A stretch of 60,854 bases of DNA from Bolinopsis microptera (Eukaryota > Ctenophora > Tentaculata > Lobata > Bolinopsidae), in contig NW_026971787.1 in the NCBI RefSeq assembly GCF_026151205.1, positions 1 through 60,854 of the forward strand. The letters run 5' to 3'. The position numbers and the translations under genes were made by a program. This document shows positions 1-60,854 of this stretch, piece by piece. The notes under the pieces were generated by a model. That model saw only the letters and a list, made by a program, of their open reading frames with translations. It had not been told where the DNA came from and ran no database searches. Positions within the stretch are counted from its first letter, which is position 1. Each line of letters starts with the position of its first letter.

Positions 1-142
1 AATTTACAACTAATTTACAACTATCATGAGTAAGATGAGTAAGTGGGGCGTTGTTTAAGAGTCGTAATTTACAACTAACTACAAAAATTCCCGGATAAGT
101 ATCACGTGTCACTACAAACTCACACCAATTCTCCGCTACTTC

Positions 143-241
143 CCGCGGTATATGAAGTGTTACCATGGTTACCGCGGTATATGAAGTGTTACCATGGTTA
201 CCGCGGTATATGAAGTGTTACCATGGTTACCGCGGTATATG
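143..241. repeat. 29-bp tandem repeat, about 3.4 copies
   Basis: The unit contains CCGCGGTATATGAAGTG and TTACCATGGTTA and repeats at 143, 172, 201 and 230 with almost no divergence, so it arose recently. The CATGGTTAC core recurs singly further right (about 305, 11220, 24245, 29815). It lies in the last visible intron. Confidence 0.9.
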
Positions 242-377
242 AAACCTAATAATGAGAGTCACCTGATTGCTGAGATTAACTTTAGCTTTAGAGTGAGACG
301 TGTTACCATGGTTACTGTGAGACGTGTTGTCCCACTGTAGACTGGAGAAACTGTTTCTGTCGCTCACATTATCACAC

Positions 378-400
378 CTGACACAAATATAACGTTACTT
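378..400 (-). CDS. possible micro-exon of the navigator-like gene
   Basis: This is a 23-bp candidate between an acceptor CCAGTAGTTGCAG and a donor TCAG|GTGTGA. It would continue phase 2 in frame (SNVIFVS) and leave in phase 1. The acceptor is good but the donor is weak and the piece is very short. This is a guess that only transcript data could confirm. Confidence 0.2.
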
Positions 401-419
401 CTGCAACTACTGGATAGAG

Positions 420-665
420 TGGGAGGAAGTGAGACATAAAGCAGAAGAGTGAGAGAAAGTGAAACAGAAAGCGAAAGAGTGAGATAAAGTGAAACAGAAA
501 GCAAAAGAGGGAGTAAAACAGAAAGCGAAAGTACTAGTGAAATAGGAAGCGAAAGTACTAGTGAAATAAAGTGAAACAGAAAGCGAAAGTACTAGTGAGA
601 TAAAGTGAAACAGAAAGCGAAAGAGTGAGATAAAGTAAAACAGAAAGCGAAAGTACTAGTAAAAC
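420..665. repeat. degenerate GAAA-rich array next to an exon donor
   Basis: Repeated blocks of GTGAAACAGAAAGCGAAAG and GAGATAAA, with ACTAGTGAAATA interspersed, are arranged irregularly. The array ends about 20 bp from the donor of exon 685-733, so it occupies the start of the following intron on the minus strand. Confidence 0.75.
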
Positions 666-684
666 AGAAATAATAGTAACTCAC

Positions 685-733
685 CTTGAGCTATTGTTAT
701 CAGTGTTAGACAGGCAGTCCATAGATCCATTTC
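685..733 (-). CDS. NAV-like: navigator-like gene, short exon
   Basis: This 49-bp exon has acceptor CCAGATATCGCAG and donor CAAG|GTGAGT. It joins in frame with the 931-1370 exon (the A overhang plus GA gives Arg) and reads NGSMDCLSNTDNNSS, ending in phase 2. Polar and probably disordered. A GAAA-rich degenerate array starts about 20 bp into the next intron. The rest of the gene lies beyond the left edge. Confidence 0.7.
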
Positions 734-930
734 CTGCGATATCTGGATAAAGATTACTAAGTTAAACCAAATATTTTATGTAATTAACCTTAATCTGAGG
801 TCTGTAAATATGATTCTGTACATGAAATAGAATACAAAATCTCCAATAAATCAGTATACCGTTTTTGCTTATCGACCTCACTCGGTTTTAAGGGCGCTAA
901 AATTAACCTTTTCCTCCTAGATTTACTCAC

Positions 931-1370
931 TGTTATTGGAATTGCTGGTAATACTAGCTGCTCTCAAATGGTCGTACAGTCCAGGATCAGTGCCCTGCTG
1001 TGCAGTGACCAGACCATGTGTTCGTGGTGCTACCATGGGAACCATCCCCTGGCTGTGAGCAGCTACCATGGGAACCATCCCCTGGCTGTGAGCAGCTGCC
1101 ATGGGAACCATCCCCTGGCTGTGAGCAGCTGCCATGGGAACCATCCCCTGGCTGTGAGTAGCTGCCATGGGAACCATCCCCTGGCTGTGAGCAGCTGCCA
1201 TGGGAACCATCCCCTGGCTGTGAGCAGCTGCCATGGGGTCCATTACTTGGTTCCGGGGCACTACCATAGGGTGTAAGGGGGAGATGGGACCGTTCATCAG
1301 CGGTCTGGAGTGACGGATCGAGTGACTGCCGTTTATCTTTATCATGACATTATCCATCATGGGTCCACTT
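931..1370 (-). CDS. NAV-like: navigator-like gene, exon with 11-residue repeats
   Basis: This 440-bp exon has acceptor TTATCTCCCCAG and donor AACA|GTGAGT. The two-base overhang of the previous exon plus A gives Lys and enters the frame exactly. It reads SGPMMDNVMIKINGSHSIRH, followed by about six copies of an 11-residue repeat with consensus GMVPMAAAHSQ, then a Gly/Leu tail ending SITSNSNN. The repeat is encoded by 33-bp DNA units, so it keeps frame. The other strand is also open through the repeat (CHGNHPLAVSS units), but that frame lacks splice support and is taken as a shadow. The exon exits in phase 1. Confidence 0.85.
1031..1235. repeat. 33-bp coding tandem repeat
   Basis: Six near-identical 33-bp units start at 1031, 1064, 1097, 1130, 1163 and 1196, plus a partial one. 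They lie wholly inside exon 931-1370 and encode the 11-residue repeat. Each unit carries two ATG-type CCATGG or CCAT cores. Divergence between units is one or two bases. Confidence 0.95.
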
Positions 1371-1429
1371 CTGGGGAGATAAGGTTAATTTGCAGGTATT
1401 CCTCCCAGTGACCGGTGACGCTATTGTTC

Positions 1430-1520
1430 TAGACCTCGTTACCTAGTAACCACTGCAACCTAGTAACCACTGTAACCTAGTAAACACTGTAACCTAGTAA
1501 CCACTGTAACCTAGTAGCTA
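1430..1520. repeat. 17-bp tandem repeat
   Basis: Four to five copies of CCTAGTAACCACTGTAA in the intron after exon 2780-2925. The array is bracketed by direct copies of CTATTGTTCTAGACCTC (about 1422 and 1519), as if one duplication enclosed the array. Confidence 0.85.
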
Positions 1521-1815
1521 TTGTTCTAGACCTCTATTATAATGAGATCATACTTGAACGCCTGCTCAAATAGATATTCAGAGTCAAAATAGAAAGTGCA
1601 AGTTAAGTGAAAATAGAAAGTGAAAGTACAAAATAGAAAGTACAGAGTACAAGAAAAGAATGTAATAAAATTCCAACCTTCTTAAACTGAGCGTTTGAGC
1701 ACGTTTAAAATCACTCCTTGTATTCTGTGAGTTGTAGTTCTCACTGAAAATAAGAGATTGTAACAAGCCAATTCAAAAGTCAAATAAAAGGGTAACTACT
1801 ACTGCAAAGTAGAAC

Positions 1816-2780
1816 GTTACGTGGGGGAGGGGGGGGGAGGGGGGGGGGGGGTACCAAACCATAAATCACTTATTCTGAGGGGGGGGGGGGGTACCAAACC
1901 TTAACTAACTTATTCTGAGAGGGGGGGGGGGGGTACCAAACCTTAACTAACTTATTCTGAGGGGGGGGGGGTACCAAACCTTAAATCACTTATTCTGAGG
2001 GGGGGGGTACCAAACCATAAATCACTTATTCTGAGGGGGGGGGGGGGTACCAAACCTTAACTAACTTATTCTGAGAGGGGGGGGGGGGTACCAAACCTTA
2101 ACTAACTTATTCTGAGGGGGGGGGGTACCAAACCATAAATCACTTATTCTGAGGGGGGGGGGGGCCGGGGGGGTACCAAACCATAACTCACTTATTCTGA
2201 GGGGGGGGGTACCAAACCTTAACTAACTTATTCTGAGAGGGGGGGTACCAAACCTTAACTAACTTATTCTGAGAGGGGGGGGGGGGGGTACCAAACCTTA
2301 AATCACTTATTCTGAGGGGGGGGGGGGGGGGGGGGTACCAAACCATAACTCACTTATTCTGAGGGGGGGGGGGGTACCAAACCATAAATCACTTATTCTG
2401 AGGGGGGGGGGGGTACCAAACCATAACTCACTTATTCTGAGGGGGGGGGGGTACCAAACCTTAGCTAACTTATTCTGAGAGGAGGGGGGGGTACCAAACC
2501 TTAACTAACTTATTCTGAGAGGGGGGGGTACCAAACCTTAAATCACTTATTCTGAGGGGGGGGGGGGTACCAAACCATAAATCACTTATTCTGAGGGGGG
2601 GGGGGGTACCAAACCATAACTCACTTATTCTGAGGGGGGGGGGGTACCAAACCTTAGCTAACTTATTCTGAGAGGAGGGGGGGGGTACCAAACCTTAACT
2701 AACTTATTCTGAGAGGGGGGGGTACCAAACCTTAAATCACTTATTCTGAGGGGGGGGGGGGTACCAAACCATAACTCACT
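1816..2780 (-). repeat. tandem array of a 5' splice-site segment with C-tracts
   Basis: There are about 24 units of roughly 36-44 bp, varying mainly in the length of a C-run (G-run on the plus strand). On the gene strand each reads CTCAGAATAAGT, then one of three continuations (GAGTTATGG, GATTTATGG/GATTTAAGG, or TAGTTAAGG), then TTTGGTACC and the C-run. The first unit is the real end of exon 2780-2925 plus its donor AATAA|GTGAGT. About five units keep GTGAGT exactly, and many others have GTTAGT. The array is therefore an amplified exon/intron boundary inside the intron. Confidence 0.95.
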
Positions 2781-2925
2781 TATTCTGAGACTCTCTAATC
2801 TTCCTCTGGCCGATCTGAATAATCCCCTCGTCGTCCATATCCTGGTCTTCTATAATAACGGGAGTGTCTGGAGACAGATCAAATGAGTTGGGACGTTTGG
2901 GTCGACTTCCTGTTGGAGATAGTAC
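2780..2925 (-). CDS. NAV-like: navigator-like gene, exon whose end seeds an array
   Basis: This 146-bp exon has acceptor TACTTCCCCAG and donor AATAA|GTGAGT. Phase 0 in, phase 2 out. It encodes a Pro/Ser stretch (VLSPTGSRPKRPNSFDLSP), an acidic patch (IIEDQDMDDEG), then IIQIGQRKIRESQN. There is no known domain, and it is probably disordered apart from the last basic helix. The last 10 or so bases of the exon, together with the donor, are the unit of the tandem array that starts here and runs to about 1816. Confidence 0.85.
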
Positions 2926-3413
2926 CTGGGGAAGTAAGTTTATTAGTAAACGGGTTTATTCATCACAGGTTCTTTATATAGATGTATAATGTATAATGTT
3001 TTGTTTGTTTGTTTGTTTGGGGCTGGCTTTTACACCAGTCAATGTTTACTCAAAATATATAATAATTGTAATAATCAATATTAATCCCCGAAGGGCACGC
3101 AAATTACATGCCATCGAACTCATAGTTATTTCGTCTAGATTTTATCAGTTGATTCTGATGACCCTGATCTGCAAACACATTTAAAAGCTTAAACGTTTAT
3201 ATAAAATTCTTTACTTGATAATACTGTCGTAGGTGTTTTATCAGTATAGGTTTGCGCTAGTTGGCAGTGAAATATGGAATGTGCTGTCAGGATGGCACGA
3301 TAAGTGATTTAGATGGGATATAATAGTGAAAGTTGAGCTGCATAATATGTTAGGTTGCTATTAACGGCTGTTCTAATGGTGTGCTAACCGTCTAGTTTTA
3401 CTTATTCCTTAGG

Positions 3414-5580
3414 TTATTCTCGGTAGTTGATTTGTTGAGTGCCTGATCTTGCTGATTTACGTAGCCCGGGTAAATTATGTAACAGAAAAGTTGGCCATTC
3501 TTCATCGTTTCCTGAGCTTTGTAGTTCTATCATTACACGCTTTGCTGATTTCTTATAAATGCTTATTGAGAAAATGCTAGATGGGCAAGTTATGCGACTA
3601 ATGTTGTGCTCGGTAATAGCTAATATTGGACCTTTATACAGAACACTAGCGCGTAGATCTGGTTGAGAGTACGTTGTTAGCCAGTCGATATTGTCGTCAT
3701 AAGATGTGCCATACTTTGGTAAATCGGGAGGAAATAAGTCTTTTATCGACGACGGCAGAAGGCCAGGCATGTAATTTATCTTGTGCATCAGAGTCAGAGC
3801 ATTTTTTATGATTACCCCGTGTACAGTTAATATTTCGTACTCTTTAAACGTAGCTTTAGTATGATCCGGAAGTTTACCATCTTTGTAATAGTAATTCACG
3901 TAACCCGGCATAACTGCTCGTATTCCTTGTTTTTGTTTAGTGAACAGTGAGTTAATATGAGATTTTGCAGCAAAACCCCAAACGAGCGAACAGAAATTTA
4001 AGTGAGATTGTACAAAACTTTGGAAGATCTGTAAGCGTGCTTTGATTGGTAATTTGCGTTTTATTTTGAACATAACACCTATAAACCGTGACATTTTTGT
4101 TTTGACAGCACGAATGTGGCTGGCCCAGTTTAGTTTGTCGTCGACGATAACTCCTAAAAATCTGGCCTCCGTTTTGCGTTCAATAGGAGTGTTGTCAATT
4201 CTTACCTGTAGAGACGATAGGTCTACCCGTCTTTTTGAAAATACCATATAGCAAGTCTTCTTCAAATTAAGAGCTAAGCCGTTTGAGTAAACCCATTTTA
4301 TCAACACATCAGTGAGGTGGTCGATTTTGGATACAATTTCTTGTATATTTGATCCGGTGATAATTATATTTGCATCGTCTGCGTATAATATAAATTTAGC
4401 TAAGTTACTGATTCCTGGTAAGTCATTGATATATATAACGAAAAGCAGGGGGCCTAATATGCTACCTTGTGGAACACCGTATACCATAGATTCTAATGAT
4501 GAATTGGAGCCGTTCAAGGAGACAAATTGACTGCGACCATTAAGGTATGACTCGAACCATTTCAAGGCAATGCCGCGAATACCGTAATGCTCAAGTTTCC
4601 TGAGTAATGTCGCGTGATCTAGGACGTCAAATGCCTTACTATAGTCTAAAAGTAATAGTAGTGTTATTTGGTTCTTATTTAGGGAATGCAGAATGGAGCT
4701 CTGAGCATTGAGAAGCGCATGCTCGCATGATCTTCCTGGTCGGAATCCGTATTGATTCTCGAATAGTGAGTTATTCTTGTCGAGAAATTCTAATACCCGC
4801 CTGTGCATGAGTTTTTCGTAAATTTTTGAGAACGAGCCCAAAAGCGAGATAGGTCTATAATTTGCTACGTCGAGTTTGGAACCTCCTTTGTGTATAGGTG
4901 TAACTTTTGCGGTTTTCAGAGCTTTAGGGAAAGTTCCCTCTGCAAAAGATGTGTTGACTACTGATGCAAAGGTACATACAAAATTTTGGCATGTGCTAGC
5001 TATTTTCAAAGGCTCAATTTTTGAATCGAGAGTTGCCTTATTTTTGAGGCCAATAATAATTCTATGTATCTCGATAGGTGTCGCAGGTTCAAGGTAGATA
5101 GACGTTGGACATGACCCGGTCAGATAGTCCTGGAACCCCCCAGGATCGAAGGTCTGTCGGGAACTGATCTGAGACTTGATGTTGGCTGCGATGCTGGAAA
5201 AGTAGCCATTAAACTTTTCAGCGACAGCCGAGTTAGTACTCAGGATCGTCCCGTCAGTATCCCTCAATCTAATCTGATCAGATCCCCGTCTTTTTCTGTT
5301 TAGCAGGCCGTTGATTATCTCCCATTGTTTTTTGGAACAGTCCTGATATTTTTCAAATTGTTTTTTGTAATACCGCTCCTTGGCAAGATTAACGTGTTTA
5401 CTGCAAAATAATTTCATTTTATCGTATGCGGCTATGTTTTCATAAGTAGGCTCAGTGATATTCAGATGATATAAATGCTGTTTACGTGAGCAGGCCGTTT
5501 CGAGCCATGGAAGTATCCACGGCTTCGGATCAGACCGTTCATTTTCGCGACGACTACGATTGCTCTTAACGGGGTATGCA
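3414..5580 (-). CDS. LINE copy A ORF2, reverse transcriptase part
   Basis: This is the continuation of ORF2 after the Penelope insertion. RT motifs are in order: ANYRPISLLGSFSKI, NQYGFRPGRS, DYSKAFDVLDH, GVPQGSILGP and the catalytic YADDANIII. These are followed by a thumb and C-terminal region to about 3414. The frame has no stops or shifts, so apart from the insertion this domain looks intact. It differs from copy B at only a handful of residues. Confidence 0.92.
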
Positions 5581-5592
5581 GTGTTGTAATGT

Positions 5593-7440
5593 GGTGGATT
5601 CGTGTAGTGTTTTTGAGTCTCATGATTTGATAGTTCTTTTATTCAAATTTCTGATTGTTTCTGAATAGACTCAGTGAAGACAAATTCTAATGGAAATAAA
5701 TAGCTGAATAACGTATCGACATTTCTACGTCATACTCATATTCTGAAATAGTATTAATTCAATTATAACGATCAATATTCACATTAAAAATTTGACGACG
5801 AAATTTATTTCAAACAAAATATATAACTGTAAAATAGTTATCAACCGTAAATAGTTTTTAACGAAATACGGTCTCCATCTCTCTGATTTACAAGAACTAC
5901 TAGAGACAACCCTAGGAAAGTCATATTTTGTCTACAACAATCAAGTCTACCTACAGCTTCTTGGATTGTTCATGGGAACCAACCCTGCACCTATACTAGC
6001 TACTGTCAAAATGTGGAAACTGGAAAAACTTTCAGTCTACGTAGACCTGAGGATAACACTGCCCACCTACAGCAGGTTTTACGACGATCTAAACGGAGCC
6101 ACCACCAACAGACGAAAAGCTCAGCAACTGTGCAACCTCATCGAACAACAAGATCCTGACAAACTTATCAAACTAACTGTAGACTACCCTGACAATCAGA
6201 ACGACTTTGTTCCCTTCCTCAACACGGAAATAAAGATCGACTCAGATGGAATAGTACATTCTAGACTCTACAGAAAACCACAGAAAAAGCCACTCACCCT
6301 CCACTACAACTCTCATCATACAACACGTACAAAGAATGCTACTGTTGAGAGTATGTACAACACCGCAGAGGCAGTCTCTAACAACAGAGAAAACGAGAAG
6401 TACTCAGAAAAGATGATAGATAAACTTCTCATCAACAACGGCTACACTGATAGAGTCTTAGAAACCATAAAGAACAAGAGAAAACGTAGAAAGAGAATTA
6501 ATCAGAACGTACAGAACAAAGACCAAGACGGAGCGATTCTCAAACTACCCTATGTCAACGAAGCTACTAGTCGCAAATACAGAGATGCTGTCAGACATAG
6601 TGGACTCCCCATCAAAATTGTCGAGAAACCTGGACGGAAACTGAAGGATCTCCTTACAGACTCCAGACCCCTTGACAAGAAATCCTGTACAACATCAAAC
6701 TGCAGAACATGCGCAGCTTTAACCGATGGAGAATGCACCACAACTAATACCGTCTACCACATCACTTGCGAAGTAGACAATTGTACCGAGAACTATGGTG
6801 GGGAAACATACAGACCGATCAAGTGCAGGTTCGACGAGCATTACCGTAGTGCGGCAAATCCAACAGCAAAATCTTACGAAGATAAGCCACTAGCAAAGCA
6901 CTACAGGGAAAGTCACCCTCAGCACAAAGGCCCCCCAAAGCTTAAACTTCAAATCGTAGATAGAGGAACATCACTCATCAACAGAAAGATTAAAGAAGCC
7001 CGATTTTTAGTTGAAAATAAACCAACACTCAACGATAAAACAGAGTTGAACAATCTAACACAGTTTTTAGTTGAGTGACGTGTAAATAGTAATATTCTCG
7101 TTTAATTCTTTTATCTCTTTTAATCTTTTATCTCCTGTATAACGCCACGCTATTCGTTAATTTTCAGATGAGCCCAATTTTGTCAGTTTTATGTTCATAT
7201 TTGCTCCGATTTCGTTAAAAACTATTTACGGTTGATAACTATTTTACAGTTATATATTTTGTTTGAAATAAATTTCGTCGTCAAATTTTTAATGTGAATA
7301 TTGATCGTTATAATTGAATTAATACTATTTCAGAATATGAGTATGACGTAGAAATGTCGATACGTTATTCAGCTATTTATTTCCATTAGAATTTGTCTTC
7401 ACTGAGTCTATTCAGAAACAATCAGAAATTTGAATAAAAG
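5593..7440 (+). mobile_element. Penelope-like element inserted in LINE copy A
   Basis: It is flanked by a 12-bp direct duplication GTGTTGTAATGT (5581-5592 and 7440-7451). The same 12 bases occur once at the matching place in copy B. Inverted repeats of about 232 bp (5636-5867 and 7209-7440) bracket the ORF, with a 43-bp extension outside the left one. Inverted terminal repeats plus a short tail are typical of Penelope-like elements. At under 1.9 kb it is 5'-truncated. Confidence 0.9.
5876..7078 (+). CDS. Penelope-like RT C-terminus with GIY-YIG endonuclease
   Basis: The open frame continues upstream of the first ATG (5966) into LSDLQELLETTLGKSYF. The catalytic palm reads SRFYDDLNG in place of the usual YVDD context. 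A lysine-rich linker and a CTTSNCRTC zinc-like linker follow. Next comes the GIY-YIG nuclease: VYHITCEV, NYGGETYRPIKCRFDEH, with the conserved Glu in IKEARFLVENKPTLND. The N-terminal RT fingers are missing. It ends with TGA at 7078. Penelope-like enzymes copy RNA and cut target DNA with the GIY-YIG domain. Confidence 0.9.
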   Translation, partial: HLSDLQELLETTLGKSYFVYNNQVYLQLLGLFMGTNPAPILATVKMWKLEKLSVYVDLRITLPTYSRFYDDLNGATTNRRKAQQLCNLIEQQDPDKLIKLTVDYPDNQNDFVPFLNTEIKIDSDGIVHSRLYRKPQKKPLTLHYNSHHTTRTKNATVESMYNTAEAVSNNRENEKYSEKMIDKLLINNGYTDRVLETIKNKRKRRKRINQNVQNKDQDGAILKLPYVNEATSRKYRDAVRHSGLPIKIVEKPGRKLKDLLTDSRPLDKKSCTTSNCRTCAALTDGECTTTNTVYHITCEVDNCTENYGGETYRPIKCRFDEHYRSAANPTAKSYEDKPLAKHYRESHPQHKGPPKLKLQIVDRGTSLINRKIKEARFLVENKPTLNDKTELNNLTQFLVE

Positions 7441-7451
7441 TGTTGTAATGT

Positions 7452-8720
7452 TTCATGTAGATTTCTGAGAATTTATCATACTGTTCATTTGCACAGCCTG
7501 ATTCCCGCGCTTCCTCCCACGTCTCCCCTTCCAATAGCTCCTTGAAGATGGCATTGTTGGCTTCATTAATAGTACGTGTTTGACGATATTTTGTGGTATT
7601 GGTCCTATTCGAGTGTGTGGTGTGCTTTTGTGATACTGCACGTAGCTTTATAGTGGCTAGTGTTGCAAGATGATCAGAGATGTCGAGTGTTAGAACGTTA
7701 CTACTTAATGTGTTTTCAATATTATTTGTGTAAACATGGTCAATAAGGGTGGCACTGTGGTCAGTGACTCGTGTTGGTTTGGAAACTGTTTGAGCAAAAC
7801 CATATTTTGCCAGTGTATCAATGAGGTTCTGGCTTGAGGAATCGGTGTCATATTTGATAAGATCAATATTTGCATCGCCATGAAACATAACGTGTTTGCG
7901 TGAGTGTCTATCTAGTCTATTGAGTACGTGATCGAGTAAGCTAATGAAATTATTAGTATCTCTTGACGGTGATCTGTAGAAATTTACTATTACCTTCGTT
8001 TTGTTAAGACCTTTGCAGTTATGAATTTTGACTAGTTGAAACTCGCCACTCATATCTTCAGGATCCAGAGCTAAGTCAATACGTTCAATTTTCTCGAAAT
8101 CGCACACGCGTTTATTTATATAAATTGCTAACCCACCTCCTCTCCCCGATTTCCTCAAAGGTGCTTGTATAACAGGTTCGTGAAAACCCTCGATCATGAT
8201 ATCATCAATACCATTAGGCAGCTTATCAATGTTACAGTTAGTTTCATTAAAGCATAATACATCGCATTTTGAGAAGGTGTGGATTTCTTCTCTGAGATAT
8301 GTTATGTTTTTTGCTAGTGATCGTATATTTAATGAAAGTGCTTCTAACTCGTCCTTGGCGGAGTTTGTAACGTTTTTAGGTTCTTGATATTTGCACTTGG
8401 TTAGGATTTCGCTTATTTCATTCCAGTATTCGTTGTTTGTGTCACTGTTCTGATCTAAACTATTGCCAATGGAATTTATTAAGTGCGAGCGATCATATGG
8501 ATTGAAACTAAGACGTGATGCGTTAAGGTGGTCGAACTTATCATAGAGATCGAATGTATCTACATTGTAACCAGGAATAATTGATTCGCAACATCTGATG
8601 CAACCTAAAGTTTCCTGGAAACATTTCTTGTGCACAGGGCCCTCGCACCATGCACAAGTACGCAGGTTAGACTTAGAGTAACACCAACCCGGACAGGCCG
8701 TGCATTTGATTTTTATTTTT
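7452..8720 (-). CDS. LINE copy A ORF2, N-terminal part (Cys-rich motif and endonuclease)
   Basis: It begins near a Cys/His cluster (KCTACPGWCYS, TCAWC, HKKCF, CIRCC) like a PHD or RING zinc module. The apurinic-type endonuclease follows: LSLNIRSLAKN, a catalytic ETN, GRGGGLAIYINK, GDANIDLI and the SDHLATL block. The upstream frame has a stop and no clear ATG, so the true start is uncertain. The ORF breaks after MKHYNT, where the Penelope-like element inserted. It resumes at 5580 as AYPVKSN. Confidence 0.85.
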
Positions 8721-9553
8721 GACTATTGCTGACTTCACCATTAGTGTTCATGAAGTTGATAAATAAAGCTGATAAAATTCCGTTATGATTTGGTTAGTCA
8801 AAAGAAAAATGTATATGATAAATGTATATTGCTATAATTATATATATGAAAGTCAGACCTGCTTCGCGAAAACTAACAGTTTTGTGTGCTAACAGATCCT
8901 GACTGATATTCTAACTAACTAATAATCTAAACTAATCCAAACTATCTATTTAAAAATAAAAATAAAAAAAAACAAAAACTAACTAACTAGCAAGCGAGTA
9001 TGCTCGGAGAGCAAGTAACTTATACTGAAACTGTGATGAAACGTGTAGCTTAAACTTTAATGTAGCTTAACTTCAACTGTACGAAATTGACTTTTGCGAG
9101 GACAACGGAATGTGGATCAGTCAAAAGAGTAATACGGTGGAGTCATGTTTGTCTAGTAGTAAAGCAGAAGTTAGTCAAACGTCAAAAGTTAGGTGTATTG
9201 TCACTGAAATTTAATGATTTCTGTATTAGTACAATATAGTAAAATGTGCTATGGGCAATGTATTTTATTGTGTAGATAGTGTATCAAAATTTCGATTTTA
9301 AGTGTTTAAGTGTTTATTACCAATAATGTTACATAGGGGACTGTAATTACTGATTAGGATAACTGATAAGCTTTATTTTGATTACTGATAAGACGGGTTA
9401 TAGTATGAAAGGTGTGAGTGTGTAACTTGTTAAGATACGACTTGTTTTAAGGTTTTAAATTTGCCGTGCTACGTTGACTTGGTTTGAAATATGTTTGCAG
9501 ATCAGTCTTTTTGTTTAGTATTGGTATTGACAATAGTTTTATTTATTCAATTC

Positions 9554-10051
9554 TCATCCGAAACCGAAACCGAAACTGTTCATATAGTCATAGTATAAAT
9601 CTAAAAATGGACGTCTTAGGGGTAATGATCCTTTACGAAACCCTAGGCTTATTAGAATAGAGTCTACCCAGCATGCAGTTACTATAGATTTCCCAGTGTT
9701 GTTTAGGTGAAGGCCGTCTCGTGCGAGGTGAGGCAGACCAAAATTCAGGTTGTCAAACAGGTGAAAATTGGCCGAACGTAGAGGAAAGTGGAGAAGCAGT
9801 TCGTTCAGGTTGTCAATTCTGTCGTTCAGCTCAAAATAGGGGTCTGCACTCAGGTTAAGAGGTGTGATAGCGTCAAAAATGAATTCCGTTCTGAATTTAC
9901 TTGTGAAATGCTTTAGGTGGTTGTGCAAAGTCATGGGATCAGCTCGACCGTATCTGAGATCATTTACTCCGGCACTTATCAGGACTAGATCGGACTGTTC
10001 AATTAAGGCTTGGTGTTGAGCTAAATCTCTCAGATGGAATAAGTCTTCTCT
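9554..10051 (-). CDS. LINE copy A ORF1, SGNH/GDSL esterase fragment
   Basis: The frame is open from the 5' truncation point and shows two hallmark SGNH blocks: VLISAGVNDLRYG (block III, the GxND motif) and LARDGLHLNNTGK (block V, the DxxH catalytic pair). The first block with the nucleophile Ser is missing because of the truncation. Esterase domains in ORF1 are known from CR1-type LINEs, where they are thought to act with lipids or membranes. About 830 bp without a clear ORF separate it from ORF2. Confidence 0.75.
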   Translation of the reverse strand, partial: REDLFHLRDLAQHQALIEQSDLVLISAGVNDLRYGRADPMTLHNHLKHFTSKFRTEFIFDAITPLNLSADPYFELNDRIDNLNELLLHFPLRSANFHLFDNLNFGLPHLARDGLHLNNTGKSIVTACWVDSILISLGFRKGSLPLRRPFLDLYYDYMNSFGFGFG

Positions 10052-10180
10052 GAATGTATAATGTATAATGTATAATGTATAATGTATAATGTATAATGTA
10101 TAATGTATAATGTATAATGTATATTGTATAATGTATATTGTATAATGTATAATATATAATGTATATTGTATATTGTATAT
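10051..10180. repeat. TATAATG microsatellite next to an exon donor
   Basis: A 7-bp TATAATG repeat with some TATATTG variants starts a few bases into the intron after exon 10195-10298. The same repeat reappears at 2980-2997 on the far side of LINE copy A, so this was one array before the insertion. Confidence 0.9.
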
Positions 10181-10194
10181 ACAATATAACTTAC

Positions 10195-10298
10195 CTCCTG
10201 ACTGCCTTGACTTCTACGCTGAGTATCAGAACCAGTCAAACTGTCGAAGGAGCGATACAACACTGGCATTGACTTGGCACCGCATGGTCCGATTGTCG
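10195..10298 (-). CDS. NAV-like: navigator-like gene, Ser-rich exon
   Basis: This 104-bp exon has acceptor TCCTGTTTCAG and donor GAG|GTAAGT. It is entered in phase 1 and left in phase 0. It reads TIGPCGAKSMPVLYRSFDSL and then a polar TGSDTQRRSQGSQE tail. The KSMPVLYRSFDS stretch resembles the short Ser/Arg motifs scattered in the disordered middle of navigators, but no domain is assigned. A TATAATG microsatellite begins a few bases into the downstream intron. Confidence 0.8.
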
Positions 10299-11060
10299 CT
10301 GAAACAGGAAGGCAACGTCAGATAAAATCAGCGCTATTTTAGTTTACTATATATATAGTATACTCGTAGGTATTGGTTGAGAATTTACGTGGCATAGAGA
10401 TATTGGTCTGTCTGATTAATTCACGAAATCTGATTAAACAGTTAATTAGATATTCAGACAAAAGGACGAATGTCCAAATTAAGCTGTAAAATTCTGCAGA
10501 CTGCAGAAGTGCAGATGGAACAGTCGATATAATTCACTGCCGCTTTATTATTAGTTTTAATTGATTCGGGAGATATTCCTGAACTGGTATATTGAGAGCT
10601 ATAATATTATTATCACTTCGAGATGGCAGGGCCTACTCTCATGCTGTCTATTATAGGTGATGATTAATTCTGAAAAACTAGGGACAACTGGGGAATGATC
10701 CCAGAACCTCGACATTTCGCGTGTCTTGCTCTACCAATAGCTGTAATACTACTGCTATTCCTGTAACACTACTGGTAGTGGTAGCCACGTGATGCCCATA
10801 TAAGGTAATACTACTGCTATTCTGAGTATTCCTGCTGGTTTAATAAAACACGCCTCCCCCGCTTGTGAGTACTGTGGAGGAGGCGTGATGTAATGCAAGG
10901 AGGAGAGACACGAGGACAAGTTACGTAATATTGCAAAGGCCGCCCTCAATAGCCGCCTCTGTAATATTGTTCGTCAGACCAACCCTAGTCTCGACATGTA
11001 GGAACTAACTTCACATTAGTGATCTGACCTTACTTGGCGTGCAACAGGCGTGGCTCACAG
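10299..11060. other. intron, tRNA-like relic and unassigned sequence
   Basis: On the minus strand, 10685-10745 reads AGCTATTGGTAGAGC, then a short stem, then GGTTCTGGGATCATTCC, resembling the A and B boxes of a tRNA or a tRNA-derived SINE. The anticodon arm is irregular, so at most this is a degraded tRNA-like sequence. At 10745-10830 two copies of an AATACTACTGCTATTC motif flank CACGTGATGCCCATATAAG, a sequence echoed near 22045. Nothing else is recognised. Confidence 0.3.
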
Positions 11061-11114
11061 TGGATTATATCAAATTCCTAACACAAGGAGACGAACCTTT
11101 GCAGGAGCCGTTAC

Positions 11115-11615
11115 CATTTCCATCTTTACAAAGAGAACATGCGTCATTAGAGCTAGCCAGACTCACTGAGTCTAGGATAGCAACACTTGTAAAACTGTCA
11201 GATGTAGCCGGGTCTGGTAACCATGGTAACACTTCTGGTAGTGACTGGGACCATCTTATCGCAATGTTTTTCAGCTCAATGTTCGCGTTCTTTTGTCTTA
11301 GAATAGCAACAGGTTCTAGATTGCTACTTGCTGACGATGTGTAACTGTGAACTGGTTGTTGCTCTAGCACGCGAACTGAACTTATAGGGGACTGAGTTAC
11401 TAAAGTTTTGAGTAGAGGTGAAATGTGTGGTCTCTGGTAGCAGGGTTCGTCTGTTATACAGATTGTTTGTGTGTCAGTCGGTTTGTCCGCAGACGGTGAA
11501 CCTTCTGTTGAGTGTCGCGGTCTCGGACTATTTAAGATGCTTTCTTCTGTCAATTGCAAGTTGTGTAGTCTGTCTGATAGTTCTGCGCATTGTTTCAGTA
11601 GAACTTGTAATTTCT
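11115..11615 (-). CDS. NAV-like: navigator-like gene, long low-complexity exon
   Basis: The minus-strand frame is open from an acceptor CTACCTTTTCAG at 11616 to a TAA at 11065. The split codon left by exon 16138-16245 (G) plus AG gives Glu and enters this frame exactly. The first 20-25 residues (EKLQVLLKQCAELSDRLHNL) look like a short coiled coil. The rest is Ser/Pro/Thr-rich with no known domain. The donor is uncertain: GTAACG after 11115 gives the phase 1 needed by the next exon, and GTAAAG or GTTCGT nearby would also fit. It could instead be part of an unrelated ORF, but the phase match and clean acceptor favour an exon. Confidence 0.65.
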
Positions 11616-11639
11616 CTGAAAAGGTAGAGTTCGTCACAA

Positions 11640-13010
11640 ATTACGATATAACACAATAACGATATCGGGTAGTTTGGATTCCTGGCAGGGGACCAAAACA
11701 AACGCGCACGAAACGCGCGCTCCAAATACCGCGCCAATTCCGGCGCGAGAATCCCATAGTGTTGTGAGACCCCCGCGCGTGCGGTTAAGTGATCATCCAC
11801 CGTGTCTACATTTGCACATGAAGGGGGCCGATTATAAGTCTAACAACAAAGCGGATAGTTACATCCCCTTAACTCCCTCAGCAATACACATGAACCAACA
11901 ATGGAGTTCTATTTGGGGCTACACTAAACACCTGCCCACTTGACACTCAACAAATAAAACATTGTGAGATTGTTAGCGACATTTCGGCATAATTTGAGGA
12001 CAATTTGCGATTGTCAGAAATTAATTACCAAGGACCTGAGTGATTTGATGCCGCTACGTAAATATAGCTGTACAATAGGCTGCTGTTACGTGTTAACTAC
12101 ATGTTAACTTTGAGCAACTGGAAACATATTAATAGGACCTACACTATACTACTGCACGTCTTACAGCAAATAGAAAAGTAGCATATAAATGTAACCTGAT
12201 TTGTTGAACTCGCTTATTGGCCCTGTCTGTATAGGATATCTATCTGACATCTGTCTGTCTAGCGTCTTCTTACCTGAGCATACACATTATTATGAAATGT
12301 TTCATTTCTGTATTAGCTTATATTAGATTGTATATTAGCTAATATTAGCTTGTATATTAGCTTATACCTGAACACAGACGTTCAGGGAGTTTCAATACAC
12401 AATTAAGGAAGATTCCAACCTCTTTGTTGATTATAATTATGCATCAGGATTTATTTGATTTGGCATCCATTCTGTGGATGCTTCTAAACGCAGCTTGTAA
12501 GCAGAAAAAACAAAGTTTGAATCGAAACGTTATAGCGTTAATCGTGTCTCGTAAGGTATCTAATATGATATCATGATATTATCCAGGTTCTATTTAGACA
12601 AATTCGGTAGTTTATAATACCCCAGAAATCAGTTTCCTTTCCCAATTCCCAAATATTTACTGTGAGTGGCAGTGGCGTATCATTTACTGAGAGTGAGTGA
12701 CACAAACATCATCACATGTCATTATAAATATTTCTACAAAGATTTAAAAATTTAAATAACATTCTAAGTTCAAAGGCCCAGTAAAAATCTACCTAATTAT
12801 ACTTTCCACTACTATATAAGTTAATAAAACGTTTCTTAGCAACATGGGGATTAAACCTAAGATATTCATTATGCTTTTCTTTATTAATAACATAATCGGT
12901 TCCCTAAAATTTTCCTAAAACCTCATTTGAAACATTCCAAAAATAACAATCATTAACAAAACTTTTAAAAATCATATCTTTTTTAAATCCTTCAAATTTA
13001 ACTTTAAAAC
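11640..13010. other. intron, no recognisable feature
   Basis: This stretch has no exon-like frame with splice sites on either strand and no clear repeat beyond a short TATTAGCT series at 12310-12365. Open frames at 11674-11943 are CpG-rich but show no motif. Confidence 0.4.
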
Positions 13011-13012
13011 TA

Positions 13013-13690
13013 AGAACTACTACTACTACTATGTCGGAACTGAGTCCGATATACTACGCCAGACCTGGGCCAAGGACAGTCTACAATCTCATACGGAGTA
13101 GCCAGAGCAGTAGCGAAGGCTCACATCAAGGATAGCGACCCCCAACACCACCTGGTCTCCCAGACTTACAAGGGATACAACAGAAAAAGAGCGGACAGTA
13201 AAATAGAGAGCAGGAAAGACGGAGCGCTGCTAGCACAACTCAGAGCCTTCACCTGTCCCACTACAAAAATAGGATCTACAAAGAGTGCAACTTGTCCCCG
13301 TGCGGAGAAGAAGAAGAAACAGTACCACACTGGATTCGGTGCCCTGCAACGATCAGGACGAGAGAAGAAATCTTCGGAAAATCTGACTTAAACTTGGACA
13401 TACTAACCACCAACCCGATAGAAATCCTGGCGTTTGCTAAGAAGACCTTGCTTGAGGGACCCTTAGACGCCTAGCCCATCACCACCACCACCACCTCCAT
13501 ATATCCCTGTCCCGCATCAGGGTTCGCAGTTCCTCTTTAGAGTTTGTCCCAACTTCCTTCAGTAACATAGACAAGTAGCTTTGTCTTGGTCGGCCTTGCT
13601 GTGCTCTACCATGCATAGGTTCCCATAACACTAAGTCACTGGCAAGTGGCAAGTAGCTCAGGATGCCTGATGCTATGTCCCACAATATTT
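13013..13690 (-). mobile_element. RTE-like LINE 3' end, split by another LINE tail
   Basis: The minus-strand frame 13685-13482 reads LASDLVLWEPMHGRAQQGRPR and KEELRTLMRDRDIWR, the C-terminus typical of RTE-type ORF2. The 3' terminal bases GTCGGAACTGAGTCCGATA lie at 13032-13050, next to a TAC-repeat tail. They are separated from the coding part by about 410 bp of another LINE tail on the opposite strand. The copy at 55047-55400 has the same end uninterrupted, which shows the order of insertions. Confidence 0.75.
13061..13478 (+). mobile_element. Jockey/R1-like LINE C-terminal fragment
   Basis: The plus strand encodes, across one or two frame changes, KRADSKIESRKDGALLAQLR and then LSPCGEEEETVPHWIRCPAT, REEIFG and ILAFAKKTLLEG, stopping at 13474. 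The CGEEEETV-HW-CPA pattern is a common C-terminal zinc-like block of Jockey/R1-group LINEs. A CAC-repeat tail follows at 13478-13495. It is a dead 3' fragment inserted antisense into the RTE end. Confidence 0.65.
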
Positions 13691-13699
13691 TTATGCAGT

Positions 13700-14630
13700 G
13701 GCGTAGTTACCAGCGTAGTTACCAGCAGTGGCGAAGTTACCAGTAGTTACCAGTAGTTACCAGCAGTTCTATATTGGTAAGATTGAGGCAAGTGTCAGAA
13801 CTACCAGACTAAAACTACCTCGTACAACACTACCAAATCATCACGTGTCTCTTATCCTAGCCTTCCCATTGGTTCACCCCAGAAATACTGCTCTGTGATT
13901 GGCTGGTTTTTACCCCACCCTCTGTTGTCATGACAATAGGTAAGGAAATGACACGACTGAAATAATCCTCTCTCTTCCTTAATTAATTAAAGAGACCAAT
14001 GCAGTGACTGTTAAATACAATAGCACACAAATACAGATAACAGTGAGGAACATATCAGCTTCCACCTAGGATCACGTGTCCACCTCTGGTCACGTGTACA
14101 CTTGTTGTGTCTGCCTCTAGGAAACCTAGCTAAGCAACCTCTAGCTACTGTAACTTGATTCCTAACTCATTCTAAGAGACTTTCATCACGACTACTGATA
14201 GTTGTAATTAATACTTGACATACTGCTATTGTAAATACTGTGGTTAGAGACTCAAAAACCTAGTTCTACATTGAACCGATCAGTAACTAAAGTAAAGAGC
14301 TTCAGTTTGTCCGACTATAATAGTCTAAAATATAACATCTAAAGGTACATAATATTATTATGTCTGTATTCTGTAATATTATAAAAACCAATTTGCCCAC
14401 GCGAAGTTAGAGATACAGGTCCAGCAAGCATTACTCTTTAATCTGTTACTATACACCGCAGTCACGAGACTGTACAGTATACACTACTACTACTACAGCG
14501 TGTGAGTAGTGTTTAATCTACTCTAGCTCCTAGTAGCTTGTGGTGGGAGCTACATAAAATCCGTGTATAATATACATTGTATATATTAGTATTTTATAAA
14601 CGTGATTAGCAAAGTAATATTTTGGGCATT
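13700..14630. other. intron, short repeats only
   Basis: The sequence TTACCAGTAG/CAGTGGCG is repeated at 13695-13765. Several CACGTG sites lie at 13850 and 14075-14095, and a short ACTACTACTAC run at 14480-14495. No coding potential is seen. Confidence 0.5.
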
Positions 14631-14633
14631 GCA

Positions 14634-15372
14634 CGTGGTGGTATTGGAGCGTGACGGGTATATTGCACGTGGTGGTATTGGAGCGTGGCGGGTATATTGC
14701 ACGTGTGGTATTGGAGCGTGACGGGTATATTACACGTTGTGGTATTGGAGCGTGACGGGTATATTGCACGTGGTGGTATTAAAGTGTGACGGGTATATTG
14801 CACGTGGTGGTATTGGAGTGTGACGGGTATATTGCACGTGGTGGTATTGGAGCGTGACGGGTATATTGCACGTGGTGGTATTGGAGTGTGACGGGTATAT
14901 TGCACGTGGTGGTATTGGAGCGTGACGGGTATATTGCACGTGTGGTATTGGAGCGTGACGGGTATATTACACGTTGTGGTATTGGAGTGACGGGTATATT
15001 GCACGTGGTGGTATTGGAGCGTGACGGGTATATTGCACGTGGTGGTATTGGAGCGTGACTGGTATATTGCACGTGGTGGTATTGGAGCGTGACGGGTATA
15101 TTGCACGTGGTGGTACTGGAGCGTGACGGGTATATTGCACGTGATGGTATTGGAGCGTGACGGGTATATTGCACGTGATGGTATTGGAGCGTGACGGGTA
15201 TATTGCACGTGTGGTATTGGAGCGTGACGGGTATATTGCACGTGGTGGTATTGGAGCGTGACGGGTATATTGCACGTGGTGGTATTGGAGCGTGACGGGT
15301 ATATTGCACGTGGTGGTATTGGAGCGTGACGGGTATATTGCACGTGGTGGTACTGGAGCGTGACGGGTATAT
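14634..15372. repeat. 34-bp tandem array carrying CACGTG
   Basis: There are about 22 units of roughly 34 bp, built from TATATTGCACGTGGTGGTAT and TGGAGCGTGACGGG. Almost every unit has the palindrome CACGTG (E-box type). Minor variants such as ACGTTGTGG and CACGTGATGG are shared between distant units, which shows block duplication. Frames through it (NTTTCNIPVTLQ-type repeats) are array artefacts. Confidence 0.95.
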
Positions 15373-15720
15373 CTTTGAACTGTAATAAGATCCTTAAGTG
15401 TACCCTTTTAAGGTACCACTTAACATCAATGGCGTGTCGAGTAACTCTGGCAAGATTACAGGTATTTCAGTTATATCATCATTCCCAGGAAATTCTGACG
15501 TAGTGTTAGGACAGTTCCAGCCCTTGTTAGTTTTTCTGGTAACGCCTGGTAACGCCTGGTAACTATGTACATAATGGGTTACTGGATTAACACAGTTAAA
15601 TTAATGGTTTGGTTTGAGATACAGCTAATTGTTAAGATATCTTTATTTATTGTCCCTCCATTTGCCATACTTTTTACTATTTCTACCTTCCCATCCCCCA
15701 ACAGCCCAGTAAAGGGAGAG

Positions 15721-16128
15721 ACACAAGTACACAAGTACACAAGTACACAAGTACACAAGTACACAAGTACACAAGTACACAAGTACACAAGTACACAAGT
15801 ACACAAGTACACAAGTACACAAGTACACAAGTACACAAGTACACAAGTACACAAGTACACAAGTACACAAGTACACAAGTACACAAGTACACAAGTACAC
15901 AAGTACACAAGTACACAAGTACACAAGTACACAAGTACACTATAAACTATATACACAAATACACTATACACAAGTACACTATACACAAGTACACTATACA
16001 CTATACACAAGTACACAAGTACACAAGTACACAAGTACACTATACACAAGTACACAAGTACACTATACACTATACACAAGTACACAAGTACACTATACAC
16101 TATACACAAGTACACTATACACTAAACA
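15721..16128. repeat. ACACAAGT microsatellite next to an exon donor
   Basis: A perfect 8-bp repeat runs from 15721 to about 15940, then becomes mixed ACACTATACACAAGT units up to 16128. It starts about 10 bp inside the intron after exon 16138-16245; the donor itself continues GTGAGTACATG. Confidence 0.95.
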
Positions 16129-16137
16129 TGTACTCAC

Positions 16138-16245
16138 CAGCTCTGATAGATTTCAGGTTGACAGGTTTTAGTTTAGAGTTGGGGTCCAGTTTACTGATCT
16201 GGTGTAGAACACTCATTGTACACACTACATCTCCTATCACAATAC
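16138..16245 (-). CDS. NAV-like: navigator-like gene, CH domain exon 4
   Basis: This 108-bp exon has acceptor TGTACACCAG and donor GCTG|GTGAGT. It completes the split Gly and reads IVIGDVVCTMSVLHQISKL, the last helix of the CH domain, where NAVs have I.NGNLKAILGLFFSLS. It then runs into a Pro/Lys-rich linker and leaves in phase 1. The preceding intron is about 22 kb. An ACACAAGT microsatellite begins about 10 bp inside the following intron. Confidence 0.85.
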
Positions 16246-16259
16246 CTGGTGTACATTAT

Positions 16260-17130
16260 ACATTAGTATACATTGTACATTATATAATATAAATCTATAT
16301 ATATATACTATAATATAGTATATATATAGCATATAGTATAATATACAAAGATTTATCAGGGTCCCCGCGCAATATTGCGCTGAATTCCTACAATTTAGAA
16401 ATGTAGAGCTCTTAATTCCGATTCGGCAGCTAATTTTAAATACTAACACTAGGAAATAATAATAAACTACTAATGTTACATAACAGTAACATAAAGTAAC
16501 ATAAAGTAACAACAAAGCTAATAATAGGAGACTATTGAAATTTACTGATATTGTCTGGTACGAGCTACTCAGTGATGGTAACTAGAAAATGAGTAATATT
16601 CTGGAATATTAATGCAGTAAATAGATTAGCCTCATGTGATTGACTGTATCCCCAGTTTCAGCTGTAAATACAGATAAAGATTAACTTACTATGGTACCAT
16701 CAATTCACTATATTATAATATAGCTTGAATAGAAAAACTATTGATATAATAAAACACAAAAGTATTGGATTTAAACATAACTGACAAGAAATTACACAAT
16801 AACAGTTGACGACACTCTGCGCTCAAATACTTGTTTTACACACTTAACTACAGTATACAGTATACACTGTGTCCTGTGTGGGGGATTAGTTTACCAGCTA
16901 CTTGGTAATCAGATCAAACTTAAACTAGTCAACTTACTTATGTAAGTTTTTACTGATGTAACAGACAAACGACGATGGTATTTACTTTTATTCTTATTAT
17001 AGATTAAGTTTCCGTTATATATAACATTCTAACAATAGTAGTAGTAGTAGTAGTAGAAACATGGTTAATAACGTCTGACTATCACTAGAGAAAAGCAAAA
17101 GCTACGGTTTAAAAAAGTACTACGAATATA
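16260..17130. other. intron, AT-rich, no recognisable feature
   Basis: TA-rich microsatellite-like sequence is present at 16255-16340 and a TAG repeat at 17037-17056. No exon or mobile-element motif is seen. Confidence 0.5.
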
Positions 17131-17135
17131 TGAGC

Positions 17136-17235
17136 TGAAGTAGACACAATATGCAGAGTTAACCAGAAACTAGATAGCAAGCAGAGCTACTGTTACTGCT
17201 GAAGTAGACACGTGATGCAGAGTTTACCAGAAAGT
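17136..17235. repeat. 63-bp tandem duplication interrupted by a LINE
   Basis: Unit 1 (17136-17198) starts CTGAAGTAGACACAATATGC and ends ACTGTTACTG. Unit 2 starts at 17199, is cut after CCAGAAA at about 17235, and resumes after the LINE at 21969 as ACTAGATAGCAAGCAGAACT. The LINE therefore sits inside the second copy without a target duplication. Confidence 0.75.
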
Positions 17236-17239
17236 TTAC

Positions 17240-17580
17240 CAGAAAACAATAAAAGGACGCGCTCTTCTTCTCAGTCTCATACTAAGTCAACACCCCATCA
17301 TGAGAACAAGGATTTTTTAGAGATTCGATCCCTTCTGACGAACTTCCAGACCACTTTTCAGAAAGAGATCGAAAACATAAAATCCAGTATTGTGACTCAG
17401 GAGAACAGAATTGCCTCGCTCTTCCCCAGTGCCAACCAGCACATCATCAGGCAGTTCGTCCCTCACGGTCCTCCAAGCCAGAACATCATGTTCCAACATC
17501 CTGCTCCCCAGTTCCAACCGCAGAGTCGTTTTCCTCCTCCCCAAGCGAACTGGTCGAACATTCTAGCATCTGGCTGCTAA
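17240..17580 (+). CDS. LINE 2 ORF1 C-terminal fragment
   Basis: About 113 residues are open from the 5' junction to TAA at 17580. They include a short predicted coiled coil (RSLLTNFQTTFQKEIENIKS), then a Pro/Gln/Phe-rich tail (QHPAPQFQPQSRFPPPQ). No zinc knuckle or RRM is visible because the 5' part is missing. The start shown lies in LINE sequence; an upstream ATG at 17215 belongs to the flanking repeat. ORF2 overlaps its end in another frame. Confidence 0.6.
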
Positions 17581-17917
17581 ACATTCAATCATTTAACCCT
17601 AGCGCCCATAGCACCTCCAGATGGAAAGCCTCTTACCTTGAAGACGAATTAAGAAAGGAACAAGCCAAGAACCACACCGTTCCATTAATCGCCTTGACAG
17701 AGACATGGCTTAAGTCTTACATTGAGGATGCTCAACTTGAAATTCCGGGTTACTCTCTGTTCAGAAGTGATAGAGAAGCTAGGGTTGGAGGTGGAGTTTT
17801 ACTTTATACACATGATGAACTCCCCATAACTAACGTCCAGACATATGATGATAGATACTGTCAGGCTTTGATGTGTACCAGCGAATCTGAAAAGTCAATC
17901 ATTTGTGTTGCAAATAT
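17545..17917 (+). CDS. LINE 2 ORF2, endonuclease N-terminal part
   Basis: The frame reads WLLNIQSFNPSAHSTSRW and then the endonuclease signature LIALTETWL (catalytic Glu), IPGYSLFRSDRE and VGGGVLLYTHDEL. It ends at ICVANI, where an ORF1-only element begins. The domain resumes at 19259 with CPVPSFKSCLDF. A few codons are lost at the junction. Confidence 0.8.
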
Positions 17918-19258
17918 CGAGCTCTCTTATCTTTTGTAAATTTGCAATAAGTTCAGTTTGCTGCTACCGCGTATATAGTTTACCTTTGCGTGTGTACTTG
18001 TACATTACTATACAAGTACACTATGGGGGATGACCCAACTTTGACCCGATCCCAGGAGTTGATTAAGGAGTTCAACTATGATCAACAGGAAGATGTGGAA
18101 GGCTGTGTTGCACGCTGGTCCATTCAGTTAGAAAAAGACCTGCATATGGACTACCGTGACATTGACTACGAAAGTCGTGAAAAGATCAAGACTAAGGATA
18201 AACAGACTCTGTCTGGCTGGATTGTGGATGCAGTGGACCTTGTTCGTCGGCAGAGTAGTCAGATGTATCTCTTGAAGGAGATCATCGAGTGCTTCAAGAC
18301 GGAAGCACTAGCAGACAAAGAAAAGGTGATCAGACTGCAGGGCCAGCTGCTGATGCAGAAGGACGAACAACTACAGTTGCTTAAGACGTCTGTTGAGGAG
18401 ACAGTCCAAACAACGGTGGAGTCAGGGATTCAGAACTATAGTGCAGCTGTTCAAAAGAACAGTGCAAGTGGTACGGTCTGCAACAGTAAAATCCTGAAGA
18501 AGGTGATGAAGAGTGTGGCTGCAGAGGAGGACAGGAGCAAGAACCTGATCGTGTTTGGGCTGAAAGAAGAGGAGGAAGAACAGCTTCCAGCGCTAGTTAC
18601 CGCAGTTTTGGAGGATATCGGGGAGAAAGCTCACTTTGAAGCGACTAGAGTCGGTTGGAAGAGGCCAGGTAGTACGGCTATCCGACCAGTCAAGATCACC
18701 GTCCCAAGCTCAACAGCGGTTCATCAGATTCTGATGAAAACAGGGAGACTGAGGGAGACGCACAAAGATGTATGGATATGTCCAGACAGATCCAGCGAAG
18801 AACGAGCAACAAGGAAGCATCTGGTCACTGACCTGAAGAAGAAGAGGGCGGAACAGACTCATCTCGACCACTACATCCGGTACGGGAAGGTATGTAGCCG
18901 TGATAAGAAGTCATCATGAGTTACACTCTCGGACACTGATCAGTATATGAAGGAGTGATGATTATTTTAAGAATTTTCAGACGTTATCTGTATTTAAGGG
19001 ACAACTACATATTTTTAATATTTTATTATTTGATTGTTTCACACTTTTCATATTTCATAATTTTATTACTAGGTGGAGGTGATGTTATTGAGACTTTGGG
19101 CGGCCATAAAACTCCTGTTTTGAAAGTTGTCCTCTGTACTTGTTTCACTGACCCACGCTTTATAGCATTTATACATTTCGGCCCATTTTATATGTTTGTT
19201 CGACTTGCTGTACATTTGTATATTTGCTATTTTGTAAAAGTTTCAAATCAAATCAAAT
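17918..19258 (+). mobile_element. ORF1-only non-autonomous LINE (HAL1-like)
   Basis: A 1.34-kb element interrupts the LINE 2 endonuclease. It has about 105 bp of 5' leader, a single 298-codon ORF1, a 340-bp 3' region without ORF2, and a short TCAAA-type repeat tail (19244-19258). A LINE that keeps ORF1 and loses ORF2 matches the half-a-LINE (HAL1) arrangement known in mammals. A decayed relative lies at 56690-57490. Confidence 0.7.
18023..18919 (+). CDS. LINE ORF1 protein, coiled coil plus RRM-like domain
   Basis: The protein has 298 codons from ATGGGGGATG to TGA. Residues about 80-150 form a coiled coil (LKEIIECFKTEAL, VIRLQGQLLMQKDEQLQLL). Residues about 180-250 contain an RRM-like core: EEDRSKNLIVFGLKEEEE and then RPVKITVPSS. 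A C-terminal module reads VWICPDRSSEERATRKHL. This order is that of L1-type ORF1 RNA-binding proteins, which form trimers on RNA. The frame is intact, unlike its relative at 57 kb. An in-frame ATG at 17990 is possible, but 18023 matches the other copy better. Confidence 0.8.
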   Translation: MGDDPTLTRSQELIKEFNYDQQEDVEGCVARWSIQLEKDLHMDYRDIDYESREKIKTKDKQTLSGWIVDAVDLVRRQSSQMYLLKEIIECFKTEALADKEKVIRLQGQLLMQKDEQLQLLKTSVEETVQTTVESGIQNYSAAVQKNSASGTVCNSKILKKVMKSVAAEEDRSKNLIVFGLKEEEEEQLPALVTAVLEDIGEKAHFEATRVGWKRPGSTAIRPVKITVPSSTAVHQILMKTGRLRETHKDVWICPDRSSEERATRKHLVTDLKKKRAEQTHLDHYIRYGKVCSRDKKSS

Positions 19259-21920
19259 CGAGTGTCCAGTTCCCAGTTTTAAATCATGTTTGGACTTCAT
19301 TGACCAGTACATTGCCAGTGGCGATGGCGAATACCGGCTATCACTTCTTGGAGACTTTAATATTCCCCTCATTGGCTGGTCCACTAATTCTATCTTACCC
19401 GGTGGTTCCTCATGTTCAACTTACAGTGCAGCTCTTTTACTTGACTTCATGTCTGAGAATCTATGTACTCAACATGTGCTGGAACCCACCCGACTCAGAA
19501 ATGTATTAGATCTGTACATTTCAAACTCAGAGGATCTAGTTTCTCACGTCTCTATTTCGGACACTCCACTATCAGATCACAGACGTGTAGAGATATTTCT
19601 GTCTTACAATCCTTGTTCTCCTACTCATTCAGATCCTCCGGATTTCATTGATTCTTCGTTTAGAAGCTTAGACTTTAATAAAGCAGATTTTTCATCGATC
19701 AATGACATGCTCTCATCTGTTGACTGGGCTCAACTCATCAACCTTTGCGACAAAGAGGATTTTCCAGAGCTATTCACTCTTATTACTCTACAAATCTGCC
19801 AGATTGGCTGTCCGAAGAAGATCCCTCCCAAAACCCAAACTCGCTCATCTGTGCGCATCCCCTCTCGCAGAAAACGAAAGCTTCAAACCCAGCTAGAGGC
19901 TGCAAAAATTAATCCCCATAGCCCTCCAACACAGATTGAATCTTTGAACCGGAAACTTGCTCTCGCTCATATGGATATTCGTGATGCCATCAACCAGGAT
20001 CTCCTGTACCGTGAACAGCAAGCCGTAAGCAAGGTAAAAGAAAATCCCAAGTATTTCTATAGTTACGCTAAGAAATTTTCGAAGAAGAAAAGCAACATCA
20101 GCATGCTTTTTGATGGAAACGGTGCCATCAAATCAAATCCAAAAGATATTGCCAACCTTTTGCAGAATCAGTTCTTGTCAGTATTCAGTGATCCTTCGAA
20201 AACTCGGATCGACTCTGCTTCTTTCAGTCCCCCTCCAATCAAGCATCCTTTTACTGACGATATGCTGAATTTCTCCGTGGACGACATCATTAAGGCCATT
20301 GAAGACATCAAACCTAATGCTGCATCAGGTCCTGACGAAATTCCAGTCACCCTTCTCAAGAACTGCAAGAAAGCCCTAGCAGAACCAATGCACATCATCT
20401 GGTCCCGCTCTTTAGTTACTGGGGAGGTCCCTAGTTTCTATAAGTTCTCACACGTATTTCCTCTCCACAAGAAGGATAGTCGAGCCAAACCAGCTAACTA
20501 CCGACCTATATCACTCACCTCTCATGTGGTTAAAGTATACGAGAGGGTGATAAGAAAAAAGCTGGTAAACTATTTGGAGATCAATAACCTCATCTGTAGT
20601 AAGCAGCACGGATTTAGATCTGGCCGGAGTTGCCTTACTCAACTTCTCCACCATTTTGATGACGTTTTGGATTCTCTGAGCAACAATTCAGATTTTGATT
20701 CAATATACCTCGACTATGCCAAGGCTTTCGATAAAGTCGATCACAAACTCCTACTGAGAAAGCTCCAACTCTATGGAATCCATCCTAAAATCATAAAGTG
20801 GATAGAATCTTTCCTCTCAGACCGGAAACAAGCAGTTGTTGTTGACGGTCATCTGTCCATCCTTGCACTGATAATCAGCGGAGTTCCACAAGGTACGGTT
20901 TTGGGGCCGATCCTTTTCTTGATTTTTATCAATGATATCGAACATTGTATCATGCACTCTATAATTCGATGTTTTGCTGATGACACTCGCATATCCATTG
21001 CTATCAAATCGGAGCATGACGTCAAGCTCCTCCAAGAAGATCTGCAAAATGTCATTGACTGGTCTGAAAGAAATAATATGGCCCTTCACAAAGACAAATT
21101 TGAGTACATGTGTCATAAATTCAACCACCAATATGTACTATCTGAACTTCCATTTGTGGTTGAACACTATCAATACTCAGTTTCCAAAGACACTATACTT
21201 GAGCCAATACATCAGCTCAGGGATTTAGGCGTCATAGTGTCAAGTGATCTCTCTTGGTCCCCTCACATACGAGCCATTGCAGATAAAGCTCGCCAAAAAG
21301 CATCATGGGTTCTCAGTGTATTTCACACACGATCTCACTCCATCATGCTGACGCTATACAAATCAATGGTTCGAAGTCTGATTGAATATTGCTGTCCATT
21401 ATGGCATCCCTCAAAAATCAGCGATATCCAAGAACTGGAGAGTGTACAGAAAGCATTCACCGCCAGAATATCAGGAATGCGCGATCTCCACTACTGGGAT
21501 CGCCTGGTCTATCTATCTCTGATGTCTCTTCAACGAAGGCGGGAGCGATTCATCATTCTCCATATGTGGAAAATCCTCCACGGAAAGACCAGCAATGATC
21601 TGAACGTTCTATTTGTTTCACGCCCAAGGCTTGGAAACCTTGCAGTAATTCCATCAAAACGTAGAACCAGTTCAACAGCAAACCTCACCTTGTTTGACAA
21701 CTCATTTGCAGTTCAGGGACCTAAATTGTGGAATGCAATCCCCTACCATCTGAATGTCATTCAAGATCTAGAGCACTTCAAAGATAAGCTCACAAAGTTC
21801 ATGTTGTCTCTCCCTGATAAGCCGCCGATCAGGGGATATACTCCTCCAAATACGAACTCTCTGCTGTGCTGGCGCAACGAGCGAGACTCTACTTCGCTAT
21901 GGGGTGGTCAGAAGATGTGA
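19259..21920 (+). CDS. LINE 2 ORF2, endonuclease C-terminus and reverse transcriptase
   Basis: It resumes the interrupted ORF with LLGDFNIPLIGW (catalytic Asp-Asn), then SDHRRVEIF, the end of the endonuclease. RT motifs follow: ANYRPISLTSHVVKV, KQHGFRSGRSCL, DYAKAFDKVDH, SGVPQGTVLGP and FADDTRIS. The C-terminus is WNAIPYHL through GGQKM. The frame has no stops over about 885 codons, so LINE 2 decayed only by the insertion. The ATG at 19224 lies in the inserted element and is not a natural start. Confidence 0.9.
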
Positions 21921-21999
21921 TGGCCCCGTCAAGTCTTGACGAAACTCAACATAGGTCACATAGGTAGGTAACTAGATAGCAAGCAGAACTGCTGTTACT

Positions 22000-22912
22000 G
22001 GTTTTTAAACTGAGGTGCTACTACTACTACTACTACATGTGCGTAACACGTGATGCCCAAATAAGGATATAGCTATAACTGCAGTAATATGTTTATGTAG
22101 CGGTTAGTGGGGGGTACATGTCAGGTAGTGTTACTGCTCTATCTATCACTGTAAATAAGCGCAACAATACAAATGAAAAAGAATTAAAGTCACTATCACA
22201 GCATAGGATAACGTGAAGACAAATTTAAATGTATCCAATAAATAACTAAACTGAAAGCTGAGTAGATGAAACGATAGATGTGTCCTAAAACCAGGCAGTG
22301 AACTACAGAAATGAAAACTAAAAGATATTATACAGTCTATAATGAACTCAGAACTAACTAAAAGATATTATACAGTCTATAATGAACTCAGAACTAACTA
22401 AAATATATTACAGTCTATAGCGAAATAAAGTAAAATAAAATCTACAGTGAACTATATTCTAACAGTGATAATAGAAACTATGATATAACAGTCTATCAAT
22501 AGACCACGAAACTACAAAGAAACCACACAAGCTCTGACACTACAGTAACCTTGAATACAGTCTTGCAAGCAATCACAAGCATGAGCCTGGGTAGGCTGGG
22601 TTGTAAACCCCTCGACCAATCAGAGCGCAGTATTGTACCACGTGACACATCTCCACCAATCAGGGAGCTCGTTTGTAGAGCGTGTCAAGTTTGCTGAGCG
22701 GGGGATGTAATGATATTGGCTGGGTACATTAGAAGGAGGAGGAGGAGAGCAGGGCCTGCTTCTTAAGCTTTCTTAGTGATACACTCTCCTTCCATACCCA
22801 TTACCCACTGTGTATCACAACTGTGCTCTGGGTATATTTAATTAAAGTAGTCACACTATCAGTACTTTAATGAAGTACCCGGGGCCGGGTTGATAGCCGG
22901 TTCTCTGACTGA
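22000..22912. other. intron, no recognisable gene
   Basis: It contains a short ACT repeat (22020-22036), a 39-40 bp duplicated unit (CTAAAAGATATTATACAGTC, about 22317-22400) and a CACGTGATGCCCAAATAAG copy related to 10788. No exon is seen. Confidence 0.5.
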
Positions 22913-22931
22913 TTTCATACTAAATAAGATA

Positions 22932-23515
22932 CCTTACAAGACATTTTTGTGGCGGACCAATGTGCGACGACCGAAATTTTGGCGGTCCGAAAATATGGCG
23001 AAATTGAACAAAAACCGTCACATTTCGGACGTCACAGAAAATAAGGGTATTTTTCATCATTTTGTTTTCTGACACAAAGGAAATTCAAAATTTTCTAAAA
23101 ATCGGTAAAATCATGTTGAAACAAAATGAAACTTATAAATCGATTTCTTCATCTTCCTCAGCTCTAAGGGGTCCGGCTCGAATCTTTCAGTTTCACTTAT
23201 TAAGTTTGGTATTAAATTGTTTATCTTGACTTAGTCTATAAGACGTTTATGTTAGCACATAAATGTAATTTATTGTAAATTTAAAACGTATAACTTGACA
23301 TTAAATTCATCATGGAATATTGTGTTTATTTGTCCCACCATCATATCACTAACTTTTCAAGAACAAAATGAATCGATGAAGCCACAATTATTGGAATAAG
23401 CTAAAAATAATGCGACGGATTCTATTACGACGACCGAAATTTTGGCGGTCCGAAAATATGGCGAAATTTCGGGAAAACCGTCGCATTTCGTACGTTATAA
23501 AAATGTCTTGTAAGG
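22932..23515. mobile_element. TA-duplicating inverted-repeat element, family CCTTAC copy 1
   Basis: The terminal inverted repeats read CCTTACAAGACATTTTTGT and ATAAAAATGTCTTGTAAGG, with TA on each side (22930-22931, 23516-23517). A subterminal direct repeat (CCGAAATTTTGGCGGTCCGAAAATATGGCGAAATT-like, at about 22970 and 23430) is found near both ends. There is no transposase, so it is a MITE of the Tc1/mariner type. It sits inside the 33-bp array 23518-24180, whose unit start (ACTAAATAAGATA) lies to its left. Confidence 0.85.
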
Positions 23516-23517
23516 TA

Positions 23518-24180
23518 GTACAGTAGTAGTAAGTAATACTAAATAAGATAGTACAGTAGTAGTAAGTAATACAAAATAAGATAGTACAGTAGTAGTAAGT
23601 AATACTAAATAAGATAGTACAGTAGTAGTAAGTAATACAAAATAAGATAGTACAGTAGTAGTAAGTAATACAAAGTAAGATAGTACAGTAGTAGTAAGTA
23701 ATACTAAATAAGATAGTACAGTAGTAGTAAGTAATACTAAATAAGATAGTACAGTAGTAGTAATTAATACTAAATAAGATAGTACAGTAGTAGTAGTAAT
23801 TAATACTAAATAAGATAGTACAGTAGTAGTAAGTAATACTAAATAAGATAGTACAGTAGTAGTAAGTAATACTAAATAAGATAGTACAGTAGTAGTAATT
23901 AATACTAAATAAGATAGTACAGTAGTAGTAAGTAATACTGAATAAGATAGTACAGTAGTAGTAAGTAATACTAAATAAGATAGTACAGTAGTAGTAAGTA
24001 ATACTAAATAAGATAGTACAGTAGTAGTAAGTAATACTAAATAAGATAGTACAGTAGTAGTAAGTAATAATAAATAAGATAGTACAGTAGTAGTAATTAA
24101 TACTAAATAAGATAGTACAGTAGTAGTAAGTAATACTAAATAAGATAGTACAGTAGTAGTAAGTAATACTAAATAAGATA
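23518..24180. repeat. 33-bp tandem array
   Basis: There are about 20 copies of GATAGTACAGTAGTAGTAAG followed by TAATACTAAATAA. Variants with TAATTAATA or an extra TAG are shared between non-adjacent units. Translation on the minus strand (SYLVLLTTTVL repeats) is an artefact of the 33-bp period. Confidence 0.95.
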
Positions 24181-24625
24181 ACGATAAATACACACTAAAA
24201 GCTGGAGACCAGTTTTGCAAGGTTGTGAAGTAGGGAGGTGACAGTAACCATGGTAACAAAGAGGTGACAGTGATAATTTGTCTGATCTGTGATATGATCT
24301 AAGTTGGTGTGATTAACAAGTGTAGTGTACCCCCCTGTATCTAATCTAGTTGAACCCTGCTGAGGTTTAGGGTATTTTATTTGTGACATCTCAAATAATT
24401 GTCCCAAACACATAATACACGTTTTGAACATGTCCCTTCCAGACATCAAGATACCATCCACAAATAATAAGAAGTGTTATCTAAATATTAACAGTTCTCC
24501 GGTAAAGATAATGATAACCCCGCCTGTACGTGTCGAGATCATAATATTAGCCTCACTTGATATTATCAGGTTGAGGAATCCTGGAGTTTCTGGAATGTTT
24601 AAATAATTTCTGACACCCAATTTGT

Positions 24626-24737
24626 TAGGAATCTCTCAAAATACTGATGAAGTGAGAGATTCCGTAAAACTAGTCAATACCCGTACAACACAACACTGCT
24701 CATATTCACTAGATATGAGCAGTACTGTGTTGTGTAC
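24626..24737. other. two adjacent hairpins
   Basis: Hairpin 1 pairs GGAATCTCTC with GAGAGATTCC across 16 bases. Hairpin 2 (24683-24737) pairs GTACAACACAACACTGCTCAT with its near-complement, leaving a 7-base loop (about 23 paired bases, two bulged). It could be a small palindromic element or a small-RNA precursor; nothing here decides. Confidence 0.6.
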
Positions 24738-25029
24738 TATTATCTGGATACCTGTTCACTTATTACCTTATATTTCTTATAACGTTTTAATATATTGACG
24801 TTTAGAATTCGGCCATCAATTTATGGGCTATCAGTTAAACCACATCGCCTAATATTATAGTATATAGTGCAGAACACTGTGGACCACTGTGACAAACTGT
24901 GCACCACTGTGACACACCGCCTAATATAATATAGTCGTGCAGATTAAGATCAAATTCTGAATATTCTGATCATTTTTCTGAATATTCTGATCATTTCACA
25001 TTAAATCTAAAGTTACATTTTACATTTTG

Positions 25030-25166
25030 GTTTCAGAATTAGGTGGGCCATAATAAACTTTACATCGAGGTGGGCCATATCAAACCTTACATTTAGGTGG
25101 GCCATATTAAACCTTACATTTAGGTGGGCCATATTAAACCTTACATTTAGGTGGGCCATATTAATT
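25030..25166. repeat. 27-bp tandem repeat, five copies
   Basis: The unit is ACATTTAGGTGGGCCATATT plus AAACCTT. The first copies vary (CATCGAGGTGGGCC), the later ones are identical. A short TTGGTTAGTAA repeat follows. Confidence 0.9.
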
Positions 25167-25716
25167 AGTATGTCTGATAAAGTTATTGGTTAGTAATTGG
25201 TTAGTAATTGGTTAGTAATTGGACTGTACTCACTAGTCAGGTCGGGCCCTCTTCAAACGTTATCTTTAACTTTATTGTTAATCTGACCTAGTCTTATCTT
25301 TCAGATATTGTTTGGTTGAGGGCAGTCCTTTGAGCCAGTACTCAAAAGGTCGGTGACTAAAGAGAAAGAGGAGATATGAATTATGAGGTGTGGCTGCTGG
25401 GCCGTGCAACAAGTTGGGTTATTCTAACACTAAATTAGTTTACTGAAATGAAATATTGTGCGGGTACTAAAATAAACTCGTTATGAAAGACTGCGGAGTA
25501 TTTAGCTTAAAATAACATATTATTGTAATGAAAGATTCTGGGAGTAAGTTCTAAACTGGTACTTGTTAAAACAATACGCTAAGGACGATGACAGTTCTTA
25601 TGTGATATGTGACTATCATATTATAATATAGTATATACAATACATAATAATATCATATAATATAAATATGTGACAAGTAGACAACAGATTGCAGTCTCTT
25701 ATAATTTTAATCATTT

Positions 25717-28125
25717 GGGGGGGGGGTCAACCTCATTTTACCTCATTTTACCTCATCCCAATTTTGCCTTTTTTGGCTGGCCTCGTGAGGTAAAATGAGG
25801 TAAATCTCGGCAAAAATTTTAACAGGTAAAATTCTCTAAATCGTCAATTTAGTCACGAAGGAGTATGGAAGGAGTTCTAAATGTGTGCTCCTCTAATATA
25901 AACAGTAAGAAATGGTTAACTTTAGTCGAGGTCTCAGGTCTCTACAATGTCGGGAAGTTCCTGCAGGAATTTGCGCATTGCGCTTGAAGCGCAAGATTCA
26001 CAGCGCCAAAAGCGAAGGTCGTAGAGACATGAGACCTTGACTAAAGTTAACCATTTCATACCATTGCTATAAGAGTATGCCACTTTCAGAGTCCTGAACA
26101 CACTCCCATATCTCTTAATCGTCGATTATATGAATTTTACCTTTTAAAATATATCATCTTTTACTGATATCATTTTAGTTTAACACTGTTAGTTTTAAAA
26201 AAGAAAATAATACTTCACACCAAACTAACACACAATATTCAGAGAATATAAAAAGGAAGATTTTCTTGGAGACCTGGATCGAGCATCAAAATAGTGTACA
26301 TTGCTACTGTCATTGTCAAGACTCAAGAATAAGAGGGTCTAGTTGTGCCCAGTTGTGGGATTATGCTGGATAACAGATATGATAAGTGGTAACATCCTAC
26401 AAAAGAATGTTAGCTTACTAAGGAATTTTCCTCTTACCGAATCATACAAGAAGTTAACTAAGTTCCTCCTAGTCCTAAGCATTATCTTGTTTCAGAGGGA
26501 ATGAGTGATTTAAAAAGATGAGGCCGAAGAGTTAGTTGTGAAGAAGGCATTTGTACTCTGTAATTTCTAAGCAAATTTTTTTCGATATTTATAGCTATTT
26601 ACTGATCTTGTTTTGACGTATCAGCAAAAGATCACTGGACCTCGTTAGTTGTTAGTCATGTTATGCTGATCCAGTTAGTGACAAGCTATGAAGTAATCAT
26701 TCGACCTCATTTAATACTGATCCTATCAATGACGAGCTATGTCTACCTTAATTGGAACTTGCTGACTGCATTGGAAAATGGAGAACAATCGAGAAATGAT
26801 AATCAGTGCCAGGATATAATCAAAGTTGAATTTGGAATCCAAGGAAAACCTTCCTTTTTTATATTATCATATTGTGCGTTAGTTTGGTGTGAAGTATTAT
26901 GTTAAAAACAAAAATTAACAGTGTTAAACTAAATTGATATCAGTTAAAGATGATATATTTTAACAGGTAAAATTCATATACATGTAATTGACGATTAAGA
27001 GCTGTAGGAGTGTGTTCAGGACTCTGAAAGTGGCATACTCTTATAGCAATGGTATGAAATGGTTAACTTTAGTCAAGGTCTCATGTCTCTACCACCTTCG
27101 CTTTTGGCGCTGTGAATCTTGCGCTTCAGCGCAATGTGCAAATTCCTGCAGGAACTTCCCGACATTGTAGAGACCTGAAACCTCGACTAAAGTTAACTAT
27201 TTCCTACTGTTTATATTAGAGGAGCACACATTTAGAACTCCTTCCATACTCCTTCGTGACTAAATTGACGATTTAGAGAATTTTACCTGTTAAAAATTAG
27301 TGAAAAATATGGGCGTGGCCCAAGTCAGTATTATACGAAACCGTAGAGACAAAAAAATTTGTTTGGTTGTTCCCGACCCTATAGAGCAACTAATTAGAGG
27401 TGATATCTAATTATTTAAACGAAATGTGGTTTTCTGAACCGCCCTTTATTCTACAGCGAATCATGAACATTGAACATGTACATAAGAACTTAGAATTGTA
27501 TGAAGTATGAGTTTATATGAGTAATTTATTATAAAATTACCTTTCACTATGCAATTTCGACTAAATTCATGTAGATATCCAATCCAGTTCCATGCACAAC
27601 TGTTGTTTTCATTTGGTCTAGTTAGACACAATTTGTTTCAGAGTGACTCGATAATTATAATCACAATATCAAATTAAGATATCATTTAAATGGTCCATGT
27701 CATGCAATGCGGAAATATCCCCATAAATTGGCAATGCCAAAGTGACACTAAAGTTATTGCTAATTCCTTTACAAAACTTAGCAAGTGCTATTTACAATAT
27801 CCTAATGGATCATGGAAATTGAAATGTCCAATTTTCTTTTCATAAATAATAATTATAATGCGAAGTTTTATTTACCCCAAGTTTGGAGAGTAAGTAGGTT
27901 AAACTGGGAATGCCCCTTCCCAGGGACCACATCACCCCTAATAAACCATTAAATATCATGGGAGACCATGCACAGCCTCGAATTATAGTATAATGACTTC
28001 GAATAAACCTTTTTTGTCTCTAAAAAAAGGCTTAGAAAACTAGATTTATTTACCTCATTTTACCTCATCCCAATTTTGCCTTTTTTGGCTGGCCTCGTGA
28101 GGTAAAATGAGGTTGACCCCACCCC
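25717..28125. mobile_element. layered foldback transposable element
   Basis: The outer ends are inverted: GGGGTCAACCTCATTTTACC at the left and its complement at the right. Each end also carries the same roughly 65-bp hairpin in direct orientation (25735-25800, 28050-28116). Inside are two inverted arms of about 450-460 bp (25817 to about 26270 and about 26838 to 27295) around a 560-bp spacer. Each arm again holds a palindrome with arms near 35 bp (GGTTAACTTTAGTC...GACTAAAGTTAACC). A TCATTT flanks each end as a candidate 6-bp target duplication. No transposase is seen. Confidence 0.75.
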
Positions 28126-28129
28126 TCAT

Positions 28130-30040
28130 TTTTTCCGTTCACACTCTTTTGTAAAAAGACAATAGTGAAAGGTTACGAATGGTCGTTTTTGCAGAAAAAG
28201 AGGGATTTTAGAGAACGAGGTAGGTGGGTTAAAATACGTCGTCAGTCCTTCCGTTAAGTTACCTTGACAACTACACAATTAGGCGCGCGTCGCGCGCAAG
28301 GGTTGCTTGCGGAGATGTGATGTACGTATAGCCAGTAGTCAGTGTATGCGCGGCGCGAGTGTATTTTAATGTATTAAGGAATAAGCCAAATTTGTATGTG
28401 ACATGCGTAGTATAGTGTAACGATGTGTACAATTATAAAACATGAGTATAGTTCACTTTTTGCTTACAATTTCTTAAATTACAGATAAAAATTAAGTTCT
28501 ACCGCAATTGAATTGAATCAGTCACAAGTTTTTACCTATTTAAAACATAATTGTCATATATAATGAAGTGATCTGAGCTGATTTGTGATTAGAGCTTGTA
28601 GTTGAAGTGAATGGAAATTTAGCGTCCGCCACAACGAAACAACGGGCGCAATTCTTGTTAATCATAGGTTTCTGTACCAAATATTTATTTTGTCATTAGA
28701 TTTTAAATAAAAGCGTGGTTAGCAAGTTAGCACAGTAACTAGTAACATTCAATACTTCCACCTTCAACCTTGCAATAAAAACGAGTAACACTCAATACTT
28801 CCACCTTCAACCTTGCAATAAAACAACATTCTCCAGCTGTCACTCGTCAGTTGTTAGATTTAACAGAGATACACAGTATTATATAATATATTGTCAGTTG
28901 TTAATTAATCGTAATTAATAATCTGGGGTAATATATTTTTCTAAATTATCCCACAATTAATAGCAATTATCTTCTCTTATCCGATATATTCGCCTCTCTA
29001 ACTACAGCTCCCACGCACTACACAAACTGCAGGCAGATTCAACAGAGATACACAGTATTATATAATATATATATATATATATTATGCACAATGAAAATTA
29101 TCATTTTAGTGGAAAAAGCTGGTGAAAACAGCCGTTAATTAGATCTTTGTTTGACTGTACCTGTAATTCTGTAAAGTGACCTAATAAACAGGTCACTTTA
29201 CACACAGGTGACACAGTGGTTCACAGTGTGTCACCTGCAGGATCAATATAATATTATTCTAGAAACATGAGGGATCATAATAATATTATTCTAGAAACAT
29301 GAGGGATCATAATAACATTATATGTGCTCAAACTTGTTTACCAAGAGCTGACTAGCAGTAATACGATTTGTACTCTAGTAAGAGTAGTAGTAACGTAACT
29401 AGTAGCAGAGGGTACGCTAAGAGTGAGAGTTGCTACTAGGGTAGTAATAGTAATACAGTATAATAGAGTATTGGTACTTCATTTCAGGTAGAGAAACATT
29501 TCAACCTTTACTTCAGTACAAGTTACATCAGAAAAGAACAGAACAGTACAGAACATAACAGATAGTTATACTTAAATGTTCAACAAAAAGCAGGACTATA
29601 AGTAGCAAGTGTGCAGAATAGAGAGGGAAGACATGAAGAAAGTGCCCTTAAGACCTAATATGTATTAAACAGCTAGCAACTCTGTCACTTACGACCGAGG
29701 TAATCGGCAAGGTTCTGATGCACTGACATTTGGCTGGGATTTATTTTTCTGTTTTTTTGTTGATACATCTAACTAGTCACAGTACTCTAGTTAACTAGTC
29801 ACGTGATCATTAGTTACCATGGTAACACTAATTAGTCACGTTGAATATGGACGGATACATCTTGTAAAAACAACTAGAGTGTGAAACTTATTTCCTTTAG
29901 AAATTATCCTGACAAAGCAGTAGACAAATGATTTTACAAAGGAGTAGACGTCTGCAAAAGATTTTACACTGTGGCAATTTCAGCAGTTTAAACTTAATTG
30001 TTACGAGTTTAAAGTTGTAGTTTTAAAAATAAGAAACAGT
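28130..30040. other. intron, unassigned apart from hairpins
   Basis: It contains a CpG-rich palindrome GCGCGCGTCGCGCGC (about 28283), a duplicated AACACTCAATACTTCCACCT unit (28740-28815), a repeated AACAGAGATACACAGTATTA (28860, 29040), and two hairpins described separately. No exon is seen. Confidence 0.5.
29171..29237. other. two adjacent perfect hairpins
   Basis: GTAAAGTGACCT and AGGTCACTTTAC form a 12-bp stem with a 7-base loop (29171-29201). Directly after it, CAGGTGACAC and GTGTCACCTG form a 10-bp stem (29205-29237). A duplicated ATAATAATATTATTCTAGAA block follows. Confidence 0.7.
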
Positions 30041-30044
30041 TTTA

Positions 30045-30470
30045 AAAATACACATTGTACAGTATATCAGTGTACATTGTACAGTATCTCAGTGTACATT
30101 GTTCAGTATCCCAGTGTACATTGTACAGTATCTTAGTGTTCATTGTACAGTATCTCAGCACGTACATTGTACAGTATCTCAGTGTACATTGTGTACAGTA
30201 TCTCAGTGTTCATTGTACAGTATCTCAGTGTACATTGTACAGTATCTCAGTGTATATTGTACAGTATATCAGTGTACATTGTACAGTATCTCAGTGTACA
30301 TTGTACAGTATCTCAGTGTACATTGTACAGTATCTCAGTGTACATTGTACAGTATCTCAGTGTACATTGTACAGTATCTCAGTGTACATTGTACAGTATC
30401 TCAGTGTACATTGTACAGTATCTCAGTGTACATTGTACAGTATGTCAGTGTACATTGTACAGTATGTCAG
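30045..30470. repeat. 22-bp tandem array
   Basis: There are about 19 copies of AGTGTACATTGTACAGTATC plus TC, rich in the palindromes TGTACA and GTACA. A few variants (GTTCATTGTACAG, CAGCACGTACATTG) are seen. All three plus frames are open by chance, with no splice or start support. Confidence 0.95.
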
Positions 30471-31089
30471 GGTTCATGATCATGAGCTTCATTCATCACT
30501 CAGTCTACACTGATTTGACAGGATAAACAAAATCAGTGTCATGAAAACGGAGATAAAGTTACCATAGTAACCGAACACACATTCCACACACACACACACG
30601 TGCCACTAACTGCGTGGGAAATTCCTAACATTGTTTGTGTTGTAGAGATAGTTTACCCCGCACAAACAGAGTCACCTGTACTTGCAAGCAAACATGTGGT
30701 TTACATGATATGTTACTCTAGTAGTGGTTGACCAGTACTTGAGACACATTCTTTAGTGAGGCCTGTTTGGCAACATGCCAACTAGCTGTTACAGTCTCTT
30801 CTCAGTATATTCTTACTGTACACGAAAACAGAGATTTCAAGGATTTGAGTTAAATGCATGATTTTTAGCCTCACGAGATAATGTTGGTAAATGTCACTAG
30901 TTGTTGTTAACAAGTCTTAATTCTTATTGTATTATCTATAATATTATGGTACAGTGTTACTAGTAACAATGTGTAGTTAGTAGTAATGTTACTAGTAACA
31001 ATGTGTAGTTAGTGGTAATGTGTCGGACAGTCTGACAGGGTGACAAATCAGAAATTTCATTAGCAGACTTGAAATCTAGTGTACATAGA

Positions 31090-31170
31090 GGAAAAATGGG
31101 AGGGGGTCACTACACTTTTTAGTGAGGAAAAATTAGGGGGGGGGGGGTCACTACACTTTTTAGTGAGGAA
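31090..31170. repeat. direct repeat with G-run and small hairpin
   Basis: Two copies of GGGGTCACTACACTTTTTAG plus TGAGGA, each containing a TCACTA...TAGTGA stem. Possibly remnants of one end of a small element. Confidence 0.6.
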
Positions 31171-31367
31171 CAATCATCATAGTTAAATGATAATATGATT
31201 ATCGCACAATGTTTTTTACTGCAACGTCCACTACAATCAGTAACTTTGTACGTGATTCTTCACAACCATTTGGTACGGCTGTTGTCATGGTAACTGTTGT
31301 CATGGTAACTTTGTAACCTTACATTATCATCAGTGCTAGATTACTGATCAAGATGTTTGCACGGTAA

Positions 31368-31808
31368 GGGGGGCATACAACGGTCATTAATGTGCATTAA
31401 TGGGCATAAATGGGCATAAATGGGCATTAATGTGCATTAATGTACATGTATATTTCAGCAAAATTCTATAATACTGACATTAATGACCAGGTTTTTTTGC
31501 AAATTTTGTAGTAGTTCGTGGTCATTTATGTGCATTAATGGGCATAAATGGGCATAAATGGGCATTAATGTGCATTAATGTATATGTATATTTCTATAGA
31601 ATTAACATATACATAAAATTCTATAATACTGACATTAATGACCAGGTTTTTTTGCAAATTTTGTAGTAGTTCGTGGTCATTTATGTGCATTAATGTGCAT
31701 TAATGGGCATAAATGGGCATTAATGTGCATTAATGTATATGTATATTTCAGCAAAATTCTATAATACTGACATTAATGACCGTTGTATCCCCCCCCCCCC
31801 CCCCCCCC
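31368..31808. mobile_element. 441-bp inverted-repeat element with 8-bp target duplication
   Basis: CACGGTAA flanks both sides (31360-31367, 31809-31816). The ends are inverted: a G-run then ATACAACGGTCATTAATG, and its complement ending in a C-run. The interior is built of GCATTAATG/GGCATAAATG repeats and a duplicated block with TTTTTTTGCAAATTTTGTAG. The 8-bp duplication suggests the hAT group, though the G-run ends are unusual. No transposase. Confidence 0.75.
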
Positions 31809-32284
31809 CACGGTAAAGCTAATCTACTAAGCTCTCCTATATAACATACAACTTGTACAGCTGAGCTACCACCATACTTCACCATACTTCACCATACTTC
31901 ACCATACTTCACCATACTTCACGAGCAAGAACTGTAATTTTAAGTTAAGTAAAAAGACTACACAATATAAACTAATGATTTATCATGTAAATGTAAGTAG
32001 AGGAACTTATTTGAACCGAGTCCCTGGTATTGAACCAAGCACAACTTTAGAATTATGTTTCCAGTTTACATTGTAGCGTTTCCAGCACTTTCAAACTAAC
32101 GTACTTTATCACATGCTGCATTGTCACTCGAATAATCTAGAGCATAATTTCTAACGAGGAATTATTCATTCTCTCACAATGTCATAATGTCATATTATAT
32201 TTTCAGAGGAAAGTGGCCTGCGTTGCCGGGGTTACAATACCAATAACTGTGAGTAGTTCACAGTATACCTGCCCCCCCTCCTAG

Positions 32285-32465
32285 GCCTAGGTATGTACTG
32301 TAAGGTTGTACTGTAAGGTATGTACTGTAAGGTATGTACTGTAAGGTATGTACTGTAAGATATGTATTGTAAGGTTTGTACTGTAAGGTATGTACTGTAA
32401 GGTATGTACTGTAAGGTATGTACTGTAAGGTATGTACTGTAAGGTATGTATTGTAAGGTATGTAC
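32285..32465. repeat. 14-bp tandem array
   Basis: About 12 copies of GGTATGTACTGTAA with single-base variants. On the plus strand each copy reads AAGGTATGT, like a 5' splice site, but the gene is on the other strand. Confidence 0.9.
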
Positions 32466-32754
32466 AGTCAAATCGCACCTCTATAATCTATTATATCATA
32501 TTTACACGGTTTATGTGGAATCAAACACGATATATTAAACATATTGTATTATATAATTTGAAACTACACTTAATTATACCTCCCCAAAGTTTAATGTCAA
32601 CACAAAATAATACTCAGACATAATTGACTAATAACTTTAAATCCTAATAGAGACCTCCTAGGGGAGAGCAAGCAATACACCATTGTTTTACCCGTAACAA
32701 TACAGTAGTACCAGTAACACGGTCGCGGTCGTGCAAAAACATGTGTAACTGTAC

Positions 32755-33395
32755 CCCCACGCACTCTGGTACACTATACATGGCCCCACTCAGCACTATA
32801 CACGGCCCCACTATGGTAGGTACACTATACATGGCCCCACTCTGGTAGGTACACTATACACGGCCCCACTCAGCACTATACACGGCCCCACTCTGGTAGG
32901 TACACTATACATGGCCCCACTATGGTAGGTACACTATACACGGCCCCACTCAGCACTATACACGGCCCCACTATGGTAGGTACACTATACATGGCCCCAC
33001 TCTGGTAGGTACACTATACATGGCCCCACTATGGTAGGTACACTATACATGGCCCCACTCAGCACTATACACGGCCCCACTCTGGTAGGTACACTAAACA
33101 TGGCCCCACTATGGTAGGTACACTATACACGGCCCCACTCAGCACTATACATGGCCCCACTATGGTAGGTACACTATACACAGCCCCACTCTGGTAGGTA
33201 CACTATACACGGCCCCACTCTGGTAGGTACACTATACATGGCCCCACTCTGGTAGGTACACTATACATGGCCCCACTCTGGTAGGTACACTATACATGGC
33301 CCCACTCTGGTAGGTACACTATACATGGCCCCACTTGCACTCTGTATATAGCGGGTAGTATGGCCCCACTTGCACTCTGTATATAGCGGGTAGCT
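32755..33395. repeat. 29-bp tandem array with alternating sub-units
   Basis: Units of GGTAGGTACACTATACATGG plus CCCCACTCT alternate with shorter CAGCACTATACACGGCCCCA units. A duplicated 33-bp TTGCACTCTGTATATAGCGG block ends the array. The order of sub-units shows block duplications. Confidence 0.9.
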
Positions 33396-33399
33396 TTCA

Positions 33400-34586
33400 A
33401 ACCTCATTATGAATGATTAAAATGTACGCATCATGTGACAATGGCGCTGTGACATTGTTAACTGTTAGTAAACTACAACTACAACTTGCCAACACTTGGA
33501 AATGTTCTCATGATATATAATGCTATTTTTAATAATTTATTATCATATTTTTAAGAATGAATTGTGAAGAATTCTTGATTTTCAGAAAATAAGATAACTA
33601 TAATATAACCTTGTATAGGAGGAACTTTATACCATAGAACAGGCTAGGATCGGAGGTAGAATTGTATGGGAGATTATTACGTTTCCAGATAATCTGTACC
33701 TGGAGGTATTGTTGCCTCCCTGACCCCATTAGTCCAGATTTTAAAAGTAAATTAAAACTAAAATCGAATTACATGAAGTAGTATTGGTGCGAAGAAGAAA
33801 AGAAATCCTCCTTTTCAAGGATCATTACAGGTCCTCTGATCGTATTAAGTACTTATACTGGTAATATTTGGTCCCCCCGGCCCCCCAGCCCCAAAATAAT
33901 AGAGTACACGCGTGAGCCTTGATAATGAACTTTGTTAGGTCTACGTCTTTTAATCGTGCAGGAAGAATGAACAGTAAATATTTAACATTAAGTTTAATGT
34001 TTTACGACTAAAATGTCAAATAATTTTGTCAAGTTTTCTACATAGTTGTGTTAAATCTAATTTTAATATTATATCTGACATCTTTCAACTCATATAAACG
34101 TATAAACAAATCCTTTGGGAAACAGAACACAAATTCCTCATCATACGAGTAAAATCTACCTGTAAATCAATAATTTGATTCATTCCTGCAAATGGTAGCC
34201 TAGCAACCATTCACCCATTTAAAAGTTCCTGTTATAACAAGCGAGTGTTGGAAATTAATTGATTATAGGGGGGGGGGTGACACACTGACACCCCCTTATA
34301 TGGGGGGGGGGGGGGGGTGACACATTGATACCCCCTCCCCCATTACTGTACTGACTACTGAGTTATAGTATATAATATGCCCCCCGGCCCCCCCCCCCCC
34401 CCCTCCCTCTAGCTCTATAGTATATAATAGTGTGCAGTTCATTCGGGAGAATTAAAAAAGTGGTATTTAAAGACAGGAAAATAGGATAAAATATCGAGAA
34501 ATGTAGCAATATAATTCCAATCGGACTTAACGACTTATTTTCGCGCGGAAAATTGACTAAAATAAGTTTCTGACAAATAATATTAT
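33400..34586. other. intron, G-run hairpin but no gene
   Basis: At 34267-34340 two copies of a G-run plus GTGACACA..GACACCCCC fold into short GC hairpins. A C-run follows at 34381-34402. No coding sequence is recognised. Confidence 0.5.
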
Positions 34587-34588
34587 AA

Positions 34589-35682
34589 CGTAGTCTGGTA
34601 TAGTCTGGTATAGTCTGGTATAGTCTGGTATTGTCTGGTATAGTCTGGTATAGTCTGGTATAGTCTGGTAAAGTCTGGTATTGTCTGGTATAGTCTGGTA
34701 TAGTCTGGTATAGTCTGGTAAAGTCTGGTAAAGTCTGGTATAGTCTGGTATAGTCTGGTATAGTCTGGTAAAGTCTGGTATAGTCTGGTATAGTCTGGTA
34801 TAGTCTGGTAAAGTCTGGTATAGTCTCGTATTGTCTGGTAAAGTCTGGTATAGTCTGGTATAGTCTGGTATAGTCTGGTATAGTCTGGTATAGTCTGGTA
34901 AAGTCTGGTATTGTCTGGTATAGTCTGGTATAGTCTGGTATTGTCTGGTATAGTCTGGTATAGTCTGGTATAGTCTGGTAAAGTCTGGTATTGTCTGGTA
35001 TAGTCTGGTATAGTCTGGTATAGTCTGGTAAAGTCTGGTAAAGTCTGGTATAGTCTGGTATAGTCTGGTATAGTCTGGTAAAGTCTGGTATAGTCTGGTA
35101 TAGTCTGGTATAGTCTGGTAAAGTCTGGTATAGTCTCGTATTGTCTGGTAAAGTCTGGTATAGTCTGGTATAGTCTGGTATAGTCTGGTATTGTCTGGTA
35201 TAGTCTGGTATAGTCTGGTATAGTCTGGTAAAGTCTGGTATTGTCTGGTATAGTCTGGTATAGTCTGGTATAGTCTGGTAAAGTCTGGTAAAGTCTGGTA
35301 TAGTCTGGTATAGTCTGGTATAGTCTGGTAAAGTCTGGTATAGTCTGGTATAGTCTGGTATAGTCTGGTAAAGTCTGGTATAGTCTCGTATTGTCTGGTA
35401 AAGTCTGGTATAGTCTGGTAAAGTCTGGTATAGTCTGGTATAGTCTGGTATAGTCTGGTATTGTCTGGTATAGTCTGGTATAGTCTGGTATAGTCTCGTA
35501 TTGTCTGGTAAAGTCTGGTATAGTCTGGTAAAGTCTGGTATAGTCTGGTATAGTCTGGTATAGTCTGGTATAGTCTGGTATAGTCTGGTAAAGTCTGGTA
35601 TAGTCTGGTATAGTCTGGTATAGTCTGGTATAGTCTGGTATAGTCTGGTATAGTCTGGTATAGTCTGGTATAGTCTGGTATA
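34589..35682. repeat. 10-bp tandem array with higher-order structure
   Basis: About 109 copies of TAGTCTGGTA with variants AAGTCTGGTA, TTGTCTGGTA and TAGTCTCGTA. The rare TAGTCTCGTA variant (34821, 35121, 35381, 35491) marks blocks that repeat at about 300, 260 and 110 bp, so the array grew by copying multi-unit blocks. Confidence 0.95.
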
Positions 35683-36707
35683 CCTTACTCGGGAATATTA
35701 TAGCGGGTTAATTTATGACTGGGAAAATTAATGACCGGGAAAAATATGGCGGACTTTCCCAAAACCCGCCAAATTACCCCGGTCATGTATTTACCGGTGG
35801 CCGACCTTTCAAGTTTTTTTTCAGAGGTCAACAAATTTTCAACCGAAATTTCTGTTTTTGTTACTTGTTAAAGAAGTTATTTCAATTTACAGTTATTGAT
35901 ATTACTCAGAAATAGAAAAAAAAGACACGTCTATTTAAAGGAAAATAAATCTAAGCAATAATAAGTCAAATCTTCATTAAAGCGTATTCTCATTCTCATT
36001 ATCGCTAATGTCCCCGCCATTATCATTATTGATATCCCCCTGAGCTGCTGACCGTCAAATTCGAAGTTGTATTGTTGTCTTAACAAGACTTTCATTTTGT
36101 CCGCTAATGGGGCTACTGCTCTGAAGGTCAGCCGAAGCTTAATTTCCTACCCACCGCTTGGTATTGGGGAACGTCTTGGCTTTGCATCTTCAACTGCTCC
36201 AGTAATCAACCCACCGTGGACCATGAAATAGTGGCAAAGTTTACTCATTTCTAGCGGGATGTGGCCACAAGTTACTTTAACGGGAAAAACTCCCTCTTTC
36301 TTTAGTCTACACACTGCACACGAGAAGCAATCAATCTTTAGAGACATTATTATTATAATATATATATATTATTGATATAGCTTCTCTACGATTCACTGAT
36401 TCATGGGCAAGAGAAGTGAGAATCACGGTCCACCCTGAAATCTGATTTCTATAACCAAATTGTGATTTTTATAACGAAATTATGGTAGCAACCGCCAATA
36501 AAGTTACAGCCCTCCATCCACTGCTTCAAAAGTCTTCTCTAGCACATATGAGACTTCAGGTAAAATATGATGATCACCACCCCCTTGGAACCCCATAATC
36601 TGAGTCGGCGGGTTTTTTATGACTGGTAAAATTTTTGACCGGGAAAAATATGGCTGAATCTTCCAAAACCCACCACTTTATCCCGGTTATAATATTCCCG
36701 AGTAAGG
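35683..36707. mobile_element. TA-duplicating inverted-repeat element, family CCTTAC copy 2
   Basis: The terminal inverted repeats are CCTTACTCGGGAATATTATA and TATAATATTCCCGAGTAAGG, with TA on each side. Subterminal copies of GACCGGGAAAAATATGGC lie near both ends. A short minus-strand frame (36147-36347) with KIDCFSCAVCRLKKEG and KLCHYFMVHGGL may be a relic of a captured or transposase-related ORF; its family is unknown. It is inserted at the end of the 10-bp array, which resumes at 36710. Confidence 0.85.
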
Positions 36708-36721
36708 TAGTCTGATATAGT

Positions 36722-37075
36722 CTGAGTACTGAGAGTACTTAGTACTAAGTACTAAGTACTGAGTCTGAGAATGCTAGCTAGTACTGTGAGTATTGTTGTT
36801 TAGTGAGCAAGTATAATAAGTACTAGGTACTAAGTACTGTTGTTTAGTGAGCAAGTATAATAAGTACTAGGTACTAAGTATTGTTGTTTAGTGAGCAAGT
36901 ATAATAAGTACTGGGTACTAAGTATTGTTGGTTAGTGAGCTGGATAATAAGTACTAGGTACTAAGTACTGTTGTTTAGTGAGCAAGTATAATAAGTACTA
37001 GGTACTAAGTACTGTTGATTAGTGAGCTGGGTACTAAGTACTAAGTACTAAGTACTGTTGATTAGTGAGCTGGGT
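36722..37075. repeat. about 43-bp tandem array
   Basis: Repeats of TAGTGAGCAAGTATAATAAG with GTACTAGGTACTAAGTACTG, shortening to bare AGTACTA repeats at each end. Confidence 0.85.
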
Positions 37076-37079
37076 AATC

Positions 37080-37840
37080 GCTAATAACTTTCACGCTATT
37101 TCTGTGCTAGCCAAACAGTTTAATCAACCAATTTACATGTAGTTCGTATGTTCTCTTATAAACTTATAAAGAAGAAGAGGGGGGAGAAGAAGCTAAGAAG
37201 GGAGGGGGGGGCAATGGAATAAAGTGCCATAAAATGGCGAATATTGTTATGGATAAAATGGAAAAACCTTTGGGTAATTCTCCATTTTATGCCATTAGTA
37301 AATGTAAAACAGATTAAATGACTCCGTAAATGTGGTGATGTAGAGTAATAACTACGCAGTGTAGAAGTCGTTAGTAAGTTGTAAGGTACAGCGTCCCATA
37401 TCTAGTATGTAATGTAGATTGTAGAACTAGATGCACTAGAAGCAGATATCAGGATACTGACACATCATATCTTATTATAAAGATATAGTTAGAATATAAT
37501 CACTATTTCGCGTAGTTATTCAAGGAATTGAATAAAAGGAATTGGGAATAGTTTCCTCGCGATTAAATCTAGAATGTTAGCTTAAAACTATAAAGTCGGC
37601 GTGTTAAAACTACTACTATAACAGATAAGAAGAGGAGATGATATCATTTTTAGAGAACAAAGTATTTTAGAAAACAAAGTATTTTTCAGAGAACAAAGTA
37701 TTTTTTAGAGAACAAAGTATATTTAGAGAACAAAGTATTTATAATCATCGACAAGCTCTATTATATACATTTTAATCGTTTTAATGAGATCTAATCTTGT
37801 ATGAGTTTTGAGTTTGAATTGATAACACTTATTATATATA
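37080..37840. other. intron, short repeats, no gene
   Basis: It contains a GGAG/GGGG-rich run at 37170-37210 and about five copies of an AGAGAACAAAGTATTTTT unit at 37647-37740. No exon is seen. Confidence 0.5.
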
Positions 37841-37842
37841 TT

Positions 37843-37898
37843 ATTTTTTGAGTAAACATTGGCTGGTACTTCGGGCCGGTCCCCAACAAAAAATCAGT
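37843..37898 (+). mobile_element. relic 3' end of a CR1-like LINE
   Basis: TTTTGAGTAAACATTGGCTG, a short hairpin and CCCCAACAAAAAA match the last 55 bp of LINE copies A and B in order (TTTTGAGTAAACATTGACTG, hairpin, CCCCAAACAAAC) with several changes. It is probably the tail of an older subfamily member. No coding part is attached. Confidence 0.55.
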
Positions 37899-38325
37899 TT
37901 AAAGCTTATTTAATAGTTAAACTCTTAAAGATGCAAACTAAACATAAAACTATAAATGCAAGCTATACAGCAAACAGGGGATAAAGAGCTGCTACCATTG
38001 CCCCTCTATATAACACAACTATAATAGAAACCCTAAATTGAAGAGAGCAGAGATATTGTAGTGAGCATTAAATGTACGTCATGATGGGTCCGGACTCTAG
38101 CGTCCCGGTCATGATGTTGAAACATAAAATAAACAGATTTAAAATATACATTTTAAGACATCATATGACTACACTAAGGCAAAATAATATTGCATTTTCA
38201 AAACTAATCGCCGGGTAAACAAATAATAAAAATCACACTGTCGCTAGATTTCGGCTGGTGCGGAGTTTTGTGTAACTATAGTAACTATAGTAACTAAAGT
38301 AACTTGTGTAACTATGATAACTTAC

Positions 38326-38401
38326 CAGACGAATCAGGCACATTTTCAGGCTGCAGTCCTCTCTGAGCTAGAAACTCCAGACAACTGTTCACATTCTCGT
38401 C
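38326..38401 (-). CDS. NAV-like: navigator-like gene, CH domain exon 3
   Basis: This 76-bp exon has acceptor CACTTCTGCAG and donor TCTG|GTAAGT. It is 25 codons plus one base. It encodes DENVNSCLEFLAQRGLQ, a close match in pattern to the IENIDACLNFLAAKG helix that I recall from vertebrate NAV2/NAV3; this is the strongest hint to the gene's identity. The intron ahead of it is about 7 kb. That intron is filled by a 29-bp tandem array beginning at this acceptor, into which a CR1-like LINE has inserted. Confidence 0.85.
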
Positions 38402-39804
38402 CTGCAGAAGTGAGCTTAGTCAGGGCTACATTTCAGAAGTGAGCTTAGTCAGGGCTACATTTCAGAAGTGAGCTTAGTCAGGGCTACATTTCAGAAGTGA
38501 GCTTAGTCAGGGCTACATTCAGAAGTAAGCTTAGTCAGGGCTACATTTCAGAAGTGAGCTTAGTCAGGGCTACATTCAGAAGTAAGCTTAGTCAGGGCTA
38601 CATTTCAGAAGTGAGCTTTGTCAGAGCTACATTTCAGAAGTGAGCTTAGTCAGGGCTACATTTCAGAAGTGAGCTTAGTCAGGGCTACATTTCAGAAGTG
38701 AGCTTAGTCAGGACTACATTTCAGAAGTGAGCTTAGTCAGGACTACATTTCAGAAGTAAGCTTAGTCAGGGCTACATTTCAGAAGTGAGCTTAGTCAGGG
38801 CTACATTTCAGAAGTGAGCTTAGTCAGGGCTACATTTCAGAAGTGAGCTTAGTCAGGAATACATTTCAGAAGTAAGCTTAGTCAGGACTACATTTCAGAA
38901 GTGAGCTTTGTCAGAGCTACATTTCAGAAGTGAGCTTTGTCAGGACTACATTTCAGAAGTGAGCTTAGTCAGGACTACATTTCAGAAGTGAGCTTTGTCA
39001 GAGCTACCTGCTACATTTCAGAAGTAAGCTTTGTCAGGGCTACATTTCAGAAGTGAGCTTAGTCAGGGCTACATTTCAGAAGTGAGCTTAGTCAGGGCTA
39101 CATTTCAGAAGTGAGCTTAGTCAGGGCTACATTTCAGAAGTGAGCTTAGTCAGGGCTACATTTCAGAAGTGAGCTTAGTCAGGGCTACATTTCAGAGGTG
39201 AGCTTAGTCAGGACTACATTTCAGAAGTAAGCTTAGTCAGGACTACATTTCAGAAGTGAGCTTAGTCAGGACTATATTTCAGAAGTAGGCTTAGTCAGGA
39301 CTACATTTCAGAAGTGAGCTTAGTCAGGGCTACATTTCAGAAGTGAGCTTAGTCAGGGCTACATTTCAGAAGTAAGCTTAGTCAGGGCTACATTTCAGAA
39401 GTGAGCTTAGTCAGGGCTACATTTCAGAAGTGAGCTTAGTCAGGGCTACATTTCAGAAGTAAGCTTAGTCAGGGCTACATTTCAGAAGCGAGCTTAGTCA
39501 GAGCTACATTTCAGAAGTAAGCTTAGTCAGGACTACATTTCAGAAGTGTTCTTTGTCAGAGCTACATTTCAGAAGTGAGCTTTGTCAGGACTACATTTCA
39601 GAAGTGAGCTTAGTCAGGACTACATTTCAGAAGTGAGCTTTGTCAGAGCTACCTGCTACATTTCAGAAGTAAGCTTTGTCAGGGCTACATTTCAGAAGTG
39701 AGCTTAGTCAGGGCTACATTTCAGAAGTGAGCTTAGTCAGGGCTACATTTCAGAAGTGAGCTTAGTCAGGGCTACATTTCAGAGGTGAGCTTAGTCAGGA
39801 CTAC
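38402..39804 (-). repeat. 29-bp array seeded at a 3' splice site (part 1)
   Basis: There are about 48 units of GTGAGCTTAGTCAGGGCTAC plus ATTTCAGAA (plus strand). On the gene strand each unit reads CTGACTAAGCTCACTTCTG, a branch-point-like TGACTAA followed by the pyrimidine-rich stretch that precedes the real CAG acceptor of exon 38326-38401. The array starts at that acceptor. Variants (GGACTAC, TTTGTCAG, GAGCTAC) recur in blocks. LINE copy B interrupts it. Confidence 0.95.
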
Positions 39805-42800
39805 GAATACTGGAATGAAATAAGCGAAATCCTAACCAAGTGCAAATATCAAGAACCTAAAAACGTTACAAACTCCGCCAAGGACGAGTTAAAAGCACTT
39901 TCATTAAATATACGATCACTAGCAAAAAACATAACATATCTCAGAGAAGAAATCCACACCTTCTCAAAATGCGATGTATTATGCTTTAATGAAACTAACT
40001 GTAACATTGATAAGCTGCCTAATGGTATTGATGATATCATGATCGAGGGTTTTCACGAACCTGTTATACAAGCACCTTTGAGGAAATCGGGGAGAGGAGG
40101 TGGATTAGCAATTTATATAAACAAACGCGTGTGCGATTTCGAGAAAATTGAACGTATTGACTTAGCTCTGGATCCTGAAGATATGAGTGGCGAGTTTCAA
40201 CTAGTCAAAATTCATAACTGCAAAGGTCTTAACAAAACGAAGGTAATAGTAAATTTCTACAGATCACCGTCAAGAGATACTAATAATTTCATTAGCTTAC
40301 TCGATCACGTACTCAATAGACTAGATAGACACTCACGCAAACACGTTATGTTTCATGGCGATGCAAATATTGATCTTATCAAATATGACACTGATTCCTC
40401 AAGCCAGAACCTCATTGATACACTGGCAAAATATGGTTTTGCTCAAACAGTTTCCAAACCAACACGAGTCACTGACCACAGTGCCACCCTTATTGACCAT
40501 GTTTACACAAATAATATTGAAAACACATTAAGTAGTAACGTTCTAACACTCGACATCTCTGATCATCTTGCAACACTAACCACTATAAAGCTACGTGCAG
40601 TATCACAAAAGCACACCACACACTCGAATAGGACCAATACCACAAAATATCGTCAAACACGTACTATTAATGAAGCCAACAATGTCATCTTCAAGGAGCT
40701 ATTGGAAGGGGAGACGTGGGAGGAAGCGCGGGAATCAGGCTGTGCAAATGAACAGTATGATAAATTCTCAGAAATCTACATGAAACATTACAACACTGCA
40801 TACCCCGTTAAGAGCAATCGTAGTCGTCGCGAAAATGAACGGTCTGATCCGAAGCCGTGGATACTTCCATGGCTCGAAACGGCCTGCTCTCGTAAACAGC
40901 AGTTATATCATCTGAATATCACTGAGCCTACTTATGAAAACATAGCCGCATACGATAAAATGAAATTATTTTGCAGTAAACACGTTAATCTTGCCAAGGA
41001 GCGATATTACAAAAAACAATTTGAAAAATATCAGGACTGTTCCAAAAAACAATGGGAGATAATCAACGGCCTGCTAAACAGAAAAAGACGGGGATCTGAT
41101 CAGATTAGATTGAGGGATACTGACGGGACGATCCTGAGTACTAACTCGGCTGTCGCTGAAAAGTTTAATGGCTACTTTTCCAGCATCGCAGCCAACATCA
41201 AGTCTCAGATCAGTTCCCGACAGACCTTCGATCCTGGGGGGTTCCAGGACTATCTGACCGGGTCATGTCCAACGTCTATCTACCTTGAACCTGCGACACC
41301 TACCGAGATACATAGAATTATTATTGGCCTCAAAAATAAGGCAACTCTCGATTCAAAAATTGAGCCTTTGAAAGTAGCTAGCACATGCCAAAATTTTGTA
41401 TGTACCTTTGCATCAGTAGTCAACACATCTTTTGCAGAGGGAACTTTCCCTAAAGCTCTGAAAACCGCAAAAGTTACACCTATACACAAAGGAGGTTCCA
41501 AACTCGACGTAGCAAATTATAGACCTATCTCGCTTTTGGGCTCGTTCTCTAAAATTTACGAAAAACTCATGCACAGGCGGGTACTAGAATTTCTCGACAA
41601 GAATAACTCACTATTCGAGAATCAATACGGATTCCGACCAGGAAGATCATGCGAGCATGCGCTTCTCAATGCTCAGAGCTCCTTTCTGCATTCCCTAAAT
41701 AAGAACCAAATAACACTACTATTACTTTTAGACTATAGTAAGGCATTTGACGTCCTAGATCACGCGACATTACTCAGGAAACTTGAGCATTACGGTATTC
41801 GCGGCATTGCCTTGAAATGGTTCGAGTCATACCTTAATGGCCGCAGTCAATTTGTCTCCTTGAACGGCTCCAATTCATCATTAGAATCTATGGTATACGG
41901 TGTTCCACAAGGTAGCATATTAGGCCCCCTGCTTTTCGTTATATATATCAATGACTTACCAGGAATCAGTAACTTAGCTAAATTTATATTATACGCAGAC
42001 GACGCAAATATAATTATTACCGGATCAAATATACAAGAAATTGAATCCAAAATCGACCACCTCACTGATCTGTTGATAAAATGGGTTTACTCAAACGGCT
42101 TAGCTCTTAATTTAAAGAAGACTTGCTATATGGTATTTTCAAAAAGACGGGTAGACTTATCGTCTCTACAGGTAAGAATTGACAACACTCCTATTGAACG
42201 CAAAACGGAGGCCAGATTTTTAGGAGTTATTGTCGACGACAAACTAAACTGGGCCAGCCACATTCGTGCTGTCAAAACAAAAATGTCACGGTTTATAGGT
42301 GTTATGTTCAAAATAAAACGCAAATTACCAATCAAAGCACGCTTACAGATTTTCCAAAGTTTTGTACAATCTCACTTAAATTTCTGTTCGCTCGTTTGGG
42401 GTTTTGCTGCAAAATCTCACATTGACTCACTGTTCACTAAACAAAAACAGGGAATACGAGCAGTTATGCCGGGTTACGTGAATTACTATTACAAAGATGG
42501 TAAACTTCCGGATCATACTAAAGCTACGTTTAAAGAGTATGAAATATTAACTGTACACGGGGTAATCATAAAAAACGCTCTGACTCTGATGCACAAGTTA
42601 AATTACATGCCTGGCCTTCTGCCGTCGTCGATAAAAGACTTATTTCCTCCCGATTTACCAAAGTATGGCACGTCTTATGACGACAATATCGACTGGCTAA
42701 CAACGTACTCTCAACCAGATCTACGCGCTAGTGTTCTGTATAAAGGTCCTATATTAGCTATTACCGAGCACAACATTAGTCGCATAACTTGCCCATCTAG

Positions 42801-42963
42801 CATTTTCTCAATAAGCATTTATAAGAAATCAGCAAAGCGTGTAATGATAGAACTACAAAGCTCAGGAAACGATGAAGAATGGCCAACTTTTCTGTTACAT
42901 AATTTACCCGGGCTACGTAAATCAGCAAGATCAGGCACTCAACAAATCAACTACCGTGAATAA
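39805..42963 (+). CDS. LINE copy B ORF2, endonuclease and reverse transcriptase
   Basis: About 1052 codons are open from the truncation point; the first ATG is at 40039. Endonuclease: ALSLNIRSLAKN, CFNETNCN, GRGGGLAIYINK, GDANIDLI and SDHLATLT. RT: ANYRPISLLGSFSKI, NQYGFRPGRSCEHA, DYSKAFDVLDH, GVPQGSILGP and YADDANIII. The thumb and C-terminus end in TAA after INYRE. The N-terminal zinc-like motif present in copy A is missing. No stop or shift, so the loss is only the 5' end. Confidence 0.93.
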   Translation, partial: EYWNEISEILTKCKYQEPKNVTNSAKDELKALSLNIRSLAKNITYLREEIHTFSKCDVLCFNETNCNIDKLPNGIDDIMIEGFHEPVIQAPLRKSGRGGGLAIYINKRVCDFEKIERIDLALDPEDMSGEFQLVKIHNCKGLNKTKVIVNFYRSPSRDTNNFISLLDHVLNRLDRHSRKHVMFHGDANIDLIKYDTDSSSQNLIDTLAKYGFAQTVSKPTRVTDHSATLIDHVYTNNIENTLSSNVLTLDISDHLATLTTIKLRAVSQKHTTHSNRTNTTKYRQTRTINEANNVIFKELLEGETWEEARESGCANEQYDKFSEIYMKHYNTAYPVKSNRSRRENERSDPKPWILPWLETACSRKQQLYHLNITEPTYENIAAYDKMKLFCSKHVNLAKERYYKKQFEKYQDCSKKQWEIINGLLNRKRRGSDQIRLRDTDGTILSTNSAVAEKFNGYFSSIAANIKSQISSRQTFDPGGFQDYLTGSCPTSIYLEPATPTEIHRIIIGLKNKATLDSKIEPLKVASTCQNFVCTFASVVNTSFAEGTFPKALKTAKVTPIHKGGSKLDVANYRPISLLGSFSKIYEKLMHRRVLEFLDKNNSLFENQYGFRPGRSCEHALLNAQSSFLHSLNKNQITLLLLLDYSKAFDVLDHATLLRKLEHYGIRGIALKWFESYLNGRSQFVSLNGSNSSLESMVYGVPQGSILGPLLFVIYINDLPGISNLAKFILYADDANIIITGSNIQEIESKIDHLTDLLIKWVYSNGLALNLKKTCYMVFSKRRVDLSSLQVRIDNTPIERKTEARFLGVIVDDKLNWASHIRAVKTKMSRFIGVMFKIKRKLPIKARLQIFQSFVQSHLNFCSLVWGFAAKSHIDSLFTKQKQGIRAVMPGYVNYYYKDGKLPDHTKATFKEYEILTVHGVIIKNALTLMHKLNYMPGLLPSSIKDLFPPDLPKYGTSYDDNIDWLTTYSQPDLRASVLYKGPILAITEHNISRITCPSSIFSISIYKKSAKRVMIELQSSGNDEEWPTFLLHNLPGLRKSARSGTQQINYRE

Positions 42964-43312
42964 TAGCAACCTAACATATGCAGCTCAACTTTCACTATTA
43001 TATACCATCTAAATCACTTATCGTGCCATCCCGACAGCACATTCCATATTTCACTGCCAACTAGCGCAAACCTATACTGATAAAACACCTACGACAGTAT
43101 TATCAAGTAAAGAATTTTATATAAACGTTTAAGCTTTTAAATGTGTTTGCAGATCAGGGTCATTAGAATCAACTGATAAAATCTAGACGAAATAACTATG
43201 AGTTTGATGGTATGTAATTTGCGTGCCCTTCGGGGATTAATATTGATTATTACAATTATTATATATTTTGAGTAAACATTGACTGGTGTAAAAGCCAGCC
43301 CCAAACAAACAA
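39805..43312 (+). mobile_element. CR1-like LINE copy B (5'-truncated)
   Basis: This plus-strand element starts abruptly inside ORF2 and ends in a CCAAACAAACAAAC tail. Left flank GGACTAC and right flank ATTTCAGAAG join to an uninterrupted array unit, so there is no target duplication and no loss. It is nearly identical to copy A (about ten visible residue changes) but uninterrupted, so it shows the empty site of the Penelope insertion (ACATTACAACAC at 40787-40798). Confidence 0.95.
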
Positions 43313-43659
43313 ACATTTCAGAAGTAAGCTTAGTCAGGACTACATTTCAGAAGTGAGCTTAGTCAGGACTATATTTCAGAAGTAGGCTTAGTCAGGACTA
43401 CATTTCAGAAGTGAGCTTAGTCAGGGCTACATTTCAGAAGTGAGCTTAGTCAGGGCTACATTTCAGAAGTAAGCTTAGTCAGAGCTACATTTCAGAAGTG
43501 AGCTTAGTCAGGGCTACATTTCAGAAGTGAGCTTTGTCAGGACTACATTTCAGAAGTGAGCTTAGTCAGGGCTACATTCAGAAGTAAGCTTAGTCAGGAC
43601 TACATTTCAGAAGTAAGCTTAGTCAGGGCTACATTTCAGAAGTGAGCTTTGTCAGGGCT
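43313..43659 (-). repeat. 29-bp array seeded at a 3' splice site (part 2)
   Basis: Continuation of the same array to the right of LINE copy B, about 12 units, resuming in the phase at which part 1 stopped. It ends in GGGCTAACTGAGTG, and ordinary intron sequence follows. Confidence 0.95.
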
Positions 43660-44341
43660 AACTGAGTGCGGGATTATTTTGGATGGATCCAAAAGATGCT
43701 TCAAGAAAAGAGGAAGAAACCAAATAGCAGGATATTTTCTCTGCACACCAGATAATATAAACCCATTAGTTTCCTTCATTAGTTTGCTACTGATCAGGGT
43801 AAAGTTATTTTGGTAATATTGAGTACTGTGAGTGCTGCATGTTACACGCTGAACCTACTTCTCCTCAACAGTAAAGCCTGCTCCAGCTATTATTATATAA
43901 TAGTGTTAAAGTGTGGACATAGGGGTGGGCACGAAAATGCAAATTTTCCAAAATTTTAAACGGCCCTGTTTTTTGGGTGAAATGAAAATATAACTTGGTT
44001 TTGGGATCAAAAAGGCCCATTTAAAAAATATCCTGCCCCGTTTTCAGGGAGGTGTATTTTCCGGTGGCTCCTGATACAAGGAGATTATTAAAGAAACAGG
44101 GAGGTGTACTTTCCAGTGGCGCCGGGGATCCAATATCAAGATATATAACAGGCTTTTAGAGGCAAGGGTGGAGGGGCCGGGGGACAGTTTGATTATAGGG
44201 TGTAGACTGTAGAAGGGTAACAGATACCAGGTGAAGTGATCCTGTAATTAGGGTAATTAGGGGGACTGTACCAAGATCTGGGAAGTTGAGCATTATTAAC
44301 TATTTGTACAGCTTAGACGTAAGATAGCATGTATCTCCCCC

Positions 44342-44372
<31 letters not shown>

Positions 44373-45280
44373 ACCCGGGCCCCTTAATAAGACGCGGGTA
44401 TTTGAAAGTTAGAAGCCTAGTGACCACCAGTGCCCAGTTTAACAAATCAGGTCCCGTAAGTTATAAGTATCTCCCAGAGACTGGCTACCAGGCTACCAGG
44501 GGGTGGTACCGGCGGCGTGCGGCGGACAAGCCTGCTGGCTACAAGATATTAGGGGATATACTGAGTATTTGGGGAGCGTGTAATTTAACAATTTAACCAG
44601 GGTCCTTGTCTCATTGGGACTGCAGTTTAAACTTGTGTATTTCATTGATTAACTACCCGGCATGTCTTGTTTTACCCTGGCAGATCATTTAGCTTAAGAT
44701 AAGAGGGGACACAAAGTTTAGAGGGGACACAAAGTTTAGAGGGGTGATTGGTGATGGAAGATAACATTCCCTCCTACTCCCCTTGATGTATTTCAATGTT
44801 GCTAATTTGTTAATGTTATCTGGAATGAGCAGGCTGAATCTCGTGTGTTGCCCGCTGTGATAATGTGCTGATTAATAAAAGAGAAAAAAGTTGACCCCCC
44901 CCCCCACCAGAAGAAGAAAGAGTGCGTAATTAACACGCTTTTAGAGGAGATGTGAAAGTAATACCAGTCACCAGATACCTGATCCCCCCGCAGATAGTCA
45001 TGATAGTCACACGATTACAATATCGTCGCTCCACTGGTTTACACATCTAATTGTATCTAACACAAAGGAGTTCATATCAGCTTATTGCTAAGCAGGAGTC
45101 AATATTCTTCATGCAACTTAGAAAATTCTGTTGCTTTTGGCATGTTTTTAGGAAGAACAGACTGTATTATAAAGGAGTTCAGATTGTATTGACATGTCAC
45201 AACAGCGGCTCTTTTATAACACACTAAAAACTATGAAAGTTACACAATTGTTATTGTAATTAAGAGTAAATAAAGGACCA
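43660..45280. other. intron, no recognisable gene
   Basis: It contains a duplicated CAGGGAGGTGTA-TTTCC block (44045-44135), a long C-run (44338-44372) and a duplicated GAGGGGACACAAAGTTTA (44703-44740). A frame at 44402-44596 shows no motif or splice site. Confidence 0.5.
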
Positions 45281-45380
45281 GTAAGTACCAGGGGGATGGG
45301 GAGAGGGGAGGGGAGGGGGAGGGGGAGGAGGAGGGAGGGGGGAGGGAGGAGGGGGGATGGGGAGGGATTGAGGAATGTAC

Positions 45381-45433
45381 CTGTTGAGATTTGCTTGTTG
45401 GATGCTCCTCTATACCATACAGTTTTACTCCTC
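45381..45433 (-). CDS. NAV-like: navigator-like gene, CH domain exon 2
   Basis: This is a 53-bp exon with acceptor TATGTTTCAG and donor CAACAG|GTACAT. It completes the split Gly codon from the previous exon, reads GVKLYGIEEHPTSKSQQ and ends in phase 0. It corresponds to the loop of the NAV CH domain between the II..V helix and the CL.FLA helix, which also ends in a Ser-Gln pair before the next helix. The donor is weaker (GTACAT) than others in the gene. A G/A-rich low-complexity run (45290-45370) starts only a few bases downstream of it. Confidence 0.8.
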
Positions 45434-45918
45434 CTGAAACATAAACACAATAAATCATTATTATATATATATCAAAATGTAAACAAAGATACAAGATAAG
45501 TACCTTACTATACCTTAGTAACTATAGCAACTATCTAGTAACTATAGCAACTAACAGACTTTACTTGTAAGATTACACCACATACAGTATACTAGACGTA
45601 TCTGATTCTCTGTTTTACTGAGTAGTGACAACAGAATAGGGGCCCCCTATAATATAGGTCATTACAGTTTACATACAGTCTCCAGTGCACTGTATGTGTG
45701 AACACAGCAGCAATACACACACACAAACAGACAGTAGATACATAGATACAATATACTAGTATACACACATACCAACATACAAACAAAATATAATATACAA
45801 ACACACTAACATACACACACAAACAAACATCGTGTACATTTGATTTATAAAGATGATTGCATGATAAGTTTTCAGGATGATGTAGTATTAGTAACAGTTT
45901 GATTGAGGAATTACTTAC

Positions 45919-46063
45919 CAACTAGTTCGATGATAACAGCGAATATAACTCCAGATTTGAAATCATTTGTCACAGAGATTACTCGAGTTGAATACGATTT
46001 GTTTGCAAGCCACTCATTTACCCAATCAGTATACTCCTGGAAATAGGTATCGTCATGGCAAAC
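45919..46063 (-). CDS. NAV-like: navigator-like gene, CH domain exon 1
   Basis: This 145-bp exon has acceptor ACTATACTAG and donor TTG|GTAAGT. It is 48 codons plus one base, phase 0 to phase 1. It encodes the start of a calponin-homology domain: a YTDWVNEWL helix followed by FKSGVIFAVIIELV. From memory, NAV2/NAV3 have YTDW..N..LA and then DGVLLAQIIQVV at the same places. CH domains of this type bind actin or microtubule-associated partners in the cytoplasm, and navigators steer cell and axon migration. The sequence is divergent, so another single-CH cytoskeletal protein is possible. The exon itself is well supported by both splice sites and by frame. Confidence 0.85.
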
Positions 46064-46386
46064 CTAGTATAGTGTGACAAATAGAAGGTGATGCATTGAA
46101 TTTGAACATTGATATTTCTGGAATTTAAAAATATGTTCATTTTTGTATTAAAAAATTTCCTTTGTAATATTTATGAGACACTTTTTTTGCACTATTTTAC
46201 CAATAGAGCTCAACTGTATGGTTGGGACAGAAATCAAAGTGAAATCATTAATTATTGGGCAGAGGTAGTAATCAGAAGACATAACTATAAGACGAAGGAA
46301 CGGCTTGCCATGTGGCTTGCCATGTGACTTGCCATGTGACTTGCCGCGTGATTTAAAGTTTTGTAACAAGATTTAGTGTCACTTAC

Positions 46387-46454
46387 CCGCTGTTGATTCT
46401 CTGATGCAATATTTCTTTTGCGACGAAATGACAGACTGTTCATACCATCAGTAC
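46387..46454 (-). CDS. NAV-like: navigator-like gene, exon upstream of the CH domain
   Basis: This is a 68-bp exon on the minus strand. It lies between an acceptor ending ATACTAG and a donor CGG|GTAAGT. Entered in phase 1, it reads 22 codons (TDGMNSLSF, then a basic RRKR cluster, ending ENQQR) and leaves in phase 0. That is the phase in which the next exon (46063-45919) opens. It has no recognisable domain, matching the poorly conserved linker ahead of the CH domain in NAV2/NAV3. The 5' exon(s) and promoter of the gene were not found. The 609-residue ORF at 46865-48694 lies just upstream, so the first exon may be beyond it. Confidence 0.6.
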
Positions 46455-46864
46455 CTAGTATTATCCTACTATTTGGGAGAGCACAAATGAGTTACAAGAA
46501 TATAGAATAAAGAATTCTAAGAGAAAAGTTGCAAGAAGTCTTGATAATATACCCTAGCAACATTAATGAATAACCAGGAATGTTCATGCAGTTATTCTTT
46601 GAAATTGACAATTCATATAAATTTGATAGCTGCATCGGCAAACTTATTAAATACGTTTTGGGAAGGGTGCATAATAGTCCTTATAAAAAATACCATCATT
46701 TGAGCAGGTAAAGTGCATGATGTGCTTTAATTAAAGATGATGAATGATGAACAAATAAAAACCAGTTCTGTGTTACAAGTTTCACTTACTGCAGAAAGAT
46801 TAAAACGTTGAAATCGAATAGAATTTAAAATAAAACATGGCACATAAAAAAGGTTAATCAGAAA

Positions 46865-48694
46865 TCAATTGTCTTGCGTAGTCTTAACTGCCCTCAAACT
46901 TTTTCTGTTCCATGCACGTTTTGCTTTTCTGTACTTTTTTTTTCGGTGTAATTGACAGTCATTTTCTAAGGAGCGTTTTGAACTTTGTGTAGAGTGCCCA
47001 TCATCGCTTGACGAATTCATCCTCTCGGCCATGTCACTTAGTCTTGCACTTTGTCTTCGAATTTCAGCACTTTCAACCAATTCACGCTGAAACACTTCAC
47101 TTTTAATCACTTCTTTTTGAACTTCAGTACTTTCGATCACCGTACTTTCAACTAGTACAGAAAATTCAATCACAGCATTCTTAACCTCAGCAGTATCTAC
47201 CACAGCACTTTCAACCTCAGCAGTATCAACCACAGCACCTTCAACCTCAGCACTTTCAACCTCAGCAGTATCTACCACAGCACTTTCAACCTCAGCAGTG
47301 TCAACCACAGCACTTTCAGCCTCAGCAGTATCAACCACAGCAGTATCAACCACAGCACTTTCAACCTCAGCAGTATCAACCACAGCACTTTCAACCTCAA
47401 CACTTTCAACCTCAGCAGTATCAACCACAGCAGTACAAACAACAGCAGTATCAACCTCAGCAGTACAAACAACAGCAGTATCAACCTCAGCAGTATCAAC
47501 CACAGCACTTTCAACCTCAGCAGTATCAACCACAGCAGTACAAAAAACATCAGTATCAACCTCAGCAGTATCAACCACAGCACTTTCAACCTCAACACTT
47601 TCAACCACATCACTTTCGACCTCAACACTTTCCTGTTGAATTGGTGCAGTATCCGAGACTTCCTGAGAATTTTCAGTAACCAAATTTATTTCATTGTTGC
47701 TCAGCCAATTATCAGCTTCCTTTAAAAACTCATAATCAGAATCAAAAGAATTGTGATGACTGCTTGCTAATAAGGCTGACAACTTTATTAACTTTGGTGC
47801 TTTTGCTGGCTGCTCATGATCATCTTGTCTTGGTATAACATAGTTGTCTGTTTTCACAGGGAAAATTGTTTCTGTAACTGCATAATTTTCTGTTTTTTTA
47901 GTTATAATAGTTTTATTCACTAAGGCAGAACTTTCAGCATTCATTGCAACATTACTTTCACTGACTGAAGAAGCATTTTCTGCATTCAACGTGATTGCAT
48001 TACTATTGGGTAGAGCAGGATTCTCAGCATTGGTTGGTAGAATTTCACTATTCAAAGAATCTTCCTTGGATTCATTTTGATGATTTTGGTTAAACACTTC
48101 TTTGATCTGGAGCTGAATGGAATGTTTATCATTGTTTTTGATAGTAGTAGTCTCAGTGCTTTTTGCTAACCCTACACAAGAATTGACATCAACTGAATTA
48201 TCTCTGTTACCTGGAATCACACATTCATCTGTGTTGTCACTTATATCCTCAATTACAGTAAGGGGGTTGTTTGTGATGTCCGATAAGTACACTTCAGGGG
48301 TACCAGCATTATGATTAGAATGTTTTAAAGCCAGCAAACTGTCACAATTAACTGTTTCACTGAAAGGCATCTGACAGTCAGTTTGTACTGTCGCAGAACT
48401 GCTGCTTTCAGATCTGCTGACAAATAGTAGATAATCCCATGGGCAATGCTGAGGCATTCTCTTATAATTATTCTTCAGAAGTATAGTCACATTCAATAGT
48501 ATATCATTAATGAATACCTTGTACTCATTCAAAACTCTGCATGTAAAAAATTCTTTAAGGAAAGCTTCTGTTATCCTGTCGATATCTGACGATGACGAAG
48601 TGTCAAGCGTATCATTGAAGTGGATGCAACAATGAAAACATGTGTCTCCAATGTTAAATATTCTGTTAAATGATTGATATTCTGGATCCTCCAT
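46865..48694 (-). CDS. 609-residue repeat protein of unknown family
   Basis: A single long frame runs from ATGGAGGATCC to TAA. The N-terminal 140 residues look folded (SFNRIFNIGDTCFHCCIHF, ITEAFLKEFF, YKVFINDILLNVTILL, HCPWDYLLFV) with three nearby Cys. The middle is Ser/Asn/Glu-rich. Residues about 345-530 are repeats of VESAVVDTAEV type, coded by 15- and 30-bp units. The C-terminus is basic (HRKKKYRKAKRAWNRK). I do not recognise the family; it may be a host gene or a mobile-element protein, since part of it is duplicated nearby. No introns are needed. It lies upstream of the navigator-like gene on the same strand. Confidence 0.7.
   Translation of the reverse strand: MEDPEYQSFNRIFNIGDTCFHCCIHFNDTLDTSSSSDIDRITEAFLKEFFTCRVLNEYKVFINDILLNVTILLKNNYKRMPQHCPWDYLLFVSRSESSSSATVQTDCQMPFSETVNCDSLLALKHSNHNAGTPEVYLSDITNNPLTVIEDISDNTDECVIPGNRDNSVDVNSCVGLAKSTETTTIKNNDKHSIQLQIKEVFNQNHQNESKEDSLNSEILPTNAENPALPNSNAITLNAENASSVSESNVAMNAESSALVNKTIITKKTENYAVTETIFPVKTDNYVIPRQDDHEQPAKAPKLIKLSALLASSHHNSFDSDYEFLKEADNWLSNNEINLVTENSQEVSDTAPIQQESVEVESDVVESVEVESAVVDTAEVDTDVFCTAVVDTAEVESAVVDTAEVDTAVVCTAEVDTAVVCTAVVDTAEVESVEVESAVVDTAEVESAVVDTAVVDTAEAESAVVDTAEVESAVVDTAEVESAEVEGAVVDTAEVESAVVDTAEVKNAVIEFSVLVESTVIESTEVQKEVIKSEVFQRELVESAEIRRQSARLSDMAERMNSSSDDGHSTQSSKRSLENDCQLHRKKKYRKAKRAWNRKSLRAVKTTQDN
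47105..47640. repeat. coding tandem repeat, 15/30-bp units
   Basis: Units of CAGTATCAACCACAG and CACTTTCAACCTCAG alternate inside the 609-residue ORF. The plus strand (STTALSTSAV repeats) and a third frame are also open but have no other support. Confidence 0.9.
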
Positions 48695-48759
48695 TTAAGA
48701 GAATATCACACCATGGCCATACTGACTGAAAAATTTTAAAAGGTTATGATAATAATAAT

Positions 48760-49480
48760 TATAAAAATTTTTTAAACAGTATGCACCACACTGCTCCCTC
48801 CACTGCACTAAAAGTTATACAATAAATTCTACAATTCTAATTTTGTATCGTGATGGAGACCGGTGTCCATATAAAACATTTACTAGGTTGCCGTTTGGTG
48901 TGAGCAATAGCGAACAGCACGAACACTCCTTTGCCCCGTCAACCTATATCTAATCTATTTAAAGAGTGACAACCATACTACACATGATTGAATTAGGATT
49001 CCTTTAAATATCAAATTGATTTATTGTAAACTTGTTTACTCTGTAATAAATGGCATAAAATTGAATTTTTGTTTAACTGAATTTTTGTTTAACTGAGTAT
49101 GGGCAATTCTCATAAAAAGCGTCATTTACTCCCTCGAATTTTCAATCTCATATCATTTCATTTCAGTAAATAACAAAACGTTGATTCAAGCACCAATTGA
49201 TTGATAAACGTTTGAAATTTACTGTGTCATCACTTTTAACATGAATAACTTAAAAACTGATTATCAATTTAAATAATTAATAAAAAAACAGGCTTTTTTC
49301 AGAGGTGTCAGCACTTTGTCCTGTCCGTGACGCCTGATTCTATCCTATGTAGTACCGTTATTTATGGTCCAATTTCAATGGGACAAGAACTAAAATATTT
49401 CTCCTTGGCCAATTTATCTATGTGACAAATATGAATTAATTTGTACCTAAAATGTTGTTGCAATTAAATTAATTGTTGAG
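48760..49480. other. intergenic, no recognisable feature
   Basis: AT-rich sequence without exon-like frames. It contains a direct copy of AACTGAATTTTTGTTT (49060-49095). Confidence 0.4.
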
Positions 49481-49489
49481 AATAATCAA

Positions 49490-50340
49490 AGGTGTCGTCA
49501 CGTCCGTGACGTCCGTGACGCCTGAAAATGAGTCACGGACGTGACAATGTCTTATTCTGTCACGTCTGTGATGCATCACGGGCATGACTATGGCTTATTT
49601 TGTCGTGTCTGTGACACTTTTTTTAGAGTTTCTAATTGAATTCAAGCATTAGAACTTCCTTGATACCTCAATTAGAGTGTTCCAATTGATTCTATCAGGT
49701 ATACTAAAACCTCAATAATCATTTGGGAATACAAATTCAAAGATTCAGAACCCCTAAAGTGGCAAGTCACAAAGTGCTATGATAACACAATATCTATGGT
49801 ACAAAAGTGCAAAAAGCTTTTAAAGCGAGGAACAAAACATAGAAACATGGAATGTAACCGGATAGGAAATGGAATTATCACATCAATGTACAATGTAACA
49901 ACTATAACACTCATTTGTGGAATTTAGGAGGGAGGTGAATGGTGTTCAAGGTTGCCAAAATCGATTAAATTTTGTGTTCAAAGTTACCCAGTGCCGTTAA
50001 AAGTTACCCCAGGCTGTTCCAAGTTACCCCATGTTCCAAGTTACCCCATCCTACCCTACTGTGTACGTGAAAAGTATTTATCAGTATGTATCACATACAT
50101 AAATTACATACAGTTTTTAGATTTCAGCTACTCTAAAAGTGCATACAGACGGGACAAAATAAGAATTGTCCTGTCCGTGATGCATTACGGACGTGACTAT
50201 TCTTATTCTGTCCTGTCCGTGACAAGTCACGGACGTGACTATTCTTATTTTGTCCGTGACCAGTCACGGACGTGACTATTCTTATTTTGTCCTGTCCGTA
50301 ACCCGTCACGGACGTGACAAAAACGTCACGGACGGACACC
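49490..50340. repeat. cluster of GTCACGGACGTGAC palindromes
   Basis: More than ten copies of TCACGGACGTGAC or close relatives, in two groups (49495-49620 and 50140-50335). The second group is a roughly 40-bp tandem unit with TATTCTTATTTTGTCC. The core TGACGTCC/GACGTGAC resembles a CRE-type bZIP site. Frames through it are not taken as genes. Confidence 0.7.
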
Positions 50341-50574
50341 CAATTTAAACACTGATTGGTCAATTTAGCAGCTAAAAAGTCTGCAAACTGCTGACACTAC
50401 AATGGTGTCCAATTGAGATCTTTATAAGCTAACGCATGATATAACTTTTATAGAAATTGGAGGAAAAAATTTCTATTAGTGATTTGTGACGCTTTTTATG
50501 AGAATTGCCCGTATACACATAATGTAACAATGACCCTATATAAAAACAACCCTTCAAAAACTCAATATTTTCCC

Positions 50575-51005
50575 TATAGTGCCCAAGTGCCGTAAGCACA
50601 AAAGAGTCAAGGACATGGCATGGGTATATTCAGCAATCAAACTTTTTACAGTAATTGCACTTCTGCAATGGCCTTGTATTCTCGACCACCGGAGGTATGG
50701 GCCCACAGGCTACCATGTTCCTTAAACGAGTGGCAACACTTCTGGCAGCCAAGACCAGCCAGGACAAAAGCCTCATCATGGCAAATCTTAGACGTCGTTT
50801 GCGATTTGAGCTACTCAAAACAGTTTTGATTGCAGTGAGAGGACACAGAGGACGGTATTATGAGAAAGCAATACCCGTTAACGAACTGGACCTAAATCTT
50901 GCACACACCACCAGCGATGAAGACAGGGGTGATGATGTTGATGATGAAGATGAGGAAGTTGATGATGAGGTTGAGAATGTAGAGGAAGAGGTTTCAGAAG
51001 AGTGA
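50575..51005 (+). pseudogene. fragment of a mobile-element ORF (GGMG / RLRF motif)
   Basis: After a good acceptor (TTTTCCCTATAG) one frame reads PKCRKHKRVKDMAWVYS and then drifts. The next frame gives HFCNGLVFSTTGGMGPQAT, FLKRVATLLAAKTSQDKS and LRRRLRFELLKTVLIAVRG, then an acidic tail (DEDEEVDDEVENVEEE) to TGA. From memory, the GGMG-x-A-x-F-KRLA...RLRF-LL...RG pattern is the C-terminus of uncharacterised mobile-element proteins common in marine invertebrates. A frame change splits it. Confidence 0.45.
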
Positions 51006-51124
51006 GCTGAAAAGAAGACAAGATTCTATTCTAATTTACTGATTATTATATTTATTGAAATAAACATATAATATCCATTACTCCAGGAGTGATGACAGGA
51101 TATATTAAAAAAAAGTAATTGCAC

Positions 51125-51265
51125 TTCTTACTGCTGCTAACTGCTGCTATCGCCCGCTCGCGCCATTTTCAGCAGTTAGCAGCAGTTAGCAGCAGTCAGC
51201 AGCAGTCAGCAGTAGTCAGCAGCAGTTAGCAGCAGTTAGCAGCAGTAAGCAGCAGTTTCTTGGCA
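51125..51265. repeat. AGCAGTTAGC repeats with an inverted start
   Basis: CTTACTGCTGCTAACTGCTG at the left is the complement of the array AGCAGTTAGCAGCAGTTAGC that follows, across a short CpG-rich loop (ATCGCCCGCTCGCGCC). It can form one long hairpin. Confidence 0.75.
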
Positions 51266-51528
51266 CTTTAGTATCCGTGTGGCTAGGAACCTACAATATT
51301 TTGCTGAAAAACTATGTTTATGCTGAAAACCGAAGTGATACATAATCTGTATTGTCTTTTCTGGGAATTTCTTTTATATAAATGTCGCCATAATTTGGTC
51401 ATGGTATGGAATGTATCAAAGAACTTATAAGAACATTATCCATATGCTTTCACGAACAAGGTTACATGCAAGCACAAGGGCTCTGGATAGAGCAAACAAG
51501 AACGTACAAATTTCTTCGGAATGACCAT

Positions 51529-51985
51529 TGCTATGATTAGAATGTTTTAAAGCCAGCAAGCTGTCACAATTAACTGACTGTGTCTCACTGAAAGGCATCT
51601 GACAGTCAGTTTGTACTGTCGCAGAAATGCTGCTTTCAGATCTGCTGACAAATAGTAGATAATCCCATGGGCAATGCTGAGGCATTCTCTTATAATTATT
51701 ATTCTAAAGTATAGTCACATTTAATAGTATATCATTAATGAATACCTTGTACTCATTCAAAACTCTGAATGTAAAAAATTCTTTAAGGAAAGCTTCTGTT
51801 ATCCTGAAAAAAAAAATATCTGATGATGACGAAGTGTCAAGTGTATCATTGAAGTGGATGCAACAATGAAAACATGTGTCTCCAATGTTAAATATTCTGT
51901 TAAATGATTGATATTCTGGATCCTTCATTTAAGAGAATATCACACGACACACTATGGCCATACTGACTGAAAAATTTTAAAATGT
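51529..51985 (-). pseudogene. truncated, frameshifted copy of the 609-residue gene
   Basis: Matches 48309-48760 (N-terminal part and about 80 bp upstream) with few changes: EYQSFNRIFNIGDTCFHCC, KEFFTFRVLNEYKVF, MPQHCPWDYLLFVSRSES. An inserted A-run (TTTTTTTTT on the gene strand at about 51806) and a small deletion before MPQHC change the reading. The similarity stops sharply at both ends, so this is a segmental copy, not a whole gene. Confidence 0.85.
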
Positions 51986-52261
51986 TATGATATACGCGAC
52001 CACCACCCTGATTCGCAAATCCCCGGTCACGCGATCACACTCGCAACGTGTTGAACGCTGAATAGGACATCCGGCGACGTCACCAGAGCTCAAGCCCCCC
52101 GACCAGGCCCTACACGGAACAATACAGTGCATCACGTGCAATTGGATCCAATCAAGATGAGCCGCGCAACCATCGCAGCATCTCGATCCGGCATCACCCC
52201 CCGAACCCCAGCAGGCAGCTAGGCCAGAGGCCCACAAAATAGAAGGATTCCCTGTTGACGA

Positions 52262-52555
52262 AAATCGAAGCGAAAATCATGCAACCCCACGCTTCCGAGG
52301 ACGCCGAACACGACAAAACTGGCCATAATCATCACACTCAAGGGCAAACTGCTCCAAAATGCACTCAAATGTCATAGATGCCATTACAAGCCAAGCGCCG
52401 AGCGGCCCATTAATTACTGAATATACCCATGCAATGTCCTTGACTCTTTTGTGCTTACGGCACTTACGGTCGCGTGATGGGATTGGCGGTCGGGTGACTT
52501 CGGTTGTCCCTTGTGTGGCACGGGTGGCTGCGGCTGATCGGCTCTTGATTGGGCT
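52262..52555 (-). pseudogene. orphan minus-strand frame sharing a motif with 50.6 kb
   Basis: The frame is open from inside the TTAGGG tract. It is Pro/Ser/Arg/Ala-rich, then DRKCRKHKRVKDIAWVYSV and a short tail ending KRGVA, stop at 52264. The 50 bases around KCRKHKRVKD are the inverted copy of 50586-50635 with one mismatch. Probably two pieces of the same mobile-element ORF. No start codon or splice site is assigned. Confidence 0.35.
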
Positions 52556-52592
52556 AGGGTTAGGGTTAGGGTTAGGGTTAGGGTTAGGGTAG
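52555..52592 (+). repeat. interstitial telomeric tract 1
   Basis: About six TTAGGG units, G-strand to the right, without errors. Unrelated sequence lies on both sides. Confidence 0.95.
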
Positions 52593-53195
52593 GTAGTGCG
52601 CCATCGACATTGAGCCGCGCGTGCCGACTGTAGGATGGTTTTTTAGCGCTTATTTCGGCCAGCACAATTTTCTTCAAAGAAATAGATATTAAGTATTCTT
52701 TCCGACCTCCGATTGCAACAAAAATTGGTAAGATTACTCATAGACTTACAAGGAAAGTGTCCGAAAAGTTTAAAGCATATCCAACCATCAAACATTATGT
52801 TACAGCTAAAACCAGCGTATTTTGCCCCATTTTGATCACTATATCAACTCCGATATCCACCAAATTTTTCGGACAGTTGTGAAAGCCCTATTGGAAGGTC
52901 GTTGCCAATTTTCAGAATGATCTCATTTAAGGAACTGAAGATATATCCAAATAATACGACAAAAATCAACGAATTTGGTCGAATTTGGTCAAATTTGGTC
53001 AAATTACGCGACTTTTACAACTAATTTTGCTCCAAAAGCCGCGCACCATCAAATATGGCACCTAGGCGAAACTCACTGATCTTTCCAAAAAGGTATGACA
53101 AATTTGGTATTGTGAAAATTCTCACAGTCTCTAGAAAACAATGGTACAAAAATTTGTAAAATCCGAGCAAGTTTATTTTTATGGTGCACCCCTAG
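52591..53195. mobile_element. 0.6-kb segment with short inverted ends inside telomeric repeat
   Basis: Left end AGGTAGTGCGCCAT and right end ATGGTGCACCCCTAG (complement CTAGGGGTGCACCAT) are imperfect inverted repeats directly next to TTAGGG tracts on both sides. The interior has no ORF. A repeated AATTTGGTC (52970-53005) is the only internal structure. Read as a non-autonomous element in a telomeric array. Confidence 0.45.
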
Positions 53196-53270
53196 TTAGG
53201 GTTAGGGTTAGGGTTAGGGTTAGGGTTAGGGTTAGGGTTAGGGTTAGGGTTAGGGTTAGGGTTAGGGTTA
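53196..53270 (+). repeat. interstitial telomeric tract 2
   Basis: About 12 perfect TTAGGG units in the same orientation as tracts 1 and 3, ending GGGTTA right at the inverted end of the 7.4-kb segment. Confidence 0.95.
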
Positions 53271-53279
53271 TAGTAGAGG

Positions 53280-55040
53280 CTCTTACGGGCTTTGTCTGCT
53301 CGATACACTAAAATCACCAGACCCATCTTAAAAGACGTATTTTTGACCGTAGAATCGATTAAAAGTGGTTAGAAGTGTTTATAATGGGGGTTACCTGGTT
53401 TTATTTTGAAAAAACCGATTTTCGGCCCCAAAAATGGCCATTTTTTGAGGTTTTTAAGAAATTTCGACAGGTTAATTCAATCAGAAAGCTTAGATATTTT
53501 GGGTTCTTGTACATTTTTATTTGCCGCACTAGCTTATACTAATATAATAAGCACACACAAGAGTTTACCTGGTCAAAATTTTAAAAAACCTCCCAAAAAA
53601 AATGTTTTTTTGCGCGCTAAATTTTTTCGGCTCTTTATACATCCACAATGAAATATTTTTGCCCACAAAGTGCTTTAATACAGTTTAATAATAGTATTTG
53701 ATAGTTTTCCAGCGTCAAAACAAGTTTTGAAAGCGGAAGAAAAAATTATATTTTTCGTGGTGCTGAGCACTTTGAAAATTTTTGAATAAAATCGAGCGCT
53801 ACCGTAAAATTTTAGTAACCCTTCCCTGAAACTCATTTAAGTTTTTGTACCGGTAGTGTTTTGACCTTTTCTGAAGTTCATGCCTTCTCTGGCTTAATTT
53901 CATTTAATATTGTTTAATACAGTAAGTGTTTTATAATAGTAGAGTGCCATTTCTAATACTTCAATGTTATATTGTTGAGATACCTTTACTTGGCTGATTA
54001 CCTTTTGTTAATACAATTTCACCAATTTAGTATTGCATTGCTTATATTTGGATTTATAATTTATCGATTGTGGGTATGAATAAACTTTTGGTTCACAATC
54101 AACAATATAATGTCTACTGTGTGGTACCCTTACAAGATTAATTATAGATATTTTGACAGGAATGCCTGACTTAAACCCCCTCATCCATCACTCATTCCGT
54201 GTTACCTTTTGGATGTGGAGGAACCCTACCACAAACTGAAATTTTGTAAAGGTACCCTTCAGTACATAAATAGAGCACTGTAAATAATATAGATTAGTTA
54301 CTGCTATCTTCTCAATGCGAATAAATGTATAGATGCTGCATTGAATTCATGAAGATATCATTCGTTTTGAGCAATCATTCCCTTAGCTCCCCCGTTCTTT
54401 GATTGTTTCAAAGAAGTAATCAAACTACAATATGTATTGTTTAGTTACATCTATTGCTTGTTATTTAAGCCATTTCATCTCTAGTAGATTCAAATAATTT
54501 CTGTAATTCTGAATTATGTTGCTGAACAAACTTGACAATCACCATTAGAAAGAAGGTGACATGTTTATGGACCCAGAACTAGCTGAGACAGTTCTCTGTG
54601 TACATGCGAATCACTTCAAGAATCTTCTTGATGAAAGAAGCTTGTGTGGTTTGTTAAAAGACTTCAATCCGCTCACAGCCATGCAGATTAAGACGAATTT
54701 AGATCGACATTATTTTGATAACAATGAAAACTCAAATGGTTTGATTTTTAGCTAAATTACCATAATTATTATAATTAATTAAGTACAGGCTGACAATGTT
54801 TCATTTCACAAACTGTATATGAATAATGTAAGCTGTTCAAACAGCTTTGTTAGATGATGTTATCGATGCTGTATAAGTTGAAACCTTTTGATGATGAGAG
54901 GTACATGAACAAACCTACACTAAACAATACTACATTCCAGCTTGAAACGAAATGAGTGGAGTTGAACGACGCCCTGTTTATCGAAACTACATCAATCAAC
55001 TTTTCAACTATGCAGGTTATTAATGAAATGAAATGAAATA
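53280..55040. other. no recognisable gene
   Basis: Small frames at 53406-53651 and 54561-54755 show no motif or splice support. A start-like MSGVERRPVYRNYINQ frame at 54951 is cut by the RTE tail at about 55020. Confidence 0.4.
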
Positions 55041-55400
55041 CTACTACTTTGTCGGAACTAAGTCCGATCTACGCCAGATAACCCCCTCCATATATCCCTG
55101 TCCCGCAACCAGGGTTCACAGTTCCTCTTTTGAGTTTGTCCCAATTTCCTTCAGTAACATAGACAAGTAGCTTTGTCTTGGTCGGCCTTGCTGTGCTCTA
55201 CTATGCATAGGTTTCCATAAGACTAAATCACTGGCAAGTAGCTCAAGATGTATGATGCAGTGTCCCGCCATTTTTAGTCTCCTGCTTAGTAACTTGTTTG
55301 ACAGCCTTGGTAGACTACCATACAAAGTTATATTGCTGACCTTGTCCTTCCATGAGATACCCAGCACCATACGTAGCATCTTTGTGTATGTCCCGTCCAA
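55020..55400 (-). mobile_element. RTE-like LINE 3' fragment
   Basis: The minus frame reads LDGTYTKMLRMVLGISWKD, ITLYGSLPRLSNKL, RRLKMAGHCIIH, LVLWKPMHSRAQQGRPR and KEEL, then a stop, then GYMEG and WRRSDLVP. This is the C-terminal end of an RTE-type ORF2 with its 3' terminus GTCGGAACTAAGTCCGAT and an ACT/AAATG tail. It is the uninterrupted counterpart of 13013-13690. The RT domain is missing. Confidence 0.8.
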
Positions 55401-55404
55401 TACA

Positions 55405-56370
55405 AATGAAACAAATTATTTTTATCCCGCTTATATCAACAATCAAAATTAAAAACTTATGGACGTATATCACTCATTATTATGTATCACTCTCTAACAT
55501 CTTGTCCTCACTACAAATATTACCACTTCTGATATATACATGACTGACATGTTTTAACTGGAGAAAGGGTTCGCACAGTGGTAGTTTTATAAACCACTTT
55601 TAATTTATTGACCTATTATACCTAGTGGTAGTTTTATAGGACGCATTTAATTTATTTACTTATTATACTAAGTATTTATTTTTGGTGACTGTATCACCCA
55701 GTTTTAACATTTGATAATTGTACAGTTTATTGACGACACATTGACTGAATGTTATTTTATATTCTAATTTATATTCTAGATATTTTATTTATTTTTCAAC
55801 AGACGACAACTTCCTGTTTTTTCTTCTATATTAGTTACTCATATCTCTTTTACAGACTTTTTTACAAGGACATTGACAGATGATACTCACATTAGGCATT
55901 CATTATTGCATCTAAATTATTTCACTTGCATTAGGTTTAGAAATTTATTCTCTGGTTAACAGATTTCAAATGTTTAATTAATTTGTAGTATGACAGTAAG
56001 GTATATAAGAAGTTATTTAATTTTGCTTGGGCTATTATATTGACTATTGAGGTTTAATGATGATATGGAATTTGAATTCTATATAAATTTACACTATGTG
56101 GTTGGGGCATTTTGCATAGTAAATATGGTTACTACTCCTATATATCATATTATTTGATTGGTATTCGATTTCTGATTATTTCTCTAGGAATATGATTATT
56201 ATATCTCAATTTGGCTTTAGGTAGGGTGCCCCGCTAAAAGAACTGGATTCTTCCAGGAAGCATCCCGTGCACAGACCTTGGTCTACATATATAATATTAA
56301 ATTATTAACCATTCATTCTGTATGTGCACGAAAATTTATTTCAATCAATAATAATGTTTTTTTGTGTCTT
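55405..56370. other. AT-rich, no recognisable gene
   Basis: It contains a repeated AGTGGTAGTTTTATA (55581, 55625). The right part (56200-56370) may be the 3' region of the ORF1 pseudogene interrupted at 56379. Confidence 0.4.
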
Positions 56371-57490
56371 CTTTGGCTCAGGCATGGCTCCAGCTCAAAA
56401 TCTTTGGGTGGGTGCAGCTTGGCGCACGGCGGGGGGGGGGGGGGGGGGGGGGGGAGTTGAAGCCCCCTGGAAAATTTTGGAATTTTACTCTCCTAAACGT
56501 GTTTTAATATCTTCAAAACAACCTCAATTGATTACAGAAGTCAATTGACCCTTAGTTTATACAAAATTTGACAATTTTTGTGTGAACATTTTCAAATCGT
56601 TTGGGTGGGTGCAACACCCTTTGGGTGGGTGCGCACCCACCCGAACCTACATGGTGGAGCCATGCCTGCTTTGGCTATCTGTTTCATTTCCAAGACCAAC
56701 CGCTGATGGATAACTCGATCTTCAGGTGATCGATCTGGAGAGATGAAAACAGTCTTATGATCTTCACATAGTCTCAGCTTTTTGGCATTTACTAATATCT
56801 GATGAACGGTTAGTTAGAATTATCTAGCGAAACTTTGACTGGTCTCGTCTTGTTGGCTGATTTTCTCCCAACCCAGATAGCTTCAAAACGTGGTTTTTCT
56901 TCAATCTGCTGAAAAATCACGGTAACTTTATTGCACAGTTCCTCTTCATCAGTCTCCTTCAAACCAAAGATGAGCACATTCCTACTGCGATCCTCTTCCG
57001 ATACATCATTCTGTACAACCTTTTTAAAATTCTCTTCTGCAAGCACAGGTGCATTTTTAGTCACAGCTTGACTGTATGACTTCATCTCAGCTTGGACAGT
57101 GTCTTGAACGGCGGTCTTGACGGTGGAGTGCATGGATTCCAACTGCTTCGATTTAGTTTCCAGAAGTTCAGTACTTTGCGATCGGATAAGATCGCTCTTC
57201 AACTCCTCCATATCTTTCTTGTTATCCAGAAACGTACTTACATGATTATCGGTAGTCTGATACACAGAATACAAATTATAAATGTTTTACTGAAACTGAC
57301 TTCACTGGCTTTTTGAACGTTTCAACTGAAAACTCAGATTTATTGTCACAGTTCGTAGCTTACGCGAGTTCAGTGATCCAACCGTTATAGACCTCATACT
57401 CTTCAGTAATGTAGGTAGAATAAACTGACAATCTTTGAAGAGTATCCATTTCCTCCATCGTTTACTTGTACTTGTATAAAGTAAAAACAC
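56345..57490 (-). pseudogene. decayed LINE ORF1 (relative of 18023-18919)
   Basis: From an ATG near 57450 (MEEMDTLQRLSVYSTY) the frame meets a stop, then continues with a coiled coil (MEELKSDLIRS, SKQLESMHSTVKTAV) and the RRM-like core (EEDRSRNVLIFGLKE, RPVKVSLDNSN). A frameshift follows, then VHQILVNAKKLRLCEDHKTV, FISPDRSPEDR and LVLEMKQIAKED. The hAT-like MITE splits the last codons. The motifs match the intact ORF1 at 18 kb, including the tacaagtaca leader before the start. Confidence 0.8.
56379..56668. mobile_element. hAT-like MITE, 290 bp
   Basis: Perfect 14-bp inverted ends CAGGCATGGCTCCA / TGGAGCCATGCCTG and a perfect 8-bp target duplication CTTTGGCT (56371-56378, 56669-56676). The interior holds a 26-base G-run and repeated TTTGGGTGGGTGC. 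The CAGG start and 8-bp duplication are those of hAT elements. It interrupts the ORF1 pseudogene: the coding similarity continues on both sides. Confidence 0.93.
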
Positions 57491-57735
57491 AGTACCAGCA
57501 AAATGGCAGTTGTAATGTAGCGATAAAATAGAGATAAGAGCTAGATTATCAACACGTAAAAAAACTGTAAAACTGTATCATAATATTATTATGCTTTTAA
57601 CATCATCTGTTGTGATATACATGACAAAGGGTTGGAAATGTACAGTAACCTTACTATATTGCAATTACACAATATTATGTGAACGACCCCTAACCCCTTA
57701 TAGGCTCTATAAGTGTTGAAAAATGATAACTGCAG

Positions 57736-57879
57736 GATTTCAAAATGTACAAGGCATCATATCAAAGATTGCATATGCCCGAAAGAAGGACAAATCCAAT
57801 TCGGCTCTCTGGATGTATGGAAAGCTCTCAACCTTCCAGAAAAGGACTGTTCAAAGGAACACTTAAATCCCTCCGACAG
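57736..57879 (+). pseudogene. possible THAP-like exon
   Basis: Between TAACTGCAG and CGACAG|GTAATT, one frame reads KCTRHHIKDCICPKEGQIQF, then LDVWKALNLPEKDCSKEHL and NPSD. W-x-ALNLP...CSK-H-x-PSD resembles the THAP zinc domain, but its first Cys pair and the variable loop are wrong. The phase does not match the next exon, so the link to it is unproven. Confidence 0.3.
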
Positions 57880-58167
57880 GTAATTATTATAAATAATAAT
57901 TTAGTCTACACTTCATTATGTCAAACCACCTACTATAATGAAGAACTAAAATTGTTGTGTTAACCAAGTTTAATGTGACTCAATTTTGGTGGAACTTTAG
58001 AATTTGGACGTTATATCTATCATGTTCATCTTAAATCTCATATTATATACTCAATATTCAATTAAACAGACAAAGATAACCTCTCTAGGCCCTCTGGTGG
58101 TGACGTATAAGTGCTTTCTCAGTACTTTCTCTCGCTTTTGGACAAATCCAGTGAGTTAACTTTTTAT

Positions 58168-58333
58168 CAGTGGATTTTGACCGGGGCCGGCGAGCCCCAA
58201 TATAGCCGGGGCCGGGGCTGACCACTGAGAATTGGCCGGGGCCAGGGTTTACCTTTGGCGAATTGCCAATTTTTGGCCGGGGCCGGGAAGGGCTGGGGGT
58301 TGTGATTTTGGCCGGGGCACCGGGCGACCACTG
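58168..58333. mobile_element. hAT-like MITE, 166 bp
   Basis: CAGTGG and CCACTG ends with a perfect 8-bp target duplication CTTTTTAT (58160-58167, 58334-58341). The interior is GC-rich with repeated GGCCGGGGCC and small palindromes. It is typical of short hAT-derived MITEs and is unlike the 290-bp element in sequence. Confidence 0.88.
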
Positions 58334-58681
58334 CTTTTTATGTCACGATTTTTAAAACTTTATTCATAAGTTTATGAAACATCAAAACTTTGCATGCTCT
58401 GCATTATGTAAAGTCAGTCATGCACTAGAGCACAGTTCACATATAATAACCTAATCCAGCCTAGGGGAGGGGGTTTGAAATCGCTTGTGCTAGAGTGATT
58501 TATACTCAATAGCTATGTGAAAAGTGGCTCAAGGAGGGGAGACCGACGTAAACAATTTTGAATTGGTAGAAGTTAAGTTTAGGCTTTAATAAAAAACTAT
58601 TTAAAGAATATCATTCTTTTACCACAGACATAAGACTTTGCCGTAGGGTATACAAAAATGTGACCATTCATCGATTTTCAG

Positions 58682-58881
58682 AGTGCTGTATCTGTACCCG
58701 AATAGAAATAAAGGATTTAAATGACACAGTTTTCTTCCGCTCTGAAAGTGAACGAATGACAAAACAGTCTAGAGAATTCCTCGCCCTGCTGCAGAAGATC
58801 AATCCTGGGTTGTGCTCACCAAAGCAAACATCTTTTTTGTGTATTCAGTGTCTTAACTATGTAAAAGACAACTATAACAGG
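58682..58881 (+). pseudogene. Cys-rich exon of an unknown gene
   Basis: Between acceptor CGATTTTCAG and donor AACAGG|GTGAGT, 66 codons are open: CCICTRIEIKDLN...EFLALLQKINPGLCSPKQT, then FLCIQCLNYVKDNY. The C-x-x-C...C-x-x-C spacing is like a small N-terminal zinc domain (ZAD-like or a mobile-element zinc module). The exon itself is intact; downstream pieces are frameshifted, so the gene is listed as a pseudogene. Confidence 0.5.
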
Positions 58882-59076
58882 GTGAGTGGTTTCCTCCTGT
58901 TTTACTAACATTTAAAAACATTATTATTCAAAGGTAAATAGACAGCGAGTAGTAATTTTTAATCCATTTCTATCGGATTTGCAAACTTTTAAAATGATAT
59001 AACACTTGTACGATCTCAAACTTATGTGATATGATACTGTTGATATAAATGTGGGAAGTAATAAAGTATTTGCAGG

Positions 59077-59272
59077 TGTACAGTGCTGTTTCTGAAATTG
59101 ACGAATCCTCTTGTGATGAAGATTGAAGAAGCTATTGCCATCCAAGTGGAAAAAGTCCCGCCTTTGTCACCCTCCTCGAATAGAACTAAGAAAATGTGGA
59201 GACTTTCTTCATTTAGTTCCCAATCAAGTGGACCAGATGTTGATTTGTTTGAAATGGACTGAGACTTGTGTT
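59077..59272 (+). pseudogene. continuation exon, frameshifted
   Basis: After an acceptor GTATTTGCAG the phase-0 frame reads VYSAVSEIDESSCDED and stops. Another frame then continues IQVEKVPPLSPSSNRTKK and WRLSSFSSQSSGPDVD. This looks like one acidic/Ser-rich linker with a single frameshift. Confidence 0.35.
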
Positions 59273-59397
59273 TCAAATGCCAGGTTGAACAGGTTTGTGT
59301 GAAACTTGCTCGCAAATATAATTATTATACATATTATCTCGATTTAATTTTAAGAGTATGAGAGGTTATTCTTCTTTAACAATACGAATTTCCCTAG

Positions 59398-59816
59398 ACG
59401 TTAGAAACGAAAAAGGATAGTCTGATTCAAGGAAAAGATAAAAGTTTCTTCGTCGATTTCGCAACATACTATCTGTGGACATCTACAGAAATCGTCAGGA
59501 TCTGTGCAACATCGATGTTAATCCTAATTCGCACATGAACAAGTGCCCTGTTCTTAACCCTGAGAGTCTCGGAAAATATCTCTATAGCAAGCTAGGTAGA
59601 TATCACAAAACATGTCGTTTGAGGTACAGCAACTCGAGGGTGAAACAATTGAAGGGTAAATTATCTGAAGCTGTAAGTTTAAAACCTGTCTCTAAGGCAG
59701 GTTTTAAAATGGAAAGACACGTGTCCACGCACGACAACACCAATGCTGCATTAATGAGTGCAGGTATTGATACGGACCTTTTAACGGACCAGAACTGTAC
59801 CTCGTGTCTGACCTGA
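59398..59816 (+). pseudogene. exon with a YHKTC module, frameshifted
   Basis: After an acceptor TTTCCCTAG, one frame gives LETKKDSLIQGKDKSFF. The next gives RNILSVDIYRNRQDLCNI, CPVLNPESLGKYLYSKLG and RYHKTCRLRYSNSRV, up to a possible donor GCT|GTAAGT at 59672. The H-x-x-C module ahead of an R-x-R-Y-x-N motif is common in uncharacterised invertebrate repeat-associated proteins. The reading continues to a stop at 59816 without the donor. Confidence 0.4.
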
Positions 59817-60489
59817 AGCTTAAGTACAATGACTATGTGACGTCTAATTTATCTGAGAACGCTGCAAACTCCAGCAATGTTTAATCTGATCACATCAGTT
59901 CTCAGAAAGACAATGTCGGTAAGACGAGTTTGTTTCGACAGCAGCATCGTATCTAATCTTGCCGCAACAATAGATGCGGATAGAGATGATAACACTTTAA
60001 CAAAGACAGCACTCATAAAGGAGATTAGAAAAGAAATCTTTCAATGTAGAAACGAATTCTATCAGAAGATTTATCTTCAAAAACATGTTCGATTTACTGA
60101 TCGGTGGCATCTGTAGAAATATAGTGTTTATGTGGATTAATCTGTTAAAGCAGGGCTATTGTATCATTTTAACATTAACTTTGCATAGTGATGATACGTT
60201 TATTGTGTCTCTTGTGATTATCTATTTCTACAGTGTTACTATACGGTACCACGAGGTTTCTGGCGCAGTGACGCGCTTTCGAGCAAATATCGTGCTAGAT
60301 ACGTCACGCGCCGCAACCGAATCAGATTTAAGTGCACTTTTTCCATTGTAAACACTACATACGACGCGCAACACGTTCTACGAGGTCGAAATTTTCGAGG
60401 TCTCTAACACCAAGATGGAGCAATATTTAATCGATCTGACACTTTCTAGGGCTTAAGCAACCTAAGAGAAATTAGGGGAACAACTCAGA

Positions 60490-60698
60490 AAAAATTTTTA
60501 GTTGATATTCCGGTGTCTGTAGATGTCCGAAGTTTTGGCAGTAAAGTGCTCACAACACAGCTTCTGAAGGCTCTAGAAGGTTCCCGATACCGTCAGAGTG
60601 TTCAGTACACTCCATACTATCATATAGGAACCCTAAAAGAAGTCCCAGGGCTCGTGCAGAAAAGCGTGATATTTGCCCGTAACAGCCTCTACTATTAG
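60490..60698 (+). CDS. unassigned terminal ORF
   Basis: Open from about 60490 (TTQKKFLVDIPVSVDVRSFG) to a stop at the telomere boundary: SKVLTTQLLKALEGSRY, HIGTLKEVPGLVQ and IFARNSLYY. No family is recognised. Its last codons are the inverted end of the 7.4-kb segment, so it may belong to that element. Confidence 0.3.
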
Positions 60699-60854
60699 GG
60701 TTAGGGTTAGGGTTAGGGTTAGGGTTAGGGTTAGGGTTAGGGTTAGGGTTAGGGGTTAGGGGTTAGGGTTAGGGTTAGGGTAGGGGTAGGGTAGGGTTAG
60801 GTTAGGGTTAGGGTTAGGGTTTGGGGTTTGGGTTAGGGGGTTTTTGGTTGGGTT
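60695..60854 (+). repeat. terminal telomeric tract
   Basis: TTAGGG repeats are perfect up to about 60750, then increasingly irregular (TTAGGGG, TAGGGG, TTTGGGG, TTGG) to the window edge. G-strand to the right fits a right-hand chromosome end. Confidence 0.93.

Follow-up and report, generated by a model that had tools for sequence, protein, structure and literature searches.

Why should an intron begin with two dozen copies of a 5' splice site? The question is raised by a 60,854-nt stretch of DNA from the ctenophore Bolinopsis microptera (NW_026971787.1; the whole stretch is called the window), for which the original prediction described a tandem array of about 24 duplicated donors next to the authentic one. 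The array lies in a gene read from the minus strand. A coding exon of 146 nt (2780–2925, minus strand), preceded by the acceptor ...TTCCCCAG, contains a single open frame, VLSPTGSRPKRPNSFDLSPDTPVIIEDQDMDDEGIIQIGQRKIRESQN plus AA, and the other two frames carry stops. The following intron of 1409 nt (1371–2779, minus strand) contains the array and, between it and the acceptor CTTATCTCCCCAG, a further 450 nt or so. The terminal coding exon (SGPMMDNVMIKINGSHSIRHSRPLMNG..., 923–1370, minus strand) belongs to an ORF of 923–1384 whose stop is at 923–925. The exon 2780–2925 ends in phase 2 and the terminal exon opens with the matching base, giving an in-frame lysine at the junction AA/A (...RESQN-K-SGPMMDNV...). 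The authentic 5' splice site, AATAA/GTGAGT (2774–2779, minus strand), is assigned by this phase match, and its donor is of the top-scoring type in the array. With its single open frame and matching phase, the exon 2780–2925 is left intact by the array. The terminal exon has a repeat of its own, an in-frame 33-bp unit at 1029–1237 (AAAHSQGMVPM, 6.3 copies, 98% matches). The joined exons (2780–2925 and 1370–923) gave no Pfam match, their first 101 residues gave no PDB match, and a search of the genome for a paralogue returned self-matches only. Since the gene lacks a recognised homologue, several of the other loci described below have exons that are better established than the one here.

The surroundings are rich in repeats. 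Directly upstream of the exon 2780–2925 lies one of two copies of a non-LTR retrotransposon (3414–8722, minus strand, and 39766–42963, plus strand), both with endonuclease and reverse-transcriptase ORFs whose translations are nearly alike. The first copy is interrupted by a plus-strand ORF (5855–7078) whose match to GIY-YIG is very weak (E 0.063). A 609-aa ORF (46865–48694, minus strand) contains a long VDTAEVESAVV-type repeat, and part of its N-terminal text recurs in diverged form at 51425–51703 (minus strand). A perfect interstitial GTTAGG array is found at 53195–53270, and a TTAGGG array in telomere orientation at 60695–60838, at the right end. The window thus looks like a small subtelomeric contig.

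Tandem Repeats Finder placed the donor array at 1842–2790 and counted 24.0 copies of a 39-bp unit; a 116-bp period is superimposed on it, an order far beyond chance. Cutting the minus strand into units also gave 24 of them, which agrees with the predicted number. The 23 complete ones are 36–48 nt long and the last merges into a degenerate C/T-rich tract (1816–1850, minus strand). In minus-strand sense each unit reads AATAAGTNANNTANGGTTTGGTAC, a C-run whose longest stretch is 7–20 nt, and (T)CTCAG; the next copy of AATAA and a GTGAGT-like donor follow (TATGGTTTGGTAC). Unit 0 is the end of the exon 2780–2925 with its donor GTGAGT (2779–2774), and 23 copies come after it, each repeating the last 10–11 nt of the exon, the donor and the C-run. 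Both the predicted make-up of the unit, an exon end and donor separated by C-runs, and the presence of decoy splice sites downstream of a real-looking, phase-matched exon/intron junction are therefore borne out by the units themselves. On the G strand, 16 of the 26 G-runs of at least 6 nt within 1816–2790 reach at least 11 G, and folding of an 80-nt stretch with the G4 option and RNA energies placed one G-quadruplex in it. We read the array as mutational instability at an exon-intron junction that is tolerated by splicing.

Two other explanations of the unit itself were eliminated. The unit pattern matched the 264.65-Mb genome 24 times, every match falling in the window array (the reversed control gave 0), so a dispersed element such as an introner or mobile intron is ruled out. 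A recursive splice site or zero-length exon is ruled out by the 5 nt that separate AG from GT in CTCAG-AATAA-GTGAGT.

The anatomy of the array recurs across the genome with unrelated units. Arrays that copy the end of an exon together with its 5' splice site were found in at least 27 places, spread over 11 of the 13 large contigs (15–26 Mb) and C28. Three pairs among the 27 are segmental duplicates (C11, C6 and C3/C5), which leaves about 24 genes; these include genes for AKT-like kinase, SLC6-like, SLC7-like, SHMT, gephyrin-like and selenoprotein-S-like products. The 27 comprise 19 arrays with a tabulated exon overlap and L099, L100, L101, L103, L104, L106, L108 and L119. Exons lacking a Pfam match were judged by eye, as an open frame ending at the donor with an acceptor upstream; L088, within the 27, and L094, outside them, are probable only. 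Across the 19 tabulated arrays the median exon overlap is 5–42 nt, reaching at least 20 nt in five (L074, L075, L079, L083 and L089), and 1–35 decoys were counted in the stretches read, numbers that cover the fetched stretch and are lower bounds where an array continues.

The loci came from several searches. Sequence similarity to the window array retrieved other G/C-run arrays with unrelated units, a set biased by having been picked for likeness to the window unit. Genome-wide counts were then obtained for patterns of two donors separated by a homopolymer run; these count units and not arrays, so a few long arrays dominate them. GTAAGT with a G-run gave the only clear excess, 122 matches vs 2 for the reversed pattern. 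GTGAGT gave 137 vs 168 with a G-run and 17 vs 16 with a C-run, and GTAAGT with a C-run gave 52 vs 14, mostly from one array. Among the matches listed, 17 of 23 arrays were examined for GTGAGT/G-run and 12 of 12 for GTAAGT/G-run; for GTGAGT/C-run all six were examined and for GTAAGT/C-run none. Of 34 pattern-found arrays, 22 have, by eye, an exon-like frame that stays open up to the 5'-most donor and a unit that repeats the end of that exon (L088 and L094 being probable cases); three lie at the acceptor of an opposite-strand exon, and the junction is absent or ambiguous in nine. When the longest frame running to the 5'-most array donor was scanned, 6 of 28 arrays gave a Pfam hit at E<=1e-3, the two kinase families being counted as one member; at the other 6 of the 34 array loci the frame was too short to scan. 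At other GTRAGT sites of the window the figure was 1 of the 39 frames kept after those shorter than 20 aa were dropped. That sole control match, a weak calponin-homology hit below the cut-off (E 4.2e-4) in an exon-like frame to a GTRAGT donor at 45920–46063 (minus strand), may be a true exon.

Not every array touches a junction. No splice site was found at the edges of L004, L007 and L066 (similarity search), of L036 and L067 (C10NCAG search) or of L069 (C-run search), and the array of L008 lies 95 nt from an acceptor. Among the three loci of the C-run search, the array of L068 ends 19 nt before an exon, L069 has no exon in sight and L070 has no array. Elsewhere among the similarity hits, a G/C-run array starts at intron nt 8 in a TRAPP-family gene (TRAPP 2.9e-20) and another at intron nt 11 after the exon MPAQYLKNEE. 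Acceptors can be copied as well: at a further such hit, a 5'-nucleotidase-family exon (1.3e-14), an array crosses the acceptor, giving 13 acceptors including the authentic one. Enrichment of C-runs followed by an acceptor CAG is ruled out (C10NCAG, 1834 matches vs 2787 for the reversed control). So is a general unit class of C-run acceptor, N5 and GTRAGT donor, whose four matches are three from the window array and a single C6 site.

Another possibility is that the window array is an ordinary intronic minisatellite in a minisatellite-rich subtelomere, touching the exon by coincidence. In its favour, tandem arrays number in the dozens in the 60-kb window, whose right end carries a telomere-like repeat. 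A pattern free of donors, three consecutive A+G9 runs, gave 922 matches vs 355 reversed. From at least 24 such arrays on C1 and C2, leaving out short-period, poly-G, telomere-near and inverted-repeat-like ones, 15 newly fetched arrays and 2 known ones were examined. Six of the 15 have no exon nearby and four are ambiguous by eye, as coincidence would have it. Two copy an exon end and its donor (an SHMT exon and an aminopeptidase-like exon), and three end 12–41 nt before an acceptor (L106, L111 and L113). Together with the 2 known arrays, 7 of 17 thus touch a splice junction or come within 45 nt of it, which speaks against coincidence, as does the copying of exonic sequence right up to the border in the window and in at least 26 other arrays. 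We therefore regard a chance contact as unlikely. An excess of donors over acceptors is unsupported by these data, most arrays having been picked by donor patterns and the donor-free sample being about equal.

The individual arrays differ in size and purity. At C1:803k, a locus from the C10NCAG search, the donor of an SLC7-like exon and the last 19 nt before it make up the unit, with 31 copies of the exon end, 30 of them followed by a donor as CAG/GTTAGT. At C11:355k, a similarity hit, an exon end and GTGAGT are copied 15 times, the SHMT array has 7 identical decoys, and the aminopeptidase-like exon, which has no Pfam match, contributes about 6 nt to its array. The L106 exon-end array (787–1101), CTTAGTTACCAG/GTAATATAC, has a 21-bp unit and 12 identical donors but no homopolymer run; such a run is therefore usual but unnecessary. 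The gephyrin-like intron (L104 and L071, G000:C2:1634300-1636500) starts with a donor-copy array, and a second array adjoins its acceptor. L068 (G000:C1:40200-42600) contains an exon end and donor in triplicate, as large tandem copies with (AACCTAGT)n, and also a C-run array that stops just before the next acceptor. The inverted duplicates on C11 are 95% identical over a 510-nt flank and have 15 vs 7 decoys; those on C6 (90% over the longest alignment, 93–95% in flank pieces) have 3 vs 15 decoys in the stretches read. The duplications are thus old enough for array length to have changed since, and within one assembly such differences are a proxy for polymorphism of intron length between individuals.

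Do the decoys serve a function? Donors in the window were scored with human donor frequencies. On these weights the authentic type, GTGAGT, scores 3.63 bits and falls in the top 1.2% of all GT dinucleotides in the window. It is present in units 0, 4, 9, 11 and 15, in line with the expectation that several units, here 5 of 24 or 4 of the 23 decoys, keep a perfect GTGAGT. The other types, GTGATT (9 units), GTTAGT (8) and GTTAGC (2), have scores of −0.14, −0.69 and −2.16. The prediction that some decoys are better and some worse than the authentic donor thus holds for the worse ones (19 of 23) and fails for the better ones (none, with 4 of 23 equal), as judged with the human weights. The first perfect decoy, in unit 4, lies 155 nt downstream of the authentic donor. 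Four of the 24 core positions vary, or 4 of 29 non-run positions when CTCAG, constant in the 23 complete units, is included. All four fall inside a 7-nt span, donor +3 to +9; enumeration gives so short a span a probability of 0.020, with the units treated as independent although they are related.

The coding effect of the decoys is uniform. Read past the authentic donor, the exon frame continues AAG TGA, with the stop starting at intron nt 2, so that the same truncated protein, ending in ...ESQNK, results whichever decoy is used and also if the intron is retained. Of the proline-rich repeats or stops proposed for decoy use, only the stops are found; proline-rich isoforms (GTPPPLRISE) are ruled out by the TGA in the exon's only open frame, from which they cannot be reached. 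A read-through stop also occurs within 49 intron nt at 7 of 11 loci tested, in the SLC7-like gene at intron nt 3, and at nt 84–226 in the other four.

Such stops would suit a splice buffer or rheostat, in which decoys compete for U1 and the length of the array sets the level of productive mRNA. Classical duplicated-donor experiments predict competition from strong downstream copies, and identical decoys are numerous elsewhere: 29 of 29 in the SLC7-like array, 34 of 35 on C13 and 19 of 19 on C10, with 15/15, 19/22, 12/15 and 11/20 in others. The evidence from the window points the other way. Its share of identical donors (4/23) is the lowest among arrays with more than 10 decoys, 19 of the 23 are weaker, and donor +3 to +6 is the variable part of the unit, which leaves a selected version of the proposed buffer unsupported. 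This concentration of variation in the donor argues against selection to keep the decoys. It would also fit selection weakening them, which is inseparable here from drift in a homogenising array. Short arrays at other loci are mostly altered too (identical donors 1 of 4 at L078, 1 of 4 at L083 and 5 of 10 at L097), and the identical donors of the long arrays can stem from concerted turnover. A regulatory rheostat therefore has, in our view, a slim chance of being correct.

A different order of events is conceivable, in which the array began as an intronic repeat and the border of the exon shifted into it afterwards, recruiting a donor from the repeat. The window gene would allow this order, sharing only 10–11 nt of exon with its array and having no recognised relative. 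The recognisable genes speak against it. Pfam matches at donor-copy arrays include Pkinase (1.8e-31), SNF (5.9e-23), AA_permease (7.2e-7) and SHMT (1.3e-25), and MoCF (1.3e-13) was matched by the exon after the gephyrin-like junction; FXa_inhibition (2e-5), SelS (6.9e-6), IU_nuc_hydro (1.7e-5) and Tectonin (3.7e-4) are all below the Pfam curated cut-offs. When exons of the kinase, SNF, permease and SelS genes are joined via the exon-proximal donor, the Pfam match spans the junction. At the kinase, SHMT, SLC6-like and SLC7-like loci the copied part is coding sequence in or next to the Pfam match, which makes the exon the likely source at these loci. We regard an array-first origin as very improbable. 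An assembly artefact is scarcely credible: C-runs of 7–20 nt are error-prone, but the base variants of the units are ordered, a 116-bp period overlies them, and arrays of the same build are found on 11 of 13 large contigs.

We favour as the probable explanation a minisatellite that was seeded over the exon-intron border ('exon stuttering'), grew by way of its G/C tract and was tolerated, with splicing mainly at the exon-proximal donor. The copied block starts in the edge of the exon and crosses the donor, and the same anatomy is present at about 24 loci. In the window, a short segment comprising the last 10–11 nt of the exon, the donor and the intronic C/G tract would have been duplicated in tandem and amplified to 24 copies, leaving the intron with the 23 extra copies of the 5' splice site that it carries today. 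The array may have grown because its homopolymer G/C tract is unstable, through slippage or, by analogy with the minisatellites CEB1 and CEB25 (PMC5491262, PMC3486850), through a G-quadruplex on the G strand. Some arrays might have begun by microhomology between exonic and intronic G tracts. An exonic G tract of at least 3 nt was seen by eye at the unit boundary in 7 of the 18 other tabulated arrays, so this route is plausible for some arrays and not for all. A duplication across the donor leaves the exon and the first donor intact, and the array probably survives because of this. The pre-mRNA would be spliced mainly at the exon-proximal donor; transcripts using a decoy or retaining the intron, with their one stop after ...ESQNK, would be candidates for nonsense-mediated decay and not a source of new protein.

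Some human introns are reportedly derived from tandem arrays, a junction-spanning tandem duplication supplying the splice sites. The present case is unlike introns born in that way, in that an existing intron is filled with donor copies and its acceptor does not come from the unit. In human genes of segmental duplications, internal tandem repeats with units of about 30 bp lie partly at exon-intron boundaries and affect splicing (PMC2812944). The unit size and the position are alike, but the human repeats number four on average and their described effects are novel introns and amino-acid repeats. The minisatellites CEB1 and CEB25 are likewise G-rich tandem arrays prone to rearrangement and, in the accessible portions of the reports, are not described as tied to splice junctions (PMC5491262, PMC3486850).

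The closest published match is exon stuttering on the chicken dot chromosomes, and the window array is of the same kind in a distant genome, with a G/C-run hallmark. In 115 chicken genes, mostly on GC-rich dot chromosomes, an exon edge and its donor or acceptor are repeated in tandem across the adjacent intron; the exon is intact and the copies are of local origin, the source lying at most 1 base from the border in >90% of cases (PMC12954441, Genome Biol Evol 2026). Copies there number 1–44 (median 4) and include 20–187 bp of exon (median 36), and the study terms the instability novel, ties it to GC-rich dot chromosomes and states, with data not shown, that other vertebrate genomes except gerbils were not found to have it (PMC12954441). 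The window repeat likewise copies the adjacent exon edge with its splice site, 23 times. Set against the bird study (PMC12954441), it differs in that its exon part of 10–11 nt is below the chicken range, that the unit here usually contains a homopolymer G or C run, and that the host is an invertebrate with arrays on 15–26 Mb contigs and not on GC-rich dot chromosomes. The GC content is 38.6% in the window and 45.8% at the fetched array loci, or 40.2% when G/C runs of at least 6 nt are removed. In a licence-limited collection of the junction-repeat, intron-gain and ctenophore-repeat literature, the accessible texts yielded the same many-copy anatomy outside birds and gerbils in no case, and PMC12954441 alone matched.

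On a bolder view, productive splicing at dozens of genes would be set by array length, a heritable dial that mutates fast, in a lineage whose spliceosome is unusually strict in choosing the exon-proximal among up to 35 identical donors. We consider this distinctly unlikely; if true, it would mean that 5' splice sites are amplified in place genome-wide, including at some conserved genes, with decoy use leading to a stop and decay. On the reading favoured here, junction-seeded repeats tolerated by splicing, stuttering at conserved genes on large invertebrate chromosomes weakens the link to dot chromosomes and suggests that what the cases share is local G/C tracts and tolerance at the junction. 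The arrays also offer introns with anything from 2 to 35 identical 5' splice sites, a natural series in which the spliceosome's choice among equal donors, an old question, becomes testable.
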